Positions 1 to 64,000 of a stretch of DNA of 64,000 bases are shown here, one piece after another. Numbering within the stretch: the stretch's first letter is position 1; each line of letters begins with the position of its first letter. The notes under the pieces were generated by a model. It was not told the DNA's origin. It ran no database searches and saw only the letters and a program-made list of their open reading frames with translations. The DNA is taken from assembly GCA_022827095.1 (NCBI GenBank), contig JAJDTP010000004.1, positions 1-64,000 of the forward strand, given 5' to 3'. The translations under genes were made by a program, and so were the position numbers. Origin of the DNA: Dehalococcoidia bacterium (GTDB lineage: Bacteria > Chloroflexota > Dehalococcoidia > Lucifugimonadales > UBA3495).

Positions 1-1077
1 CTTGCGGACCGGGTAGTTGATGGTGATCCCCTCGGTGGCGAGGCGCGAGTGCAGTTCTTCGATCAGCTCGCTGCGCACCTCGAAACCCGCAACCCGATTG
101 CACGCCCGGATGATCATGTAGAAATTGATGTTGCTTTTCCCGAAAGCTTCGTATCGGAAGATGGGCTCGGTTTCCGGATCCGCGCCCGGGCACTCCCGGC
201 GCACCGTCTCCATCACCTCCAGGCCCACCGCCCGCACCCGTTTGAGATCGCTTTCGTAGGCCACCCCGCAGGACACCACTACATCCAGCGGATCCTCCGG
301 TTTGCTGAAGTTCGTGATGATGGTTTCCGCAAAGAGCGAATTGGGCACCACCACCAGGTTGTTGGTCCAGGTGTGCAGCCGCGTGCTGCGCCAGCTCACG
401 TCCACCACGTAGCCGTCGATCCCGTTGGACATCTCGACGTAGTCGCCCACGCTGATCAAACCCTCGGTGACTACGTAGGTGCCGGCGAAGAGGTTCGCCA
501 GCGTGGGCTGCAGCGCCAATGCAACCGCCAGTCCCGCGATACCCAGGCCCGCCACCAGGGGGCTGATGTTGATCCCCAGAATGTCCAGGCACACCATGGC
601 CGCCACCGCGATCACGAACCCCAGCACACCGCGGCGGACCAGCGGGAACATCCAGCCGTCGCCGCGGTCCGGATGGGAACGGTGCAGATAGATCTGCAGC
701 CACAGCAGGGTAGCAGAGGCGATGCTGTTGACCAGGGAGGCCCCGATCAGCACCGCGATCACCCCGCTGGTCTTGTTCACCACAACCTGCACCGCCGGCG
801 GCGGCGACAGCACGGTGAGGGCCACGTAGATGCCCGACAGCACGATGAAGGCCGCAAAGGGCAGCCGGATGGCGGCCGCCGTCTTCACGTCGAAATCGAC
901 GCTGGACATGATCGAACGACGCAGCAACCATCGGAAGACCAGGGTGCTGAACAGTACGGCGATGACGATGGCCACCGCCACGATGACGCCGCTGATCAGC
1001 AGGTCAACCCAGGTGGTGTCGGATCCGGCGGCCCAGTGGGACAGCGCCTGCCACCAATCACGGAAAAACTCGCTCAT
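1..1077 (-). CDS. MscS-family mechanosensitive ion channel (partial, C-terminus off the window)
   Basis: Reading leftward from ATG at 1077, 359 codons stay open to the window edge. The protein has three or four hydrophobic segments in its first 190 residues, then the small-residue-rich pore helix typical of MscS (AGLGIAGLAVALALQPTLAN) followed by the beta domain with GDYVEM, WRSTRL and VVVPNSLF. These are the hallmarks of small-conductance mechanosensitive channels, which release solutes during hypo-osmotic shock. The C-terminal alpha/beta domain begins (YEAFGKSNINFYM) but is cut at base 1. No partner gene is visible; the region upstream holds a transposase remnant. Confidence 0.9.
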   Translation of the reverse strand, partial: MSEFFRDWWQALSHWAAGSDTTWVDLLISGVIVAVAIVIAVLFSTLVFRWLLRRSIMSSVDFDVKTAAAIRLPFAAFIVLSGIYVALTVLSPPPAVQVVVNKTSGVIAVLIGASLVNSIASATLLWLQIYLHRSHPDRGDGWMFPLVRRGVLGFVIAVAAMVCLDILGINISPLVAGLGIAGLAVALALQPTLANLFAGTYVVTEGLISVGDYVEMSNGIDGYVVDVSWRSTRLHTWTNNLVVVPNSLFAETIITNFSKPEDPLDVVVSCGVAYESDLKRVRAVGLEVMETVRRECPGADPETEPIFRYEAFGKSNINFYMIIRACNRVAGFEVRSELIEELHSRLATEGITINYPVRK

Positions 1078-1260
1078 AAATCTCCGTTCCGGCGCCTGGG
1101 TTTACTCGACAACGCCACGGGATCACGCCATCACAAGGTGGTCCGCCACGACAACCTCGTCCGCCAATAATGCGCCGCCGGTCAATCCAGGCAATCCGGC
1201 AGTGTCGGCTTGCGTCAACATCGGGTCGCCACCGCCAGTCCTACGGACATCGATGCAAGC

Positions 1261-1603
1261 CTAAACCGAAGCCGAAGTGAAATCTACATTTGCTGTGCCG
1301 GAACCATTGGCGCGGACGTTGCCGGTCAGTTCTGCGGCACGAGCCTGAAGGACGGCGCGACAACGGCGGCTGACTGATTGCTGGCGGTAGGCCAGATCGG
1401 CGAAGAAACTGCCCACTTTTTCCCGCACTGCGGCACGGGTTCCCAGGCACGCATTGGCGGTTGCCTCCTGCCGAACCCAGCCCCAGATGGCGCGATTGGT
1501 CAAGAATCGGGGCGTTGAAGTCCGGACTGTAACTGGGCAGGTTGACCAGGCGCAGGTTCAGGCCCAGTGTGGCCAGGTACGCTCTGATGGCATCACCCCG
1601 ATG
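1261..1603 (-). pseudogene. IS630-family transposase C-terminal remnant, frameshifted
   Basis: Two frames together spell the end of an IS630-type DDE transposase. From about 1600 leftward one frame reads AHRGDAIRAYLATLG and then LVNLPSYSPDFNA, the conserved C-terminal strand region of the family. From about 1503 another frame continues with AIWGWVRQEATAN to a TAG at 1261. A frameshift near 1505 joins them. Only the last ~110 codons are present and the catalytic N-terminal part is missing. Its upstream edge abuts the selB fragment in the same orientation, so this remnant marks the breakpoint that removed the rest of selB. Confidence 0.75.
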
Positions 1604-2154
1604 GGCCGGCGTGGGCGGCCCAGGTCCCGGCGGGTCTCGGTGTCGTTCAGGATGTCGTCGATCATCGCCTTCAGATCGTCGATGCCTTCGCCCGTATAGG
1701 CGGAGACCGGCGCCATGGGATAACCCTCGAAGGCGGTGCCAACCAGGGTGTCCTCAACCTCCGCCTTGACCAGTTCCACCAACTCCTCGTCGACCAGATC
1801 AACCTTGGTGATGACCACCAGGCCACGCCGGATCCGCAGGATGTCCAGGATAGCCAGATGTTCGCGGGTCTACGGCATCACGCTCTCGTCGGTGGCGACG
1901 ATAAGTATGGCGAGGTCGATGGCGCCGACGCCGGCCTGCATGTTCTTGATGAACCGCTCGTGTCCCGGCACGTCAACGATGCTGACCTCGCGGCCGCTGG
2001 GCAGTGTCATCCAGGCGAAACCTAGGTCGACGGTCATCTCCCGTTCCTTCTCCTCGGGAAGGCGGTCGGGATCGATGTCGGTGAGGGCCTTGACCAGGGT
2101 GGATTTACCGTGGTCGACCTGGCCGGCGGTGCCGATTACGAACATGGTGGACAT
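1604..2154 (-). pseudogene. selB: selB (selenocysteine-specific elongation factor) fragment with amber codon
   Basis: The start (ATG at 2154) gives the SelB/EF-Tu GTPase domain: G1 motif [24 protein letters not shown]3 [12 protein letters not shown], and G4 TKVDLVDE after the break. SelB delivers selenocysteinyl-tRNA to in-frame UGA codons. A TAG at 1870-1872 replaces the Gln expected between MP and [11 protein letters not shown], and the same frame then continues as SelB to RRDLGRPRRPI near 1605, where IS630 sequence takes over. Domains II-III and the winged-helix SECIS-binding domain are gone. The gene is therefore dead twice over. It may be a duplicate of an intact copy elsewhere. Confidence 0.85.
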
Positions 2155-2347
2155 TCCGTAGGGAGGGTCGCTCTGCGCTCACTGGGAGCCTGATCGGCGG
2201 CCATTATACTTGACGCTGCCAGACGCCAATAGTACGCAGGCGCAATAGTCCGCTGCCTGTAGAGACGGGGCAAACGTTGCAGGCTCGGCAGCCGATTGGC
2301 GACGCCCGCCGGCAGGCCGGCGACACAAATCTCGATCCGAGGCTGCC

Positions 2348-3664
2348 ATGACCATCCCAGACGCCACGCTCGACCCACAAGACCAACTCCTGAATCGGGC
2401 ACTGCCCGCCATAGCACAGCTCGAAGCGTCTTTGACCGACGAGCGCGAGGCCGCCAGCCTAGCCATCCATTCGCCGGATCTGATGAAGTCCCTCACCAAC
2501 CTCAGACGCGCCATCGTCGAGGAGCGCGACCAACTGGACGCCCTTGATCTCATCGTGCATCGCGGGTGGGCCGCCGAGGAACTCCACTCCAGGATCATCA
2601 GCTGGCTCCTTGATCCATCGGCGCACCACCGGCAAGCCGGCCACTTCATCGCCGCCCTGCTCAGGGCCACATCGGCTCCGTCAAGGTTGCTCGCCGCCGA
2701 CTGGAGCGCCGCCCGGGTTCAACAGGAGTGGGAGAACGTCGTCGACGGACAGTGGGGCTACCTGGACATCCTGATCCTCGATCAGGACCATCAAAACCTC
2801 ATTGCCATCGAGAACAAGACCTTTTCCCAGGAGCACAGCAACCAGCTCACCCGCTACCACCGCGCTCTGGCGCAGGAGTATCCCGACTTCACAAAGCACC
2901 ATATCTTCCTGTCCCCGACAGGCGTCTCACCTTACCTGGAACGGGACCAAGAGCACTGGCAACCGGCCAGCTACTCCGTCATCCACGACGCCATCCGGGA
3001 AGCCCTGGAAGCAGGCGTCGCGGACCTCGACGCGAACGCCCTGCTGCAAATCTACGCCACCACCATCAGGAGAAACGTCATGCCCGATACCAGCATTGAC
3101 CAACAGGCTCGCCGCATCTGGCTTGAACACTGGGAAGCAATCCAGCGCATCGCCGACAACAGGCCCGACTGGATCGGCGACGCCAAGACCATGCTCAGGG
3201 AGGCCATCGCCAAGCACCCATCCTGGGAATTGGATTACGAAGAACCCCAATACGTCCGCTTTCGCGCCGCCGACTGGGATGAATTTCCCAGCAGCAGGGT
3301 CGGCACCGGTTGGGCACCCCAGTCCAATGCTCTGCTCCTCTTTGAGTTCACCTTCGACGATGAGATACCCTACCTGAATCTGGCACTCTCGCCAGCTGAC
3401 CCCGGCAACGCCGAGATCCGGGACCACCTCTTTGACGCCGCCAGGCAAAACCCCGCCGTCTTCAAACCCACCCGCAATTCCCTCCGCGACGGCTGGATGA
3501 TCCTGCACCAAGAACCAGACTACATACTTGAAGCAGCCGACTACGGGCCTGGCTGGGACGACGGCGCCGCCCGGGCGAAGATCGAGGCTTGGATCGACAA
3601 CTTCGCAGCGAAGCAGTTTCCCGAAATGAATCGCATTATCGTGGAGTGCCTGCGACAGCACTAG
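2348..3664 (+). CDS. PD-(D/E)XK nuclease superfamily protein
   Basis: A 438-residue soluble protein. The region around residues 139-157 (YLDILIL, then LIAIENK) gives the D140...E155-x-K157 signature of the PD-(D/E)XK nuclease fold, with a preceding helix-rich part containing HSRIISWLLDP and a following QLTRYHRAL helix. This matches the large group of uncharacterised nuclease-like proteins found as lone genes in defence or accessory regions. The C-terminal half (about residue 250 on) has no motif I recognise. It stands alone: a selB/IS630 wreck lies upstream and transposase debris downstream, which suggests an accessory locus. Substrate and partner are unknown. Confidence 0.8.
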   Translation: MTIPDATLDPQDQLLNRALPAIAQLEASLTDEREAASLAIHSPDLMKSLTNLRRAIVEERDQLDALDLIVHRGWAAEELHSRIISWLLDPSAHHRQAGHFIAALLRATSAPSRLLAADWSAARVQQEWENVVDGQWGYLDILILDQDHQNLIAIENKTFSQEHSNQLTRYHRALAQEYPDFTKHHIFLSPTGVSPYLERDQEHWQPASYSVIHDAIREALEAGVADLDANALLQIYATTIRRNVMPDTSIDQQARRIWLEHWEAIQRIADNRPDWIGDAKTMLREAIAKHPSWELDYEEPQYVRFRAADWDEFPSSRVGTGWAPQSNALLLFEFTFDDEIPYLNLALSPADPGNAEIRDHLFDAARQNPAVFKPTRNSLRDGWMILHQEPDYILEAADYGPGWDDGAARAKIEAWIDNFAAKQFPEMNRIIVECLRQH

Positions 3665-3969
3665 GAAACCTGACGCCAATGCCTTCCACCAATACATTCA
3701 CGAAAACACGGAGCGGCAGGATTGCAAGGAAGATTGGCACATGGTGTTCTGGCACGCTCACGAAGCGATGCACCGGTGGATGGAAGAAAATCCAGTGTGA
3801 CGGTCCGCATGGACCTTGGTGGTGCGCCATGGTGACCGGCAGGATCAATCCGGCATCAGCCACCAGGCGGTGATCGGCGAGGGCGACGCGGATGCGGTCG
3901 GGGCGCTCCGGTGGCAGCATCTATTGAGCGCTCCACGCCGACGCATTCATCCTTCCGGTGGATTGGGGC
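3665..3969. other. Gap with protein remnants, including an IS1380-like transposase N-terminus
   Basis: No intact gene is seen. On the minus strand 3920 to about 3813 reads LPPERPDRIRVALADHRLVADAGL followed by ILPVTMAH, which resembles the N-terminus of IS1380-family transposases, and then similarity is lost. On the plus strand 3675-3800 a short frame ends KEDWHMVFWHAHEAMHRWM then EENPV-stop; it looks protein-like but I cannot assign it. Both appear to be debris of insertion and deletion next to the CoA-transferase gene end. Confidence 0.45.
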
Positions 3970-5172
3970 TTAAACCGCTCCCGCTTCGCGCAGCGCCGCC
4001 ACTTCCGCGCCGCTATATCCCAGTAGCCCGGTCAAGACGGCTTCGGTGTCCTGGCCCAGGGTTGGCGGCGGCGCGAAGTTGTCGGGGCTGCCGGTCTTGA
4101 TGGGGTTGCCGGCGGTCCGGTAGGCGCCGGCGACCGGATGGTCGATTTCCACCACCATGTCGCGCAACTGCACCTGCGGGTCGGCCAGAGCCTCGCCAAT
4201 GTCGTTGACCGGGCCGCCGGGCACATCGTACTTCAGCAGCAGTTGCTCCCACTCGGGGCGCGGCTTGGTCATAAAGCCTGCGGTCAGGGCTTCTTCGAGC
4301 GCATCGCGGTTCTCGATGCGGGAGGGGGCGGTGGTGAAACGCAGGTCTTCATCCATGCCCCGCAGCGCTTCGATTTCGCCGGCCATCATGCGCAGGGTCT
4401 TCATGGCGAATTCCTGGCTGGCGCAGTGAACCTGCAAGTATTTGCCGTCGGAGCATTGGAATGCCCCCACGGGCAGGTTGGACGGATGGCTGGAGCCGAT
4501 GGGCTCCGGCACCTCGCCGGACACGAGGTAGAACTGCCCCAGGTGGGCTTGCAGGGCAATCTGAACGTCTAGCAGGGAGATGTCCAGGCGGCGCCCCTCG
4601 CCGGTGCACCGCCGCCCGTACAACGCAGAGGCGATGCTCAGGGCCGCCACGTAGCCGCCGACCATGTCGCCCACCGGAAAGCCCATGAACACCGGCGGCT
4701 GGCCGGGGTTGCCGGTGACGCTCATCCCACCGCCCATGGCCTGCACGATCCCGTCGAAGCCGGGCCGCTCACGGTACGGCCCCTCCTGCCCGAAGGCCGA
4801 CAGCGAGCAGGCGATGATGGACGGGTTGACTGCCTGCAACGATTCGTAGCCCAGTCCCAGGCGCTCCAGCACCGAGGGTAGGAACGCCTCCAAGACCACG
4901 TCGGACACGGCTACGAGGCGTCGGCAGACCTCCCGACCCTCCGGCGTTCGCAGGTCTATGGTTACGCTCTGCTTGTTGCGGTTGAAGTTCAGGTAATAGG
5001 CGCTCTCGCCGCCGAGGAAGTGGGGGCCGATGCGCCGCGACATATCCCCCACGCCGGGCTGCTCGATCTTGATTATCTCAGCGCCCAAGTCGCCCAGGGT
5101 CCGCGCCGCCATCGGACCGGCGATAGCCTGCGACATTTCGAGGATGCGGACACCCTGCATCGGAGGCGTCAT
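3970..5172 (-). CDS. CaiB/BaiF family (class III) CoA-transferase
   Basis: Family III CoA-transferases move CoA between carboxylic acids through an aspartyl-CoA thioester intermediate. The 400-residue length is normal. The N-terminus (GVRILEMSQAIAGPMAARTLGDLGAEIIKIE) is the family signature, followed by NRNKQSVTIDLRTPEGR and the GFDGIVQAMGGGMSVTG segment. Asp169 in VGDMVGGYVAA matches the position of the catalytic Asp. It is the last gene of a minus-strand run acyl-CoA dehydrogenase, MmgE/PrpD, CoA-transferase (31-bp gap to its upstream neighbour), suggesting activation and beta-oxidation-like breakdown of an organic acid. The substrate cannot be read from the sequence. Confidence 0.93.
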   Translation of the reverse strand: MTPPMQGVRILEMSQAIAGPMAARTLGDLGAEIIKIEQPGVGDMSRRIGPHFLGGESAYYLNFNRNKQSVTIDLRTPEGREVCRRLVAVSDVVLEAFLPSVLERLGLGYESLQAVNPSIIACSLSAFGQEGPYRERPGFDGIVQAMGGGMSVTGNPGQPPVFMGFPVGDMVGGYVAALSIASALYGRRCTGEGRRLDISLLDVQIALQAHLGQFYLVSGEVPEPIGSSHPSNLPVGAFQCSDGKYLQVHCASQEFAMKTLRMMAGEIEALRGMDEDLRFTTAPSRIENRDALEEALTAGFMTKPRPEWEQLLLKYDVPGGPVNDIGEALADPQVQLRDMVVEIDHPVAGAYRTAGNPIKTGSPDNFAPPPTLGQDTEAVLTGLLGYSGAEVAALREAGAV

Positions 5173-5203
5173 ATTCTGCCACCCGTCTTCACTGCCTGGT
5201 GGC

Positions 5204-6601
5204 CTATTCCGCGGACAGCAGGGCTGCCAGGTCTCGCACGTCCTCCATTTCGTCCAGCGATTCTACGGCGGCGATGATTTGCTGCTGGCGTTCCGGGCTG
5301 ATGACGGCTGCGGTAAGGACGGCGAACTTCTCCTTCATTTCGGCCCACGACAGGGCATTCTCCGGGTCGCCCTTGGGGTATAGGATGTCGCTGCGCAGGC
5401 GACGTCCGTCGGCGGTGAAGACCTCAGCCCAGGCGCGCCACTCGCGGGGGAAGTGGGCGTCCACCTCCGGGTCGGTCACGCACTTCACCCGCGGCATGAT
5501 GCGGCTTATCTCCGGGCGGTCAGGCACCCCGTCGGCGTATTCATCCAGCGACGCGCGGCCATAGGCCAGGGCCACCGCCGCGCCGAAGGGCATGGAGAAC
5601 TGCATATCCACGACTGTCCTGGGGTTGACCTTGTCCTCTTCTGGAGACGCTATCACCTTGAAACCGCCGCTGAGTAATCCCACGGTCACTTCCTCGACGT
5701 CATCGGCCTCCAAACCATGGGTGTTGCGGATGTCTATCAGGCAGTCTATGGGTCCCTGCTTGTAACGGCAGCAAGCATGGGGCTTGATTGCCGTACGGGT
5801 AATCAGATATTCGTCCCCCAGGTCTTGCAGCACCAGCGACAGGTCGGGGTTGCCGGAATAGGCTTGCAGGAAGCCGTCGCGCCCCTCGAGGATGGTGGTG
5901 GGGCCGGTGTAGCCGGAGCGGGCCAGCAGGGCCGCCCAGGAACCGCTGTGCGAAGCCCAGCCGGGATGTAATCGCTTGGTCCAGGCTCCCTGCGCCAGGA
6001 ATTCCATGCTGCCGGCGGTCTGACTGCCCGCGATGCCCAGGGCGTGGATGAAGTCGTCGCCCCGCAGCCCCAGCAGCCGCCCGGCCACCACCGCCGCGCC
6101 GAACGCCCCGCAGGTGCCCGTGGGATGGAAGCCTCGGCCGTAATGCTCGGCCGGCTGCAATGCGCGGCCCAGCCGCACGATGACGTCGTACCCCGCAACT
6201 ACTGCGGCGATGAAGTCCTTGCCCGACACATGGGCCAGGTCGGCCATCGAAAGGGCGGTGGGAAAGGCCACCACGCCCGTATGCAGCGACGCCTCGTTGT
6301 TCACGTCGTCCATCTCGATGCTGTGAAAGGCGGTGCCGTTGGCCATCGAAGCGTACTCGGGCAGCACTCGATGGGGCGTACCCACGATCACCGACGGCCC
6401 GGGGCGGTCCAGCCGCCGCAGCGCGTCAACGACGGCGCGCGCCGAGCCGGTGGTGGAGCCATTGAGCGTAACTGCGGCGAAATCCAGGCACAGGTACTTG
6501 GCCCAGTCGATCACCTCCGGCGACAGATCCTCGTACTCGAGCGCCTGCGCGAAGCTGCCCAGGGCACGGGTCATGCCGGTTTCGTTGTTGGTCTGAACCA
6601 T
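5204..6601 (-). CDS. MmgE/PrpD family protein (2-methylcitrate dehydratase-like)
   Basis: A 465-residue member of the MmgE/PrpD fold, which includes 2-methylcitrate dehydratase and cis-aconitate decarboxylase. Visible family blocks are FAAVTLNGSTTGSARAV, the central HSIEMDDVN...LHTGVVAFPTALSMAD block, GRGFHPTGTCGAFGAAVVAGRLLGL, and KPHACCRYKQGPIDC. I chose ATG 6601 because GGAGG lies 8 bases before it; an in-frame TTG at 6619 has no such site. It lies 21 bp after the acyl-CoA dehydrogenase stop and upstream of a CoA-transferase, so it probably dehydrates or decarboxylates an intermediate of the same organic-acid pathway. Confidence 0.9.
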   Translation of the reverse strand: MVQTNNETGMTRALGSFAQALEYEDLSPEVIDWAKYLCLDFAAVTLNGSTTGSARAVVDALRRLDRPGPSVIVGTPHRVLPEYASMANGTAFHSIEMDDVNNEASLHTGVVAFPTALSMADLAHVSGKDFIAAVVAGYDVIVRLGRALQPAEHYGRGFHPTGTCGAFGAAVVAGRLLGLRGDDFIHALGIAGSQTAGSMEFLAQGAWTKRLHPGWASHSGSWAALLARSGYTGPTTILEGRDGFLQAYSGNPDLSLVLQDLGDEYLITRTAIKPHACCRYKQGPIDCLIDIRNTHGLEADDVEEVTVGLLSGGFKVIASPEEDKVNPRTVVDMQFSMPFGAAVALAYGRASLDEYADGVPDRPEISRIMPRVKCVTDPEVDAHFPREWRAWAEVFTADGRRLRSDILYPKGDPENALSWAEMKEKFAVLTAAVISPERQQQIIAAVESLDEMEDVRDLAALLSAE

Positions 6602-6622
6602 GGCGGGGACCTCCAGCAAGTA

Positions 6623-7801
6623 TTACAACCCCGACTCGTATAGGAAGTCGCCGGTGGGGTAGTTGTTGAGCAGGTGGCGGGCGATGACCAGGCGCTGAAT
6701 CTCGTTGGTTCCCTCGCCGATCATCATCAGCGGGGCGTCGCGGAAGTGGCGCTCCAGCGTCAGGTCCTGGGTGTAGCCGTAGCCTCCGTGGATGCGCATG
6801 GCGTCGGTGGCGACCTGCATACACATCTCGCTGGCGAACAGCTTGGCCATTCCGGCCTCCATGTCGGCACGCTCGCCCCGGTCTTTCTTCTCGGCCGCGT
6901 GGAGCACCATCAGGTGGGCAGCCTGTATCTGGGTCACCATGTTGGCCAGCATTATCTGCACGCTCTGGTGTTCTCCGATGGGCTTGCCGAAGGTTTGGCG
7001 CTGCCTGGCGTAGCGCGTGGATTCTTCCAGGGCGGCCCGCGCCACACCGAGGCAGCGGGCGGCAACATTGATGCGGCCCAGCTCCAGCCCGCTCATTATC
7101 TGGTAGAACCCCTTGCCCTCTTCGCCGCCGACCAGATTCCCGCCGGATACGCGGTAGTCGTCAAAGGACAGCTCGCAGGTATCCACGCCCTTGTAGCCCA
7201 GCTTCGGTATGTCCCGCACGACGTTGAACCCCGGCCCCTTCTCGGCGATGAAGATGCTGATGCCGCGCCGGGGCGGGTCGGTATTCGGGTCGGTCTTGGT
7301 GACCAGGGCGAAGGTGTTGCCGTGGCGCCCGTTGGTAATCAGGCTCTTGGCCCCGTTCACCACGTATTCGTCCCCTTCCCGGACGGCGCGAGTCTCGATG
7401 GCCTGAACGTCGCTGCCCGCGTTGGGCTCGGTGATGCAGATGCCGCCGCGCTTCTCGCCGGTGGCCATCAGGGGCAGGAAGCGCTCCTTCTGCTCCGGTG
7501 TTCCGTGGGTCGCGACCATGTAGGCCATGATGAGATGGGAGTTCAGTATCCCGCTCAGGCTCATCCATCCCCGGCAGATTTCCTCGATGACCAACGCATA
7601 GGACGTGACGTCCAGCTCAAGCCCGCCGTACTCTTCGGGGATCACTGCGCCGAACAGGCCCAGCTCCTTCATCCGCTCCACCAGCTCGAAGGGGTACTCG
7701 TCGGCGTGTTCCATTTCCTGCGCGACAGGTTGCACTTCCCGGCGCACAAACTCTCTGATTGTGGAGACCATGCCGCGCTGCGCTTCGGTCAATTGAGGCA
7801 A
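6623..7801 (-). CDS. Acyl-CoA dehydrogenase
   Basis: FAD-dependent alpha,beta-dehydrogenation of an acyl-CoA. The protein shows the N-terminal helical domain (LTEAQRGMVSTIREFVRREV), the FAD/substrate motif GGICITEPNAGSDVQAIETRA, and the C-terminal GYGYTQDLTLERHFRDA and MIGEGTNEIQR segment, where the Glu of GEGT is the expected catalytic base. The reading frame extends upstream through a palindromic repeat, but a TTG at 7801 preceded by AGGAG (about 6-base spacing) gives 392 residues, the normal family length, so the extension is spurious. First gene of the three-gene acyl-CoA run. Confidence 0.93.
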   Translation of the reverse strand: MPQLTEAQRGMVSTIREFVRREVQPVAQEMEHADEYPFELVERMKELGLFGAVIPEEYGGLELDVTSYALVIEEICRGWMSLSGILNSHLIMAYMVATHGTPEQKERFLPLMATGEKRGGICITEPNAGSDVQAIETRAVREGDEYVVNGAKSLITNGRHGNTFALVTKTDPNTDPPRRGISIFIAEKGPGFNVVRDIPKLGYKGVDTCELSFDDYRVSGGNLVGGEEGKGFYQIMSGLELGRINVAARCLGVARAALEESTRYARQRQTFGKPIGEHQSVQIMLANMVTQIQAAHLMVLHAAEKKDRGERADMEAGMAKLFASEMCMQVATDAMRIHGGYGYTQDLTLERHFRDAPLMMIGEGTNEIQRLVIARHLLNNYPTGDFLYESGL

Positions 7802-7857
7802 AATCGCTCCTGAAACCGGCCTGATTTCGTGGCGGCATTTTAGCACGCGCCGGGCGC

Positions 7858-8017
7858 GTAACTGTTCATACTTTAGGAGGTTGTCATTGCGAGGCGCCTG
7901 CGCGGTGGCAATCTCGATGTCGTAGCAGCAACATCTGCACCGAAGAACTTCATTGCCCCAACGGGATTGCCACGCTTCGCTCGCAATGACCCTTTCCCAG
8001 CAACTCTGAGTAGTCAC
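7858..8017. repeat. 160-bp palindromic MITE-like element, copy 1
   Basis: The ends read GTAACTGTTCA and, inverted, GTGACTACTCA. Inside, GTCATTGCGAG at 7883 is mirrored by CTCGCAATGAC at 7990, and CAATCTCG is mirrored imperfectly. Copy 2 at 29458-29617 has the same 160-bp length and the same end sequence. It lies between the acyl-CoA dehydrogenase start and the ferritin-like gene and carries no gene of its own. Confidence 0.8.
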
Positions 8018-8170
8018 CCGGGCGCAGCCAAGTTTGACACCCCATGGGTGGCTAACTAAACTCGCCTGTAACCGCGCTGCCTGACAACCATCGGCGGGTG
8101 TTTCGTTGCGAAACGATGGCAGCCGCGTCCGCTTTCGCCTCCCAACCGCTCAATATAGTGAGGTATCGCT

Positions 8171-8629
8171 ATGCCGGACAAGCCAGAATACCTAGACCTG
8201 CTCAACGACATTCGCCTGCAGGAGCACCGCGCTGGAGTCTGCCTCAAGGCGTGGGCCGACAAGACCGAGCATCCGGGGCTGAAGGCCTGCCTTTCCATGG
8301 TAGCCGAGCGCGAGACCAGCCACGGGGACATCTTCGACCGGCGCATTCGTGAGTTGGGCGGCACCCCCGAGGACAAGGATGACGCCTTGTATGCCGAGCG
8401 GCTGCGCGTGGCCGGTTCGGAAATGACCGACAAGGAAAAGATCGTCTGGATGCGCGAAGCCCAATCTCGTGTAACCCTGCCCAATGTGCGCCAGCGCTAT
8501 GAGGCGGCCTCGGTTGATGAGTCCGTCGACCAGCTGACGCGTTCTCTGATCAAGTGGTTCACCGAGGTGGAGGACGACTCCGGCGCCTCCATGCGGGCGG
8601 TGTACGCCGAGATCGAACGGGAGGACTAA
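8171..8629 (+). CDS. Ferritin-like superfamily protein
   Basis: A 152-residue, mostly helical acidic protein. RLQEHRAG near residue 16 and AERETSHGDIFDRRI near residue 45 give paired Glu/His residues spaced as in a four-helix ferritin-like metal site, and a late Glu-rich helix (KWFTEVEDDSGASM) could supply the last ligands. This suggests a di-iron or rubrerythrin-like protein acting in oxidative stress or iron handling. The family assignment is an inference from the pattern; I cannot name a subfamily. A stub of a flavin monooxygenase starts 4 bp after its stop. Confidence 0.55.
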   Translation: MPDKPEYLDLLNDIRLQEHRAGVCLKAWADKTEHPGLKACLSMVAERETSHGDIFDRRIRELGGTPEDKDDALYAERLRVAGSEMTDKEKIVWMREAQSRVTLPNVRQRYEAASVDESVDQLTRSLIKWFTEVEDDSGASMRAVYAEIERED

Positions 8630-8633
8630 CCGG

Positions 8634-8762
8634 ATGCAATTCGGAGCCTTCTTCGTGGGCCAGCGCCCGCTGCTGCACGGGCAATACGCCGACGAGAGCA
8701 AGATCAATCCCAACCCGGTCAGCTCAATACTCTCTCCGCAATCGCTCACGCTCTTGGGTTGA
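8634..8762 (+). pseudogene. Luciferase-like (LLM class) flavin monooxygenase, N-terminal stub
   Basis: The frame reads MQFGAFFVGQRPLLH and then GQYADESKINPNP, the typical start of an LLM-class flavin oxidoreductase, after which similarity stops and a TGA follows at 8760. Only about 30 of some 350 expected residues remain. The start has GAGG upstream and lies 4 bp after the ferritin-like stop, so the intact gene was once probably the second gene of that operon. The rest seems deleted. Confidence 0.7.
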
Positions 8763-9018
8763 CCGTTGACGATCTGCTGACCTGAGCCGGTTGTGCGATG
8801 GCCGACACCAGCGCCCACTCCGCCTCGATCTCTATGCCTTCAACCTCACCTGCGATGAGGCCAGGGAGCATGGCGGGCTTGTGGAGATAACACCGGCTTG
8901 CTCGGGACCCTATTGGGCGATTGGGGAGAAGTTCGCCGGCGTCCCTGCCCCGTAGATTTCCTCAGGGTGGGTGACGCTTAAAGTCGGATACCTCGTGGTG
9001 TCCGCCGCCTGAGTTGCT
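8763..9018. other. Gap after the monooxygenase stub
   Basis: No assignable gene. A short plus-strand frame ending at TAG 8953-8955 (LDLYAFNLTCDEAREHGG, later EKFAGVPAP) has coding-like composition and could be leftover of the deleted monooxygenase or its neighbour, but I cannot match it. Confidence 0.3.
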
Positions 9019-10395
9019 TCATTCCGGGTCAGGATTAGACACGCGGCCCAGGAACAGCACCGTGCCGGTGCCGGTGTCCCTGATGAGGAACACGAAGGGC
9101 CGGTCAATCGTTACCGCGATGGGCTCTCTGCTGACGCCGGACTCAAGCATGACCACGGCGGTGGCCGCCGCCGCCTCGGTTCCCTTTTCATCCACCGAAA
9201 CGAACGCCTTGTGTACTACTGCGCGAATCCAAAGGTCGCGAGAGCCGATCATGCCTGAAAAATCGGCTTCGGCGCCGAAGGCGTCGGGCATCCCCATTTC
9301 AGCCAGGGTGTCGCTCAAGTCAAACTCCGATTCGAACTCGAACAACGGCATCGTGAGGGTGATGTAGTCAATCTCGATATCATCGATGATCCGGTCAAGC
9401 ATTTCCGAGTTCAGGGAGCCTTCGAATTCTTCCAGTCTACCCTCGTCGGGCAGCAAGATGGTCATGGACAACTCTCCCCAGGAGTACGGCAGGTCAACCG
9501 CCTGATAACCGTCGCCCCTGGCATAGCCGTAGAAATCCTTGGCAGTTTCCGTCATCATCGGGACACTCACCGTGTCGCCCCCGCCCAGATGAAAGGGACG
9601 CATCTCGGTATTCCTCGGACTGAAAGGCCAGAGCCACGAGGCGTTGAAATAAATGGCGTTGGTGAGCACCAACCGGGTGGAAGGGTCTACGATTCCCGGC
9701 GGCAGGAGGTCCTTGACCTTCCCCAAGGTTTCCTCAGCCACCCAGTCATTGATCCTGACGCGAGACTCGTCCGGCGCGCCGGCGAAGTCCGCGGCCATCA
9801 TCCCGGCCCCGTAGTGTTCGGCCAGCACATCGAGAAAGTCGGGCAGGAAGTGATAGCCCTCCTGACCCCAGACCGCGTTGGCGATGTTCAGGTGGAAATA
9901 CTCGTCGGCCTCACCGTCCTTGTCGGGCGCTCCCGGTGGACCCTTCCCCCTGGAAGCGAGGATCCGGTCCAGGGCATTGAACGCGGGATGAAGATCGTTT
10001 TGCGGAAGCCGGTGGTGCAGCGTGTCCGCCATCTGGTGTTGCGTCTCGCCTCTGGCTCCAGCGGAGGTCACGGTGAGGGCCTGGGAGATGCTGAAGGGCG
10101 AATAGAACAGGTTGCCTTCACCGTCGCTCAGGGCGTGGTACAGGTCGAATGCGAAGGCGTTGTTTCCCCGCACCAGTTCGTCCAGGTCTGCTGATCCCAC
10201 GGACGTGACAGACCGTTCCCGGTCTGAACGCAGTTCCTCCACCGGCACTGGAGTGGAAAGGACGGGGGTGGCCACGTTTGCCAATGACGGCGCCCGCGTC
10301 GCCGAAGAAAAGGTCTCCGGTCGTTCTTCGGCACAACCGGAAAGCGCCGTCAATAGGAGAAAAAGCGCGACCACCCACGAGATCCGGAGCATCAT
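9019..10395 (-). CDS. Serpin family lipoprotein (serine protease inhibitor)
   Basis: Serpins trap proteases through cleavage and insertion of a reactive loop. The 458-residue product begins with a signal peptide and lipobox (LLTALSGC, Cys21), so it is probably anchored outside the cytoplasmic membrane. After a Pro/Thr-rich linker it has serpin blocks: NNAFAFDLYHAL, NLFYSPFSISQALTVTSAGARGET, LVLTNAIYFNASW, and KAFVSVDEKGTEAAAATAVVM. The hinge EKGTEAAAATA has the small residues required for an inhibitory serpin, and the C-terminus DRPFVFLIRDTGTGTVLFLGRV is typical. GAGG lies 9 bases before the ATG. Serpins are sporadic in bacteria, so horizontal gain is likely. Confidence 0.95.
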   Translation of the reverse strand: MMLRISWVVALFLLLTALSGCAEERPETFSSATRAPSLANVATPVLSTPVPVEELRSDRERSVTSVGSADLDELVRGNNAFAFDLYHALSDGEGNLFYSPFSISQALTVTSAGARGETQHQMADTLHHRLPQNDLHPAFNALDRILASRGKGPPGAPDKDGEADEYFHLNIANAVWGQEGYHFLPDFLDVLAEHYGAGMMAADFAGAPDESRVRINDWVAEETLGKVKDLLPPGIVDPSTRLVLTNAIYFNASWLWPFSPRNTEMRPFHLGGGDTVSVPMMTETAKDFYGYARGDGYQAVDLPYSWGELSMTILLPDEGRLEEFEGSLNSEMLDRIIDDIEIDYITLTMPLFEFESEFDLSDTLAEMGMPDAFGAEADFSGMIGSRDLWIRAVVHKAFVSVDEKGTEAAAATAVVMLESGVSREPIAVTIDRPFVFLIRDTGTGTVLFLGRVSNPDPE

Positions 10396-10596
10396 TACGA
10401 ACTACCTCGTTGGCTCAGGGGAATGTTCAAGGGGTTGACCATATCACCGAACCCTACGCGAACCGTTTTCACCAATAATACGGTGTGGCAGCGGCTGACA
10501 ACCCGCCGGTCCGCCATCGGTGCGGTGTGGTATGGTGCGTTTCACAATCGTCAGACGACACATCTTGAAGATGGTGGGAATACCCTCCCCGTTGCC

Positions 10597-12030
10597 ATGC
10601 CGCCATCCCTGATCCTGCGGATTACAGATACCGTCTCCGGCCGAACCGCCGCCCTGCGGTTGGACGACCCCGCCGACCAGGAGGCGGCGTTGGGTAGTTT
10701 ACTGGAACGCTACCTGAAGGACGCGCCAAACGACGACCGACTGATTCGCACCGGCGCCATTACGACCGACGGCCTGCTGGCCATGCGCAACCTCCAGGAT
10801 CTGGTGTACCGTTCCGACGACTCCGGCCGGCTGACCGATGTTTTCGCGGGCGTGAAGTTTCTCCAGGAGGGCCGACCGGCCGGCCTGGACCAGCCGGTAT
10901 CGATTCAGTCAGCGTCAGCCGGCGACGCTTTGCTGCAATTGATTGACGTGGCGGTGGACCGCACCGACGCTGGTTACGACCGCAACTGGACCGGCTTTCA
11001 CCGCCGCCGTTGGAACCACGACCCCCATTGCTATGAACTGTTCGTGCGGAGCGCCGTGGCTGCGGCCTATGGGCCGAGGGAAGTAGACCACGCGCTGCGG
11101 GCGGATACGCCCTGCCGGCAACGAAAGTTGATCCGCGCGTTGGCGTCGCACATCTGGAACAGCGACTTCGAGAACTACTCACGTTTCTCGAACGACGGCT
11201 TGCGGTTCAAGACCGGCGACGAGACCGTGCGCAACATTGCGGCGGGCGCCGGTGGAATCTGCACCGAAAAGGTACAGGCGTTGAAGTTCCTTACCGACCA
11301 CTTCGAGCTGGAGTCGGAATACCTGCTGGGCGGCCCCAATGCGCCGGGGCCCGTGCCGGCCGGCCGGTTGCGGGAAATGCTGAACACCTTCGATTTCCGC
11401 TTCGCAAAGCGCCATATGCGCTACTGGCAACACGCTGCCCTGCTGTACTGGCTCGATGGCGAGCCTCTGTTGGTGGACGCCACCAACGGCAACATCCCGT
11501 TCCTTTTCCTCCGCGGTGAGGCCGCCAGACGACTGTTGGCCGACGACGAGGACGGAAACCGCCCCAGCGTGTCGGTGCAGATGGTGGCGGAGGCGGAGGA
11601 CTACCACTATCACCGGGTCGATCAGGACATTCCTCAAAACCTGTTTTTCGCCCTTGAAGGTTGGTTGGACGACACCGACCTGGTGCAGGTCTTCGAGAAC
11701 GAACTTGGTCTCTACCTGTCCGACCGGCACTACGTGATACCGCTACCCTATCGCAGCGAGGGGGAATGCCGGCGTTTGAAACACCGGTACGGCGAACTCT
11801 GCCGGAACGCCGGCTTTCGGGTTGACGCGAGTGCGGATTGGACCCTGGACGGGCCGGTGGGCCAGGAACTGGCCGCCTGCAACCCCACGGCCGCGGCCGG
11901 CGTGCTGGCAGCGCGAGACAGACTGATCGCCCGCTACGACTGGTGGGACGGTCCGGGCCATCGGTCCGGCCTGGCCGTAATCGCTCTGAAACCGCCCTCC
12001 GTGGCCTCAGCAGACGGGCAAACGCCATGA
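10597..12030 (+). CDS. Transglutaminase-like superfamily protein
   Basis: From ATG 10597 the product has 477 residues with no signal peptide. Cys222 (GGICTEKVQALKFLTDHF), His279 (YWQHAALLYWLDG) and Asp294 (PLLVDATNG) reproduce the Cys-His-Asp order and spacing of the transglutaminase/papain-like fold; such proteins act as proteases, amidases or cross-linking enzymes. The regions before residue 150 and after 350 are not recognisable. Its stop overlaps the ATG of the SecA-like gene (ATGA at 12027-12030), implying translational coupling. The frame is open further upstream to 10423, so the start is uncertain; no strong ribosome site is seen at 10597. Confidence 0.7.
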   Translation: MPPSLILRITDTVSGRTAALRLDDPADQEAALGSLLERYLKDAPNDDRLIRTGAITTDGLLAMRNLQDLVYRSDDSGRLTDVFAGVKFLQEGRPAGLDQPVSIQSASAGDALLQLIDVAVDRTDAGYDRNWTGFHRRRWNHDPHCYELFVRSAVAAAYGPREVDHALRADTPCRQRKLIRALASHIWNSDFENYSRFSNDGLRFKTGDETVRNIAAGAGGICTEKVQALKFLTDHFELESEYLLGGPNAPGPVPAGRLREMLNTFDFRFAKRHMRYWQHAALLYWLDGEPLLVDATNGNIPFLFLRGEAARRLLADDEDGNRPSVSVQMVAEAEDYHYHRVDQDIPQNLFFALEGWLDDTDLVQVFENELGLYLSDRHYVIPLPYRSEGECRRLKHRYGELCRNAGFRVDASADWTLDGPVGQELAACNPTAAAGVLAARDRLIARYDWWDGPGHRSGLAVIALKPPSVASADGQTP

Positions 12031-15000
12031 GCAGAGGCCGCAAGAAATCGAAACTGCGGATGCAGGGGATGCGGCGCGTGCGCTCGTGGGAAGACCGGAT
12101 CCTGCATCGCATCCGGGCCCTCCGGAGCGAGCAGCGGGTTGCTGACTGGTCAGACCGAGAACTACGAGCGGCCGTATGTGGACTGAGTGATGGGTCTGAA
12201 CCCTCGGATTCCGTGCCCGATGAAACGCTGGTCCGCGTGTTCGCAGCGGTTGACGAGACCATCCGGCGCCGCTTGGGGTTATGGAAAGTGTTCGATCTGC
12301 CGGATTCGGACGACGAGCCGAGCATCGCAGACGCCCGCAGCAAGCTGGCCGCCACCGGCCGGGGTCGTTACCCGGGGAGCGATATGCTCCTTCCGGCAGA
12401 GTTTTACCGTGCGGCCCGCCGCCGGACGGATGGCGACGCCCACGGACTGCACTTTCGGCCCACCGATCAGCAATTGCTGGCTGGCCTGCACCTGTACCGT
12501 GGTCGAATCGTGGAGATGGCTGCTGGCGAGGGGAAGACCGTGGCCGCCGCCTTCCTGGCGGTTCTGTACGGTCTGATGGGTCGCACCGTTCACGTCGTCA
12601 CCGCCAACGACTACCTGGCCGCCCGGGACTGCGAGCTGCTGGCGCCGGTGTACCGGGCGCTGGGCCTCACCGTGGGCGCAGTGCTGGACCACATGGCCGG
12701 ACCTGAGCGCTGCGTGTCCTACGGCAACCGGATAGTTTACGGCACGCTGCGCGAGTTCGCTTTCGATTACCTGCGGGATCGGCTGGTCATGTCCCCGAAC
12801 GAGCAAGTCCAGGGGCCGCTGGACGTCGCCATCATCGACGAAGCCGACCAAACGCTGCTGGATGAGGCTGTCACCCCCCTGGTCATCGCCGGCGCGCCTG
12901 TCCTCAGCCGGCGGACGATCATGAGGGCCAACCGCGCGGTGCGGGAACTTGTGGCGGAGCAGACCAGGTTGGCGGAAGAATGCCGGCACGAGCTGGACCA
13001 ACGTGTCGCAGGCGGCCAGGCCGATGACCGGTCGGCAATGCTGTTGGCCCGGGTGATGTTGGCCCAGCCCGACGACGAAGCGACGCGCCGGCTGGCCTCT
13101 GCCCATCCCCGCCTGCGTCGGCGTGCATTGTCCCTGGTGGATGCCGACGGCTCCGGCCGGCCCCACCCGGAGGTCGAGGAAGGCTTGCTCTGCGCGGTGG
13201 ATGCAGAGCGGGGCAGCTTGACCCTGTTGCCCGAGGGTGTAGCCTTCCTCGAGGCTCGCCTGGGTGACTTCTATTCCGCTAACGCTGTCGACCCGGACAC
13301 CGGCGGGGACTCTCGCCGGGCCGTTCGACGGACCAACCTGGTCAACCAGGTGCATCAGCTGCTGCGGGCTCACCTCCTGCTGCGCCGTGGGATCGAATAC
13401 GTGGTGGACGATGATCAGGTGGTGCTGGTGGACCGGGACACCGGACGACCCCGGCCCGACACTCACTATCAGGACGGATTGCATCCGGCGGTGGAAGCCA
13501 AAGAAGGAGTGCCAATCTACCCTGACCACCGCAACCTTGGGGAGATCAGCGTACCGGGCTTCGTCCGACGTTATCGCCGCCTATCTGGCCTCACCGGAAC
13601 CGCTCAGGAGGCGGCCGACGAGTTCCGCCGCCTGTACGGTTTGGATGTGGTGACGGTTCCCGATGCGCGGCGCGCATCGGCCGGGCATTTCGGCCGTCGG
13701 GACCTGCCCAGTCGGGTGTATGCTCATCCCGATGACCAGCTGAGCGCCGTCGTCGACGAAGCCCGCTACTGTCAGGAGTGGGGCCGGCCAATGCTGGTGG
13801 CCACGCGGACGGTCTCCCAGTCAGAGATCATCAGCCAACGATTGACGGAAGCCGGAATCGTCCATCGTCTGCTCAACGCGTCCGCCAACCAGGATGAAGC
13901 GGATACTGTTCGTGAGGCCGGACAGCCCAGCGCCGTCACCGTAGCGACCAACATGGCCGGTCGCGGCACGGACGTGATATTGCCGTCCGGCCTTGACCGG
14001 CACGTCCTGGGTTGTTTCGTCTCCCTGCTGGAAGAAACGATAATGGCCGACCCCGGCGGCCGGACGGTGGACGTGCGGGCCAACACCTCCGGAGAAGCCG
14101 ACCTGCTCACCCAGGCAATTGAGGCTAACCCCCAACTGTCGGTCCGCTGTAACGGTGGCGACCGGTTGGTCGTGCATCCACGCGGGATGACGCCGGCCCT
14201 CCCGGCGACCGGAACTCTGGAGTTCGGACTGGGCCTTCACCTGGTCAGTACAGAGTTCAATGACTCGCATCGGGTTGCATTGCAACTTCAGGGACGCAGC
14301 GGCCGGCGGGGCGCGTTCGGCTCCACCCGCAGCTTGTTGGTCAGATCCGATCGGTGGCTGGCCGGCCTGGAGTACGGACGTCCGGCGCCGGACTCGGTGG
14401 GCCGGATTTGCTGGGAAGGGCCGGAGCTGGAGCGACAGTTGCGGCGCCGGCGCGAGGCCGCCCAGCGGGATGCATCCAGTGCGCGCGCGCTGTTGCTGGA
14501 ATACGCTGCGGTGTTGGACACCCACGCCGACGCCTACTATCGGTCCCGGCAGGAGACGCTGGTTGCCGGGCCGGACCGCCTCGGCCGGTGGGCGCATGAC
14601 GCGGCGCGATCCGCCGCATCCGGTCTCGTCGACCGGCATTTCCCCAGTCTCGTCGCTGACGATTATGCTCGGCGGTTCGCGTCCCTGGCAATGGAGCTCC
14701 TCGCCCGGTATGGCGTGGATGCCGAGCCGGCACGGGGCTGCCCCCTGACCGGGTTGGGAGGCGCATTGGCCGAGCTGATGGAGCGGCATCTGGCCGAGCG
14801 GCGGGAACGATTGGGAGCGGCACAGTTCGGCGAGTTGGCGCGATTGCTGCTTTTGCAGTCCGGCGATGAGCTATGGGAAAATCACCGGGCCGACCTGAGG
14901 AGCATGGCAATCGCATCTCGATTAGATGCGCATGGGCCGAAGACCGCGATAGCCGAATACATAATCGCCGCCGCTGATGCCTGGCAAGGATTCCGGCATG

Positions 15001-15131
15001 AAGTGTCCGATCGCTTCCTTTCCCAAATGTTGCATTTCCCCATCGTCGGATTGACCGGCTCACCGGAGGATGGCTCCGAGCAGCCTTCGCGGTTGGCCGT
15101 GGACCCGCGGCTTGCCGAGCTCGTATCTTGA
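12027..15131 (+). CDS. Divergent SecA-like translocase ATPase
   Basis: A 1034-residue protein with SecA motor motifs: Walker A AAGEGKTVAAA near residue 167, TANDYLAARDCE, YGTLREFAFDYLRD, DEAD-type IIDEADQTLLDEAVTPL near 270, DGLHPAVEAKEGV, LSGLTGTAQEAADEF, TNMAGRGTDVIL, and LQGRSGRRGAFGS. SecA drives proteins through SecYEG. It is longer than housekeeping SecA, has a divergent preprotein-binding region (about residues 290-430), an extra segment after TDVILPSG, and no C-terminal CxCx(8)CH zinc motif. It is therefore more likely an accessory SecA2-type motor or a specialised relative. It is coupled to the transglutaminase-like gene upstream and followed by a lipoprotein gene, its possible cargo. 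Confidence 0.82.
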   Translation: MSRGRKKSKLRMQGMRRVRSWEDRILHRIRALRSEQRVADWSDRELRAAVCGLSDGSEPSDSVPDETLVRVFAAVDETIRRRLGLWKVFDLPDSDDEPSIADARSKLAATGRGRYPGSDMLLPAEFYRAARRRTDGDAHGLHFRPTDQQLLAGLHLYRGRIVEMAAGEGKTVAAAFLAVLYGLMGRTVHVVTANDYLAARDCELLAPVYRALGLTVGAVLDHMAGPERCVSYGNRIVYGTLREFAFDYLRDRLVMSPNEQVQGPLDVAIIDEADQTLLDEAVTPLVIAGAPVLSRRTIMRANRAVRELVAEQTRLAEECRHELDQRVAGGQADDRSAMLLARVMLAQPDDEATRRLASAHPRLRRRALSLVDADGSGRPHPEVEEGLLCAVDAERGSLTLLPEGVAFLEARLGDFYSANAVDPDTGGDSRRAVRRTNLVNQVHQLLRAHLLLRRGIEYVVDDDQVVLVDRDTGRPRPDTHYQDGLHPAVEAKEGVPIYPDHRNLGEISVPGFVRRYRRLSGLTGTAQEAADEFRRLYGLDVVTVPDARRASAGHFGRRDLPSRVYAHPDDQLSAVVDEARYCQEWGRPMLVATRTVSQSEIISQRLTEAGIVHRLLNASANQDEADTVREAGQPSAVTVATNMAGRGTDVILPSGLDRHVLGCFVSLLEETIMADPGGRTVDVRANTSGEADLLTQAIEANPQLSVRCNGGDRLVVHPRGMTPALPATGTLEFGLGLHLVSTEFNDSHRVALQLQGRSGRRGAFGSTRSLLVRSDRWLAGLEYGRPAPDSVGRICWEGPELERQLRRRREAAQRDASSARALLLEYAAVLDTHADAYYRSRQETLVAGPDRLGRWAHDAARSAASGLVDRHFPSLVADDYARRFASLAMELLARYGVDAEPARGCPLTGLGGALAELMERHLAERRERLGAAQFGELARLLLLQSGDELWENHRADLRSMAIASRLDAHGPKTAIAEYIIAAADAWQGFRHEVSDRFLSQMLHFPIVGLTGSPEDGSEQPSRLAVDPRLAELVS

Positions 15132-15176
15132 GTTGTTCCTCTCGATACCTCGTCCGGCACAAAGGAGTAGACCGAT

Positions 15177-16052
15177 ATGGCGCCACGAATCAGCCGAGTC
15201 GCTCTGGCAGTGTCCGCCGGCAGTTTATTGGCGGGTGCGCCCGTATTGGCCGCCTGCGGACCTTCCGACAGCGGTCCCAGCTACAGCCAGTGGGCGGCTA
15301 CCGACGGCGCCGCCGGACGCATCAACCTGGACGACGTGCAGCAGGCGTTTATAGAGTCAAGCAGCGCCACCGAATTCGAAGACCGGGTCAATGAAATTTA
15401 CGAAGGCGACGGCCTCATCCTCATCCGCGCCCGCCAGGATGGCGACCGCCTCACCCTGGAGGGCTGGGAAGACCTGGACGCCAATAACCGGATCGACAAT
15501 GCCGTGGACGACCAACTCTTTGCCATCGTCAAAGAGGACGAACAGCACCAACTGCGGGGCTACCACGCCAATTCGTACTACCACAGCCACTTTGGCGCCG
15601 GTGATTTCCTATTCACCTACCTGATAATCAGCAGCCTGAGCCGCGGTCCCTACTATTACCAGACGGTCCCTGACCGGGCGACGGACATCCGCAGGGACCG
15701 CTCCTCGTATCGCGGTTCCAGCCGTTACGATTCGCAGCTGCAACGCAACCGGCAGTACACCTCACGCCAGCAGACGTACGCCGGTTCCAGCTACCAGGAT
15801 GCGGGACGCAACGTGAGCTCAGGGCGTCAGACCTACCAGCAGACGCAGCGGTCGTCGGGCGCCTTCCGCAGCAGCAGTTCTCTGACGCGCGGCAGTTCGT
15901 CCATTTCCCGCAGCTCCACCATCGGAGGCAGCTCCGGATCGACCATATCACGGAGCAGCGGCCTCGGTGGTTTCAGCGGCGGCGGCGGCCGGGTTCGCTT
16001 CCAGGACCGACCGCCGGGCGACCTCGCGACGCGTCCCGCCTGGCTGGCCTGA
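15177..16052 (+). CDS. Ser/Arg/Gly-rich secreted lipoprotein with EF-hand-like loop
   Basis: 291 residues. AAGGAG lies 10 bases before the ATG. The N-terminus is a lipoprotein signal with lipobox VLAAC (Cys27). Residues 95-110 (EDLDANNRIDNAVDD) resemble a calcium-binding EF-hand or dockerin loop, imperfect at position 12. A His/Tyr segment (GYHANSYYHSHFGAGDF) and a hydrophobic stretch FLFTYLIISSL follow. The last 120 residues are low complexity: SSYRGSSRYDSQLQRN, repeated Gln/Tyr, then runs of Ser and Gly (SGLGGFSGGGG). The Gln-rich tail could be a cross-linking substrate, which fits a neighbouring transglutaminase-like gene, but that is speculation. No family recognised. Confidence 0.7.
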   Translation: MAPRISRVALAVSAGSLLAGAPVLAACGPSDSGPSYSQWAATDGAAGRINLDDVQQAFIESSSATEFEDRVNEIYEGDGLILIRARQDGDRLTLEGWEDLDANNRIDNAVDDQLFAIVKEDEQHQLRGYHANSYYHSHFGAGDFLFTYLIISSLSRGPYYYQTVPDRATDIRRDRSSYRGSSRYDSQLQRNRQYTSRQQTYAGSSYQDAGRNVSSGRQTYQQTQRSSGAFRSSSSLTRGSSSISRSSTIGGSSGSTISRSSGLGGFSGGGGRVRFQDRPPGDLATRPAWLA

Positions 16053-16056
16053 GCCT

Positions 16057-17148
16057 ATGGATGGAGGTGACGGCGCCGGCCTGGCGGTATCGGTGTGGAC
16101 GAACCGGTTGCCGGAGGATACGGCCCTGCAGGTTGACCTGCCTGGCGAAGCCCGACGCCTCACACTGCGTCGGTTGCTGGACCGGCTCTTCCCGCCTGAT
16201 GTCGACGACCGCGCTGACACCATAGCCCGGTTGGACCGGCGGGCCAATCCCGACCTGCCGGCCTGCTACGCGGAGCTGCTGACGCTGACAGAACAATGGC
16301 GGGCCGGACTCTGCCGGCTGCTCCTGGCCTCGGGACGCGGTTGGGGCCGGCCGGCCCACCTCGACGATCCGGTGTCCGCACACTTGCAACCGCCGCGCCT
16401 GTGTCGCCGTATCGGTGTCTGGGACGACGCCGAACTGACGCTGACGGTTCTTCCCGATTATCGGCCGATAGACTGGGCGGTGGCGCAGGGGTATGCGGCG
16501 AGCCGAGACCACCTATTGGACTGGATGCAGTCCTGCGCGTTGCTCTACTTCGTGGACAAGCATGGCTGCTTGGCGCCGCTGCCGGCCAACCTCTCCGAAT
16601 CAGACCCCTGCCGACCCGTGATCTCCGGTTTGTACCGCCGCCGTTGCCTGCGACCTGGTGGAGATGGCGCAGGCCCGGAAGTGGCGCCGGCCGGCCGTGA
16701 GATGATTAGCGCTCTGCTGGCGGAGACGGAGGCGCTGATCGACAGTTTCGACCTGTTCAAGGACGCTCGCTGGAATGAGGACACCCAGGAGGCAGAGTTC
16801 GACAGCGGGCGCGGCGCCGACTTGCGGGTTGAAGCCATCATCGCTGAGGGCCTGGACCCGGTGCGCGCCGTGTTCCTGTTGCGGCTCTACGACGGCACCC
16901 TGGACCCCTATGCCGACCAATGGAAGCGGTTGGTTAGCGACCCCGCGTGTTTTGACCGACTGCTGGAACCGGTGGTGAACCGCGGCCTGCCGCCGCCTCC
17001 CGATGCGGTTCTCGCGGCCATCATGGAGGACGGATACTCGCTGCTTGAAGCTCGTTCCGAAGCGGCTGCCGAAAGTCTGGCGCAGTCCAAAATTCGGCGT
17101 CGTCTGCTGACCCGGCAACGTGCCGGCGCGTTTGGCGCCAGGCATTGA
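16057..17148 (+). CDS. Hypothetical protein of the SecA-like cluster
   Basis: The ATG at 16057 follows the lipoprotein stop by 4 bases and gives 363 residues. No signal peptide or membrane segment is evident; the frame remains open upstream to 15967. The protein is acidic to neutral with Leu/Arg-rich helices (DLPGEARRLTLRRLLDRLF, ARSEAAAESLAQSKIRRRLL at the C-terminus) and a central DWMQSCALLYFVDKHG. I do not recognise a domain. Tight spacing places it in the same transcription unit as the transglutaminase-like, SecA-like and lipoprotein genes, so it may be a cytoplasmic chaperone or adaptor of that set. Confidence 0.65.
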   Translation: MDGGDGAGLAVSVWTNRLPEDTALQVDLPGEARRLTLRRLLDRLFPPDVDDRADTIARLDRRANPDLPACYAELLTLTEQWRAGLCRLLLASGRGWGRPAHLDDPVSAHLQPPRLCRRIGVWDDAELTLTVLPDYRPIDWAVAQGYAASRDHLLDWMQSCALLYFVDKHGCLAPLPANLSESDPCRPVISGLYRRRCLRPGGDGAGPEVAPAGREMISALLAETEALIDSFDLFKDARWNEDTQEAEFDSGRGADLRVEAIIAEGLDPVRAVFLLRLYDGTLDPYADQWKRLVSDPACFDRLLEPVVNRGLPPPPDAVLAAIMEDGYSLLEARSEAAAESLAQSKIRRRLLTRQRAGAFGARH

Positions 17149-17195
17149 ACGCGACGATCCGGATGCTGCCTGCGCCACCCAGTCAGCGTCGCACT

Positions 17196-18077
17196 TCAGA
17201 TGGCCAGGAGCAATATCAGGGCGGAGCTGACCACCACCGCGGTTTCGACGAAGGCCACGCCCACGTTGCGCCCACCGGCTACCTGCTGGGAAACGCGGGT
17301 GTGGGGCAACAACACAAGGTCCACCGCCAGCCGCAGGACGTACAACAGAACGAAGCCCACTACCGAGTAGACGACAAACTCCAAAATTCCGGCCTGCCAA
17401 CCGACGAAGTCGCCGAAGGTGGCCTTGAAGGTGACAAGGCCGATTGCGATCAGGTTGCCTCCCAGGGCGATGCCCACCGCTGGGTTGTCGCGCTCAATTT
17501 CGTCGTGGATGTTGAAGGGCGTAGTCCATTCGTAGAACAGGGCGAACAGGATCAGGACGCCCAAGCCCAGGCCGAAGAACGCCAGGGCGTTGAGCGGGCC
17601 ACCCTCGCCAGCGATTGCTCCGGCAATGACCAGGCCGGAAGCGACGTTCACGCCAAATTCCGCTGCTGCCGCTCCTACATTCTGATCCTGGATGATTTCG
17701 CGCTCCAGCTCGAAGCGGTACAGCACCAACCGGTCGGTCACCAGACGCATCAGGTTCAATGCGACGATTCCGGCCAGTGAGTACAGGAAAACCCACAGTA
17801 CTTCCAGTCCGAAAGCGCGGTCGAACCCCAGGCCGACATAGCCGTCTCCGCCCAGCGGCTCGTACAAGGCGCCAAGGAATACGAGGATGATGCCCAACAG
17901 GTAACCGGACAGGCGCAGCGCCACCGCAAGGTTGCCTTTGGTTACGATCTCCTCCTCGATGCGGTGGCGGGTAACGGCGTCCCGGGCCAGTTTCGCCAGG
18001 GTCAGTACCACCAACCCCAGGGCCACGTAGACCAGCCCGCGGGGAAGGTAGGTCAATATGTCAATCAGTATGTCCAC
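17196..18077 (-). CDS. DUF350 (UPF0719) membrane protein, two repeats
   Basis: 293 residues, hydrophobic throughout, with about eight transmembrane segments in two related halves, each pairing a long helix (YVALGLVVLTLAKLARDAV; YSVVGFVLLYVLRLAVDLV) with small-residue helices (GNLAVALRLSGYLLGIILV; NPAVGIALGGNLIAIGLV). The N(x)AVA/G pattern is the DUF350 signature. The gene starts with GTG at 18077, GGAG 8-9 bases upstream, 28 bp after the DUF4178 stop. DUF350 and DUF4178 proteins commonly neighbour PspA in bacteria, as here, so a role in membrane-stress response is the best guess. Confidence 0.85.
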   Translation of the reverse strand: MDILIDILTYLPRGLVYVALGLVVLTLAKLARDAVTRHRIEEEIVTKGNLAVALRLSGYLLGIILVFLGALYEPLGGDGYVGLGFDRAFGLEVLWVFLYSLAGIVALNLMRLVTDRLVLYRFELEREIIQDQNVGAAAAEFGVNVASGLVIAGAIAGEGGPLNALAFFGLGLGVLILFALFYEWTTPFNIHDEIERDNPAVGIALGGNLIAIGLVTFKATFGDFVGWQAGILEFVVYSVVGFVLLYVLRLAVDLVLLPHTRVSQQVAGGRNVGVAFVETAVVVSSALILLLAI

Positions 18078-18105
18078 CTGTCACGCTCCGCACTCAGTCG
18101 TATCG

Positions 18106-18735
18106 TTATCGGGCCTCTGATCGCTCTCCCGGGTATAGCAGCACGTTATCCGGGTCGATGATTTCGCTGAAGTGGGCTTCAAAAGGCAGGCCTTCGAACT
18201 TGGTGATGGCGAGCATATCCCGCCCATCGTCCGCCAGGAACTCCCACATATAGAAGCCCTCTCCTTCGCCGGCGCGGTCGCCCGGGTAATAAAACGCCTC
18301 GAAGCTGTTTCGGTAGGAATAACGCCGTTCTTCGATGACCACGCCGTTGTCGATTGAGTGCGCTTCGTCCAGGGCGATGAGGTCGTCCTCGGTCAAGCCG
18401 ATGGCGTCCAGGCCCACGGGCCGGCGTTCCGTGGTCGCGGTGACGAACAGGTTGTCGCCGTCCCCTGACCACTCCAGCCAGACCTGCCGTCGGGTGTCGG
18501 AGGCCGCCAACTCGCGCCACTCGATGCCGCTGCCGGCGTACCGGTGGACCTGCTCCACCACCAGATATGCGTCGTCCAGGTCCAGGTTCAGACCTTGCAC
18601 TATCACCACGTCTCCGACCCGTGCGGCGTGGATGCTGTTGTCAACCGCCAGGCGATCGGCGAGACCGGACGGCCGGTTGTTTCCACGGCCCATGAGGCGG
18701 CCGAACAGCCGGCCCAACGATGATTGTTTGCTCAT
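18106..18735 (-). CDS. DUF4178 domain protein
   Basis: 209 residues, soluble. A basic, Gly-rich N-terminal tail (LGRLFGRLMGRGNNRPSG) is followed by a beta-rich DUF4178-like region: RVGDVVIVQGLNLDLDDAYLVVEQ, EWRELAASDTRRQVWLEWSGDGD and YSYRNSFEAFYYPG. The function of the domain is unknown, but it recurs with PspA, PspAA and DUF350 genes. It is the first gene of a minus-strand pair with DUF350, and the pair diverges from the small membrane protein/PspA genes. Confidence 0.75.
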   Translation of the reverse strand: MSKQSSLGRLFGRLMGRGNNRPSGLADRLAVDNSIHAARVGDVVIVQGLNLDLDDAYLVVEQVHRYAGSGIEWRELAASDTRRQVWLEWSGDGDNLFVTATTERRPVGLDAIGLTEDDLIALDEAHSIDNGVVIEERRYSYRNSFEAFYYPGDRAGEGEGFYMWEFLADDGRDMLAITKFEGLPFEAHFSEIIDPDNVLLYPGERSEAR

Positions 18736-18909
18736 GGCGGCCTCCTCGGCCGGAGGGAGAATGGAAACGAATGAGACCGGGCAGCCGTATGGTCGTCAGG
18801 CGCCACATTATAGCCCAGGGCTACGGTGCACAGAGGTTGGCGCCGCTTGACCGCCGCCGGCGACGCCCATTATGCTCTGTTTATATCAATCGTCGATGGA
18901 GGCTGCCTG

Positions 18910-19086
18910 ATGCGGGGTTTGGGAAGAACGGCTGGGGTTTTGTTGGGGCTGGCCCTGCTGGCCCTGGGCATCTTGATGGTCCTTGGCGTGCTGGATTTCC
19001 TGCTCCGCATCGCCGGCGTGCTGTGCATCCTTGCGGCGGTGGTGATGTTGGGGATGGCCTTCTTCGGTTCGAGACGCGGCTATTGA
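18910..19086 (+). CDS. Small two-helix membrane protein upstream of pspA
   Basis: 58 residues from ATG 18910, chosen because GGAGG lies 7 bases upstream; the longer upstream reading is unlikely. Two hydrophobic helices (TAGVLLGLALLALGILMVLGV and IAGVLCILAAVVMLGMAFFG) are separated by a short turn and end in a basic tail. It sits 72 bp before pspA, in the place where PspB/PspC-type membrane partners or small PspA-associated proteins occur in other genomes, though no PspC motif is visible. It may anchor or sense for PspA. Confidence 0.65.
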   Translation: MRGLGRTAGVLLGLALLALGILMVLGVLDFLLRIAGVLCILAAVVMLGMAFFGSRRGY

Positions 19087-19158
19087 ACCGCCGTTTGATA
19101 GACTGGCCGAACCCCGTGGTACTTCGTACCCAAATACCTTCAGGAGTAAAGTGAGATC

Positions 19159-19881
19159 ATGGGCATGTTTTCCCGGATGTCCACCATTGTGAAATCAAAA
19201 ATGAACCGCCTGCTGGATTCCGCAGAGGACCCGCGGGAAACGCTGGATTACTCCTACGAAAAACAGCTGGAGATGCTCCAGAACGTCAAGCGCGGAGTGG
19301 TCGAGATGGTTACCGCCAAGCGACGCATCCAGCAGCAGGCCGACCGGGTCCAGGAGAACATCGCCCGGTTGGACCGGCAGGCTCGTCAGGCAGTTGAGGC
19401 AGGTCGGGACGACCTGGCCCGACTCGCTCTGGAACGCAAGCAGACCTCCCTGACCGAACTGGAGGGATTGGACGAGCAGATCGCCGGCATGGAACGGGAG
19501 CAGGAAAAGTTGACTCAAGCCGAGGCACGCCTGCAAGCCAAGGTGGACGCCTTCCGCAACCAGAAGGAAATCATCAAGGCTCAGTATACGGCGGCCCAGG
19601 CCCAGGTCCGCATCGGCGCCGCGCTTGGCGGCATTTCCGAGGAAATGGGCGACGTTTCTCTGGCGGTGCAGCGAGCCGAGAACAAAACGGACCAGATGCG
19701 GGCCAAGGCCGGCGCTATCGACGAATTGGTGGAATCCGGCGTGCTCGACGACATCACCGGACCCCGCGACGACATTGATCGGGAACTGGCGCAGATTTCC
19801 GCATCGAGCAACGTAGAGGCTGAGCTGGCCGCGCTGAAAAACTCCAGCCCGACGACTCCGGCCAGCGGCGGGAGCGCCTGA
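19159..19881 (+). CDS. pspA: PspA/IM30 family membrane-stress protein
   Basis: 240 residues, almost wholly coiled coil, the normal length for PspA/Vipp1. The N-terminus GMFSRMSTIVKSKMNRLLDSAEDPRETLDYSYEKQ matches the amphipathic helix and first hairpin of the family, followed by long Glu/Gln/Arg-rich heptads (RIQQQADRVQENIARLDRQ, EGLDEQIAGMEREQEKL). PspA forms ESCRT-III-like assemblies that stabilise damaged cytoplasmic membrane. It is followed 79 bp later by pspAA, with DUF4178/DUF350 divergent upstream. Confidence 0.92.
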   Translation: MGMFSRMSTIVKSKMNRLLDSAEDPRETLDYSYEKQLEMLQNVKRGVVEMVTAKRRIQQQADRVQENIARLDRQARQAVEAGRDDLARLALERKQTSLTELEGLDEQIAGMEREQEKLTQAEARLQAKVDAFRNQKEIIKAQYTAAQAQVRIGAALGGISEEMGDVSLAVQRAENKTDQMRAKAGAIDELVESGVLDDITGPRDDIDRELAQISASSNVEAELAALKNSSPTTPASGGSA

Positions 19882-19960
19882 CCGAGGGCTTGCCGCGGCG
19901 CGGCCGCCAATAGCCCCCGGTTATCACCTCACCCTTTTCTCTAGCACTGGAGCGCAGAAC

Positions 19961-20239
19961 GTGATCGTACGGATACTTGGCGAGGGACAGTTCAACCTGC
20001 CTGGGGTGGTCATCGATGACCTCAACGACATCGATAACCGCATGGTGGAGGCGGTGGCCACCGAGGACGATGCCCAATTCCGATCGCTGCTGAATGAGAT
20101 GTTCCAACTGGTGCGAGACCGCGGCCAGCCGCTGCCGCTGGACCAATTGATGGAATCGGACCTCATCCTGCCCGAAACCGACCTCACGCTGGACGAAGCG
20201 GAGCACATCTTTATCGGCGACGGCCTGCTGCCCGGCTGA
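19961..20239 (+). CDS. PspA-associated protein PspAA
   Basis: 92 residues from GTG 19961 (TGGAG upstream). The short acidic sequence MIVRILGEGQFNLPG, then LNDIDNRMVEAVATEDDAQF and the end LDEAEHIFIGDGLLPG match the PspAA domain that accompanies PspA in many Gram-positive and Chloroflexota-type genomes. Its exact role in the Psp response is unresolved. It ends 62 bp before the convergent DUF3326 gene. Confidence 0.8.
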   Translation: MIVRILGEGQFNLPGVVIDDLNDIDNRMVEAVATEDDAQFRSLLNEMFQLVRDRGQPLPLDQLMESDLILPETDLTLDEAEHIFIGDGLLPG

Positions 20240-20300
20240 CGGGCCGGCGGAAACATTGTCGGGGCGACGCGCGGCCGGCCCATCGCCGCCGGCTGCCCCG

Positions 20301-21656
20301 TTACACGCCGTCGATTTTCCCTGACGGCCCGGTGATCTCGGCCCCGGCCAGCGGCCGGCGCACCACCGCCGGGTCCACGCCCGCCCGCAGTGCGGCCATC
20401 ACGCCGGCGGCTTCCCAGTAATTCTCCACAATGTGCAGTTGGCCTGGGCTCCACGGCAGTTCTGTCAGGTCGTTGCTCATCAGGTTGCGGTTCTCCCTCA
20501 CCGCAATGGTAGTGATGCCCTGCTCCAGAGCCGCCAGGGTCGGCAAACCCACGCATCCGTCGGGAATCACCAGGCACGATACATCGGCTGCATTGAGTAC
20601 GCTGTGATGACGACGGGCTTCGGGCTCGGTAATCAGCCGGGGACTGCGCTGCAACCCTTTGAGGATGCACTGGATCATTGCCAGCGACACTGCCTCGGCT
20701 GCCATGCGCGGATCAACCACGCCAGGGTCCGCGTTGGCTATCTCCCGGCTCTCCAGCATGGGCGCATGGGCCGACGGCACGTCATAAAGGGCCGAGACCG
20801 TGTGCGTCAGCATCGCCTCCACACCGCCCCAGGGGTTGACCATGTCGCCCATGCGGTCAAAGTACTCAAAATGGTAGCCGGCCGGTACGTCGATCAGGGA
20901 TGTGATCGCCACGGCGTCATATTGGCTGCGCCGCCGGTCCAGTTCCGCAAACAGGGGTTCCAGCCCCCGCACCCGACCCGCCGCCCTGCCCGACCGGGCA
21001 TACCGGGAGTCCATCTGCAAGCCCTGCTCCAGCCGGAGAATCTGAGGGCTGACCAAGCCATAGGAAGTCCGAGCCGCGTTGATGGAGTTGATGGCCGCGT
21101 GGACGAATAGCTCGTCGTCATGAGGGCCGAGCACCACCAGCAAGCGATTGTTGCGGACCCTCTGCAAGCCCAATTGGCCCTGCAATAACCGGGCAATGAC
21201 GCTGCCCTCCACGTACAGGCAATTTGCCGGCATTTCGATGACGTCCGATGCGTTTACCACGTTGGGATGAGTCACCAGCATGTCGCATACCGAGGCGAGC
21301 AGGGCGGCCACCGGCATCGCGTCTCCCGCGTGGCCACCGATCTCCGCGCCCACTCCGGTGGGCACCAGCAGGACTGCGTTGAACTGCTGGGCGTTTTCCA
21401 GGGTGCGGCGGTCCAGGTCAAAAATGGACGCCGGTCGCCGACGGCCCTCCAACCCGCGGAGCAGGCCGATTTCGCAGTGGCGCCCTTGCTGATCGGAATT
21501 CGGGACCCTTACCTTACCCGTCACTGCGAGCCTGATCGGAATCTCGTCCGCTGGCAGTTGCTCTGTCACGGCTGCGCACAACTGCGGGAGCAGATCCGCG
21601 TCAAGTCCGTCGGTGGGGACTATCAGCTCCCGTTCGTACAGTTCGGCAGTCGTCAT
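20301..21656 (-). CDS. DUF3326 domain protein
   Basis: 451 residues, soluble. Central block VPTGVGAEIGGHAGDAMPVA, LLASVCDMLVTHPNVVNASD and LYVEGSVIARLLQGQLG is the DUF3326 signature; the C-terminus VSCLVIPDGCVGLPTLAAL and GITTIAVRENRNLM is also conserved. Function unknown. I chose ATG 21656, which overlaps the TGA of the upstream decarboxylase gene (ATGA), instead of an ATG 21 bases further up. The overlap implies translational coupling, so the two proteins probably act on the same pathway. Confidence 0.85.
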   Translation of the reverse strand: MTTAELYERELIVPTDGLDADLLPQLCAAVTEQLPADEIPIRLAVTGKVRVPNSDQQGRHCEIGLLRGLEGRRRPASIFDLDRRTLENAQQFNAVLLVPTGVGAEIGGHAGDAMPVAALLASVCDMLVTHPNVVNASDVIEMPANCLYVEGSVIARLLQGQLGLQRVRNNRLLVVLGPHDDELFVHAAINSINAARTSYGLVSPQILRLEQGLQMDSRYARSGRAAGRVRGLEPLFAELDRRRSQYDAVAITSLIDVPAGYHFEYFDRMGDMVNPWGGVEAMLTHTVSALYDVPSAHAPMLESREIANADPGVVDPRMAAEAVSLAMIQCILKGLQRSPRLITEPEARRHHSVLNAADVSCLVIPDGCVGLPTLAALEQGITTIAVRENRNLMSNDLTELPWSPGQLHIVENYWEAAGVMAALRAGVDPAVVRRPLAGAEITGPSGKIDGV

Positions 21657-22861
21657 GACGTTGCTGATGCTCCCCATCGCGACGCGAAATCGTCGTAGGT
21701 GAACCTTCGTTTGGCGATCAGATTGCCGTCGGCGTCGAGGGCGTAAATCGTTGGCAGGTTGACGCCGTTGAACATATGGGCCTTGACCAGGGTGTAGGCG
21801 CCCATGTTGAGAAACACGACCCGGTCGCCCACCGTCAATGGAGCGTCAAAGCGGTACTCGCCAAACACGTCCCCGGCGAGGCAGGTACATCCCGCCAGCG
21901 TACAGGTCCACTCTCCGGCGTCGCGGTGCCCCAAAACGTCCGGCTCGTATTGATACTCGAACACTTCCGGCATGTGGTTCACCGTGGTATCCAGGACCGC
22001 CGTTCGGTGGCCGTCCCGTGTCTGGACATCCAGCACCGTGGCGACGAGATAGCACCCGGCGCGTATCAAGGCAGCGCCAGGCTCCATGATCGTCTCCAGG
22101 CCGCAGCGGCGTTGCAGCAAATCCATCGTACGGTACAGGGGCATAAGGTCGGGGACGTCGCCCGTGGATTCATCCTCGAACAGGTACCCGCCGCCCAGGT
22201 TCACCCACTGTAGCCGGCCGTCCTCCAACCGGTGGCCCAGAGTGGAGCGAATTTTATTCACGGTAGCTTCCAGTTGGCCAAAGTCGGTGGCTTCGCAGTT
22301 GGTGTGGAGCAACAGGCCGGAGACGGAATCCGGTTCGTCGAGCGCTTCGGCAACCGCCGCCAGAGGCTCGCCCAGCCGGGAACCGGGCCGGCACGGGTCA
22401 TAACGGGCATCGCCGATGAAAGACAGCTCGGGATTAACTCGCAGACCGCACCGGACCGACGGACGCAGGACGTCTCGATAAGCGCGCCACTGACCGGCCG
22501 AGTTGAAGGCAACGTAGTCGCAAAGCAGGCCCAGTTCCGCGGCATCCTGGAGCCGCAGGCCCGGAGTGGTGAAATGCACCGTGCCCCGGTCGCCCAGGGC
22601 TGACCGAGCCAGCTTCGCCTCGAAGAGCGAACTGACGGCGAAACCGTCCAGATATGGAGCCATCAACTCTAAAGTATCGCGAAAGCAGAAGGATTTCACG
22701 GCGAAAAGCGCCCGGCAGCCGGCCCGTTCCCGGATTTCCGTTGCCCTCTCCAGCAGCCGGACGATGCCGGATTCGTCGTAGATGAATGCCGGGGTTTCCA
22801 ACGCCGCGTCTCCGGAGATGACGGCTTCAAGTTGTTCCGACCACGCTGCGGCCACGTTCAT
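21653..22861 (-). CDS. PLP-dependent decarboxylase, carboxynorspermidine decarboxylase (NspC)-like
   Basis: 402 residues of the fold-type III (alanine racemase-like barrel) decarboxylase group. Lys56 in LFAVKSF is the expected PLP lysine. VNPELSFIGDARYDPCRPGSRLG and LLLHTNCEATDFGQLE match the NspC subgroup, as do LAGCTCLAGDVFGEYRF (second-subunit Cys) and VVFLNMGAYTLVKAHMFNGV near the end. NspC makes norspermidine or spermidine from the carboxylated precursors. The usual partner, a saccharopine dehydrogenase-like CASDH, is not nearby; instead the gene is coupled to DUF3326. The true substrate could therefore differ. Confidence 0.82.
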   Translation of the reverse strand: MNVAAAWSEQLEAVISGDAALETPAFIYDESGIVRLLERATEIRERAGCRALFAVKSFCFRDTLELMAPYLDGFAVSSLFEAKLARSALGDRGTVHFTTPGLRLQDAAELGLLCDYVAFNSAGQWRAYRDVLRPSVRCGLRVNPELSFIGDARYDPCRPGSRLGEPLAAVAEALDEPDSVSGLLLHTNCEATDFGQLEATVNKIRSTLGHRLEDGRLQWVNLGGGYLFEDESTGDVPDLMPLYRTMDLLQRRCGLETIMEPGAALIRAGCYLVATVLDVQTRDGHRTAVLDTTVNHMPEVFEYQYEPDVLGHRDAGEWTCTLAGCTCLAGDVFGEYRFDAPLTVGDRVVFLNMGAYTLVKAHMFNGVNLPTIYALDADGNLIAKRRFTYDDFASRWGASATS

Positions 22862-23144
22862 CTGCCTTCAACTCAACCATCTGTCTTCGTTGCCACTGCC
22901 GAAATTCGGCACCCCTGGACCGGCGTCGTTGGCCGCCAGGCGGACGCGCGGCGGAATGCCGCGACGTGGGCTGCAATCGTACAGTGACCGCGCTGACCCG
23001 CGCCAACGCCAATATCCAATTCTCCCAGTATCCCGGTTCTCCCAGTATCCCAGTGAAGGATGGTAACAGAATGGACACAGTTACGAGTTCCGACAGTCGC
23101 CCAGACCGCCCGGCAGGTTTGCGCGGTAGAGTGTACGCGTCGCA

Positions 23145-24473
23145 CTATGCCCGCTTGCTCCACCACAGTGTCCAACGGCCAGTCCCCTGACCAGTCGGGC
23201 GCCAGGCGACCACCGCCGCAAGTATGCAGCTTTCGATAAGGGCGATCCAAATGAATGACCCGGCTCCCCAAAGGAACATTACCCCACCCACGTAGAATGA
23301 GCCCAACGATCCGCCCAACGTGCCGAGCAGGAGTATGGCCAGAGCGAGCTTTCCAAAATGCCGTTTGGGCATAAGATCCGCCGCTAGTACCCAGGGGAGA
23401 CTGATCAAACCGCCCCGGACGAACGATAGTAGAAGGGCGCCTCCACCCAAGTCATTAACCGGCCAGACCCAAGCCGCGGCCGGTAGAGAAAGCACCGCCA
23501 GAGCAATGAGGAGGAAGCGTACTGAAACGAAATCGGCCGCCACGCCCCAAGCCAGGGCGCCAAGTCCTCCAGCCAAAGCCATGGCCTGGTAGCCGGTATC
23601 ATGACCCGTCGCTGCCGTAACCCACCGGAGATGGGTCGAACCTGCGGCTAAGATCACGGCCGATACCAAGTATACGGCGGCAGCCCAGACGAAGCCGGCT
23701 CTGACGCCGGGAACGGCGATGGCTTCCCTGAAGGTCGGCGTCGGACTGTAGTTGCCCCTGAACCATCGGGGGATAAATATGTAGAGCGCAATCCCTCCGG
23801 TCAGCGTCAGCGCCAGGGCGAACCACCCGACGGGGATGTCAAAATCCCAGTTGCGTACTGCTCCGGCTCCCAGATTGGCCGCGAACACCAGGCTGAGTAT
23901 GCCGATGATCGTTCCCCTGAACCGGGTGTAACCCTTCACGGCGATTGCGTAGAAGACCAGCGGGTGGAATGCGGCCCCTCCGGCTCCGACCAGGAACAAA
24001 CCGGCTGCAGCGGCGCCGAAGTTCCGGGAAAGAGTCACCAGGACGAGCCCGAGAGCGAGGATGCCGGCGCCGGCCACCATCATTCCGTGGGGTGGGCGCC
24101 GGTCCACCCAGATGGCTGCCAACACCACGAACAAACTCCCCAGGCCAACCACGAAGGCGAGCCACCCAACCCCCATAGCCGCGCTGTTGAGTTGGTCGGA
24201 AACATGCCAAGTCCAGGAGGCGCCCGAAGTTCCCATATCCAGGAGTAGCGCGGCCACCACCAGAAGCAGACCCAGATTGACGTCAGGATGCCGGATCAAC
24301 GTCGACACGCCCGCCATTGTAGCGGCCACAGGAGGCGCCCTCGCGCCCAAGTCCCTGGTCAAGAGGATGTCGGCCACCGCGAAACTGCGGCGAGTGTCTC
24401 CGGCTTTGCTGATGTATTCCATGCGGGCAATTGCGGCAGTCTCAGAGATCGATCCAGGACCCATCAGGTTCAT
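23145..24473 (-). CDS. Major facilitator superfamily transporter
   Basis: Up to 442 residues with about twelve hydrophobic helices (LGLLLVVAALLLDMG, MGVGWLAFVVGLGSLFVV, AAAAGLFLVGAGGAAFHPLVFY and so on) and an MFS-type loop after helix 2 (WVDRRPPHG). Substrate unknown. The first ATG (24473) overlaps the TGA of the META-domain gene as ATGA, suggesting coupling, but this gives a long 60-residue soluble N-terminus; ATG at 24317 would give a more usual 390 residues. It belongs to a two-gene minus-strand operon with the META protein. Confidence 0.8.
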   Translation of the reverse strand: MNLMGPGSISETAAIARMEYISKAGDTRRSFAVADILLTRDLGARAPPVAATMAGVSTLIRHPDVNLGLLLVVAALLLDMGTSGASWTWHVSDQLNSAAMGVGWLAFVVGLGSLFVVLAAIWVDRRPPHGMMVAGAGILALGLVLVTLSRNFGAAAAGLFLVGAGGAAFHPLVFYAIAVKGYTRFRGTIIGILSLVFAANLGAGAVRNWDFDIPVGWFALALTLTGGIALYIFIPRWFRGNYSPTPTFREAIAVPGVRAGFVWAAAVYLVSAVILAAGSTHLRWVTAATGHDTGYQAMALAGGLGALAWGVAADFVSVRFLLIALAVLSLPAAAWVWPVNDLGGGALLLSFVRGGLISLPWVLAADLMPKRHFGKLALAILLLGTLGGSLGSFYVGGVMFLWGAGSFIWIALIESCILAAVVAWRPTGQGTGRWTLWWSKRA

Positions 24474-25768
24474 CCCGGCCTTTCGGCCTGGAACAGCAGC
24501 GCCTGATGGGAGTCCGTGAGGACCACCAGCCTATCGCCGAATATCATGTAGCGCCTCAGGCGGGGCAGAATTTTGAAGTAACTTTCGGCCTGCCCGGCCT
24601 GATCCCGCTTGATCGCCTCCTCTCCGTCCTCGCGCGGGCATCGTCCGTCCGGCAAGTCATTGTCGAAAGGGTCCAACCCGGCCAACCCGTCCGTGCTGCT
24701 CTCTCCCGGCCGCACCACGGAGAGGCTCAGATCGTCTCGACTGTATGCCTTGCCATCCACGGTCCCGCGGACGGTCGTCTCCGTGAACCTGGCGACGATA
24801 TCCGACCCAGGGAGCGCGTTCTCCACGCATGGTGGTCCTCCGGCTCGGAATTCATGCCAACGTACCTCAATGAACGACTGGAGACGCCACTCCACACCCG
24901 ATATGTTGCCCACAACCGGCATGAGCTCCTCGAAGTCCAGCGGGTATCCTTGGTTCATACGGATGCGGAGGAACCTGGCGCCATCCTCTTCGCGAACGGC
25001 GTGTCTACCGGATCGGCCTATGTCCCGGATGAAATCCCGCACGTTTCGGTCCTTGATACGGGATACTCGGCTGGTCTCGGCGCCGGTAACGGCCTTGGAT
25101 AGGACGCGGATGGCTGTCCCCTGTTTGTCGTACTGGGCCACGAAGCCATAATCGGCGACGGTTCCTCCCACGAACGTCTCATCCCAGAATGCCAGCGTGG
25201 GCGGTACACCGCGGGGTGTTTTCCCGTCGGAGGAGACGAGACTCCAGGTGGTGCCGGTCAGGTCTTCGGCCTCGCCGACCAGCGGGGACTTGTTGACCAT
25301 CACCAGGCGAAGCTTCCCCGACCCGTCTCTGATTTCCAATCGGTTGTCGAGAACCCGGTACGCGCTCGCTTCCGCCAGGGCCGCCACATAGTTTTCGCTG
25401 CGGCGTTCTGTGAGTTTTTCAGGGAAAGGGCACCCGGCGAGCGTACTCCCGAAGCCGGGGAATGAGATGGTACCATCGGGCTGTGCGACACGGGAGCCAT
25501 CCTCATGGCTGCCGGCGAAACGGTTACACCCATCGTAACCTCCGGCACCGTCCTCATAAGTGGAAAGCGTCAGCACGGTTCCCCATATCCCGATCACTGG
25601 TTTTCCGTTCAGTCTCTGAAGCACCCAGATCGGGCCGTCCGTGGACATCGGGCTTGGGGTCGCAGTGGGCGTGTTCTGTGTCGGCGTGTACATGCTCCCG
25701 GAACCCCCGAAGGCCAGGGAGAAGGCGAGCAGGAGTATCGACAAACATGACAAAGGGCTTAGTTTCAT
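24470..25768 (-). CDS. Secreted protein with META (HslJ-like) domains
   Basis: 432 residues with an N-terminal signal peptide (LSCLSILLLAFSLAFGGSGS) but no lipobox Cys. Residues 45-160 (IWVLQRLNGKPVIGIWGTVLTL, GGYDGCNRFAGSHEDGS, FGSTLAGCPFP) form a META domain like that of heat-shock protein HslJ and secreted META proteins. A second weaker repeat starts at GTTWSLVSSDGK and a third at GVEWRLQSF. The domains are often found in envelope lipoproteins linked to stress or protease inhibition. Its stop overlaps the start of the MFS gene. Confidence 0.75.
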   Translation of the reverse strand: MKLSPLSCLSILLLAFSLAFGGSGSMYTPTQNTPTATPSPMSTDGPIWVLQRLNGKPVIGIWGTVLTLSTYEDGAGGYDGCNRFAGSHEDGSRVAQPDGTISFPGFGSTLAGCPFPEKLTERRSENYVAALAEASAYRVLDNRLEIRDGSGKLRLVMVNKSPLVGEAEDLTGTTWSLVSSDGKTPRGVPPTLAFWDETFVGGTVADYGFVAQYDKQGTAIRVLSKAVTGAETSRVSRIKDRNVRDFIRDIGRSGRHAVREEDGARFLRIRMNQGYPLDFEELMPVVGNISGVEWRLQSFIEVRWHEFRAGGPPCVENALPGSDIVARFTETTVRGTVDGKAYSRDDLSLSVVRPGESSTDGLAGLDPFDNDLPDGRCPREDGEEAIKRDQAGQAESYFKILPRLRRYMIFGDRLVVLTDSHQALLFQAERPG

Positions 25769-25910
25769 CGACGAGTGGAGTTCCGGGACATGGCGTATGA
25801 GGAAACGGGCGGCATGACGACAACCACGACGTCAGGCGTCGCGGAGAGGGGTCCTCTGTCCCAAGGTGACGAAGATCTCCACAGGCGCAAGGCCAACCAA
25901 ACCTCGGGCG

Positions 25911-26819
25911 TCACTTGAGCACCTCTAACTCTTGGGGCGGCGGCGCCAGTATGCCGGCTGGTTCCATTATTAGCATGCCTCTGATCAAGTAAGTTCCTGT
26001 CGGGACGGGTTCTCCCCAGTTGTCCATCTGCTCCCACTCGCCTGCCAGCACGAGCTCTTCACCGGGTTCCAGTTTGATCTCCCTCATTATCGCCGGAAAG
26101 GTCTTTCCGCACCGCCAATGCCAGACCTCCTGGTCATAGGCCGTTGCGACCACAAAGTCATGGGGAGTCGCGCCGGTGTAAAACTGCACTGGTTGATTGC
26201 CGCTGTTCGTGAGCGTCAACTTCAACGATACCGTCTCTCCGTAATCAGCCTGGGAAACCACCTCCAGAGTGTGGTCGATGGCACGGCGCAATTCCTCGCT
26301 GGGAACTGCTCCGAATTTGATGCGCGACAGTGCGCCACCCTGGCATCCAACTTCAATATCGATGTCTTCCCTTGGGACCTTCGCCCGCACTATCGCCGCC
26401 TCCAACTGCTCGCGGTCTCCGCGCAACGGGACCAAGCCGATGGCAATGCGCCTGTTTCGCTCGTCCACATCGGTCCAGGTGATGCCGCGGACTTGTCCTG
26501 CGGCCTCTTCCTTCACTGCCTGACGCCATGCCGTCAGTTGCGCAACGCTGGGGCTTTCCTCAGTGGACACGGGAAAGGCCGACCCGGTGCGCGGATGTGT
26601 TGGTTCCTCGACACTACTAGATCGGGGACTCGGCACGGGAGACGCGACCTGCGGTGTATCAGTTGTACACCCACCGACAACGAGGGCAAAGAGCGTCAAC
26701 ACGACGGCCGTGAGCGACAGCGCGCTCCCTTTTCCGGGCTCGTTTATGTAGCGCGCCAATTCGCTGGTTGCCGCTAATCCGCGTCGCATTGCCCGTTGCA
26801 ATTCGCATGGTCTCATCAA
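25911..26819 (-). CDS. Lipoprotein with BsuPI-type (intracellular proteinase inhibitor-like) domain
   Basis: 302 residues; the start may lie at an internal ATG (26789). A hydrophobic segment LTAVVLTLFALVVGGC ends in a lipobox Cys, followed by a Pro/Ser/Thr linker. The C-terminal 110 residues (VSLKLTLTNSGNQPVQFYTG, DQEVWHWRCGKTFP, LEPGEELVLAGEWEQMD, PTGTYLIRGML) are the beta-sandwich BsuPI domain, named after a Bacillus proteinase inhibitor. Like the serpin at 9-10 kb it is therefore a possible cell-surface protease inhibitor or an adhesion-type sandwich. It lies 142 bp upstream of the META gene, same strand. Confidence 0.75.
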   Translation of the reverse strand: MMRPCELQRAMRRGLAATSELARYINEPGKGSALSLTAVVLTLFALVVGGCTTDTPQVASPVPSPRSSSVEEPTHPRTGSAFPVSTEESPSVAQLTAWRQAVKEEAAGQVRGITWTDVDERNRRIAIGLVPLRGDREQLEAAIVRAKVPREDIDIEVGCQGGALSRIKFGAVPSEELRRAIDHTLEVVSQADYGETVSLKLTLTNSGNQPVQFYTGATPHDFVVATAYDQEVWHWRCGKTFPAIMREIKLEPGEELVLAGEWEQMDNWGEPVPTGTYLIRGMLIMEPAGILAPPPQELEVLK

Positions 26820-27305
26820 CGCAAGATCCTCTCCATCGCGAGCTTCTCGCAGGTCCGGCAGTTGGCCGCTAGGGTGCGAGCAGCGCGCTGTCCGGTGTCG
26901 TCAGCGTTGACGGAAATCCCCGCGTGCTCGTACTCAAGTGATGAATTGAGCAGTATCCTCCACCACGTTTTCGTCCTCCCCATGCCGGCCAACCCAGGCA
27001 ACACCAAATCCCGCAATCGCAAAGTCAGCAAGCAAGCCACCAAGAAGGACTTCGGCGCCATCGAGCGCAAGAGTACCATCCGCGCTCCAAAGCCTAAGCT
27101 CACAGACGGCAGAAGCGAGCACTCATGAGGGTCCGCGCCGCCGAAGAACGCCAACGGCTCACAACGACCTCCTGGATTCCCGCGAAAGCGGGAATGACGG
27201 ATTAACTTTGAAAAGGCCCTGCGTGAAGTGGCAGGACCGTTGACAACCCTCCGGCGCTTGACTATGATCCGAACTGACAACGGCCCATTAACATTTGAAT
27301 AGCAC
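26820..27305. other. Gap: possible small basic ORF and a MITE half
   Basis: No firm gene. A plus-strand frame from ATG 26982 to TGA 27128 encodes a 48-residue Lys/Arg-rich peptide (KSRNRKVSKQATKKDFGAIE) with strong G/C preference in third positions, so it could be a real small protein, unassigned. At 27157-27221 lies the right half of a MITE: a 10-bp inverted repeat around CCCGCGAAAGCGGG and the end AAAAGGCCCTG, as in the element at 39624-39768. Confidence 0.35.
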
Positions 27306-27475
27306 CCCCGGCGCACCATTACGGTTTAATAGGGAAGGCGGTGAAAAGCCGCCGCGGTTGCGCCACTGTAAGCGGGGAGCCGACCGGCGAAGACCACTGT
27401 CCACCAACATGGATGGGAAGGTGTCGGTCAGGTGCTGATCCGCAAGCCAGGAGACCTGCCCGGGAAGGTGGAGCA
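27306..27475 (+). promoter_or_regulatory. Cobalamin (B12) riboswitch
   Basis: The core elements are in order: AATAGGGAAGGCGGTGAAAA, GCCGCCGCGGTTGCGCCACT followed by GTAAGCGGGGAGC, the GACCACTG piece, GGGAAGGTGTCGG, and the B12 box AAGCCAGGAGACCTGCC at 27444-27460. It senses adenosyl- or related cobalamins and normally lowers expression when B12 is plentiful. A strong terminator hairpin follows at 27557, so control is probably transcriptional. The downstream genes are an SBP and two ABC permeases. Confidence 0.95.
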
Positions 27476-27556
27476 CTACTCTGCGCCAAACAGAGATAGG
27501 CCCATCGGGTTCCCCGTTGAACAGGACAGGAAACCCCGAGGCTAAAGAGAGATTTC

Positions 27557-27590
27557 AACCCCGGCAGAGTAGATGCCGGGGTTTCTGTTT
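27557..27590 (+). terminator. Rho-independent terminator of the B12 riboswitch
   Basis: Perfect 10-bp stem AACCCCGGCA / TGCCGGGGTT with loop GAGTAGA, followed by TCTGTTTGTT. It lies between riboswitch and first gene, the arrangement of a riboswitch expression platform. Confidence 0.85.
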
Positions 27591-27697
27591 GTTCGGTCGC
27601 GACTTCCGGCCGCAAGAGCGAAAACGGTCCCGGCGTCTCTCATTTCCCAATCAGGACGCAAGTCTGGTCAACAACACAGCGGGAAAGGAGCAGCACA

Positions 27698-29398
27698 ATG
27701 AGACCTACTGGACGATTCTTCACCGTCATCCTGGCGACCATGACCCTATGGATCCTGGCCTGTGGCGGCGCTCAACAACCGGATGCGGCGCCGCAATCCG
27801 CCGGGCCGGTTTCCACTGCGCCGGCCGCAACCGCAGCGCCCCAGGCCCAGGCCCAACCCACGCCCGTGCCAACCGCGGTGATGCAGGGCGAGCCGGTGGA
27901 ACTGCGGGTGGGCGCCGTCGCCGACACTTACCGAAATGACGAGAATGACATGAGCCGTCTGAACATCGGCCTGTACCCCCTCAACGTGAACATTTTCGAC
28001 CAGTTGGTGCTGGTGAACCACGATTTCCAGCTTGAGCCGATGCTGGCAGAATCATGGGAGTACCGCCGGGATACCGGGTCTTGGCGCTTCCATCTGCGGG
28101 AAGACGTGGCGTTTCATGACGGCCAGCCATTCACCGCCCAGGCCGTGGTCGAAATGGTGGCGACGTACTGGTCCCAGGGCGCGGGCGGAAACCGGCTGAG
28201 GATCGACGCGAGTTCAGCTGCCGCGGTGGACGAGTTGACCGTGGACATAACACCTGTCAAGCCACACCTGCGGCTGCCCGAGGAACTGGCTCACTCGGCC
28301 TACGGAATACGGGCTCCAGGGGCCAACCCGCTCGACGGGGTGCACATAGGCTCCGGCCCATTCCAATACGTTGAGTACGTCAAGGACGATCATATAGCAG
28401 CAGGGAAAAACACCGAATACTGGGGAGCGGTTCCTCGGGTTGACCGGATCGAATTTCGCTTCATGCCAGATCCCAACACGCGCATCCTGGCGCTCCAAGC
28501 CGGGGACGTGGACGTGATCTTTGATGTCCCGCCCGAAGCTACGTCCCTGCTCGAAGGTTTGGACGATATCCAGGTGCTGCCCACCGGTGTCAGCGCCAGC
28601 CAGTACATCATGGTGCTGCTCACCGGAGAAGAGCCGTATGTCCTGACCCAGGACATCATGGTACGTGAAGCCCTGGGCTACGCCATCGACCGTGAGGCAA
28701 TCCTGGAAGTCTCCTTCGACGGCTACGCCGAGGCAAGCCAGCTCTTCAGCCCGCCGGGGGTTTTGGGTGAGTACGCGGACCGCATCGTGGGTTATGAATA
28801 TGATCCCGACCGGGCCAGGTCTTTGTTGACGGAGGCCGGATGGACGGCGCCGGATGGGGCCGATATACGGGAGAAGGCAGGCCAGCCCCTGACCCTGGAG
28901 TTCATCAACGGATTTCCCGCAGGACCGGAGAATGGACAGACTGCGGAGATCATCCAAGCCCAACTGAGAGAGGTCGGAATAGACCTCAAGGTCACCAACG
29001 TCCCCGACAATGCAACGTACTCGAGCCTGCTCAAGGACAAGCAGGGGGACCTGTTCCTTGAGATCGGGAACCAGAACAGCCCCTCCGCGTGTTTCCTGGC
29101 CAGTCTCTTCTACAGCCGTTACGAGACGCCCGGGTCGTACGCTCGTGGATTTGGCCCAGGTCCCCTGGGCTGGCCGCATTATGACGACGCAATCGACGCC
29201 TGCAATGGCGCTCTCACCACCGGCGAGGCCGCGATGCACCGGGCCGAAGCCATCGGCATCCTGGTGGATGAGTCAAGGTCATTGATTCCCTTGGTGGGCA
29301 TCACGCGAATCTACGCGGCGCGCGACCATGTGCAGGACTTCGATCCTCACCCGGTCCGGCTGCATGTGCGGTGGGATTCTCTCTCGGCCGACCGGTGA
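27698..29398 (+). CDS. ABC transporter substrate-binding lipoprotein, peptide/nickel family (SBP_bac_5)
   Basis: 566 residues. AAAGGAG lies 8 bases before the ATG. Signal peptide and lipobox ILAC (Cys22), then an Ala/Pro-rich linker. The mature part has the family 5 SBP features: LEPMLAESWEYRRDTGSWRFHLREDVAFHDG near residue 110-140, GSGPFQYVEYVKDDHIAAGKNTEYWG, and ALGYAIDREAI. Family members bind oligopeptides, nickel, heme or opines. It is the first gene after a B12 riboswitch, so a ligand tied to cobalamin supply (cobalt, a corrinoid, or a precursor) is plausible but not shown by the sequence. Confidence 0.9.
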   Translation: MRPTGRFFTVILATMTLWILACGGAQQPDAAPQSAGPVSTAPAATAAPQAQAQPTPVPTAVMQGEPVELRVGAVADTYRNDENDMSRLNIGLYPLNVNIFDQLVLVNHDFQLEPMLAESWEYRRDTGSWRFHLREDVAFHDGQPFTAQAVVEMVATYWSQGAGGNRLRIDASSAAAVDELTVDITPVKPHLRLPEELAHSAYGIRAPGANPLDGVHIGSGPFQYVEYVKDDHIAAGKNTEYWGAVPRVDRIEFRFMPDPNTRILALQAGDVDVIFDVPPEATSLLEGLDDIQVLPTGVSASQYIMVLLTGEEPYVLTQDIMVREALGYAIDREAILEVSFDGYAEASQLFSPPGVLGEYADRIVGYEYDPDRARSLLTEAGWTAPDGADIREKAGQPLTLEFINGFPAGPENGQTAEIIQAQLREVGIDLKVTNVPDNATYSSLLKDKQGDLFLEIGNQNSPSACFLASLFYSRYETPGSYARGFGPGPLGWPHYDDAIDACNGALTTGEAAMHRAEAIGILVDESRSLIPLVGITRIYAARDHVQDFDPHPVRLHVRWDSLSADR

Positions 29399-29457
29399 TT
29401 GCGCAGGGCCAGTGGCTTTCACTGGCCCAAAACCTTGTTCAATTCATGACGGCGGCA

Positions 29458-29617
29458 GTAACTGTTCAGAGTTGAGGGGGAAGTGTCATTGCGAGCGCAG
29501 CGAGGCAATCTCGTTGGCGCAAGGGAGTCCTTCGGGGCAGACGTCCCTGATACGGCCTCGAGATTGCCACAGCGCAAGCGCCTCGCAATGACAGTCCCCT
29601 GAAGTCTGAACAGTTAC
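29458..29617. repeat. 160-bp palindromic MITE-like element, copy 2
   Basis: Ends GTAACTGTTCAGA and TCTGAACAGTTAC are exact inverted repeats. Inside, GTCATTGCGAG (29485) and CTCGCAATGAC mirror each other and CAATCTCG is mirrored by CGAGATTG. It has the same length and architecture as the element at 7858-8017. It sits inside the transporter operon, between the binding-protein gene and the first permease gene, where the hairpin could weaken or stabilise the transcript. Confidence 0.85.
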
Positions 29618-29670
29618 CGGCATAGAACAGGAGGGGGCGTATCGGACTTCACTTCTACCTTGCCCGTCGA

Positions 29671-30606
29671 TTGCTCTCGCTGTTTCCCGTATGGATCGCC
29701 ATCACATTCCTCGCGTTCGGCCTGGGCGCCATGGCACCGGGGGATCCGGCGGAAGCAATCTACTACCACACCTTTGGGGTGCCTCCCACCGACCAGGCGG
29801 CGCTTGATGAACTGCGCGACGAACTTGGTCTGAACGACCCGTTCCTGGTGCGCTACGGACTCTGGACCTACCGGGCGCTCCAGGGCGACTTGGGCATTTC
29901 ATACCGTACAGGCGACCCGGTGTGGAACCAACTGGCGTCCCGGCTTTGGGCAACCCTCAAGCTGGCGCTCGGCGGTGTGATGGTCGCGATAGCGATTGCA
30001 CTCCCTTTGGGCATTCTGGCTGCGGTTCGACAGGACTCGACATTGGACCTGGCGGCTCGGCTGTTCAGCCTGATCGGGGCCGCCATGCCTTCCTATTGGC
30101 TGGCCTACCTGCTGATCCTGGTCTTCGCGGTGCATCTGCACTGGCTGCCGGTCGCGGGTTCGGATTCGTGGCAGCACTTGGTTCTTCCCTGCACCACCCT
30201 GGGATTGAGCGGCGCCGCGCTGCTCAGTCGTCTGCTTCGGTCGTCCATGCTGGAAGCCATGGGCAACGAATACATGCGCGTGGCGCGGGCCAAGGGCTTG
30301 CCGGAGAGGCAGGTCATACTGGTGCATGCCCTGCGCAATGCCCTCATACCGGTGGTCACCGTCATGGGGACCATGCTTGGGTTCCTGCTGTCCGGCGCTA
30401 TTGTCATCGAGACAGTATTCGCGTGGCCCGGCCTGGGGCGGATGATGATCGACGCAATATCCTTCCGGGATTACCCGGTAATCCAGGGCTTCGTAATCTT
30501 CGCCGGCACGGTGTTCATTCTGGTCAATCTGGCGGTTGATGTGTCATACACCTGGATCGACCCCAGGATCCGGTTGGCCGGTGGTCCGGATGCAAGCCGA
30601 GGGTGA
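29671..30606 (+). CDS. ABC transporter permease, DppB/NikB type
   Basis: Around 311-321 residues with six helices, the DppB loop (PAEAIYYHTFGVPPTDQAALDELRDELGLNDPFLVRY) after helix 1, and the EAA loop EYMRVARAKGLPERQVILVHALRNALIP that docks on the ATPase. The coordinates start at TTG 29671, but family members begin about ten residues earlier. In frame there, the only codon with a good ribosome site (AGGAGG, 6 bases) is ATC at 29641, giving GLHFYLARRLLSLFP. Either an AUC start or an ATG-to-ATC change is likely. Second gene of the B12-riboswitch operon. Confidence 0.9.
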   Translation: MLSLFPVWIAITFLAFGLGAMAPGDPAEAIYYHTFGVPPTDQAALDELRDELGLNDPFLVRYGLWTYRALQGDLGISYRTGDPVWNQLASRLWATLKLALGGVMVAIAIALPLGILAAVRQDSTLDLAARLFSLIGAAMPSYWLAYLLILVFAVHLHWLPVAGSDSWQHLVLPCTTLGLSGAALLSRLLRSSMLEAMGNEYMRVARAKGLPERQVILVHALRNALIPVVTVMGTMLGFLLSGAIVIETVFAWPGLGRMMIDAISFRDYPVIQGFVIFAGTVFILVNLAVDVSYTWIDPRIRLAGGPDASRG

Positions 30607-30622
30607 AGGAGCGTCTGGCAAC

Positions 30623-31498
30623 ATGCTGACTGCCAGTCCGAGCCTCCGGGTTGCCATCAAAGTGTTGGACATCCGGTTCCTGCGCCTACTGATACGAAAC
30701 CGGGCGGCCGTTGTGGGTCTCCTGATTGTGGCCGTGATGGTTTCGATTGGCTTGTTGGGCCCTCTTCTTGCCCCCTACGACCCGGATACGCAGTTCAGGG
30801 GAAGCCGTCTGGAATCTCCCAATCGCGAGTTTCTCCTGGGCACGGACAACCTGGGCCGCGACCTCTTGAGCCGATTGCTACATGGCGCGAGGCTGTCCAT
30901 CGGCATGGCCGCGTTGTCGACTGTCTTCATCGTTGTCATCGCCGTGGTGATCGGCGCGGTTGCCGGGTATGTTGGCGGCCTCCTGGACGACATCGCAATG
31001 CGCGTGGTCGATGTGATCCTGGCCTTCCCGGGGATCATACTGGCGCTGGCAATAATCGGCGTTCTGGGGCCTGGCCTGGGGAACGTGATGATGAGTCTGG
31101 TTCTGGTCGCATGGGCCGGTTACGCGCGTCTGGTGAGAGGGCTGGTGCTGGAGACGCGCGAGAGGCCCTTCGTGGAGGCCGCGGTCGCGATCGGCTGCGG
31201 TCAGACCAGGATCATGCTGCGCCATATCGTCCCGAATGTGATCTCCCCGGTGATCGTTCTGGGATCCCTGGAAATGGGGACCCTCATCCTGGCTCTGGCC
31301 GGGTTGAACTTTCTCGGTCTGGGAGTCCAGCCTCCGACATCAGAATGGGGATCCATGCTCAACCAGGGACGCTTATTTTTCCAGAGCGAACCTCAGCTCA
31401 TGATTTATCCGGGCGTGATGATCAGTCTGACGGTGCTAGGGTTCAACTTGCTGGGTGACGGCTTGAGAGATTTGATTGACCCGAGATATGCCAACTAA
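30623..31498 (+). CDS. ABC transporter permease, DppC/NikC type
   Basis: 291 residues from ATG 30623 (GAAGGAG 11 bases upstream); in-frame ATGs at 30590 and 30536 overlap the previous gene. Typical DppC order: N-terminal helix (RNRAAVVGLLIVAVMVSIGLLGPLLAPYDPD), FLLGTDNLGRDLLSRLLHGARLSI, five more helices, EAA loop AAVAIGCGQTRIMLRHIVPNVISPV, and the ending MISLTVLGFNLLGDGLRDLIDPR. It forms the channel with the DppB-type partner. No ATPase (DppD/F or NikD/E) follows in the window. Confidence 0.92.
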   Translation: MLTASPSLRVAIKVLDIRFLRLLIRNRAAVVGLLIVAVMVSIGLLGPLLAPYDPDTQFRGSRLESPNREFLLGTDNLGRDLLSRLLHGARLSIGMAALSTVFIVVIAVVIGAVAGYVGGLLDDIAMRVVDVILAFPGIILALAIIGVLGPGLGNVMMSLVLVAWAGYARLVRGLVLETRERPFVEAAVAIGCGQTRIMLRHIVPNVISPVIVLGSLEMGTLILALAGLNFLGLGVQPPTSEWGSMLNQGRLFFQSEPQLMIYPGVMISLTVLGFNLLGDGLRDLIDPRYAN

Positions 31499-31952
31499 GG
31501 ACTTCCCCGGCAGGTGGAGGAATGCCAAAAAATGCGGATGGATCTGTGAGTGTGAAGCCGTATCGCCGATAGCCAGGATACGGGGCCGTCCGCATGAGAC
31601 GTTTTCCGATGTGGCCGAGCGCAAGCGCCGAAACGATGCTCTGTGGTACCGAGCCAATGGGGGGCGCACCCGCCATCGCTCCAAAAGAGTAGGTGGACGA
31701 TTGCGGCGCGGAACCGGCAGTCGGGTTCCCGGCTCCTGCGGGCCGGGCATTCGGGATTGTTTCCCACAGCTGACAGTTTGCGGAACGCTCTCCCGGCCAG
31801 GCGACAGAAGACACTTGCAAGTTGGACCCTGGAGATGATCCTATGCCGCAGGAGATTGCTCTGATGAGTTCCGTCACGCCTGTCATACATATATTCAAAC
31901 AAAAGGCGACCTAATTTATATGTATTCAATATAGTTTGGCGGACTTTATGGG
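31499..31952. other. Gap with AT-rich inverted repeat
   Basis: No convincing gene. At 31885-31925 a 9-bp perfect inverted repeat (ATACATATA / TATATGTAT, 23-base spacer) lies in an AT-rich island, and TATTCAA occurs twice. This contrasts strongly with the GC-rich surroundings. It could be an operator, an old insertion end, or part of the promoter of the gene at 31953. Confidence 0.4.
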
Positions 31953-32552
31953 TTGTTTCGCACCGGTGGTATCGTACCAATAGTTTCCGTAGTGTGGTTC
32001 GTGGGTGCCGACGAATGGGAGGTCTGGGTCTGCGGCGTAGGCAAGAAGGCCAAGCACCGGGCGGCCGATGTCTATTTCACGGCCGTCGCTAAGGTAAACA
32101 CCAAGGGTTGGCCGGTTACCACCGAGGACTTGGACGATGCCCGTGCCCATCGTCGCGTTCCCAGCACGTCCACGAGTAGTACCTCCAGTGTGAGCGCCCA
32201 CGCTTACATTGACTGCGAAGACGGCTTGCCGAGCGTCGATGACGTGTCCATCACCCGGAGCCTCAACGACGATGACTTCGTTGCCAGTTGGGATCACGTC
32301 GACGGGTGTATCGACGACATCGCCATGGCTCGCATCGTGGCCTGGCTAGCGATTGAATTCGACAACGGCGATATTGGGTACGACACCGTGTACGGTCTTG
32401 GAGGGACTGCCACCAGGGCAAGGTTTGATCTGAGCCCATGGCAAGACTTTGAGCCGGTGGCTGGCCTCTTCGAGGTACACCTGTACCCGACGAACCAGGA
32501 ATATGGCGGAGAGGCGTACGTCTATGAGTTCGAGATCGACGAGGTGAAGTAA
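31953..32552 (+). CDS. Hypothetical protein
   Basis: Up to 199 residues; first possible codon is TTG 31953 and the true start may be a later GTG. The C-terminal half (FVASWDHVDGCIDDIAMARIV, then FDNGDIGYDTVYGLGGTATRARFDL, EVHLYPTNQEYGGEAYVYEFEI) has the pattern of a beta-sandwich such as a fibronectin type III-like domain. A Ser/Thr-rich stretch (STSTSSTSSVS) precedes it. No signal peptide is visible at the present start. I do not recognise the family. A minus-strand frame over the first half is also open, so confidence is limited. Confidence 0.45.
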   Translation: MFRTGGIVPIVSVVWFVGADEWEVWVCGVGKKAKHRAADVYFTAVAKVNTKGWPVTTEDLDDARAHRRVPSTSTSSTSSVSAHAYIDCEDGLPSVDDVSITRSLNDDDFVASWDHVDGCIDDIAMARIVAWLAIEFDNGDIGYDTVYGLGGTATRARFDLSPWQDFEPVAGLFEVHLYPTNQEYGGEAYVYEFEIDEVK

Positions 32553-32678
32553 CCTCCCCGTCGACGACGGCTCCACCCCATGGCCGGGTCTGCGGGGAGC
32601 GCAGACCCGGCTCGCTGGTTACGGGTTGGGTTGTGCTACGATACCCCGCTTGGTATGGCAATAGACCGAAGGTGCCCT

Positions 32679-33206
32679 ATGGATATCTCGATGGGTGTAG
32701 TGTTCTTCGCGTACTTCTTCGGCGCGTGGGCGTGGTCTTGGGGGTGCTGGGTGTGTTTCGCTGTGGTGGCCACGGCTCCGGCGGGTGCCTTCCTCTGCTG
32801 GATTTGGGCCCGCCGGCAGGGTCTGGACGCCGCCCGTTGCGCCAAGCGCGGTGCGCTCTATTGGGCGTGCGGCCTCATGCCTTGGGTCCACTTCGCGTTT
32901 CAGATCAATGGACTACGTCCCCCCCGGTGGCGGATGCGGGTGGCCTACTTTGCGCTGTGCGCCGCGCTGATGCTGGGGCCAGTGATCGGTGGCTTCTTCC
33001 GGTCAGCAGACCTGATGCGTCACGAGTGGTTGGTCGTAACCCCGGTCCTCAGCCTGCTGGCGTTGCCGACGGTGCTGGTAGCCTTGGCGATGGCGGAGCA
33101 GCTTCCGGCGGCACGGCAACGTGTCCACACCGGCCATGTTGTCGCCGCCACTCTAGGGGCCTTGGCGATGTTGACGTGGTTGCCTCATCGCCTATTTGCG
33201 TGGTGA
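32679..33206 (+). CDS. Integral membrane protein, unknown function
   Basis: 175 residues from ATG 32679 (GAAGG 6 bases upstream); a longer upstream reading is less likely. Five hydrophobic helices are visible: MGVVFFAYFFGAWAWSWGCW, WVCFAVVATAPAGAFLCWIW, a short one at GALYWACGLMPWVHFAF, VAYFALCAALMLGPVIGGFF and WLVVTPVLSLLALPTVLVAL. A basic loop ARRQGLDAARCAKRG sits on one side. No family recognised. It precedes an RCC1-repeat lipoprotein by 44 bp and may share its transcript. Confidence 0.6.
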   Translation: MDISMGVVFFAYFFGAWAWSWGCWVCFAVVATAPAGAFLCWIWARRQGLDAARCAKRGALYWACGLMPWVHFAFQINGLRPPRWRMRVAYFALCAALMLGPVIGGFFRSADLMRHEWLVVTPVLSLLALPTVLVALAMAEQLPAARQRVHTGHVVAATLGALAMLTWLPHRLFAW

Positions 33207-33250
33207 CGCGCCCGCTGGGGACAATGGTGCCCTGAATTACGGAGCAGATA

Positions 33251-34150
33251 ATGAGCACACGTTTTCTAGTACTCCCGAGGTATGGATGTATTGCGTCAGT
33301 GCTGCTGCTAGTGGTCGTCGCCGGTGTCGCCTGCGGATCGGACGCGCCACAGGCGGCACCACCCGAGGAGCTCTACCAGGCCGTCAGCGTGGGGTCGGCG
33401 TTCACGTGCGGCCTACGGCTTGACGGGTCGGTCCAGTGCTGGGGACAGGACGCCGCTAACGAGGAGAAGGGGATGCTGGATGTGCCGAAGAAAGGGGTGT
33501 TCACCGCTATAACGTCGGGGTACTTCGGCAACTGTGCGCTCCGGAACGACGGGCGTCTGAAGTGCTGGGGTCGGGTCGATGGTGGCACCAAACCGTTCCA
33601 GAGGTTCACTGCTATTCAGATGGAATTCCGGGACATCTGCGCCCTGCGGGAAGACGGAGAACTGCGGTGCTGGGGAAGCAATGTCGGAGATATAACCCGG
33701 ACGCCGGCCGGCACATTCGTAGACTTCTCGGCTGATTCCAGCTACGGTTGCGCCTTCCGCACCGACCGCGAACTAGTGTGCTGGGGTGAGGCCGCGACCG
33801 AGGAGTGGGCGACCCCGCCGGATGGAGAATTCCAGTCCCTCGCTGCTGCCGCTTACGGAATGTGCGGATTGCGGCCCAACGGTGAGATCGAGTGCTGGGG
33901 GCCACCGGACCAGGAGTTTATGCACCATCCGGCAGGTGAGTTCATGTCCATCAGCGTGGAGCAGTCGTACGGGTGCGGCGTCCGCCCGGACGGGACAGTG
34001 GAATGCTGGGGCAACGACGGCTCGTTTGGTCGGGCGTCCCCACCCGCGGACGGACGGTTTCGGTCAGTGAGCACGGGTACGAGCCACGCGTGTGGGATCA
34101 CACTGGAGTACCGCGTCGAATGCTGGGGGGCGACTCAATTCGGTCCGTGA
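33251..34150 (+). CDS. RCC1-like repeat lipoprotein
   Basis: 299 residues. Signal peptide with lipobox VAGVAC. The mature protein has seven repeats of about 35-40 residues, each with a Cys followed by an acidic/Gly turn and the motif CWG (FTCGLRLDGSVQCWG, GNCALRNDGRLKCWG, DICALREDGELRCWG, and so on). This is the bacterial RCC1-type beta-propeller seen in surface proteins; paired Cys in each blade may form disulfides. Seven repeats are enough to close a propeller. The ligand is unknown. Confidence 0.88.
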   Translation: MSTRFLVLPRYGCIASVLLLVVVAGVACGSDAPQAAPPEELYQAVSVGSAFTCGLRLDGSVQCWGQDAANEEKGMLDVPKKGVFTAITSGYFGNCALRNDGRLKCWGRVDGGTKPFQRFTAIQMEFRDICALREDGELRCWGSNVGDITRTPAGTFVDFSADSSYGCAFRTDRELVCWGEAATEEWATPPDGEFQSLAAAAYGMCGLRPNGEIECWGPPDQEFMHHPAGEFMSISVEQSYGCGVRPDGTVECWGNDGSFGRASPPADGRFRSVSTGTSHACGITLEYRVECWGATQFGP

Positions 34151-34177
34151 GTGCAGACGGGACCGTGAGGAACTGAC

Positions 34178-34206
34178 GGGAGGTCCAGTATTGCGCTGGG
34201 CCTCCC
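34178..34206 (+). terminator. Possible terminator hairpin after the RCC1 gene
   Basis: GGGAGGTCCAG / CTGGGCCTCCC forms an 11-bp stem (one G-T pair) with loop TATTGCG, 28 bp after the RCC1-repeat stop. The T-run is weak (TACTTG), so it may only stabilise the 3' end. Confidence 0.4.
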
Positions 34207-34305
34207 TACTTGCTGTCTGCGCTGCGCCGGCCTAGTATGGACATGCTGGAGCTTGTCCCCTGAGCATTCGCTGATGGCACATTGCCTGAAACAGCCGGAG
34301 CGGTC

Positions 34306-34839
34306 ATGACCTCATGGAGATATGTATCCCGCGTCCTCAGTCGGATGTTTGATTACTCTGGTCGGGCGAGTCGAGTGGAATTCTGGTGGTGGATGCGGCT
34401 GCTGTTCTGCGTTCTACCGGTGTTGTCCGTCGCTTGGGTTGCTATCGAGATGTTGTTAGCGCGGTCTGTCCCGAGTCTTGGCATGATGGTGTTTTCGGTA
34501 CTGGCGTACTCGGTCATCCTCTTTGCTGTTGTGGGCTTTCTTCCCACGTTGGCCCTTACCGTCCGACGTCTGCATGACACCGGCAGGAGTGGTGGGGTAG
34601 TGGTGGCCTGGTTCGTGCTCCCATTGTTCGCGTGGATTGTCTTCCTTGGCGTTGGTTTCGTCACCCTCAGCATCGGATTGGTTGGAGGTGATCCGTCGGT
34701 TATACCCACTTACGCGTCTCTGGGCATAGCCATTGCCGTTACCCTGGCCGTGGCTTGCTGGGCCACCTGGTTGCTCAGTCGGAACGGTGACGATGGCGTC
34801 AACATCTTCGGGGAAGCTCCACGACGGGAATGGCAATGA
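34306..34839 (+). CDS. DUF805 family membrane protein
   Basis: 177 residues from ATG 34306 (GGAG 5 bases upstream); an upstream TTG is less likely. The start FDYSGRASRVEFWWWMRLLF and the central LALTVRRLHDTGRSGGVVVAWF are the DUF805 signature motifs, with four transmembrane helices and the ending ATWLLSRNGDDGVNIFGEAP. Family members (YhaH-like) are small inner-membrane proteins of unknown function. Confidence 0.88.
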   Translation: MTSWRYVSRVLSRMFDYSGRASRVEFWWWMRLLFCVLPVLSVAWVAIEMLLARSVPSLGMMVFSVLAYSVILFAVVGFLPTLALTVRRLHDTGRSGGVVVAWFVLPLFAWIVFLGVGFVTLSIGLVGGDPSVIPTYASLGIAIAVTLAVACWATWLLSRNGDDGVNIFGEAPRREWQ

Positions 34840-35611
34840 CCATTCATCCCAGGTGCGTATGCCGACGCTGGCGTTGCCCGGAAATCAGCGAATGCCAGGA
34901 AAGTCTGGGCTACCGGGCTGGTTACGAAATCCGTTGGGATGTTGGCCGGACTCTGGCGCGGCGACTCTGGATCTGGAGTAGCGAAATTTCCTCTTCTGAC
35001 GTCCCTTTGACCCATTCAGAACGTCCGTGCTATGATGTGTCTCGCAGGTGATTGCCATTATCCCGCCAGGTTCCGAGAACACACGGCCAATTTCGATCAG
35101 CATCCAAGTCGCTACCCGTACCGCAGTAGACTGTCCCCGACCACTCTAATCGGAGTAGTCTCCTGGGTCGCCGCGCCCGCTACAGCGCGCCATGCCATGG
35201 GCATGGAAAATGAGGGCAAAAAGCAAGCGCATTACCCCCGGCCGTGGGGCTGATCACTTCCCGGAACCTGGTCAAAATCAAGCAACCAATCACCCAATCA
35301 CCTGCAAAACCAACCGCCAGTCACCTGCAAAAATCCAATCCCACAGGAGCCATTGCCACCCAATCCAAATTCCATCCGTATCCTGTCCATCCTGTGCATC
35401 CATGCAAATTCCCCGGTCTAACCAAACCGGGCGCGTGAGCAGATCTCCCCGGTAGACAGTGCCTGCGCCGTCGGATAACATGGCGCAGGTTTTTTCACCC
35501 CGTTGCCGCGGCGCCATTACCGGCGGCTCCGTGCCAGGTCGGTAATAAAGAGTCGCACGACGGGGTTTTTGTGTGCCAGAAACCCCGATCTGAGAGGCAT
35601 CCGACCGACCC
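34840..35611. other. Long gap without a gene
   Basis: About 770 bp between DUF805 and the TRAP permease. Composition is less GC-rich around 35240-35420, where TCACCTGCAAAA occurs twice and ATCCTGTCCATCCTGTGCATCC is a low-complexity phrase. No credible ORF seen. A terminator is present at 35463 and a hairpin CGGGGTTT / AAACCCCG sits just before the TRAP gene. Confidence 0.5.
35463..35496 (+). terminator. Rho-independent terminator
   Basis: Stem CCTGCGCC / GGCGCAGG with a 12-base loop, followed by six T. It faces rightward 116 bp before the TRAP permease gene. With no gene directly upstream it may end a leader RNA, i.e. act as an attenuator for the TRAP gene. Confidence 0.7.
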
Positions 35612-37114
35612 ATGCTCATCGCCGTCGCATTCGTCCTGATGGGGGTCATGTTCCTGGCCGGCATGTACGTGGCCGGGGCGTTGGGGTCGCTGGCGCTGAT
35701 CCTGCTCAACCTGTTCTCGGACAACCCGGTCTGGAACATCATGGGCAACCGGGCGTGGGAGACCAACACCAACGTCAACCTGGTGGCGATCCCGCTGTTC
35801 ATCCTCATGGGCGAGATCGTGCTGCGGGGCGGGTTCGCCGACCTGATGTACCGCGCCCTGTCGCGGTGGGTGGATTTCATTCCTGGCGGGCTGATGCACA
35901 CCAACATCGCGTCGTGCGCCGTTTTCGCTGCCTGCGCCGGCTCCAGCATCGCCACTGCCGCGACGGTGAGCCGGGTCGCGTTGCCCTCGTTCCGGGCGCA
36001 GGGGTACCAGGAGCGCTTGGTGGTTGGCTCGCTGGCGGCCGGCGGGACGCTGGGGATCCTGATTCCGCCCAGTATCCTGCTGGTGCTGTACGGACTGACG
36101 GTGGGCGAGTCCATCGGGCGGCTGTTCCTGGCGGGTTTCATCCCGGGGATACTGCTGGCGCTGGTGTTCATGCTGATGATCGGCGTGGCGTCGGTGATCT
36201 GGCCGGCCATCGCGCCGCGGCAGCAGCAGGGAAGGTTCTGGACCTGGGAGGGCTGGACAGAACGACTGTTGTTCACAGTGCTGATGGTGCCGGTGATGGC
36301 GCTGATCTTCATCGTGCTGGGCAGCATCTACTTCGGTTGGGCGACCCCTTCAGAGGCGGCGGGATTCGGCGTGGCCGGCGCGCTGGCGCTGGCGCTCATC
36401 TACAACTTCGTCCGTCTGTTCGCCGGAGATATCGCGGGGTTGCTGCTGCGGAGCGGCATCGCCGACCGGTTGTCGCCGGAGGTGCGCGGAACACTGGAGG
36501 GCTGGCGCGAGCAATACCGGTTCGACGGCCAGAGTTTCCGTAACTACTGCCGGTTCATGGGCACAATGACCCTGGAGTCCTGCGGTTCGGCGGCGCGCTC
36601 CTCGGCCATGATCCTGTTCATCCTCATGGCGGCGTTCACGCTTCAGTTCGCCTTCGCGTACCTGCGGATCTCCATCACCATGGCGGAATGGGTCGCCAGC
36701 TTCAACCTGACCACGGTGCAGTTGGTGCTGTTCCTAGTGGTGTTCTACCTGCTGCTGGGCACGTTCATGGAAGCGTATTCCATGATGCTGACCACGCTGC
36801 CCATAATTTCCCCGGTGCTCCGGGCCGCCGAGGTGGACCTGCTGTGGTTCGGGATCATTATGATCATCCTGCTGGAGGCCGCGCAGATCAGCCCGCCGCA
36901 GGGGTTGAGCCTCTACGTACTGCAGGGAGCGCGCCACGACGTGGCCCAACAGGAGGTGGCTGGTACGGGTCAGGTGGCTAGAACGGGCACCATCAACGAC
37001 GTGTACATCGGTGTGCTGCCGTTCATGGCCTGCATGGCAGTGGTGATCGGATTGATCATCGCGTTCCCCGACCTTGCCCTGTGGTTGCCGGACCAGATCA
37101 AGGGGCCGCGCTGA
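35612..37114 (+). CDS. TRAP transporter large permease (DctM family)
   Basis: 500 residues with 12 or more hydrophobic helices. DctM signatures: AIPLFILMGEIVLRGGFADLMY, CAVFAACAGSSIATAATVSRVALPSF, ERLVVGSLAAGGTLGILIPPSI and LYGLTVGESIGRLFLAGFIPG. The middle (residues 280-320) carries an inserted soluble loop. TRAP systems import carboxylates or sulfonates using a sodium gradient with a periplasmic DctP protein and a small DctQ subunit; neither is nearby, so the partners must be elsewhere. The last 25 bases of this gene are repeated 470 bp downstream. Confidence 0.92.
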   Translation: MLIAVAFVLMGVMFLAGMYVAGALGSLALILLNLFSDNPVWNIMGNRAWETNTNVNLVAIPLFILMGEIVLRGGFADLMYRALSRWVDFIPGGLMHTNIASCAVFAACAGSSIATAATVSRVALPSFRAQGYQERLVVGSLAAGGTLGILIPPSILLVLYGLTVGESIGRLFLAGFIPGILLALVFMLMIGVASVIWPAIAPRQQQGRFWTWEGWTERLLFTVLMVPVMALIFIVLGSIYFGWATPSEAAGFGVAGALALALIYNFVRLFAGDIAGLLLRSGIADRLSPEVRGTLEGWREQYRFDGQSFRNYCRFMGTMTLESCGSAARSSAMILFILMAAFTLQFAFAYLRISITMAEWVASFNLTTVQLVLFLVVFYLLLGTFMEAYSMMLTTLPIISPVLRAAEVDLLWFGIIMIILLEAAQISPPQGLSLYVLQGARHDVAQQEVAGTGQVARTGTINDVYIGVLPFMACMAVVIGLIIAFPDLALWLPDQIKGPR

Positions 37115-37607
37115 AGTCGGTACTGGTAAAATTGCGAGCAGTGGTAATGGGAGGAAGGACGTGACAACCACCACGGCAGAAGAACGCATCAGAGAGCTGC
37201 TTGAGGACGCCCGTCATATGCAGGCTGAAGCCCTTGAACGGCTTCAGGCTGGTGACACTCGTGACGCGGCCGAGAAGGCCTGGTGTGCGGCCAAGCGCGC
37301 CACGGACGCCTTGATTCTCACGATCACCGGCGAGGAGCCTGTGACGACATCTGCCACCTCGGACGGACTGGACAATCTGGCCCGTCAACGGCCTGAGACT
37401 CGATCACTGCAAGGTCGCTATTACAGCCGGCTCGGGCAACTGCACGGATCGTGCTTCTATGACGGGCGTTGCAACCAGGAAACCGAGCGCCGCATACGCG
37501 AGACAACGCAATACATTGACGACGCGGAGGCTCTCGCCAGCGGATAGGCGGCAGGGCGCATTGCCCGACGAACCGCATCGCTGGACCAGATCAAGGGGCT
37601 GCGCTGA
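37090..37607 (+). repeat. 25-bp direct repeat of the dctM 3' end flanking an inserted ORF
   Basis: Bases 37090-37114, the last codons of the TRAP permease (DQIKGPR-stop), recur at 37583-37607 as DQIKGLR-stop with a single mismatch. Between them lie 468 bp containing only the HEPN/PaREP1-like gene. This looks like an insertion or duplication that kept the permease end intact. Confidence 0.75.
37161..37547 (+). CDS. PaREP1/HEPN-like small helical protein
   Basis: 128 residues from GTG 37161, with GAGGAAGG upstream. The sequence is helical (EERIRELLEDARHMQAEALERL, DAAEKAWCAAKRATDALILTITG, then GRYYSRLGQLHGSCFYDG and RRIRETTQYIDDAEAL). The pattern of two helix pairs with a late LHG...YDG matches PaREP1-type members of the HEPN superfamily, which includes RNases and nucleotidyltransferase partners of toxin-antitoxin systems. 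A canonical RxxxxH catalytic motif is not evident. It lies between the 25-bp direct repeats, so it may be a mobile cassette. Confidence 0.6.
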   Translation: MTTTTAEERIRELLEDARHMQAEALERLQAGDTRDAAEKAWCAAKRATDALILTITGEEPVTTSATSDGLDNLARQRPETRSLQGRYYSRLGQLHGSCFYDGRCNQETERRIRETTQYIDDAEALASG

Positions 37608-37619
37608 TCTGACGGCCGT

Positions 37620-37647
37620 CCGGGGACGTATAGTGAGTAGTCCCCGG
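37620..37647 (+). promoter_or_regulatory. Hairpin overlapping the ribosome site of the disulfide reductase gene
   Basis: CCGGGGAC / GTCCCCGG is a perfect 8-bp stem with a 12-base loop. Its right arm runs into GGAGG, the only ribosome-binding site for the ATG at 37662, so folding could limit translation. Confidence 0.35.
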
Positions 37648-37661
37648 AGGTTTGCGTCGAC

Positions 37662-39074
37662 ATGCCAGCCCAATATGACATCGCCATTATCGGAGCCGGG
37701 TCGGCCGGGTTGACGGCGGCGCGGTTAGCGGCGCGACTCGGCAAGCGCGTGGCGCTCATCGAGGCCGAACGGGTGGGCGGCGACTGCACATGGACGGGGT
37801 GCGTGCCGAGCAAAGCGCTGCTGCACGCCGCGAAGGTGGCGCACACCGTCTGGAACGCAAGCCGGTACGGGATCACCTCCAAAGATCAGCAGGTCGAATT
37901 CGGCGCCGTGATGGGTCACGTGAAGGGAGCCATCGAGGCGGTCTTCGCCCAGGAGTCGCCGGAGACGCTGCGATCCGAGGGGATCGAGGTTCTGGAGGGC
38001 CGCGCCGAGTTCCAGGACGCCCGCACTTTGGCCCTCGGCCAGCAGGAGGTCTTGGCTCATCACTTTCTGATCTGCACGGGAGCGGCGCCGTTTGTGCCGC
38101 CGATCCCCGGATTGGAGGACACGCCGCACCTGACCTACGAGACGTTTTGGGATCTGACAGCGCTGCCGGACCAACTGGTCGTCATCGGAGGCGGCCCCAT
38201 CGGGTGCGAACTGGCGCAGGCGTGCCAGCGGTTGGGCTCTCGCGTGACCCTGGTGGAAGCGGCGGACCGACTGCTGCCCAACGACGAACCGGAAGCGAGC
38301 CAGGCCGTAGCCCAGGCGCTGCGGCAGGATGGGATCTGTTTGCGGCTTTCTTCGCCGGTGGAGTCAGTGGGCCGCAACGGCCACGGGCCCTGTGTCCTGG
38401 TCAGCGCCGGCGGCAGGACGATCAAAAGCGATGCCGTGCTGGTAGCCGTGGGGCGACGCGCCAGGGTGGACGGGCTGGGGCTCGAGCGGGTGGGTATCCA
38501 ACACAGCCCGCGGGGGATCGCGGTCGATGATTACCTGCGGACCAGCGTGAAGCGTATCTACGCGGCCGGCGACTGCGCGGGCGGGTTCCAGTTCACGCAC
38601 TACGCCGGTTTCCAGGGGGCGATGGCGGTGCGCAACATGCTGCTGCCCGGACGCTCCCGGGCGCGGCCACAGCATCCGCCCTGGGCGACCTTCACCGACC
38701 CGGAGGTGGCGCACTCTGGTCTCACCGAGGAACAGGCCCGGCAACGGTTTGGCGATAAGGTGCGGGTGTCGTTCCTGCCGATGGCGCAGGTGGACCGGGC
38801 GGTGACCGAGCACGCCACCGAGGGGTTCATCAAGGTGGTGCAGCGGAGTAACGGAAAGACTCTGGGCGCTACGGTAGTCGGCCAAAGGGCGGCGGAAACG
38901 CTGCAGGCGTGGACACTGGCCAGCGACAACGGGCTCAAAATGGCGGACGTCGCCCGCACGATGCAGGCGTATCCCTCCCTGGCGACGGGAAATCAGCAGC
39001 TGGCGTGGGAGGCATATCTGGGCGGGCTGACCGGCGGGGCGACCGGCCACGTCTTGCGTTGGCTGGCCCGTTAG
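37662..39074 (+). CDS. FAD-dependent pyridine nucleotide-disulfide oxidoreductase (class I, MerA/Lpd-like)
   Basis: 470 residues. FAD motif IIGAGSAGLTAARLAARLGKRVALIE, redox-active pair GGDCTWTGCVPSKAL (CxxxxC), NAD(P) motif VVIGGGPIGCELAQACQRLG, second FAD motif RIYAAGDC, and a C-terminal dimerisation domain (WATFTDPEVAHSGLTEEQA). The conserved His-Glu of lipoamide dehydrogenase (HAHPTxSE) is replaced by MQAYPSLATGNQQ, so it is not a normal Lpd; the group includes mercuric reductase-like and thiol reductases of unknown substrate. No lipoyl or mer genes are adjacent. Confidence 0.9.
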   Translation: MPAQYDIAIIGAGSAGLTAARLAARLGKRVALIEAERVGGDCTWTGCVPSKALLHAAKVAHTVWNASRYGITSKDQQVEFGAVMGHVKGAIEAVFAQESPETLRSEGIEVLEGRAEFQDARTLALGQQEVLAHHFLICTGAAPFVPPIPGLEDTPHLTYETFWDLTALPDQLVVIGGGPIGCELAQACQRLGSRVTLVEAADRLLPNDEPEASQAVAQALRQDGICLRLSSPVESVGRNGHGPCVLVSAGGRTIKSDAVLVAVGRRARVDGLGLERVGIQHSPRGIAVDDYLRTSVKRIYAAGDCAGGFQFTHYAGFQGAMAVRNMLLPGRSRARPQHPPWATFTDPEVAHSGLTEEQARQRFGDKVRVSFLPMAQVDRAVTEHATEGFIKVVQRSNGKTLGATVVGQRAAETLQAWTLASDNGLKMADVARTMQAYPSLATGNQQLAWEAYLGGLTGGATGHVLRWLAR

Positions 39075-39112
39075 CCGTCGCGAAGGCTGGGCCAAGTCGG
39101 CAGAGCGCCGCC

Positions 39113-39322
39113 TTACTTCCCAGCCAATTTCGCCCGGACTTCTTCAACTTCGGCGTTGCCCAGGATGCGGAACACGTTGATGCTTCGGTCCTCGACGGCT
39201 ACGCCCCGGAGAGCGTGGCGGCCGTTCTTCATCGTGACCAACTCCATGGAGTCCTCGGCAATGTCGACCTTCCGCTTGAGTTTGACTGAGTAGGCTTGCA
39301 GGGGCCATTCCATGATTTTCAC
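39113..39322 (-). CDS. Small protein, DUF5679-like but without zinc-ribbon cysteines
   Basis: 69 residues; GGAG lies 8 bases before the ATG. The middle reads LQAYSVKLKRKVDI and VTMKNGRHALRGV, then NVFRILG. This matches the layout of the small zinc-ribbon protein DUF5679 (YCVKCRxKxE, VTMKNGRPAxxG, CPVCGTxxFRIG), but every expected Cys is changed (S, L, A, D), so metal binding is lost. The C-terminal tail NAEVEEVRAKLAGK is extra. Convergent with the disulfide reductase gene. Confidence 0.6.
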   Translation of the reverse strand: MKIMEWPLQAYSVKLKRKVDIAEDSMELVTMKNGRHALRGVAVEDRSINVFRILGNAEVEEVRAKLAGK

Positions 39323-39525
39323 TCCGCTGATTGTGGTGGGTGCCGCGCCGACTGGAGAAGGGTTTTCTCGACGGCGCTGAGGTTTATTTTGCTGCCTGGG
39401 GCACGATGAGCCAGCATTGCTGGACAGTTTTACGCTAATCGTTGCTGATTCGCCAATACGGCATGATGCAACTTTTTAAATTTCTTGTATCAATCCTTAT
39501 CGATTGCGCCTGAAATTAGGGCCGG

Positions 39526-39840
39526 TTATACCGGTAGGCGACGGTCAATGAGCCGGGTCGCCTGTTCGCGAGCATATGCTACACGCAAAGCCGTCGCTTC
39601 GTCAAAGGGCTGATCCACTATCTCAGGGCCTTTTCAACGTCCTGGTTGGCGGCCTTTCACCCCGAACCGCCATTCCGGCGAAAGCCGGAATCCAGAACGT
39701 TCCGATCACAACGACCTCCTGGATTCCCGCGAAAGCGGGAATGACAGATTGACTTTAAAAAGGCCCTGCCACTATCTGCAATCCCATGGGCAGCCCGGCG
39801 TCGGACAGGTCGCTCAGCAGGAAACGGCTGCGAACCATTG
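39526..39840 (-). pseudogene. Amidase (GatA-like) C-terminal remnant split by a MITE
   Basis: Reading leftward, LLSDLSDAGLPMGLQIV is followed by a 145-bp element and then IVDQPFDEATALRVAYARE and QATRLIDRRLPV-stop (TAA at 39526-39528). Together they are the last ~50 codons of an amidase-signature enzyme. The upstream, catalytic part is absent; hsp20 and its terminator lie there instead. The stop and codon use are otherwise intact, so the MITE insertion is probably recent relative to the truncation. Confidence 0.8.
39624..39768. mobile_element. 145-bp MITE with inverted ends and 9-bp target duplication
   Basis: The element begins CAGGGCCTTTTCAA and ends with its near complement TTTAAAAAGGCCCTG. 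On both sides stands CCACTATCT (39615-39623 and 39769-39777), a perfect 9-bp target-site duplication within the amidase remnant. Inside are two further palindromes: CCGGCGAAAGCCGG and CCCGCGAAAGCGGG, each flanked by ATTC/GAAT. No transposase is encoded, so it is moved in trans. Confidence 0.9.
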
Positions 39841-39844
39841 TGCG

Positions 39845-39877
39845 ACAAAATGCGGGGCAGGTTTTCCGACCTGCCCC
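39845..39877 (-). terminator. Rho-independent terminator of hsp20
   Basis: On the minus strand GGGGCAGG / CCTGCCCC forms an 8-bp stem with an 8-base loop, followed by GCATTTTGTC, 30 bp after the hsp20 stop. Confidence 0.7.
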
Positions 39878-39906
39878 GGGTTGGCCGATGAGGGTCGTTG
39901 GCCGTT

Positions 39907-40392
39907 TTAGGCCGAGTCCGCGACCGCGACCGCGGTGTTGGAGATTTGCAGCCTGCGGGTCTGGGCGGTTTCGGCGACAGGCACTGTCACGGTGAGCACA
40001 CCGTGCTCCAAGGCGACGGAGGCGTCGTCCAGGTTGAGGTCGCTGGGGAGCCGGATGGCGCGGGAGAAACTGCCGAAGCGGCGCTCTCGCATCAGGCACT
40101 CCTCGCCCTCATGCCCAACTTCCGACTGGCGCGCGGCCTTGACGGAGAGCACCCGGTCGGGGCTGATGGACACGTCGACGTCATCCGCGGCGAAGCCGGG
40201 GAGGGACGCGTGGACGGTGAGCTGCTGCTCGTTGCGGCTCACGTCCATGGGGATGGACCAGGCCTCGCCGGCCTGCTCCACACCGCCATCCAGGGGGGCG
40301 CCCCAACGATGGGCTGCCCAGCGGGGACTGTTGAACAGGCGATTGAAATGGCGCATCTCGCGGAAGGGGTCAAATCGCTGCATGGTCGTCAT
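39907..40392 (-). CDS. Hsp20/alpha-crystallin small heat-shock protein
   Basis: 161 residues. N-terminus QRFDPFREMRHFNRLFNS is typical of bacterial Hsp20, followed by the alpha-crystallin domain from WSIPMDVSRNEQQLTVHASLPGF through EERRFGSF-type strand (RERRFGSFSRAIRLP) to HGVLTVTVPVAE. It binds unfolding proteins without ATP. GGAGG lies just upstream of the ATG. It is driven by a sigma-70-type promoter at 40463-40491 and is divergent from the cbpA-hspR-clpC genes. Confidence 0.95.
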   Translation of the reverse strand: MTTMQRFDPFREMRHFNRLFNSPRWAAHRWGAPLDGGVEQAGEAWSIPMDVSRNEQQLTVHASLPGFAADDVDVSISPDRVLSVKAARQSEVGHEGEECLMRERRFGSFSRAIRLPSDLNLDDASVALEHGVLTVTVPVAETAQTRRLQISNTAVAVADSA

Positions 40393-40462
40393 AATCTATC
40401 CTCCAGGGGCATCGGCTCACTGGCCGAGGGTCTTGTTGGCCGCTGTTTCGGCCTGTGATGTC

Positions 40463-40491
40463 ACTATACAAAGTTGATGTATTCTTGTCAA
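40463..40491 (-). promoter_or_regulatory. Promoter of hsp20
   Basis: On the minus strand TTGACA is followed after exactly 17 bases by TATAGT, a near-consensus sigma-70 promoter, about 70 bp before the hsp20 ATG. It shares the divergent region with the cbpA promoter; TCAAGT occurs at 40488 and again at 40511, a possible regulator (HspR) site. Confidence 0.75.
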
Positions 40492-40518
40492 GTATAACGT
40501 TGGAAGCCAATCAAGTTA

Positions 40519-40547
40519 TTGAACAGGAGCCCATCGTTTGATATGAT
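40519..40547 (+). promoter_or_regulatory. Promoter of cbpA/dnaJ-like gene
   Basis: TTGAAC, 17-base spacer, TATGAT, ending 36 bp before the ATG at 40584. Back-to-back with the hsp20 promoter. Confidence 0.65.
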
Positions 40548-40583
40548 GGGTTTACGACCAATTTAATGCAGGCAGGCGCCGCA

Positions 40584-41522
40584 ATGGCTAACCACTACGA
40601 CACACTGGGCGTACCGCGCAACGCCGACGAAAAAGAGATCCGGCAGGCGTACCGCCGGCTGGCGCGTCAGCATCACCCGGACGTCAATCCGGGGGACGAT
40701 GACGCAGCCGAGCGGTTCAAGACCATCAACGCCGCCTACGAGGTGCTGTCGGACGCGGACAAGCGGGAAAAGTACGACCGTTACGGGGACCGCTGGGAGC
40801 AGGCCGAGCACTTTGACCGGCAGGGGTTCGGTCAACAGGGCAACCCTGACTTCTCACAGTTCTTCCGGGGCGGCAGCTTCGGCGGAGGCGGCCCGGGCGG
40901 GTTCAGTTTCTCCACCGGAGGGGCGACGCTTTCGGACCTGCTGGGCGGGTTGGGCGGTTTCGCCTCCGACCTGGGCGGGAATATGGGCGAGCGGTTCCGG
41001 CCGCGGACGGCGGACGTGCCGGTGGAGATCACGCTGGAGGAGGCCGACCACGGAACAACCCGGCTGGTGAACCTGCCCGACGGGCGGCGGCTGGAGGTGA
41101 AGATTCCAGCCGGCATCGGCGACGGAGGCCGGGTGCACATCGCGGCGGGCAATAGCGCCGGCGGCGAGTTCAACCTGCTGGTCACGGTGCTGCCCCACGC
41201 CCGGTTCGAGCGCAAGGGCGACGATTTGCACACCACGGTGGACGTTCCGCTGGTGGACGCGGTGCTGGGCGGGTCGGCGACGGTGAAGACGCTGCGCGGG
41301 CAGATCGAGCTGACGCTGCCGCCGGAGACGCAGAACGGTCGGCGGTTCCGGCTGGCCGGCCAGGGCATGGCCCGGCTCAACGACCCGGAGAAGCGGGGCA
41401 ACCTGTACGCAGTGGTGAACGTGACCTTGCCCACCGACCTGACCGACGAGCAGCGCCAACTCTTCGAGCAACTACGGGAAGCCACCGTGGATTCCGGCTT
41501 TCGCCGGAATGACGGTGATTGA
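40584..41522 (+). CDS. DnaJ/CbpA-type co-chaperone
   Basis: 312 residues from ATG 40584, chosen because family members start MANHYDTLGV (an ATG 18 bases upstream is in frame). J domain with HPD (ARQHHPDVNPG), a Gly/Phe-rich linker (FRGGSFGGGGPGGFSF), then the two C-terminal peptide-binding domains (VPVEITLEEADHG, GRRLEVKIPAGI, LRGQIELTLPPETQNGRRFRLAGQG). No CxxCxGxG zinc finger, so it is CbpA-type. It stimulates Hsp70. The last eleven residues (VDSGFRRNDGD) are encoded by a palindromic repeat, indicating that the original stop was replaced. Confidence 0.93.
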   Translation: MANHYDTLGVPRNADEKEIRQAYRRLARQHHPDVNPGDDDAAERFKTINAAYEVLSDADKREKYDRYGDRWEQAEHFDRQGFGQQGNPDFSQFFRGGSFGGGGPGGFSFSTGGATLSDLLGGLGGFASDLGGNMGERFRPRTADVPVEITLEEADHGTTRLVNLPDGRRLEVKIPAGIGDGGRVHIAAGNSAGGEFNLLVTVLPHARFERKGDDLHTTVDVPLVDAVLGGSATVKTLRGQIELTLPPETQNGRRFRLAGQGMARLNDPEKRGNLYAVVNVTLPTDLTDEQRQLFEQLREATVDSGFRRNDGD

Positions 41523-41659
41523 CTCACGCGTACCCAGTTTCACACGGACTGTCATTGCGAGCGCAGCGCGGCAATCTCGTCAGGGCGACGGACGCCGCCA
41601 CGGGAACGGGATCGCCACGTCGCTGCGCTCCTCGCGATGACAAACTGGGTACGCATGAG
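41523..41659. repeat. 137-bp palindromic MITE-like element, copy 3
   Basis: Outer arms CTCACGCGTACCCAGTTT and AAACTGGGTACGCATGAG, inner arms TGTCATTGCGAG and CTCGCGATGACA, with CAATCTCG mirrored. It begins right after the cbpA stop and ends 52 bp before hspR. Outer arms resemble those of the element at 48928. Confidence 0.8.
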
Positions 41660-41711
41660 CGGTAATCGATAATGCCGGCAATGACGGTGTAGATGACAAG
41701 GAGCGGACGAG

Positions 41712-42077
41712 ATGACGCCGGAAAACAACTTCCCGACCGAACCCTGCTTCGTGATCAGCGTGGCCGCGCGCATGGTGGGGCTGCACGCCCAGACGCTACG
41801 CTACTACGAGCGCGTGGGGCTGGTGATGCCCTCACGCTCCGGCGGACGGCAGCGGCTGTACTCCATGGCCGACGTGGAGCGGCTGCGCCGGATCAAGACC
41901 TTTGTCGACGAGCTGGGCGTGAACCTGGCCGGCGCCGAGGTGGCCCTGAAACTCATCGACCGCATAACCGAGCTGGAAGGCCAGGTGGAAGCCCTGACCA
42001 ACGAAGTGGCCCGACTGCGCGCCGTGGAAACCACGTCCAGCGGCGGCAGGACACGCAATAACTCAAACCGGAGGTGA
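41712..42077 (+). CDS. hspR: MerR-family regulator, HspR-like
   Basis: 121 residues. The winged HTH (VISVAARMVGLHAQTLRYYERVGLVMPSR, RQRLYSMADVERLRRIKTF) followed by a coiled-coil (LKLIDRITELEGQVEALTNEVARL) matches HspR, the repressor of dnaK/clpB-type heat-shock operons in actinobacteria and relatives. Its position between a dnaJ-like gene and a Clp ATPase supports that role. Its TGA lies within the ribosome-site region of the Clp gene. A candidate binding site is the repeated TCAAGT in the hsp20/cbpA divergent promoter. Confidence 0.88.
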   Translation: MTPENNFPTEPCFVISVAARMVGLHAQTLRYYERVGLVMPSRSGGRQRLYSMADVERLRRIKTFVDELGVNLAGAEVALKLIDRITELEGQVEALTNEVARLRAVETTSSGGRTRNNSNRR

Positions 42078-42082
42078 CCGAT

Positions 42083-44569
42083 ATGGTGATGACCGCGGAC
42101 AAATTCACGAGACAAGCGCAGGAGGCGCTGCAACGCTCCCAGGAACTGGTGCGCAACTACCAGCACAGCCAGTGGGACGTGGAGCACGTGCTGCTGGCCT
42201 TGGTGGCGCTGGAGGACGGGCTGCCGGAGCGCATCTTCCGGGAGCTGGGCGTCGATGCGGAGGCGGTGAAGAGCCGGCTGCACCAGACGCTGGACTCGGC
42301 GCCCAAGGTGGTGTCGGGCACGCAGCAGATCTTCATCACGCCGCGGCTGCAGCGGATGTTGCAGGTAGCGGATGAGGAGGCGCAGCGGCTGAAGGACCAG
42401 TTCATCAGCGTGGAGCACCTGCTGGTCGCCGCCGCGCGGGAGGACACCGGCGACTCGGCGCGACTGTTCCGGGACCTGGGCGTCAACCAGGAGATGATGT
42501 ACCAGGCCATGCAGAAGCTGCGCGGCTCGCACCGGGTGGACGACCAGAACGCGGAGCAGCGGTACCGGTCGCTGGAAAAATACAGCGTGGACCTGACCGA
42601 GCTGGCCCGCATCGGCAAGCTGGATCCGGTGGTGGGCCGCGAGCAGGAGATCCGCCAGGTCATGCAGACGCTGACCCGGCGCACGAAGAACAACCCGGTG
42701 CTGATCGGCGAGGCCGGCGTGGGCAAGACGGCCATTGCCGAGGGGCTGGCCAGCAAGATCATCTGCGACGATGTGCCCGACTCACTGCACAACAAGCGAG
42801 TGATGGCGCTGGACATGGGCCGGCTGGTGGCCGGAGCCAAGTTCCGCGGCGAGTTCGAGGAGCGGCTCAAGTCGGTCATCGACGAGGTGACCTCGTCCAA
42901 CGGCGAGGTGATCATCTTCCTGGACGAGATGCACACGCTGGTGGGGGCGGGAGGCGGCGAAGGCAGCCTGGACGCCAGCAACATGCTCAAGCCGGCCCTG
43001 GCCCGGGGTGAATTGCAGGCCATCGGCTCGACGACGCTGGACGAATACCGCAAGCATATCGAGCGGGACCCGGCGCTGGCGCGGCGGTTCCAGCCGGTGT
43101 ACGTCGAGGAGCCCACGCCGGAGCAGGCGCTGGACATCCTCATGGCGTTGAAGCCCCGCTATGAAGCCCATCACAAGGTGACCCTCACCGACGGGGCCAT
43201 CGCGGCGGCGGTGCGCCTGAGCGACCGGTACATCACCGACCGCAAGCTGCCGGACAAGGCCATCGACTTCATCGACGAGGCCGGCAGCAAGGTGCGCATC
43301 GACGCCGGGATGCTTCCGCCCAAGCTGCAGGAAATGGAAAACCGGCGGCGGGAGCTGACCGACCTGGAGGAGCGGGCCAACCAGATGTCCGACTACGAGC
43401 GGTCGGCGCAGCACCGCACCGAGCGGCTGCGCCTGGAAGCGGAGCTGAATACCGAGCGCGAGGCTATCGAACACACCGACGGTCCTGACCTGGTGGTCAA
43501 CGAAAAGGACATCGCCGAGCTGGTATCCAACTGGACGGGCATCCCGGTGGGCCAGCTGATGGAGGGCGAGGCGGAGCGGCTGCTGCACATGGAGGAGCAC
43601 CTGCACCGGCGGGTCATTGGGCAGGACGAGGCCATCGGCGCGGTGGCGGACACCATCCGCCGGGCGCGGTCGGGCCTGAACGACCCCAAGCGCCCCTTCG
43701 GGAGCTTCATCTTCCTGGGCCCCACCGGCGTGGGCAAGACCGAGCTGAGCCGGGCGCTGGCGGAGTTCCTGTTCAACGACGAGGACAGCATGGTCCGGCT
43801 GGACATGTCGGAGTACGGCGAGCGGCACACGGTGTCGCGGCTCATCGGCGCGCCTCCCGGCTACGTGGGGTACGACGATGCCGGGCAGCTGACCGAGGCG
43901 GTGCGGCGGCGGCCCCACCGGGTGATCCTGTTCGACGAGATCGAAAAGGCGCACCCGGACGTGTTCAACCTGCTGCTGCAGATCCTGGAGGACGGACGGC
44001 TGACGGACGGGCAGGGCCGCACGGTGGACTTCCGCAACACGGTGGTCATCATGACCAGCAACCTGGGCACGGGTGATTTGTCCCATCGGCCCTTTGGCCT
44101 GAGTCCCACCGCCGACCGGGAGCAGGAGGCTGGCAAGGTGACGCCCGAGCTATCTCGGTCGGTGCACGAAGCCCTGCAGCGAGCGTTCCGGCCGGAACTG
44201 CTGAACCGCATCGACGAGACCATCGTGTTCCACCCGCTGAGCCGGGCGCAGATCGGTCAGATCGTCGGGCTGATGGTCGGCGAGGTGCAGCAGCGGCTGG
44301 CGGAGCGGGACATCACCTGCGAGCTGACCGAGGCCGGCTGCGACTGGCTAGTCAACGAAGGGTTCAACGTAACCTACGGGGCGCGTCCCCTGCGCCGCGC
44401 CATCCAGCGCCACCTCGAAAACCGGCTGGCCCAGGGCGTCCTCTCCGGCGAGTTCAACGAGCACGACCACGTCATCGCCGACGTGAACGAGGCGAAGGAC
44501 GGGCTGGCGCTGCGGGTGGCGTCCGGCGCGGAGGAGGATGCGGAGCGGGAGTTGGCTGGGGTGGTGTAG
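42083..44569 (+). CDS. Clp family AAA+ ATPase, ClpC-type (ClpB-like NBD1)
   Basis: 828 residues from ATG 42083, GGAGG 8 bases upstream. Clp N domain (two repeats), Walker A GEAGVGKT near 209 and GPTGVGKT near 547, Walker B FLDEMHTL and [14 protein letters not shown]1 text ([29 protein letters not shown]) looks like ClpB, but the middle domain is short, about 60 residues as in ClpC, and an FGL loop ([11 protein letters not shown], residues 671-673) occupies the place of the ClpP-docking loop missing in ClpB. So it probably feeds ClpP rather than acting as a disaggregase. Downstream of hspR; a terminator follows. Confidence 0.9.
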
Positions 44570-44593
44570 CACTGCTATGGTGACCGGCTATTG

Positions 44594-44635
44594 GGCGCGG
44601 CCTCGTCCGGTGGGATGGGGCCGCGCCTTTGTTTG
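44594..44635 (+). terminator. Rho-independent terminator after clp
   Basis: GGCGCGGCC / GGCCGCGCC, 9-bp stem, then TTTGTTTG, 25 bp after the clp stop. Confidence 0.8.
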
Positions 44636-44660
44636 CTACGAGACAAGGGAACCGTGATCG

Positions 44661-45176
44661 TCAATGCGGACTCCATTCGAACTGGACACCGAGCCCGCGC
44701 AACATCTCAAACGTGTTAATGCACTGGATATCGAACTGGCGGCAAAGGTCGGGCAAAGGCACCTTGCGTCTTGCTTCGGGTGCAGACACCTCATTGGTGA
44801 CGACAACAGCGCCGTTAGCCATAGCGTAAGCAGCCAGCCATCCGTCTGCCGAGCCGGCAAATTCGACACGGGCGGCATCCGTAAACTGAGGGTTATCCTG
44901 TGCCCAATCGATCAATTGCCGATACGTGTCAGCAACGGGTTGGGTGGCGGTCGTAGGAAATGAACAGTTGGTCGCCTGTTCCACCCATTCGACCAGTTCG
45001 GCCGGAGATACGATCTCGTCGAACACTCGGTCAATGATCAACAGCCCGCCGGAGTCGATATGATGACTCAATGAGGCCCAGAAGCCGGGGCATATGTCCG
45101 GAGCGTAGTAATGATGATAGGCCGCCACCAGAACATTGGTGTCTGGTACATAGGTGCGCTCAGCGGGAACCGTCAT
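44661..45176 (-). CDS. DUF4411 PIN-like toxin
   Basis: 171 residues. YVPDTNVLVAAYHHYYAPDICPGFWASL near the start carries the first PIN-type Asp and the DUF4411 signature; later acidic residues appear in RVFDEIVSPAEL and AGSADGWLAAYAMANGAVVVTNE. PIN proteins are Mg-dependent RNases. Its ATG overlaps the TGA of the upstream ImmA-type gene (ATGA), the classic layout of a toxin-antitoxin pair of the COG2856/DUF4411 type. Confidence 0.85.
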   Translation of the reverse strand: MTVPAERTYVPDTNVLVAAYHHYYAPDICPGFWASLSHHIDSGGLLIIDRVFDEIVSPAELVEWVEQATNCSFPTTATQPVADTYRQLIDWAQDNPQFTDAARVEFAGSADGWLAAYAMANGAVVVTNEVSAPEARRKVPLPDLCRQFDIQCINTFEMLRGLGVQFEWSPH

Positions 45177-46339
45177 AGCTCAATGCCCAGTTTGCTGGGC
45201 ATGGCGTCGAAGGTGTCACCCTTCAACCCGGTCAGTGCGTATGCTTCCCGGTAGGACAGCCGCCCCGCTGCCAGGGAGCGAACCACCGCGGCGGCAAAAG
45301 GAATGCCGATGCGCCAACGCTGGGTGTTCCAGAAATTTCCTCCCTCGGAGTTTGCCCGGTTGGGGCTGCCCTGGGCCTTGTTATGCGCGTAAAACTCGAA
45401 GAATGTGTCCCAGTCAATCAGTTCCAGATCCAAAGCTCGGCGGGCAGCCACGACCCTGCTGACCCTGAAGCGTTGGGCCGTTTGCCGGTAGCAGTCCGCA
45501 CGGCCCGAGAAATGGGGCCAAAACTCGCGCAACTCTGCTTCCGGTACCAGGAACTCCGCCGCGATCCCATCACACCGGGTTTCAACCTCGTGATCAGACG
45601 GCAACAGGGACTCTGAGGCGGAAACTCCTTCCTGGCCCACGAACACATGGGCGAGTTCGTGGGCGACGGTGAACATCTGGGCCGCCTTGTAGTCGGCGTT
45701 GTTCACGAAAATCAGCGGGGCGTAGTCGTCGACAAGAGCGAAGCCCTGAAACTCGTCGGGGTTGAGCTTGCGGCTGGTGTCGTTGCCCACGACCCCATTG
45801 AACACCACCATCACGCCGGCGGCCTCAATGTGGTCACGAAGCAGGCTGATGGCGTCAGACCATGACCGGGCGTCTGAGGCCCAATCTGCTGCAAGCCCCA
45901 AAGCGGAACGCATCGCTTGGGCTGCATCAACGCTGCTGGCGCCCTGTCGGTAAGCGCTGACCAACTGCACCGGCTCTGCGCCGGTATCGATCAGTTCGTC
46001 GCGCAGCCACGCGCTGCGCTGCTGCATGGCGTGGACGGTCTCCAGAAGGTCAACGCCGACTCTTGGCGCTGTCCGGCCGGCACGAGTGCGGAAGTCGGTT
46101 ATGGGTAGCTGTTCGTCCGGCGGGAACGACAGGAACAGGAAACCCAGCGGGCTGTGCGTTGCGTCGGCCAGCCGCTCGGCCCACGCCATGCTGATCTTGC
46201 CGGAGCGCTCCCATTCTTCCACGCGCTCAGTTTTCAGATGGACCTTGCGGGCCAATTCTTCTGCGGTAAGATCGGCCCGATGACGTGCCCAGCGCAGCAC
46301 GTCGGGCTGCAGGGTGAGGGTTTCGCGCTGGGTGGTCAT
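45173..46339 (-). CDS. XRE-type HTH plus ImmA/IrrE metallopeptidase, antitoxin of the DUF4411 pair
   Basis: 388 residues. N-terminal HTH (DVLRWARHRADLTAEELARKV, residues 13-45) and a C-terminal Zn-peptidase domain with HExxH at 227-231 (TVAHELAHVFVG) and the following Glu (VETRCDGIAAEFLVP). The ImmA/IrrE fold cleaves repressors in phage and ICE systems; COG2856 members paired with DUF4411 are thought to be the antitoxin or regulator. Translational overlap with the toxin gene. The terminal 90 residues (YREAYALTGLKGDTFD) form an extra helical domain. Confidence 0.9.
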   Translation of the reverse strand: MTTQRETLTLQPDVLRWARHRADLTAEELARKVHLKTERVEEWERSGKISMAWAERLADATHSPLGFLFLSFPPDEQLPITDFRTRAGRTAPRVGVDLLETVHAMQQRSAWLRDELIDTGAEPVQLVSAYRQGASSVDAAQAMRSALGLAADWASDARSWSDAISLLRDHIEAAGVMVVFNGVVGNDTSRKLNPDEFQGFALVDDYAPLIFVNNADYKAAQMFTVAHELAHVFVGQEGVSASESLLPSDHEVETRCDGIAAEFLVPEAELREFWPHFSGRADCYRQTAQRFRVSRVVAARRALDLELIDWDTFFEFYAHNKAQGSPNRANSEGGNFWNTQRWRIGIPFAAAVVRSLAAGRLSYREAYALTGLKGDTFDAMPSKLGIEL

Positions 46340-46397
46340 AGGTGAGCTCTACTCGGCACGATGGTAGCCAATGGCTCAACCGCAGGTCAAATGAAGG

Positions 46398-47156
46398 TCA
46401 GCGGAACAGATCCTTATCCGGCTCCCGCACGATTGCCCGGCTGTCAGCGTCTTCCATAGGTTCGTAGGGGTAGCCCTTGACGAGGGCGACGGGGACGCCC
46501 AGGAGCTTGCCGGTGACCAGCTCGGCGGTGGCGGCCAGTTCGTCGGCAACGGCGATGGTGGTGGTGTGCAGCTCGTTGCCGTGGGGGTCGAACTCGCCCA
46601 CGTAGCTGATGACGGGGTTGAAGCCGGCCACGCCGATGGACACGTTGATCGCGCCGTTGCGCCAGGGACGCCCGAAGGTGTCGGACACGAGGACGGCGAC
46701 GTCCACGCCGAGACGCTGGCGGATGCTGTCGCGGATGCGGCGGGCAGAGGCGTCGGGATCCACGGGCAGCAGGCAGATGGAGTTGGAGCCGGGGATGTTG
46801 GAGGCGTCGATGCCGGCGTTGGCGCAGATGTAGCCGTGGTAGGTCTCGCTGATGATGACGCCGCGGTCCATGCGGACGACGCGGCGGCTCTCGCGGAGGA
46901 TCATCTCGGTGTGACGGGGGTCGCGGCGGTGGCCCTCGGTGATGGCGACGGCCAGGGGAGAAGCCTCGACCTCGTCGATGGTCATGACGCGGCCCTCGGC
47001 CTTGCTGACGATCTTCTGGGTGACCACGACGACGTCCCCCTGCTCGATGGGCGTGCCCTGGGCGGCGGCGGCGTCCATGATCTGGGCGGCCAGGTCGTCA
47101 CCGGCCTGGACCTCGGGCAGGCCCTCAATTCCTACGGCGCGAATTTCCGGCGGCAT
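46398..47156 (-). CDS. cofE: Coenzyme F420-0:L-glutamate ligase
   Basis: 252 residues from ATG 47156 (GGGAGGT upstream); the frame is open further up through a repeat, which I discount. CofE adds gamma-glutamates to F420-0 with GTP. Family blocks: GDVVVVTQKIVSKAEGRV, HTEMILRESRRVVRMDRGVIISETYHGYICANAGIDASN, VLVSDTFGRPWRNGAINVSIGVAG and DELAATAELVTGKLLGVPVALVKGYPY. It shows that the organism makes F420; luciferase-like (LLM) enzymes, of which a stub lies at 8.6 kb, often use it. bluB is divergent. Confidence 0.95.
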   Translation of the reverse strand: MPPEIRAVGIEGLPEVQAGDDLAAQIMDAAAAQGTPIEQGDVVVVTQKIVSKAEGRVMTIDEVEASPLAVAITEGHRRDPRHTEMILRESRRVVRMDRGVIISETYHGYICANAGIDASNIPGSNSICLLPVDPDASARRIRDSIRQRLGVDVAVLVSDTFGRPWRNGAINVSIGVAGFNPVISYVGEFDPHGNELHTTTIAVADELAATAELVTGKLLGVPVALVKGYPYEPMEDADSRAIVREPDKDLFR

Positions 47157-47302
47157 GGCGCACCTCCCGTTGTGGCGAAATGGCGGCGGGCGTGGGATGG
47201 TTGGGTCGCGATGGTTCCAGTTTATCACCGCCGCATGAACCGGCATGGTGGTCTGGGGATCGGGTTGCGGCCATGAGATCGCCGCCTTGCGCGTACTCGG
47301 TG

Positions 47303-47394
47303 TGTCATCGCGAGGAGCGCGGCGAGGTGGCGATCTCGTTCCTGCGGGGCGTCCGCTGCCCTGACGAGATTGCCGCGCTGCGCTCGCAATGACA
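47303..47394. repeat. Palindromic element, copy 4 (shorter)
   Basis: TGTCATCGCGAGGAGCGC at the left is mirrored by CTGCGCTCGCAATGACA at the right, with GCGATCTCG / CGAGATTGC inside. It lies in the divergent cofE-bluB region and may affect both leaders. Confidence 0.75.
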
Positions 47395-47519
47395 ACTCTG
47401 GCGCAACCGCGCAGGTGACGGGGAATTCTGGCGCAACCCCGTTTGCGTGCGTATGATAGCCGCACGCGCGACCGATGGCGCAGCGGATCGCGTCACGGTC
47501 AGCTTTGCCGGAGGGGCGG

Positions 47520-48290
47520 ATGAACCAACAGGGCCACCAAACAGACGACATTTCCGTGGACGGAGCATCGCTCAACGGGGAATCGCTGGCCTTTCCGGAG
47601 GCGGAGCGGGAGGCAGTGTACCGGGCGATCTACCAGCGGCGCGACATCCGCAATTTCCGTCCCGACCCCATACCCGACGAGGCGCTGGCCCGCATCATCC
47701 GGGCGGCGCACCACGGTCCATCGGTGGGGTTCATGCAGCCCTGGGACTTCATCCTGGTGAAGGACATCGAGAAGCGTCGGCAGGTGAAGGAGCTTTTCGA
47801 CCGGGAGCGGGACGCGGCGGCGTGCTTTTTCGACGAGCCACGCAGGTCAGCATATCTTGCGCTGAAGCTGGAAGGCATCCTGGAAGCGCCGGTGAACCTC
47901 TGCGTCACCTGCGACCCAACCCGCGCCGAGGTGGTGCTGGGGCGCAACTCCATGCCGGAGACCGACGTGTATTCCACCTGCTGCGCGGTGCAGAACCTCT
48001 GGCTGGCGGCGCGGAGCGAGGGCGTCGGCGCCGGTTGGGTCAGCATCCTCAAGCTGCCGCAACTGCGGGGGATCCTGGGGATACCGCCGCACATCATCCC
48101 GGTGGCATATCTCTGCCTGGGCTACCCGGTTGAGTTCACCGACGAACCGGGTTTGCAGCGGGCGGGGTGGCGCGACCGGCTGCCCGTGGAGGACCTGCTG
48201 CACTTCGATGACTGGAACGGTTCGACTGGCGACGGTGAGTGGAAGGGTCTGCGGGATGCGCTGGGAGACGGAGCGAACGCGCGACAATGA
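47520..48290 (+). CDS. bluB: 5,6-dimethylbenzimidazole synthase (BluB)
   Basis: 256 residues from ATG 47520 (GGAGG 5 bases upstream). BluB cannibalises FMN to make the lower ligand of B12. The nitroreductase-fold text matches BluB: IYQRRDIRNFRPDPIPDEAL, RAAHHGPSVGFMQPWDFILV, LALKLEGILEAPVNLCVTCDP, LGRNSMPETDVYSTCCAVQNLWLAARSEGVGAGWVSIL, and IPVAYLCLGYPVEF. Cobalamin lower-ligand synthesis fits the B12 riboswitch at 27.3 kb. F420 ligase FbiB of mycobacteria fuses CofE to a related nitroreductase domain, so proximity to cofE is notable. Confidence 0.92.
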   Translation: MNQQGHQTDDISVDGASLNGESLAFPEAEREAVYRAIYQRRDIRNFRPDPIPDEALARIIRAAHHGPSVGFMQPWDFILVKDIEKRRQVKELFDRERDAAACFFDEPRRSAYLALKLEGILEAPVNLCVTCDPTRAEVVLGRNSMPETDVYSTCCAVQNLWLAARSEGVGAGWVSILKLPQLRGILGIPPHIIPVAYLCLGYPVEFTDEPGLQRAGWRDRLPVEDLLHFDDWNGSTGDGEWKGLRDALGDGANARQ

Positions 48291-48428
48291 AAGGCAGCGA
48301 ACCTCACATAAGCGCCCCGGCAAGTCCGATGACGATTTCCAGCGTGATGAATGTATAATCGGGACAATACATCCGGCTGATCGGGAAATCTGGGCCGGTT
48401 GAGTCACCAGGAGAGGAGGGATGACGAT

Positions 48429-48869
48429 ATGACGCAACAAATGCACGCTCAGATGGGAGGAAGCACCGGCGGCGGTGAAGAGCTCATAGATGCCGGCGCG
48501 GTGACCTTCGGGTTGGTGTACCGCACCGACGTGGGGGCCATGAGCGACGAGGGTATCTGCATCCACGTCTACGGCAACGACATCGAGGGCGACGACAAGG
48601 AACTGCTGCGGTTCGACTGCTTCCGCATCGGCCCGCACTACCACTATCGCAACGGCCCCATCGGCCAGAACGACCGGCTGGAGCTGGACTTCACCGCCGA
48701 GGGCGACCCGCTGTCCTGGACGCTGGACAAGATCCAGAACCGGCTGCCGATCATGCTGATGCGCTGCCAGGCCGATAGCACCGCGCGCAAGGTCGATCAG
48801 CGGGACGTTGACGCGGCGATCCCCCACATCGTGGCCTGGGCGGAGACCAAGACGCACAACCGCGGTTAG
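48429..48869 (+). CDS. Conserved-looking hypothetical protein
   Basis: 146 residues from ATG 48429, with GGAGG 8-9 bases upstream. No signal peptide or membrane helix. A Gly/Met/Gln-rich N-terminus is followed by a beta-rich acidic domain (VTFGLVYRTDVGAMSDEGICIHVYGNDIEGDDKELLRFDC) with a His/Tyr cluster (GPHYHYRNGP) that might bind metal, then LDKIQNRLPIMLMRCQADSTA. Function unknown. It stands alone between bluB and a MITE. Confidence 0.7.
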   Translation: MTQQMHAQMGGSTGGGEELIDAGAVTFGLVYRTDVGAMSDEGICIHVYGNDIEGDDKELLRFDCFRIGPHYHYRNGPIGQNDRLELDFTAEGDPLSWTLDKIQNRLPIMLMRCQADSTARKVDQRDVDAAIPHIVAWAETKTHNRG

Positions 48870-48927
48870 CTGTCTGGTTCTCGCGAACCGACGCACAGAA
48901 CGCGAGGGCCCGGCCGCTGCGCCGGGC

Positions 48928-49092
48928 TCATGCGTACTCACTTGCGCTAATCGTCAGAAGCAGGATTCGCGGGATTTTATGATTTGGCAGGATTGGGAGA
49001 TCTACATCACGAAACGGTTCCAATCCTGACTATCTCCAAATCTTGAAAATCCTGCTTCTGACGATTCCGCGCGGCAAACCAGGTACGCATGA
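48928..49092. repeat. 165-bp inverted-repeat element
   Basis: Outer ends TCATGCGTAC / GTACGCATGA; inner arms AATCGTCAGAAGCAGGATT (48949) and its perfect 19-bp complement ending at 49066; further AGGATTGG / CCAATCCT pairing in the centre. Non-coding. Outer ends match those of the element after cbpA. Confidence 0.85.
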
Positions 49093-49192
49093 AACCTGCC
49101 ACGGGGTTGCCCCTGTGGGTGGGCCCAATTAGAATTCCGCCCGAGAGCAGGGTTTGCCAACAGTCCCGCAACGGCGTTGAGGTGTCGGTACT

Positions 49193-49372
49193 ATGAGCCA
49201 GAGCAACGACCAGGAACGGATCTACCAGGAATTGCGGCGCAGGGCGGCCGCCCAGTTTGGCGAGGACCGCGCGGTGGAGCTGGAGTCGTACCTGCGCACC
49301 GCGGCAGAGCAGGTCTACGACGTTGAACGCGCCGACGTGCACCGCGACGTGGAGCCATTGAATCAGGAATAG
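49193..49372 (+). CDS. Small protein upstream of amidase, possible GatC/AtzG-like subunit
   Basis: 59 residues from ATG 49193, helical and charged: ERIYQELRRRAAAQFGEDR and VELESYLRTAAEQVYDVER, ending VHRDVEPLNQE. Codon use is strongly G/C in third positions. Position (64 bp before an amidase gene, same strand), size and the C-terminal ...DVxPL resemble GatC and AtzG, small partners that wrap around amidase-signature enzymes. This is an inference from pattern, not a family match. Confidence 0.55.
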   Translation: MSQSNDQERIYQELRRRAAAQFGEDRAVELESYLRTAAEQVYDVERADVHRDVEPLNQE

Positions 49373-49436
49373 CCTGGATCCAAACCGGCAAACGGCGAAC
49401 CGACGGCGGCACGCGTGCCACCATGAGCGAGGTTGA

Positions 49437-50795
49437 ATGATGCCCGAACTCCACGAGCTTTCGGTGGTGGAAGCTGCCGCACAGATTCGCGAAGGAACCC
49501 TGTCGCCGGTGGCGTTGGTAGAGTCGCTGCTGGCGCGCATTGACGCCCTGGACGGCGACCTGCAGGCCTGGGTCACCATCGACCGGGACGCCGTGCTATC
49601 CACGGCCCGCCAGCGGGAGGCCGAGGTGCAGCGGGGTGACCCGCTCGGACCGATCCACGGCGTTCCCGTCGGCTTGAAGGACATCTTCTTCACCGAGGGG
49701 ATGCTCACCGCTTGCGGATCGAAGGTTTACTCCGACTTCGTGCCGGAATTCGATGCCACATCGGTGGCCAATATCAAGGCGGCCGGCGGGATCATCCTCG
49801 GCAAGGCGGTCACCACCGAGTTTGCCACGTCCGACCCCTCGCCGACGCGCAACCCCTGGAACCTGGAGCACACGCCCGGCGGCTCGAGCAGCGGGTCGTC
49901 TGCGGCGGTGGCGGCGCGGATGATCCCGGCGGCGCTGGGATCTCAAACCGGGGGCTCCACGTGCCGGCCGGCGGCGTACAACGGCATCGTCGGCGTGAAA
50001 CCGACCTACGGGCGCATCTCGCGGTACGGCGTGGCTCCGGTGAGCTGGTCGCTGGACCACGTGGGCATCCTGACCCGAACCGTGGCCGACGCCGCCCTGA
50101 TGCTGACCGTGCTGAGCGGCGCCGACGACAATGACCCCGGCAGCCTGCGCGAACCGGTGCCCGACTTCAGCGCACAGATGGCGGAGCACGACCGGCTGCC
50201 GCGCATCGGCCTCGTGCGGCAGTACTACCAGGACTACGCCACGCCGGAGATGTGGGCGCACACCGAGGCAATCGCCAACCAACTGGCGGAGGCTGGCGCC
50301 GAGGTTGAGGAAATCCCACTGCCCGACAGCTTCGCCGTGGTCCACAGCTTCCAGCGCATCGTGATGAACGTCGAGTGCGCCGGGTTCCACGAGGTCAACC
50401 ACCGCACTCGCGCCGCCGATTACGGCCCGCGCATACGGGCCGGCATGGAGATGGGCATGATCATGCCGACGGGAGCATACCTGAAGGCCCAGCGGCTGCG
50501 GCGACAATTCCGCGCCGACATGAGCGAGATGGTCGCCAAGGTCGACGTCGTGATGACGCCGGCGATACCGGCGCCGGCTCCCCGTGACCTGAACACGACG
50601 GGCGACGCAGCGTTCCAGGTGCCGTGGACGGCCGCCGGCCTGCCCACGGTGGTAGTCTCCACGGGCCTCAGCGAGCTGGGGATGCCCATGGCGGTGCAGT
50701 TCGGCGGGCCGTGGGCGCAGGAGGGCAGGGTGCTGGGTGCGGCGCAGTGGTGCGAGCGGATCGCGGGCTTGGGGGAGGCACCGCCGATCGGTTAG
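49437..50795 (+). CDS. Amidase-signature enzyme (GatA/AtzE-like)
   Basis: 452 residues. The Ser-cisSer-Lys triad is visible: Lys81 (GVPVGLKDIFFTEG), Ser150 (TPGGSSSGSSAAVAA) and nucleophile Ser174 (GSQTGGSTCRPAAYNGIVGVKPTYGRIS). Such enzymes hydrolyse amides; tRNA-dependent GatA and biuret-type AtzE need a small partner, and a 59-residue gene lies just upstream. No gatB is present, so it is more likely catabolic than part of the amidotransferase. A second amidase is a pseudogene at 39.5 kb. Confidence 0.93.
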   Translation: MMPELHELSVVEAAAQIREGTLSPVALVESLLARIDALDGDLQAWVTIDRDAVLSTARQREAEVQRGDPLGPIHGVPVGLKDIFFTEGMLTACGSKVYSDFVPEFDATSVANIKAAGGIILGKAVTTEFATSDPSPTRNPWNLEHTPGGSSSGSSAAVAARMIPAALGSQTGGSTCRPAAYNGIVGVKPTYGRISRYGVAPVSWSLDHVGILTRTVADAALMLTVLSGADDNDPGSLREPVPDFSAQMAEHDRLPRIGLVRQYYQDYATPEMWAHTEAIANQLAEAGAEVEEIPLPDSFAVVHSFQRIVMNVECAGFHEVNHRTRAADYGPRIRAGMEMGMIMPTGAYLKAQRLRRQFRADMSEMVAKVDVVMTPAIPAPAPRDLNTTGDAAFQVPWTAAGLPTVVVSTGLSELGMPMAVQFGGPWAQEGRVLGAAQWCERIAGLGEAPPIG

Positions 50796-51213
50796 ATTCG
50801 AAAAACCTCCGTCTATAAACACGTGCACAGGTCGTCCGAGGGGGATACCGGCAGACCAACCGTACCGAAAGCGGCCGCGGGCGCCGATGACCAGTATCCT
50901 GTCCAGGGTCTTTCGATTATTCCTGTCATTCCGGGCTTGATCCGGAATCCAGAGCTTTGTGAATGTGGCGACGTCGCTGGTCGCTAGCCGTTGCTGGCTT
51001 CCGGCCACGTATCAAGTACGGGGTGACGTTCTTTCACCGGAATGACGGATACTGGTGGTCGCCGAGCAATAATCGAAAGGCCTTGGGCCGGGGGCAACTG
51101 CCGTTGACGGGAATCGGTTCGCCCAATTACCATTAGCCCCCGATTGTCCCGCCGCATTGGCCGGATTCCGTGCCGGCTGCCACGCCCCACCGCATTTGCT
51201 GCAAGGTGCTGCC
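50796..51213. other. Gap with inverted-repeat element 50903-51086
   Basis: No gene. CCAGGGTCTTTCGATTATT (50903-50921) is mirrored by AATAATCGAAAGGCCTTGG (51068-51086); inside, GTCATTCCGG at 50925 is mirrored by CCGGAATGAC at 51038. End sequence resembles the CAGGGCCTTTT of the 39624 MITE, so it is probably another, diverged family member about 184 bp long. No clear target duplication. Confidence 0.65.
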
Positions 51214-52161
51214 ATGTCCACGCTCGAAGAACTCAAGGTATTCACCGGTAACGCGCATCCCCAACTGGCTCGGGATGTCTGCCATTACCTGGGAATTCCT
51301 CTGGGCGAGAGCGAGACCTTCAAGTTCGCCAACGACAACACCTTCGTCCGCATCGGCGAGAACATACGGGAGCGGGACGTATTCATCGTGCAGCCCACGG
51401 TTGCGCCCACCAATGACAATCTGATGGAACTGCTGATCATGATCGACGCCTGCAAACGGGCGTCGGCGGGCCGCATCACCGCCGTAGTGTCGTACTATGG
51501 CTACGGGCGAACCGACAAGAAAGACCAGCCCCGGGTGCCCATCACCGCCCGTTTGGTCGCCGATCTCATCACTACCGCCGGAGCAGACCGGGTGCTCACC
51601 CTGGATCTGCACGCCGGCCAGATCCAGGGCTTTTTCAGCATTCCGGTGGACGAGCTGACTGCCGAGCCCATCCTGTCCAACTACTTCGCCGAAAAGGGAC
51701 TGGAGGACCTGGTGCTGGTGGCCGTGGACTTCGGCATCAGCAAGCGGGCCCGGGACATGGCGGAGCGCCTGGGCGTGCCCGTGGCCGTCATCGAGAAGCG
51801 ACGCACCGCCAACGACGACCGCTCCGAAACCCTCAACGTCATCGGCGATGTGCGCGGCAAGCGTGCCCTCACCTTCGACGATGAGATTCTCACCGGAGGG
51901 ACCATCGTCAACGCCGCGAACGCGCTGCTGGACGCCGGGGTGACCGAGGTTTTTTGCTGCGCGACCCATCCGGTCTTCTCACCCGTCGCCCCCAAGTTGC
52001 TCAAAGAGAGCGCGTTCAAAGAAGTGGTGGTAACCGACTCCGTGCCTCTCACCTCCGAGCAGAAGGTGGGCAACCTCACCGTGCTGTCGGTCGCTCCCCT
52101 GATCGGAGAGGCGATGAAGCGCATCCACGAAGGCCGCTCGGTGGGCGAACTGTTCCAGTAA
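51214..52161 (+). CDS. prs: Ribose-phosphate pyrophosphokinase (PRPP synthetase)
   Basis: 315 residues from ATG 51214. It makes PRPP from ribose-5-phosphate and ATP for nucleotide, His and Trp synthesis. Motifs: LKVFTGNAHPQLARDV, NIRERDVFIVQPT, YYGYGRTDKKDQPRVPITARLVADLI (ATP/flexible loop), TLDLHAGQIQGFFSIPVDEL, and the PRPP loop FDDEILTGGTI. Two positions differ from textbook Prs: the K-R-A signature region reads VDFGISKRARDMAERLG, and the PRPP loop has E-I-L-T instead of the usual I-D-T. It is probably still a class I enzyme. Confidence 0.93.
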   Translation: MSTLEELKVFTGNAHPQLARDVCHYLGIPLGESETFKFANDNTFVRIGENIRERDVFIVQPTVAPTNDNLMELLIMIDACKRASAGRITAVVSYYGYGRTDKKDQPRVPITARLVADLITTAGADRVLTLDLHAGQIQGFFSIPVDELTAEPILSNYFAEKGLEDLVLVAVDFGISKRARDMAERLGVPVAVIEKRRTANDDRSETLNVIGDVRGKRALTFDDEILTGGTIVNAANALLDAGVTEVFCCATHPVFSPVAPKLLKESAFKEVVVTDSVPLTSEQKVGNLTVLSVAPLIGEAMKRIHEGRSVGELFQ

Positions 52162-52342
52162 ACCGCCTGGCGGATCTCCGGCGCCCCGAACCCGGGAGAA
52201 CCAGCCCGGCGACAGCCGGGAACCACTCGCTCTCGTATGCCCCGCTCTGGACATACCGGGAGCGTATGGTTATCATCTTCGGACAGGTTGAAGTGCGTTT
52301 TCGCGCCCGGGGTGATGGGGCGAACGCGCCAGGAGGGCGCCT

Positions 52343-54568
52343 ATGGTCGCGGTTACCAGCGAGTCCACCGATCTGATCGCCCGCGTTGCGGAATACGTGG
52401 ACGATGCGAACCAACTTGAGCGCATCCGGTCGGCTTACGACTTCGCGGAACGGTGCCACGACGGGCAGATGCGGCGGTCCGGCGATCCATATATTGTCCA
52501 CCCACTCGCGGCCGCCACCATCCTTGCCGATCTGTACCTTGACCCCGACACCATCATCGCGGCCCTGCTCCACGACGTCATGGAGGACTGCGGCGTCGAT
52601 GTCACAGAATTGCAATCTCGCTTCGGGACCAACGTGTCCCGGCTGGTCGACGGCGTTACCAAGCTGACCCGTGTCGACTATCGCCCACCGGACGCCGAGA
52701 GCAACGGAGCCGCGCCGGCCGAGAACCTGTACGCCGAAAGCCTGCGCAAGATGCTGGTGGCCATGGCCGAGGACATCCGCGTGGTGCTCATCAAGCTCGC
52801 CGATCGGCTGCACAACATGCGCACGCTGGACGCGCTTTCCGAGGACAAGCGGCAGCGCATCGCCCAGGAGACCCTGGACGTCTATTCGCCGCTGGCCCAT
52901 CGCCTCGGGATCTGGGAACTCAAGTGGCAGCTGGACGACCTGGCTTTCCGGCACCTGAATGAAACCCGTTACCGGGAGATTTCCCGGATGCTGGCGGCGC
53001 GACGATCTCAGCGCGAAGCCTACGTGGCGGACGTGGCCGACCGGCTCAAGATCGAGTTGAGAGACAACCGCCTGCGCGCCGACGTGAACGGGCGACCCAA
53101 GGGCATCTACTCCATACACAACAAGATCGAGAAATACGCGGCAGAGGGCAAGGAACTCAGCGACATCTACGACCTGTACGCCCTCCGCGTCATCGTCGAT
53201 GAGATCGCCGACTGTTACACCGCGCTGGGCATCACCCACCGCATGTGGAGCCCGATCCCCGGCCAGTTCGACGACTACATCGCCACCCCGAAGAAGAACA
53301 TGTACCAGGCGTTGCACACCACGGTGCTGTGTGACGGCGGGCACCCGCTGGAAGTGCAGATCAAGACCCGCGAGATGCACCAGGTGGCGGAATATGGCGT
53401 GGCCGCCCATTGGCGGTACAAGGAACAGCGCGGCTCACCCAATGGGAACGCCTCTTTCGAGGAGCGCATGACCGGTCTGCGTCAACTGCTGGAGTGGCAG
53501 CGCGAAACGCCGGATACCAGCGAGTTCTTGGAACGAGTGCGTGAGGACCTGTTCCACGACCAGGTATTTGTCTACACGCCCAAAGGCGACATCGTGGAGA
53601 TGGCCGCGGGGGCCACTCCCATTGATTTTGCGTACAAAATTCACACCGACCTGGGAAACCGCATCTCCGGCGCCAAATTGAACGGCAAGTTGGTGTCGCT
53701 GGACACTCCCCTGCATAACGGCGACACCGTGGAGGTGGTGGCGGGCAAAACCGGGCGGGGGCCATCTCCCGACTGGCTGAACCCGGCGCGCGGATACGTG
53801 GCGACCAACAGCGCGCGGCAGAAGATACGCTCCTGGTTCAACCGACAGGCCCGCAGCGCCAACATCACCCGGGGCCGCGAGCTCCTGCGCCGCGAGCTGC
53901 GTCGCATGGGCATCAAGATGTCTGACCGCGAGGTGCTCGAAGCGTGTCGCTACGACAGCATGGAGGACCTGCTGGCCGCGCTGGGCTCCGGAGAACTGAG
54001 CGACTCCGCCTTGTCCGCGCGCCTGACCCAGTTCCGCAACGACGAGATGGATGATGCCGCGTGGATGCCAAAACTGCGCGGACCAACGTCACTGTCGAGC
54101 CCGTCATCAGGCATTTCGGTGTTGGGGGTGGGCGACCTGCTGACCAGCATAGCCCGCTGCTGCAATCCCATTCAGGGCGATCCGATCATCGGGTTCGTGA
54201 CGCGCTCCCGCGGCGTCAGCGTCCACAAGGTGGGCTGCATCAACGTGCTCAACGAGGACGAGCAGGAGCGGCTGGTTCCCGTTTCCTGGGGGCAGAAGCA
54301 GGAACTGTACCCAGTCCGCATCCGCATCGAGGCGATGGACCGGGTGGGACTGCTGCGGGACGTCACCACCAAGGTCTCGGACGACAAGATCAACATCGCC
54401 TGGGCCGTGACACGGGAGAACGACGACGCCACGGTCAGCATGGAATTCACCATCCATGTGAAAAACCTTGAAGAGTTGAACCGGGTCTTCTCCCGCATTG
54501 AAGTCATCCGTGGGGTGACCTCGGTCAGCCGCGTCACCAGCAGCCCCCTGAGGCAGACCGAGCGCTGA
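52343..54568 (+). CDS. RelA/SpoT-family (p)ppGpp synthetase/hydrolase
   Basis: 741 residues; AGGAGG 6 bases before ATG. Order: HD hydrolase (IVHPLAAATI with His53, LLHDVMEDCG with His77-Asp78, KLADRLHNMRTL with Asp154), synthetase (RPKGIYSIHNKIEKY, QFDDYIATPKKNMYQALHTTV, EVQIKTREMHQVAEYGVAAHWRYK), TGS (VFVYTPKGDIVEMAAGATPIDFAY), and ACT at the C-terminus (RIEAMDRVGLLRDVTTKV). It sets stringent-response alarmone levels. The hydrolase looks intact while the synthetase motif 308-311 is QFDD, closer to the ExDD of RelA than the RxKD of bifunctional Rel enzymes. Confidence 0.93.
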   Translation: MVAVTSESTDLIARVAEYVDDANQLERIRSAYDFAERCHDGQMRRSGDPYIVHPLAAATILADLYLDPDTIIAALLHDVMEDCGVDVTELQSRFGTNVSRLVDGVTKLTRVDYRPPDAESNGAAPAENLYAESLRKMLVAMAEDIRVVLIKLADRLHNMRTLDALSEDKRQRIAQETLDVYSPLAHRLGIWELKWQLDDLAFRHLNETRYREISRMLAARRSQREAYVADVADRLKIELRDNRLRADVNGRPKGIYSIHNKIEKYAAEGKELSDIYDLYALRVIVDEIADCYTALGITHRMWSPIPGQFDDYIATPKKNMYQALHTTVLCDGGHPLEVQIKTREMHQVAEYGVAAHWRYKEQRGSPNGNASFEERMTGLRQLLEWQRETPDTSEFLERVREDLFHDQVFVYTPKGDIVEMAAGATPIDFAYKIHTDLGNRISGAKLNGKLVSLDTPLHNGDTVEVVAGKTGRGPSPDWLNPARGYVATNSARQKIRSWFNRQARSANITRGRELLRRELRRMGIKMSDREVLEACRYDSMEDLLAALGSGELSDSALSARLTQFRNDEMDDAAWMPKLRGPTSLSSPSSGISVLGVGDLLTSIARCCNPIQGDPIIGFVTRSRGVSVHKVGCINVLNEDEQERLVPVSWGQKQELYPVRIRIEAMDRVGLLRDVTTKVSDDKINIAWAVTRENDDATVSMEFTIHVKNLEELNRVFSRIEVIRGVTSVSRVTSSPLRQTER

Positions 54569-54633
54569 TCGCCCCGGTCCGGGTTTGACGCGCTCGCCCG
54601 GCGACGGCGAGACTGTTGTTCAGTATTTCCGCC

Positions 54634-56031
54634 ATGGCCCCCGCGTTGCGCGGCGCGACGGCGGCCAAGCTGTCGCTGGCCGTGGCGGTGTTCGCGGTGG
54701 TCCTGCTCATGCCCACTCCCGCGGGCCTCACCGTAGAAGGCCAGCGCGCGCTGGCGGTCATGCTCCTCGCGGTCATCCTGTGGGCTACTGAGGCGATACC
54801 GGTCCCGGTGGCCGGCGTAGGTGGCGTCCTGCTTCTGGTCCTGGTGGGAGCGGTGCCGGAGATCGGACCCGCCCTGTACGGCTTCTCGCAGCCGGTGTCA
54901 TATTTCCTCATCGGGATACTGACTCTGGGTCTCGCCGTGCACCGCTCCGGGCTGGCCGAGCGGCTGGCCACCTACCTGATGCGGGGCGCGGTGGGCAGTC
55001 CTAGGCTCCTCTACGTGCAGATGCTGTTCTCCTTCGCCGCGCTGACCTTCGCGCTGCCATCGGCGAGCACGCGGGGCGCCATCATGGTGCACGTTTACGA
55101 GCAGGTGCTGGAGCACTGGAACATCCCCCAGGAACACCCCTTTTACAAGGCGACGATGATGGCGATGGGCAGCCTCAACCGCCTTGGTTCCACCGCGCTG
55201 CTGGCCGGCGGTATCACTCCCGTGGTGGCTTCGGGTCTTTTGGGAGATTTCTCGTGGGGCCAGTGGTTCGTGCTGATGAGCGTTCCGTTCTACGCCAATC
55301 TGGTCGTTGGCGGGACGGTGCTGTTCATTTTCTACCGCTCCGGTTTCCGCCTGGGAGACGAAGCCGGTGCGGCCATCATCGCGATGGGGCGCATGAAGTC
55401 TATAGAGATGCGGGCCGGCGCAATCGTAATCGTCACCGCGCTGTTGTGGTTCACGGACTTTGCGCACGGGCTGCATCCGGCGGTGCCCGCGATGATCGCC
55501 CTGTGCCTGATCCTGATGCCACGCGTCGGCATCTTGACTTGGCGAGAGTTCGAGCGTGACCTGGGCTGGTCAAACTTCTTCATCATCGCCACGTCATTGT
55601 CGTTGTCACACGCGCTGGTGACCACCGGCGCTGCGGCCTGGTTCTCCGCCACGCTGGTGGGGACAGTAGGTCAGGTGGCCTCTGAGCCCATGCTGGTCCT
55701 GTTGCTGCTGTGCGCGTGTTTCGCGGTGCTGCGGTTCATCCTGCCCAACATCGCCGGCTACCTGGCCCTGGTGATTCCCGTCACCATGGCCGCAGCCGAA
55801 TCGCTGGGGCTGGATCCGCTGGTATGCGGCATGGCGGCCGTGGTGGTGGGTGACTCGGTGGTGTACTACAGCGCGGGCGGGACGGCGAGTGTGTTCATCT
55901 TCCAGCGGGCCAACATCGCCAATCCCGAAATCTTCCGGTTCGCGGTCACCATGACGGTGATCGCGACGGCCATACTGCTATTAGCGGTGGTCCCGTACTG
56001 GGGCCTGGTGGGGCACCCGCTGGTTCCATAG
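54634..56031 (+). CDS. DASS/SLC13 family anion transporter
   Basis: 465 residues from ATG 54634 (a TTG at 54616 is also in frame). About eleven helices. Family features: ALAVMLLAVILWATEAIPVPV, SYFLIGILTLGLAVHRSGLAERLA, LPSASTRGAIM and the second half LGWSNFFIIATSLSLSHALVTTGAA with FILPNIAGYLALVIPV. DASS carriers use sodium to import di- or tricarboxylates or sulfate. The substrate is not evident. It stands between rel and a convergent nuclease gene. Confidence 0.9.
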   Translation: MAPALRGATAAKLSLAVAVFAVVLLMPTPAGLTVEGQRALAVMLLAVILWATEAIPVPVAGVGGVLLLVLVGAVPEIGPALYGFSQPVSYFLIGILTLGLAVHRSGLAERLATYLMRGAVGSPRLLYVQMLFSFAALTFALPSASTRGAIMVHVYEQVLEHWNIPQEHPFYKATMMAMGSLNRLGSTALLAGGITPVVASGLLGDFSWGQWFVLMSVPFYANLVVGGTVLFIFYRSGFRLGDEAGAAIIAMGRMKSIEMRAGAIVIVTALLWFTDFAHGLHPAVPAMIALCLILMPRVGILTWREFERDLGWSNFFIIATSLSLSHALVTTGAAAWFSATLVGTVGQVASEPMLVLLLLCACFAVLRFILPNIAGYLALVIPVTMAAAESLGLDPLVCGMAAVVVGDSVVYYSAGGTASVFIFQRANIANPEIFRFAVTMTVIATAILLLAVVPYWGLVGHPLVP

Positions 56032-56037
56032 CCGACA

Positions 56038-56586
56038 TCACAATTGAGTGTAGATCGCCAAAGCCAACCCCGCCAGCACGATGGCAAACAAGCCGATCAC
56101 TGCCCAGTTGAGAATGCGCCGGATGCGTCGCCGCCGTTGCCGCGCTCGCCGCAGATCTGCCCGATAGTCCCAAGGAGCCCGGGCTCGGTTGCCATCCCGC
56201 CATAGTCCGCGCCGCCGCCGCTTGGCTTCGGCCTCCGCCTGCGGGAACCCCAAGTCTCTGCCTCCGTAGCGGCGATACCACCACGCCATGCCGGCGCGCA
56301 CCATCTCCACGTTGACCGATTGAGCGCGCCGGCGCCGCCGGTAAAGCAGGCCCACCGTGCGCCCATAACGGTCCGTCGCCATCGCCTCCATGTGCATCCC
56401 GCCCCGGCGCACCAGCGTTTCGAGCTGCTTGCGCGACTCCTGTCCATAGGGCTGTGCCAACTCCGGCGCGTCGATACCGTACAGCCGCACCGGAAACGGC
56501 CGCCTCAGGAAACTGAACAACCCAGAGTACTTCACCTCCAGCGAGTCGCCGTCAATGACCCGCCGAATGCGCACCCTGCGCGCCAT
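56038..56586 (-). CDS. Thermonuclease (SNase-like) family protein, membrane-anchored
   Basis: 182 residues. The OB-fold SNase domain starts at RVRIRRVIDGDSLEVK; catalytic residues fit VRLYGIDAPE, YGQESRKQLE and DRYGRTVGLLY. A basic C-terminal region (ARQRRRRIRRIL) precedes a final helix WAVIGLFAIVLAGLALAIYTQL, so the enzyme is tethered to the membrane by its C-terminus, unlike secreted SNase. It ends with the DASS gene (6-bp gap, convergent) and lies 7 bp after the rhodanese gene's end. Confidence 0.9.
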   Translation of the reverse strand: MARRVRIRRVIDGDSLEVKYSGLFSFLRRPFPVRLYGIDAPELAQPYGQESRKQLETLVRRGGMHMEAMATDRYGRTVGLLYRRRRRAQSVNVEMVRAGMAWWYRRYGGRDLGFPQAEAEAKRRRRGLWRDGNRARAPWDYRADLRRARQRRRRIRRILNWAVIGLFAIVLAGLALAIYTQL

Positions 56587-56593
56587 GGGATAC

Positions 56594-57433
56594 CTACACG
56601 GTCAGCGGCGTGTCGTCGCGGTTGGCCCACTCGCTCATGGACGCGTCGTAGTTTTTGGCGTTCTCGAAGCCCACCAGGCGCAGTACGAAGTTTCCGTGCG
56701 CCGCACGGATGCCGGCCTGTCAATAGGAGTACGCCGTCTTGTCCGGCGTGATGCCGTGCTCGGTGAGGATGCGCCGGATCTCGGCAGCCGGCTTGAACTC
56801 GTGGGTGTTGCGGTCCATCAGGTGGAACCACTCCAGGTGCACCGCGCCGGGAACGTGGCCCACGCGCTTGTTGCGGTAGTTCTCGGCGGTGCCGTCCCAT
56901 TCGGCGTCGCTGCGCACGTCCCACACCACTACGTTATCCAGCGTGCAGGCTTCCTTGAGCTCGTCGCCGTTGACGATGAAGGAATCGTCGGCCCGTGGCG
57001 TGAAGGTCACCGCCGCCGGAGCCTTGGCGCGTCCGAAGTCCACGGCCTGCCCCGCGTTGACCCAGGCCCGCCATCCGCCGTTGAGCACCTTCACGTTGCG
57101 GTGGCCGTAGTAGTTGAACACCCACCAGATGCGCGCCGCCGTGAGCCCCTGGGCGTGATCGTAGGTGACAACCGTGGTGTCGTCGCCGATGCCCAGGCCC
57201 TCGGCCATGGCCTTGAACTGCTCGGGGGTCATGACGTGCTGCCGGTTCGTATCTGGGTTCTTGGCCCAGTTGTCGGCGACGTGGTGGGCGCCGGGGATGT
57301 GTCCCCGCTGCCAGGCGTCGGCGGTGTTGGCGCAATCCAGCACTACCACGTCGGGATCATCCAGGTGCGCGGCGACCCACGCGGCGTCGGTCAGGTACTC
57401 GGGGTGAGCGTAGTCGTCGGTGTGGGTCGTCAT
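56594..57433 (-). CDS. Two-domain rhodanese (thiosulfate sulfurtransferase) with in-frame TGA at the catalytic Cys: candidate selenoprotein
   Basis: From ATG 57433 the first 237 codons encode both rhodanese domains (EYLTDAAWVAAHLDDPDVVVLD, RGHIPGAHHVADNWAK, then VVWDVRSDAEWDG, GHVPGAVHLEW). At 56720-56722 a TGA stands between TAYSY and QAGIRAAHGNFVLRLVGF. Homologues have Cys there (YCQAGxRAAH), the persulfide-forming residue. The same frame then runs 41 more codons (ENAKNYDASMSEWANRDD, TPLTV) to TAG at 56594. So TGA is read best as selenocysteine (residue 238 of 279). A hairpin of SECIS shape follows at 56693-56709. Alternative: a single nonsense change. Confidence 0.8.
56693..56709 (-). promoter_or_regulatory. 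Candidate bacterial SECIS hairpin downstream of the rhodanese TGA
   Basis: Starting 10 bases after the TGA, TCCGTGC GGC GCACGGA forms a perfect 7-bp stem with a GGC apical loop; the loop begins 17 bases after the TGA. Known bacterial SECIS elements lie immediately after the UGA with a G among the first two loop bases, which this fits. The stem is short, so it could be chance in a GC-rich coding sequence. Confidence 0.5.
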
Positions 57434-57564
57434 GGAGCGGCTCCTGCGGTGGTCTATGAGTTGGCGGGATTGTAGGGTGCGGCGGCGTGACGGGTCAACG
57501 GCAGCGCAGTCCAGTGTTGCAGCGGCTTTGAGGTGCTATCCTATGCGGGAGGGAAGGTGACACC

Positions 57565-57846
57565 ATGGCTACGATCCAGCTCGATATACCCGAAGAAGAC
57601 CGCGAACGCTTCGCCAAACAGGCCCAGCGCGAAGGCAAGACGCTGGATGCCTGGCTGATTTCGGTGGCTCGGCAGCACAGTCCGCGACCAGCGGCTCCAG
57701 CCGACGATAGATTTCGGTCAGTCGAAGAGCTGAGGGCGTTTTTCCGAGAGATATCAGCCAACGCAGGCCCCGGTCCGGAACCCGAATGGGAAGAGCACCT
57801 CAAGAATATCGACGAGTCCCGTCGGCAAGGGTTGCCCGAAGTATGA
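57565..57846 (+). CDS. VapB-like antitoxin
   Basis: 93 residues. IQLDIPEEDRERFAKQAQREGKTLDAWLISVARQ is a ribbon-helix-helix-type DNA-binding start; the acidic C-terminal part (SVEELRAFFREI, EWEEHLKNIDESRRQ) would wrap the toxin. Its TGA overlaps the toxin's ATG (ATGA), and GGAGGGAAGG lies upstream of the start. The pair would autoregulate. Confidence 0.8.
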   Translation: MATIQLDIPEEDRERFAKQAQREGKTLDAWLISVARQHSPRPAAPADDRFRSVEELRAFFREISANAGPGPEPEWEEHLKNIDESRRQGLPEV

Positions 57847-58232
57847 CTTTCGTAGATACAAACGTGTTCATGTATGCCGTAGGAGATCCTCACCCCTTGC
57901 AAGAAGCGGCTTGGAATTTCTTCGACCAATCGTACGTTGACGGCATCCGACTGTGTACTTCTGCGGAGGTGTTGCAAGAATTGGCGCACGCTTACCTACG
58001 CGTGGACCGGGGGGAGGTGTTCAATTCGGCGATGGAAATTCTGTCGCGCTTGGGTGTTGAAGTCTGGCCCCTCGAACGTGAGGATGTGCTGCTCGCCCGT
58101 CAGCTCCACGAGCAACACCCCGGCCTGTCTGCCCGCGACCTCTGTCATCTCGCCTCCTGCCAGCGTCGCGGCGTTAGCGAAATGATGACCTTCGACCAGG
58201 GCCTAGCCTCCACGTTCCGCGACCTGACCTAG
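57843..58232 (+). CDS. VapC-type PIN-domain toxin
   Basis: 129 residues. MTFVDTNVFMYAVG gives the first catalytic Asp5; STSAEVLQELAHAY the Glu; LSARDLCHLASCQRRGVSEMMTFDQGL the later Asp pair. VapC toxins are RNases cutting tRNA or rRNA. Translationally coupled to the antitoxin. All catalytic residues seem intact. Confidence 0.88.
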   Translation: MTFVDTNVFMYAVGDPHPLQEAAWNFFDQSYVDGIRLCTSAEVLQELAHAYLRVDRGEVFNSAMEILSRLGVEVWPLEREDVLLARQLHEQHPGLSARDLCHLASCQRRGVSEMMTFDQGLASTFRDLT

Positions 58233-58349
58233 CCGTAGCCATCAAACCGTCCCAGCGATAAGTCGAGCCTAAACGCTTTCAAATACATCATTCCCTCGTT
58301 CCCGCTACAATAGGCGCACTCAACACGCTCAGGTGCGAGGTGCGCTTTT

Positions 58350-60254
<1,905 letters not shown>

Positions 60255-60296
60255 GAACGTTTAGCCGGCGCGTCTCGCAGACATTATGAACGTTCA

Positions 60297-60503
60297 ATGA
60301 ACGGCAGGGAATTCGTGAGGCGCGCCCGGCGTTATGCTAGGCGCAACGACTTGGAATGGCGTTTCGAGCCTTCACGTGGCAAAGGTAGCCACGGCAGGTT
60401 TTATATGGGAGATCCCCAGACGATAGTGCAACACGGTGAAATTCCACGCCCGACGCTGTTAGGAATGCTACGCCAGTTGGGAATCAACGCGAGGGAGTTC
60501 TGA
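60297..60503 (+). CDS. hicA: HicA-type mRNA interferase toxin
   Basis: 68 residues with the dsRBD-like HicA pattern: catalytic His32 in RGKGSHGRFY, then HGEIPRPTLLGMLRQLGI. HicA cleaves mRNA. hicB follows with 2 bases between TGA and ATG. Note the order hicA-hicB. Confidence 0.9.
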   Translation: MNGREFVRRARRYARRNDLEWRFEPSRGKGSHGRFYMGDPQTIVQHGEIPRPTLLGMLRQLGINAREF

Positions 60504-60505
60504 AA

Positions 60506-60940
60506 ATGCGATACCTGTATCCTTGCACGATTGAAGGCAACCAGGAAGACGGGAACGGGTTTGTGGTGTCCTTTCCGGATATTCCGTGGGCTCACACTGG
60601 AGGCTTTACGTTCCGGGAAGCCCTCATCCTCGCTGAAGATTGCCTGGTGGTCGCGCTCAGCCACTACGTTGACAACGAGCTGGATTTGCCCGCGCCTAGT
60701 CCATACCGAGAAGGGCAGGAACTGCTGACGGTGCAGCCGGTGGTGGCCGCGCAGCTGGACCTGTACACCGCCATGCGCGAGCAGAAACTGGGGGCGGCAG
60801 AGCTGGCAGCGCGGCTGGGTATCTGCGAGGACGACGCAGCCGCGCTCGTCAATCTGGACTACCGCACGCCCATCGGCAAGGTCTCCAAAGCCCTCAAAGC
60901 CGTAGGTTGCGAGTTGGCAGTAACGGAACGGGTCGCCTGA
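60506..60940 (+). CDS. hicB: HicB-type antitoxin
   Basis: 144 residues. N-terminal partial RNase H fold (YPCTIEGNQEDGNGFVVSFPDIP, GGFTFREALILAEDCLVVAL) and a C-terminal HTH (AMREQKLGAAELAARLGICEDDAAALVNLDYRTP, KVSKALKAVGCEL), as in HicB antitoxins of the XRE-containing type. It neutralises HicA and represses the operon. Confidence 0.9.
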   Translation: MRYLYPCTIEGNQEDGNGFVVSFPDIPWAHTGGFTFREALILAEDCLVVALSHYVDNELDLPAPSPYREGQELLTVQPVVAAQLDLYTAMREQKLGAAELAARLGICEDDAAALVNLDYRTPIGKVSKALKAVGCELAVTERVA

Positions 60941-60970
60941 CGAACTGTGCCAACTGTTGGAGACGTTGCA

Positions 60971-61960
60971 ATGCTGGACGACCTGGTAAGCGTGATTGAA
61001 ACGCTGAAGCAACGTATACGGACGCATGGGGCGACGCTGCGGGCCAATGAGATTAGGACTCGTGTGGCTCTGATTGACCCGCTGTTGGTGGCGCTGGGTT
61101 GGGACGTGTCCGATCCGGTATTGGTTACGCCTGAGTACGCCGTGGGTGAAGGCAGAGCCGACTATGCTCTGCACGGGTCGGAGTCGATACCGGCGGCCAT
61201 GGTGGAAGCCAAGCGGCTTGGGCACGCGCTTAGCGACGATGAACGGATGCAGATGCTGAACTATGCGAACGCACGTGGGGTTCGGTACGCCGCCGTTACC
61301 GATGGTGACGTGTGGGAGTTTTACGAAGTCTTCAAACAGGCACCCCTTGAGGATCGCCGCCAGTTGAGTTTGCGCATTGCCAACACACCAGCCCACGAAC
61401 TGGCATTGCAATTGCTGTTGCTCTGGCGGCCCAACTTGGCGTCAGGGCAGCCGGTGACGGCAAGCGAGCCTATTTTGGGGATGCAATCCCGACCGCCGAC
61501 CTCAGTCCCATTGCCTGAAGCTCCGCCGGAAAATCCGGTCGGCTATCCACCTCCAGAGAAGCCAGTTCCGCATACTGTTGAGGTCGAGTGGAGACCATTA
61601 TCAGAATATAATCCCCCAGTGGGAACTAACCCGCCCTCAGCCATGCGCTTTCCAGATGGTACTACAGTTGAGGTGGTTAACTGGAAGCAAATTACCATGC
61701 TCACCGCTGAATGGCTCCATGAGCAGCGGTTGCTGACTGCGGACAATCTCCCGGTACTTTCGGGCCATCGCGGTTTCGCTGCCAATTCAGAGCCGGTTCA
61801 TCGTAATGGTTCCCCAATGGTGACATACGAATCTATAGGAACGGGTGGAGTTTTTATCAACGTACATCTCTCTGCCAAGGCATCAAGGGAAAACGCCAAG
61901 AAACTGCTCCAACACTGCGTCATCAACCCCGCTACCGTACAATTGCAAGTGGGCCAATAA
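60971..61960 (+). CDS. PD-(D/E)XK protein with type I restriction HsdR-like N-terminal domain
   Basis: 329 residues from ATG 60971 (GGAG 8 bases upstream). Residues 20-150 resemble the HsdR/type IV-like nuclease: NEIRTRVALIDPLLVALGWD, EGRADYALHG with Asp64, AMVEAKRLG with Glu79 and Lys81, then ERMQMLNYANARGVRYAAVTDGDVWEFY. A Pro-rich linker (residues 180-230) leads to an unrecognised C-terminal domain (FPDGTTVEVVNWKQI). No helicase or methylase is near, so it is a lone nuclease. It follows hicAB by 30 bp and may be co-transcribed. Confidence 0.8.
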   Translation: MLDDLVSVIETLKQRIRTHGATLRANEIRTRVALIDPLLVALGWDVSDPVLVTPEYAVGEGRADYALHGSESIPAAMVEAKRLGHALSDDERMQMLNYANARGVRYAAVTDGDVWEFYEVFKQAPLEDRRQLSLRIANTPAHELALQLLLLWRPNLASGQPVTASEPILGMQSRPPTSVPLPEAPPENPVGYPPPEKPVPHTVEVEWRPLSEYNPPVGTNPPSAMRFPDGTTVEVVNWKQITMLTAEWLHEQRLLTADNLPVLSGHRGFAANSEPVHRNGSPMVTYESIGTGGVFINVHLSAKASRENAKKLLQHCVINPATVQLQVGQ

Positions 61961-61990
61961 TCGCCAGGACGTGAACCCACGGAGAATGAT

Positions 61991-62281
61991 ATGGCTACTG
62001 CACTGAAACCGGAGCTGGAAGCGCGCATCGCCGACCTGGCCGAGCGGCTGGGTTTTGACGGGCCCGACGCGGCGGAGCGGGTTATTGTCGCCGCGCTGGA
62101 CTATCTGGACGAAAGCACCGGCAAGTGGGAACGGTGGTACACCCGCGCCGAGATTGACGCGATGGTAGAGCGCGACCGCGTGGCATACTTGAAGGAGAAG
62201 GGTTACTCTGAAACCGACCCACGACCCCTGTCGCAATTGCTCCAGGACGAATTGTACGACGAATTCGGGCTGCCCAAGTAA
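61991..62281 (+). CDS. Antitoxin-like protein, paralogue 1
   Basis: 96 residues. ALKPELEARIADLAERLGFDGPDAAERVIVAALDYLDES resembles a short ribbon-helix-helix or coiled antitoxin of VapB type; the tail (YLKEKGYSETDPRPLSQLL) differs from its neighbour. The next gene repeats the first 40 residues (RIAALAQRVGFDGPDAGEQVL), so the two arose by tandem duplication. Confidence 0.65.
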   Translation: MATALKPELEARIADLAERLGFDGPDAAERVIVAALDYLDESTGKWERWYTRAEIDAMVERDRVAYLKEKGYSETDPRPLSQLLQDELYDEFGLPK

Positions 62282-62299
62282 CCGAAGGATGCTGTGACC

Positions 62300-62551
62300 A
62301 TGACTACTCTGGACAAGCCGGACATCGCAACTCGCATTGCGGCGCTGGCTCAACGAGTGGGCTTTGACGGCCCGGATGCCGGCGAGCAAGTACTGGACAT
62401 GGCGCTGGAGTATTTGGAGGACAGCGTCGCCGGCCGCCCACGCTGGCGCACCCGCCAACACTGGGACGATTTCTCCCAGCAACACGCGGCGGATCTGGCG
62501 CGGCAAGGCCATGCCGCCGGCTTGGATACACTCGTATCCGGTGAAGAGTAG
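62300..62551 (+). CDS. Antitoxin-like protein, paralogue 2 (VapB-like)
   Basis: 83 residues from ATG 62300 (GTG 62294 also in frame). It repeats the helical core of the preceding gene with a different, acidic tail (RTRQHWDDFSQQHAADLARQ). It lies 16 bp before a broken VapC gene, so it was probably its antitoxin and may remain only as a repressor or an anti-addiction copy. Confidence 0.65.
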   Translation: MTTLDKPDIATRIAALAQRVGFDGPDAGEQVLDMALEYLEDSVAGRPRWRTRQHWDDFSQQHAADLARQGHAAGLDTLVSGEE

Positions 62552-62567
62552 CGAGACTGGCGGCCTG

Positions 62568-62949
62568 ATGATTGTATCCGATACCTCAGCACTGATAGCG
62601 TTGGTGATGGACTAACCGGAAGCGCCCGCCATCCGGCACACCATTGACGAAGTCGGGCAAACGCTAATCTCTGCCGCCACGCTGGTGGAATTCTACATCG
62701 TAGCTATGGGCAAGGGTGACGACGCCTATGTGCGCGCCCAAGCCTTAATTCAGGAGCAGCCCATTACAGTCGTCCCATCGGATGCGGAGCAGGCCGAAAT
62801 CGCCCGCCGCGCCTACGAACGATACGGCAAAGGCCGCGAGCATCCAGCTCAACTGAACTTCGGCGACACGCTTGCCTACGTGCGGGGGGCTGCCCTTGTT
62901 GTACAAGGGCGACGACTTTGCTCACACTGACATCCTGTCAGTGGTGTGA
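62568..62949 (+). pseudogene. VapC PIN-domain toxin, inactivated
   Basis: The frame starts MIVSDTSALIALVMD and is cut by TAA at 62613-62615 where a Glu (GAA) would fit; it resumes PEAPAIRHTIDEVGQTLISAATLVEFYIVA and reaches LNFGDTLAY. Just after, a frameshift within a GGGGGG run (about 62884) is needed to join LPLLYKGDDFAHTDILSVV-stop at 62949, the normal VapC ending. Both a nonsense and a frameshift therefore disable it. Catalytic Asp5 and later acidic residues remain readable. Confidence 0.85.
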
Positions 62950-63065
62950 CGCCACCAGTGGCGCACATGGATCCGGCGTTCTTCCCGGCAGCGGAACGGC
63001 GTTCGCCCAAGTTCAAACGTCAGCCGAAGCGCTTGACTCTCGAATCGCGAAGCGCCCCAAATGAA

Positions 63066-63100
63066 AGGCGGCCGCTCCGTATCCATGGTAGCGACCGCCT
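63066..63100 (-). terminator. Rho-independent terminator of the glutamine synthetase gene
   Basis: On the minus strand AGGCGGTCGCT / AGCGGCCGCCT (11-bp stem, one G-T pair) with a 13-base loop, followed by TTCATTTGG, 40 bp after the glnA stop. Confidence 0.75.
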
Positions 63101-63139
63101 AATCGATCCCGGGGATCGTGCTGGATTTCTGTGCAGGCT

Positions 63140-64000
63140 CTAGCTCGCGGCCGCGCCCACGGTCTCCATGATCAACCGGGTTACGGTGTAGGGATCGCAG
63201 TTGGCGTTGGGCCGACGGTCCTCGATGTAACCCTTGCCGTCCCGGGCCACCTGCCACGGAATCCGGACCGATGCGCCCCGGTCGGACACGCCGTACCGGA
63301 ACTCGCGGTACGAGCAGGTCTCGTGCAGGCCGGTGAGGCGCTCCTCGATGCGGTCGCCGTAGTTGGCGATGTGCAGGTCGTGGCGGGTCTGCAGAGCCTC
63401 CGCCGCGGCGACACAGGCGTCGTAGTTCTCGCGCATCAGGGTGGTGGAGAAGTTGGTGTGGGCCCCGGCGCCGTTCCAGTCGCCCTTGACCGGTTTGGGA
63501 TCCAGCGTGGCGCTGATGCCCCTTCGCCCGTCGACGGTCTCCACGTCCTCGCCGATGCGATAGAGTAGCCAGCGGGCCAGCCACAGGTGGTCGCCCACGG
63601 TGGGCGCTCCCACTGGGCCGATCTGGAACTCCCACTGCGCCGGCATAACCTCGCCGTTGATGCCGGAAATGGCCAGTCCGGCATACATGCAGGCGTCCAT
63701 GTGCTGCTCGACCACGGGGCGGCCGAACACTTCGTCGGAACCTACGCCGCAGTAGTAGCCGCCCTGGGGCGCGGGGAAGCCGTTGTCCGGCCAGCCCAGC
63801 GGCTTGATGCCGTCAAAGAAGGTGTACTCCTGCTCGATGCCGAACCAGAAGTCCATCGAGGCGTACTGCTCGGCCGCGGCCGCGCAACCCGCCCTGGTGT
63901 TGGAGGGGTGCGGCGTCATGTCAGTGAGCAGCACTTCGCACATCACCAGTTTGTGGTTACCGCCGCGTATCGGGTCAGGAACCGCCAGCACCGGGTTCAG
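63140..64000 (-). CDS. Glutamine synthetase type II (eukaryote-like), C-terminal part
   Basis: 287 codons are visible; the start lies beyond 64000. GS condenses glutamate and ammonia using ATP. Catalytic-domain motifs: EQEYTFFDG, INGEVMPAQWEFQIGP, LDPKPVKGDWNGAGAHTNFST, GVSDRGASVRIPWQV and GYIEDRRPNANCDPYTVTRLIMET. This matches GSII (GlnII of Streptomyces and rhizobia, eukaryotic GS), not the longer bacterial GSI, and there is no adenylylation loop. The ending after ETVGAAAS is normal. Confidence 0.93.
   Translation of the reverse strand: MNPVLAVPDPIRGGNHKLVMCEVLLTDMTPHPSNTRAGCAAAAEQYASMDFWFGIEQEYTFFDGIKPLGWPDNGFPAPQGGYYCGVGSDEVFGRPVVEQHMDACMYAGLAISGINGEVMPAQWEFQIGPVGAPTVGDHLWLARWLLYRIGEDVETVDGRRGISATLDPKPVKGDWNGAGAHTNFSTTLMRENYDACVAAAEALQTRHDLHIANYGDRIEERLTGLHETCSYREFRYGVSDRGASVRIPWQVARDGKGYIEDRRPNANCDPYTVTRLIMETVGAAAS

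Follow-up and report, generated by a model that had tools for sequence, protein, structure and literature searches.

The closest described systems to the operon analysed here are nickel-type ABC importers. NikABCDE lies under a B12 riboswitch in Clostridium tetani and Desulfitobacterium hafniense, and these two cases have been treated as exceptions to nickel specificity (PMC2667541). In Sinorhizobium meliloti, the cobalt ABC importer CbtJKL is controlled by an adenosylcobalamin riboswitch, and its CbtJ resembles BtuF (PMC7689651). The multitask ATPases MsmX and MsmK power sugar importers from a gene located apart from the importer genes (PMC7658222).

The operon studied here lies in a 64 kb window, the whole stretch of DNA that was analysed, from a Chloroflexota metagenome-assembled genome. 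It shares with NikABCDE the binding-protein family and NikB/NikC-type permeases, and with the two Firmicutes systems the B12 riboswitch. It differs in that the loci examined lack NikD and NikE, the NikA residues Arg137 and His416 are not kept in the binding protein, relatives are embedded in cob loci and have an FhuF-like partner, and the host belongs to the Chloroflexota. Like CbtJKL, it is a riboswitch-controlled ABC importer with cobalt as the probable substrate, but it has a family 5 binding protein and NikB/C-type permeases in place of the BtuF-like CbtJ. Flanked by cobN and chlID, the predicted cobalt transporter CbtAB takes up the place that the cassette has in relatives and is likewise riboswitch-controlled, although it belongs to an unrelated protein family and is not an ABC importer. 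MsmX and MsmK differ in serving sugar importers, whereas ATPase sharing in this lineage would take place within the Opp/Nik family. The co-regulated reductase resembles the ferric-siderophore reductase FhuF in its C-terminal CC-x11-C-x2-C motif and, for the G029 member, in a PF06276 match, but it is found under a B12 riboswitch or in the probable cobalt operon, and the window's genome has no FecCD permease over cut-off. B12-riboswitch NikABCDE has been predicted before; the ATPase-less, cob-locus-embedded and reductase-linked form is new. No description of this form was found in the literature searched: paper searches on FhuF with cobalamin riboswitches and on sponge Chloroflexi and cobalamin gave none, and one on cobalt and siderophores in seawater yielded nothing.

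Control region and operon structure

The initial annotation had reported a cobalamin riboswitch and terminator followed by a binding protein and two permeases with no ATPase, and family matches bore out this arrangement (RF00174, 111.1 bits; PF00496; PF00528; Table 1). The riboswitch match was full length (model positions 1–189 of 189), exceeded the gathering score of 31.5 and was the sole Rfam match across the window. Similar control regions were found in three relatives carrying orthologous operons (G008, G002 and G029). A similar promoter motif is visible upstream of the aptamer in G008, and equivalent hairpins with T runs are present in all three. The region 27478–27600 folded better than 200 of 200 shuffles (z-score −2.67). 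The segment ACTCTGC (27478–27484) is complementary to GCAGAGT (27564–27570) in the terminator hairpin, and because the same complementarity occurs in G008 and G002, this segment could plausibly act as an antiterminator.

Table 1. Features of the window operon and the five cobalamin riboswitches of the window's genome (G000)
Feature	Position	Strand	Evidence or context
Sigma-70-like promoter, TTGACA-17-TATGAT	27240..27268	+	11/12 consensus matches; no second one detected within 27100-32100
Cobalamin riboswitch aptamer, RF00174	27292..27477	+	cmscan 111.1 bits, E 5.6e-27
Expression platform	27478..27556	+	Sequence common to G008 and G002
Terminator-like hairpin, 10 pairs, then TCTGTTTGTT	27557..27583	+	
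Family 5 solute-binding lipoprotein, NikA-like (SBP1)	27698..29398	+	PF00496, 254 bits, over cut-off
NikB-type permease	29671..30606	+	PF00528; NF045470 Opp2B, 368.6 bits (cut-off 350)
NikC-type permease	30623..31498	+	PF00528 and OppC_N; NF045474 Opp2C, 305.3 bits (cut-off 300)
Riboswitch 1			Before the window SBP-NikB-NikC operon
Riboswitch 2			Before the second SBP-NikB-NikC operon, L048
Riboswitch 3			Before cobI-cobN-DUF7676-cbtB-cbtA-chlID, L050
Riboswitch 4			Upstream of a ChuX-like gene, then cobB/cobO/cobT/cobS/cobD-like genes, L051
Riboswitch 5			Before a 275-aa FhuF-like gene, L049

The best NCBIfam match of SBP1 was TIGR02294 nikA, at 185 bits against an equivalog cut-off of 393. 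Its nearest solved sequences are NikA proteins, with NikA 4oer as the nearest PDB sequence. Arg137 and His416 are ligand residues of NikA (His416 is also named in the title of 3qim). Arg137 aligned to Ser200 of SBP1 in a phmmer pairwise alignment against E. coli NikA, and a pairwise alignment to 4oer placed no histidine of SBP1 at the His416 position. Judged by its sequence, SBP1 is NikA-like but not NikA, and would not recognise Ni-(L-His)2 as NikA does because these two residues are not conserved. A structure model of SBP1 (mean pLDDT 70) aligned to SBP5 structures with Z up to 31.1 (rmsd 3.0 over 452 residues); it did not discriminate between nickel, heme, opine and peptide binders, and no ligand was read off it.

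Of the initial designation of the permeases as DppB/DppC-type, the two PF00528 permeases stood; the peptide-type (Dpp) naming was rejected because both proteins matched the nickel-type NCBIfam models over curated cut-offs. The true start of the NikB-type gene may lie near 29641, at a rare codon. For the NikC-type gene, the mechanical ORF start is 30536, but the gene probably begins at ATG 30623, which is preceded by a Shine-Dalgarno-like GAAGGAG. The entire window contig contains no OppD/F ATPase.

Two further observations concern the window. Between the SBP and NikB genes lies a palindromic intergenic element (29458–29617) with inverted arms of 22 and 18 nt. Its core has four copies in the window but none in the corresponding gap of G008, and it looks like a MITE/REP-type insertion. 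Separately, a carboxynorspermidine decarboxylase-like gene at 21653–22861 (TIGR01047, 292 bits, below the cut-off of 409) suggests a gene of a norspermidine/spermidine pathway.

Cobalamin genes and riboswitches of the window's genome

The window's genome (3.79 Mb, 35 contigs, 97.65% complete, 4.24% contamination) carries five cobalamin riboswitches. SBP5 genes lie directly downstream of two of them, an association with a chance probability of about 5e-5 given 29 SBP5 genes. CobN (1247 bits against an NCBIfam cut-off of 822), the chelatase ATPase subunit ChlID (787.5 against 779) and the cbtA product in L050 (PF09490, 103 bits) were identified by family match, and the names given to cbtB and the L051 genes rest on position and sequence reading.

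Orthologues and their position in the cob locus

Within the family, SBP1 was found at E 1e-60 in 4 of 50 genomes: the window's genome, G008 (89% identical), G002 (79%) and G029 (68%). At E 1e-70, the window's genome alone was recovered among 393 sampled class genomes, and a wide distribution of exact SBP1 was rejected on these two counts. Apart from the sister genome, a wider contig scan yielded just two distant SBP5 loci, neither of which has a riboswitch. The four orthologous loci all keep the riboswitch and all lack an ATPase.

The gene order in G029 is cobI-cobN-DUF7676-[riboswitch-SBP-NikB-NikC-FhuF-like]-chlID. The cassette thus occupies the cobN-chlID slot that is filled by cbtBA in the window's genome. 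CbtA was present in 30 of the 50 family genomes, and nine genomes have the cassette with no CbtA detected, including G029 (95% complete) and G042 (91%). This supports, without proving, the idea that the cassette can replace cbtBA; CbtA is the sole cobalt-transporter family that was searched and several of the genomes are incomplete. In almost every cob locus read, a DUF7676/ChuX-like gene separates cobN from the transporter genes (e.g. L050:7162-7596 and L066:11615-12043), and a role of its product in tetrapyrrole or cobalt handling is possible.

A second cassette type

A second binding protein, 31% identical to SBP1 and here called L048-type, is encoded in cassettes of the same design (SBP-NikB-NikC with no ATPase). 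It is present in 28 of the 50 family genomes, including the window's own, where the second riboswitch is immediately preceded by a transposase-like ORF (L048:5117-6502, IS66-like on visual inspection).

The initial annotation had suggested seeking family 5 binding proteins behind B12 riboswitches in relatives, and these were found at the four SBP1 loci and, directly upstream, at 18 of the 30 L048-type loci scanned, the copy in the window's genome counted; several of the riboswitch-negative L048-type loci are truncated by the end of a contig or represent the second copy of a tandem pair. Homologous operons in relatives without the riboswitch would have spoken against the initial proposal; the SBP1 orthologues gave no such case, and riboswitch-free relatives exist in the second type. 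Riboswitches at the cob-locus cassettes were first called by a simple motif search and those that count were confirmed with Rfam.

In distant members of this type, from at least seven genomes, the cassette lies between cobN and chlID (L118, L119, L120, L122, L123, L124 and L125), and L121 likewise ends in chlID. In four of the loci in this slot cbtA lies between the cassette and chlID, and in three a further riboswitch precedes cbtB/cbtA. In L118 a FhuF-like gene is located between the riboswitch and the SBP gene. Given the position of the SBP1-type cassette in G029 and those of L118–L120 and L122–L125, two binding-protein lineages therefore share one slot in the B12 locus. No OppD/F ATPase was found at any related cassette examined.

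Riboswitch-free L048-type loci adjoin CobW (COG0523) and/or WD40 genes in six cases (L104, L107, L111, L112, L114 and L116), and L111 and L116 also have ABC-3 (Znu-type) permease and ATPase genes. On account of these members, a cobalt function was no longer assumed for all L048-type loci. As several adjoin CobW and ABC-3 genes, the riboswitch-free members are probably a branch for zinc or another metal, with the riboswitch marking the cobalt branch.

FhuF-like reductase partner

FhuF-like genes co-occur with the cassettes, either behind their own riboswitch, as in the window's genome (L049:8881-9708), or inside the operon, as in G029; in G002 the gene lies downstream of the cassette (L065). 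Against the PF06276 cut-off of 25.2 bits, the G029 protein scored 33.4 and the G002 protein 21.8, and the member in the window's genome was not detected, but is 54% identical to that of G029. All 16 FhuF-like sequences examined have a C-terminal CC-x11-C-x2-C; we take CC-x(about 10)-C-x2-C to be the C-terminal four-cysteine [2Fe-2S] motif of FhuF.

Of 18 FhuF-like loci, eight either follow a cobalamin riboswitch or form part of an SBP1 operon. All four SBP1 genomes were among the five top-scoring FhuF-like genomes, with a chance probability of 2e-5 under the assumption of independent genomes, which these are not. On the FhuF-like tree, the riboswitch/operon label was clustered but did not form one clade (three changes), so FhuF-like proteins may have been recruited more than once.

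Source of the ATPase

The window's genome encodes 13 oligo_HPY ATPases. None of its proteins matched nikD over cut-off, and a hidden NikD/NikE pair elsewhere in the genome was rejected as none scored over cut-off. Because an OppD/F ATPase is missing from the 10 kb around 12 of its 13 OppC_N permease genes, a permease with no neighbouring ATPase is usual in this genome and not special to cobalt. This fits the earlier suggestion that the transporter borrows ATPases encoded elsewhere.

The candidates for this role are orphan D/F pairs at C11:31.7-33.7 kb and at C1:44.8-46.9 kb, together with a solitary OppD-like protein (L052:16145-17128). The gene for the last belongs to a cluster of housekeeping type (RNase J-like, ftsK-like, PHP and ATPase genes), divergent from a conserved gene of 331–361 aa. 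That the solitary protein supplies the missing ATPase is a tentative proposal, somewhat short of even likelihood. Its synteny is conserved in the window's genome and 7 of 8 relatives read, at 58–64% identity, and in G030 and G027 a NikC/OppC-type permease borders each of the two remaining ATPase pairs, leaving the solitary protein as the only one free of a permease. However, G030 and G027 are only 71–73% complete, a single OppD would need to function as a homodimer, and both orphan pairs are also present in the window's genome, with the C1 pair kept in G020, G029, G040 and G041. Across the family, the solitary OppD-like gene stands in the housekeeping cluster with no adjoining permease (L052:16145-17128, L184–L191).

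Substrate and proposed function

The operon is likely to encode a B12-repressed importer of cobalt, as the ion or a small chelate, that uses shared OppD/F-type ATPases and serves B12 synthesis. The initial annotation had named cobalt, a corrinoid and a precursor as possible substrates. The comparative evidence supports this and points within it to cobalt, because relatives adjoin cobaltochelatase genes and replace cbtBA, and because the permeases are nickel-type.

Several observations run against cobalt. The window's genome also has CbtA, which would make cobalt uptake redundant there; the binding protein has not kept the NikA residues Arg137 and His416; and the riboswitch-free L048-type members near ABC-3 (Znu-type) genes indicate that the protein family is not cobalt-only. 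In addition, no FecCD/BtuC permease (siderophore/corrinoid) was found over cut-off in the window's genome, leaving no other importer to which a corrinoid role could be assigned. A BtuFCD corrinoid importer elsewhere in the genome was rejected, as the borderline FecCD match reads as a ZnuB-like permease.

This absence, together with the fact that corrinoid importers are often under B12 riboswitches, would suit a cassette that replaces BtuFCD in the salvage of cobinamide, cobalamin or a precursor. We nevertheless regard corrinoid import as improbable: the genome encodes cobalt insertion and later steps (cobN and chlID by family match; cobB, cobO, cobT, cobS and cobD by reading), and both the genes that relatives adjoin or replace and the permease type argue for the metal. 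Import of a nutrient alternative to a B12-dependent enzyme, such as peptides or methionine precursors, is very improbable, for although B12-independent isozymes are also controlled by B12 riboswitches, many family 5 binding proteins take peptides and peptide binders are among the best structural matches to the model, the cob-locus position, cbtBA exchange and FhuF-like co-regulation point to a metal.

For the cobalt importer, we infer the following sequence of events. When B12 is scarce, the riboswitch would leave the terminator unformed and the operon would be transcribed. The lipoprotein would capture cobalt outside the membrane, probably as a small chelate, and hand it to a NikB-NikC pore driven by OppD/F-type ATPases that are encoded elsewhere and common to many permeases. 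The imported cobalt would then be used by the CobN/ChlID-type cobaltochelatase. Once in ample supply, B12 would occupy the aptamer and transcription would stop.

A more specific version, in which the operon imports a Co(III) or Co(II) chelate with an organic ligand and the FhuF-like [2Fe-2S] reductase, controlled by a riboswitch of the same kind, frees the cobalt inside by reduction, is rather unlikely; if true, it would amount to a siderophore-style cobalt route supplying the neighbouring cobaltochelatase. The co-regulated FhuF-like reductase makes the acquisition of ligand-bound cobalt by bacteria experimentally approachable.

These results add a probable NikABC-type cobalt importer to a Chloroflexota lineage, in the form of recurrent riboswitch-marked cassettes with no ATPase of their own. 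The cob-locus position in relatives and the exchange with cbtBA provide a direct functional prediction. Annotation pipelines would label such genes as peptide/nickel transporters, and cobalt acquisition would be missed.

Follow-up and report, generated by a model that had tools for sequence, protein, structure and literature searches.

A two-domain rhodanese of a Dehalococcoidia bacterium with a predicted selenocysteine in place of the catalytic cysteine

A selenocysteine (Sec) rhodanese-related sulfurtransferase (COG2897) with a predicted SECIS was described in 2005 from three sequences of the Sargasso Sea selenoproteome (PMC1088965) and again from eight sequences in the GOS data in 2008 (PMC2398784), and reviews of 2022 and 2026 list the Sec rhodanese as a predicted family (PMC9312934; PMC13188914), the first giving MQG53192.1 as an example and the second using the name 'rhodanese-like form 4' with the motif UxxG. 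A rhodanese has also been discussed in sulfur cycling by SAR202, a clade of the phylum studied here, in a paper that does not mention selenium (PMC5864207). In the literature searched we found no laboratory work on any Sec rhodanese, the families being listed as predicted. Because the family was predicted in 2005 and listed in later reviews, it is not new, a correction to an earlier note on this DNA, which proposed a Sec rhodanese from the letters alone.

The gene described here lies in a stretch of 64,000 nt (the window) from a draft assembly of a Dehalococcoidia bacterium (3.79 Mb, 35 contigs, 97.7% complete, 4% estimated contamination). Reading the minus strand from 57433 to 56594 with TGA taken as a residue gives a single frame of 279 residues with only one TGA, as the earlier note had proposed, and translation with table 11 stops at 237 aa; ordinary gene calling cuts such genes at the TGA and thereby hides the active site. 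The frame beyond the TGA closes at a normal TAG stop. PF00581 (Rhodanese, Pfam) matches the protein in two stretches (E 1.3e-35), and the TGA, in the context YSY-U-QAGIRAAHGNF, aligns with the C-terminal-loop Cys of the solved rhodaneses 1uar, 3hwi and 3aax. In the AlphaFold2 model (pLDDT 93), whose best PDB match is 1uar (TM 0.90), residue 238 is located between a strand (233-237) and a helix (242-253), the classical place of the active-site loop. With two PF00581 domains and the nucleophile position in the C-terminal active-site loop, the protein is a two-domain rhodanese.

Table 1. Features of the rhodanese locus and of the Sec machinery in the same genome. Positions without a prefix are those of the window.
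Feature	Position	Strand	Basis or remark
CDS, two-domain rhodanese with predicted Sec	56594..57433	(-)	single frame, PF00581, AlphaFold2 model
In-frame TGA, predicted Sec, residue 238	56720..56722	(-)	stands where the C-terminal rhodanese domain has its catalytic Cys
C-terminal tail past the TGA, 41 codons and the stop codon, conserved	56594..56719	(-)	conservation in TGA homologs; dN/dS
Bacterial SECIS-type hairpin, 7 bp, 3-nt loop GGC (loop 56702-56700)	56693..56709	(-)	folding, homolog comparison
Shine-Dalgarno AGGAG	57441..57445	(-)	direct sequence reading; 7 nt upstream of ATG
Divergent acyl-CoA synthetase gene	58350..60254	(+)	adjoins the rhodanese; context only
selA	C5:779213-780556		541 bits, over curated cut-off
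selB, full-length, uninterrupted	C26:57473-59329		355 bits, over curated cut-off
selD, one in-frame TGA	C20:25694-26614 = L017:1501-2421	(-)	376 bits, over curated cut-off
tRNA-Sec, TCA anticodon (UCA in RNA)	C11:238523-238615		66 bits, over curated cut-off

A search of 393 Dehalococcoidia genomes for homologs (E <= 1e-40) gave matches in 186. Across 90 class genes, counting that of the window, the aligned codon reads TGA 54 times and TGC or TGT 36 times, and no other codon occurs there; the UGA thus stands at a redox Cys that homologs carry at the same codon (a tally of 93 adds the three remoter Cys rhodaneses encoded elsewhere in the window's own genome). Beyond the class, a TGA form with an identical hairpin is found in a single family belonging to a different class of this phylum, and five of 80 named loci, all of them Chloroflexi/Dehalococcoidia MAGs, have TGA while the rest have Cys at the site, in a set that under-samples TGA genes because one of its two search patterns demanded Cys. 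The nearest named relative is L118 (60% identity). The tail that follows the TGA is conserved in the TGA homologs, and over the 40 codons past the TGA close TGA pairs have dN/dS values from 0 to 0.26, mostly below 0.1; this part of the protein is under purifying selection. A site-masked tree, built by a quick method that does not tell the direction of change, needs eight Sec/Cys changes, at least six of them on well-supported branches; the two forms thus interchange at least six to eight times on the tree. Even a single genus contains both, L086 having TGA with the hairpin and L088 having TGC with a decayed hairpin. Several Cys-form genomes retain selB, so that the switch to Cys needs no loss of the machinery.

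Ten nucleotides past the TGA, as the earlier note reported, begins the hairpin UCCGUGC-GGC-GCACGGA (56709-56693), whose loop has its first G 18 nt downstream of the UGA; like a SECIS, it lies inside the coding region directly after the UGA and has a small apical loop with a G. Folding energy, compared for 40-42 nt with dinucleotide or synonymous shuffles, discriminates poorly because this DNA is GC-rich: the 40-nt stretch has an unremarkable value (z -1.1), and that of the 23-nt core reaches z -3.0, with 0 of 200 shuffles as low. We therefore used the position-fixed stem and the contrast between Sec and Cys genes instead. The exact 7-bp stem appears in 0.15% of synonymous re-codings in which the protein sequence and codon usage are held. 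The comparison among homologs is decisive: when positions are numbered from the UGA, 46 of the 54 TGA genes but none of the 36 Cys genes form the inner six pairs (Fisher p about 1e-17, counting genes as independent and ignoring kinship). The stem spans an Arg codon that has to be CGT for pairing; CGT is used there by 47/54 TGA genes versus 6/36 Cys genes, whereas at all other Arg positions of those TGA genes it accounts for only 7.6%. The second pair from the bottom, 56708-56694, is mostly C-G, but it is A-U in two sequences and G-C in ten, the latter being spread over a large clade, two further lineages and the divergent L116, which has the G-C bases but does not form the hairpin; these exchanges come at the cost of altered residues (Ile to Val, Gly to Ala or Val). 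In L118, the pair equivalent to 56704-56698 changes from G-C to U-A, and this compensatory exchange (L118:5694-5721) turns an Ala into Ser and an otherwise strongly conserved His into Asn, so that the SECIS pair is kept at the price of a protein change. Compensatory changes in a conserved hairpin are seen only where the codon is TGA. The Sec rhodaneses of a subgroup of family f17 (L084, L090, L091, L094, L099, L117) have a 7-bp stem that lies 3 nt away from the usual place and carries a 4-nt loop, a variant that is less certain because similar folds exist in some Cys genes. One Cys form, L050, retains stem remnants (CCGUG...CACGG) and the Gly codon, perhaps left over from a SECIS that has been lost. 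Viral contigs scanned with a SECIS pattern gave no hit.

These comparisons bear on the simplest alternative, that a nonsense mutation or a sequencing error made a pseudogene or put in a wrong base, leaving a dead protein of 237 aa. In its favour, a single TGA truncates the ORF, and the genome is a draft with some estimated contamination. However, the same codon is TGA in the 54 class genes, in further named MAGs and in another class, the tail is under purifying selection and the hairpin is retained only with TGA. Since homologs already refute it, we reject this explanation as highly improbable.

All four components expected for a bacterial selenoprotein, selA, selB, selC and selD, are present in the same genome (Table 1). 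The TGA of selD stands in the context LSHCAG-U-AAKL and is followed by an 8-bp hairpin with the loop GGU, suggesting that SelD of this genome is itself a Sec protein; with GGU in selD and GGC in the rhodanese gene, the two share an arrangement with a 3-nt loop starting with GG. The genome also has RF2, and TGA is therefore an ordinary stop elsewhere in it. Among the matches listed, selB is found in 68 of 75 TGA-rhodanese genomes (the TGA genomes numbering at least 75) versus 188 of 318 others, and the seven TGA-rhodanese genomes without selB are drafts at most 87% complete. If TGA were read as Trp, Cys or Gly through a reassigned code or a suppressor tRNA, an in-frame TGA with a conserved tail would likewise result. 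Nevertheless, the presence of RF2, of tRNA-Sec with its UCA anticodon and of selA, selB and selD in the genome, the Sec-type hairpin after the TGA and the co-occurrence of TGA genes with selB across genomes lead us to reject a reading other than Sec as very unlikely. The window itself also contains, at 1600-2160 (-), a 5' fragment of selB of about 187 codons with an in-frame TAG, which shares 92% DNA identity with the genome's intact copy. It is a pseudogene fragment and leaves the Sec trait unaffected, a full-length selB being present on contig 26.

We conclude, with a probability of about 0.93, that the gene encodes a two-domain rhodanese-type sulfurtransferase in which Sec replaces the catalytic Cys, a genuine selenoprotein, including the decoding and chemistry proposed here. 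Its grounds are a TGA where homologs have Cys, a hairpin that is conserved and shows compensating changes, the complete set of selA, selB, selC and selD, the selection on the tail and the exchange of Sec and Cys; every computational check suggested in the earlier note turned out in its favour. From these grounds we infer selenium incorporation, the chemistry of Sec238 and a presumed enzyme activity. The UGA would be decoded by tRNA-Sec(UCA) delivered by SelB, which would recognise the stem-loop that follows immediately within the coding sequence, and failure of decoding would release a 237-aa product that lacks the active-site loop and the last strand and helices. As in other rhodaneses, the C-terminal loop would supply the nucleophile that takes up sulfane sulfur and hands it on. 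Sec very probably does the job of Cys here and carries the sulfane sulfur as Se-S: the selenolate of Sec238 would accept it from a donor (thiosulfate, persulfide or similar), and the Se-S intermediate would pass it to a thiol or another nucleophile. This intermediate would be a selenosulfide, R-Se-S(-); the name 'perselenide sulfurtransferase' in the earlier note is loose as a chemical term. The likely benefits of Sec are a higher nucleophilicity at low pH and an easy recovery from oxidation.

The divergent acyl-CoA synthetase arrangement recurs in L118 (82% identity), and we searched 26 loci for a conserved operon partner and found none. As named by a look at the sequence, some relatives have a gene for a TlpA-like redoxin downstream, and three have one for an MBL-fold hydrolase nearby. 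A small antitoxin-like gene and an overlapping PIN/VapC-like gene, also named in this way, occupy 57565-58232 (+) of the window, between the rhodanese and the acyl-CoA synthetase, and no homolog of either was found in the L118 flanks. Elsewhere in the window, a cobalamin riboswitch is located at 27292-27477 (+) (111 bits).

The Sec238 residue could instead make the rhodanese scaffold a peroxidase-like or persulfide-reducing redox centre, or a handler of selenium (e.g. one that passes Se to SelD), rather than a sulfur carrier. This would fit with most characterised selenoproteins being oxidoreductases (PMC9312934) and with the redoxin or hydrolase gene near a few relatives, and ordinary sulfur transfer could be left to the three Cys rhodaneses that the genome also encodes. 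Yet the neighbouring genes are not conserved, and Cys orthologs replace the Sec form repeatedly, so that the reaction presumably works with Cys too. Furthermore, the loop U-Q-A/G-G-I/V-R keeps the rhodanese spacing and has no second Sec and, unlike most thioredoxin-like selenoproteins, no second Cys. We consider such a role unlikely and prefer Sec238 as a sulfur carrier. More speculatively, Sec238 might enable a reaction that Cys forms do poorly, such as a reversible, oxidation-proof sulfane transfer or the reduction of persulfides or peroxides in oxic habitats; we regard this as doubtful. The many natural Sec/Cys switches of Dehalococcoidia would then mark the habitats where the reaction matters. 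The gene offers a well-supported case from a near-complete genome with an RNA element whose covariation is testable, and the matched Sec and Cys orthologs, even within one genus, could tell what selenium adds to a sulfur-transfer enzyme.

Among solved proteins, the rhodanese of Thermus thermophilus (1uar) and mycobacterial CysA2/CysA3 (3hwi, 3aax) share the tandem rhodanese fold and the active-site position with the present protein, but they have Cys in the loops CRIAERSS or CRIGERSS where it has a predicted Sec in UQAGIRAA. The 3-mercaptopyruvate sulfurtransferase SseA (1urh) has the same fold and catalytic position, but its loop, CGSGVTA, is absent here, and the corresponding model (NCBIfam PRK11493) scores 120.7 bits against a cut-off of 250. 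The rhodanese of selenite/tellurite operons, ExtH (NF040901), is likewise rejected at 91.1 bits (cut-off 200). Other rhodanese-domain proteins with Sec, namely forms 1, 2, 3 and TsoB, are listed separately with the motifs UxxS, UxxG, CxU and UxxxxU (PMC13188914), and form 3 (NF041203) reaches only 40.9 bits (cut-off 115). The Sargasso/GOS family (COG2897/cd01449) agrees with the present protein in being a two-domain-rhodanese family with a single Sec, the motif UxxG (here U-Q-A-G on two PF00581 domains), a SECIS right after the UGA and widespread Cys homologs; we judged the COG2897-type likeness from the two PF00581 domains and from the nearest solved proteins being thiosulfate sulfurtransferases, and the likeness to the published examples MQG53192.1, MCY3690685.1 and AACY01016424 from motif and description. 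The material differs in that the family was described from three and eight environmental sequences, whereas the present gene comes from a near-complete genome that has every sel gene, and it recurs in dozens of relatives in the class. On this comparative evidence, the present gene appears to be a strongly supported addition to the already predicted Sec rhodanese family, and what seems to be new is its spread through Dehalococcoidia, the covariation of its SECIS and the natural switches between Sec and Cys.
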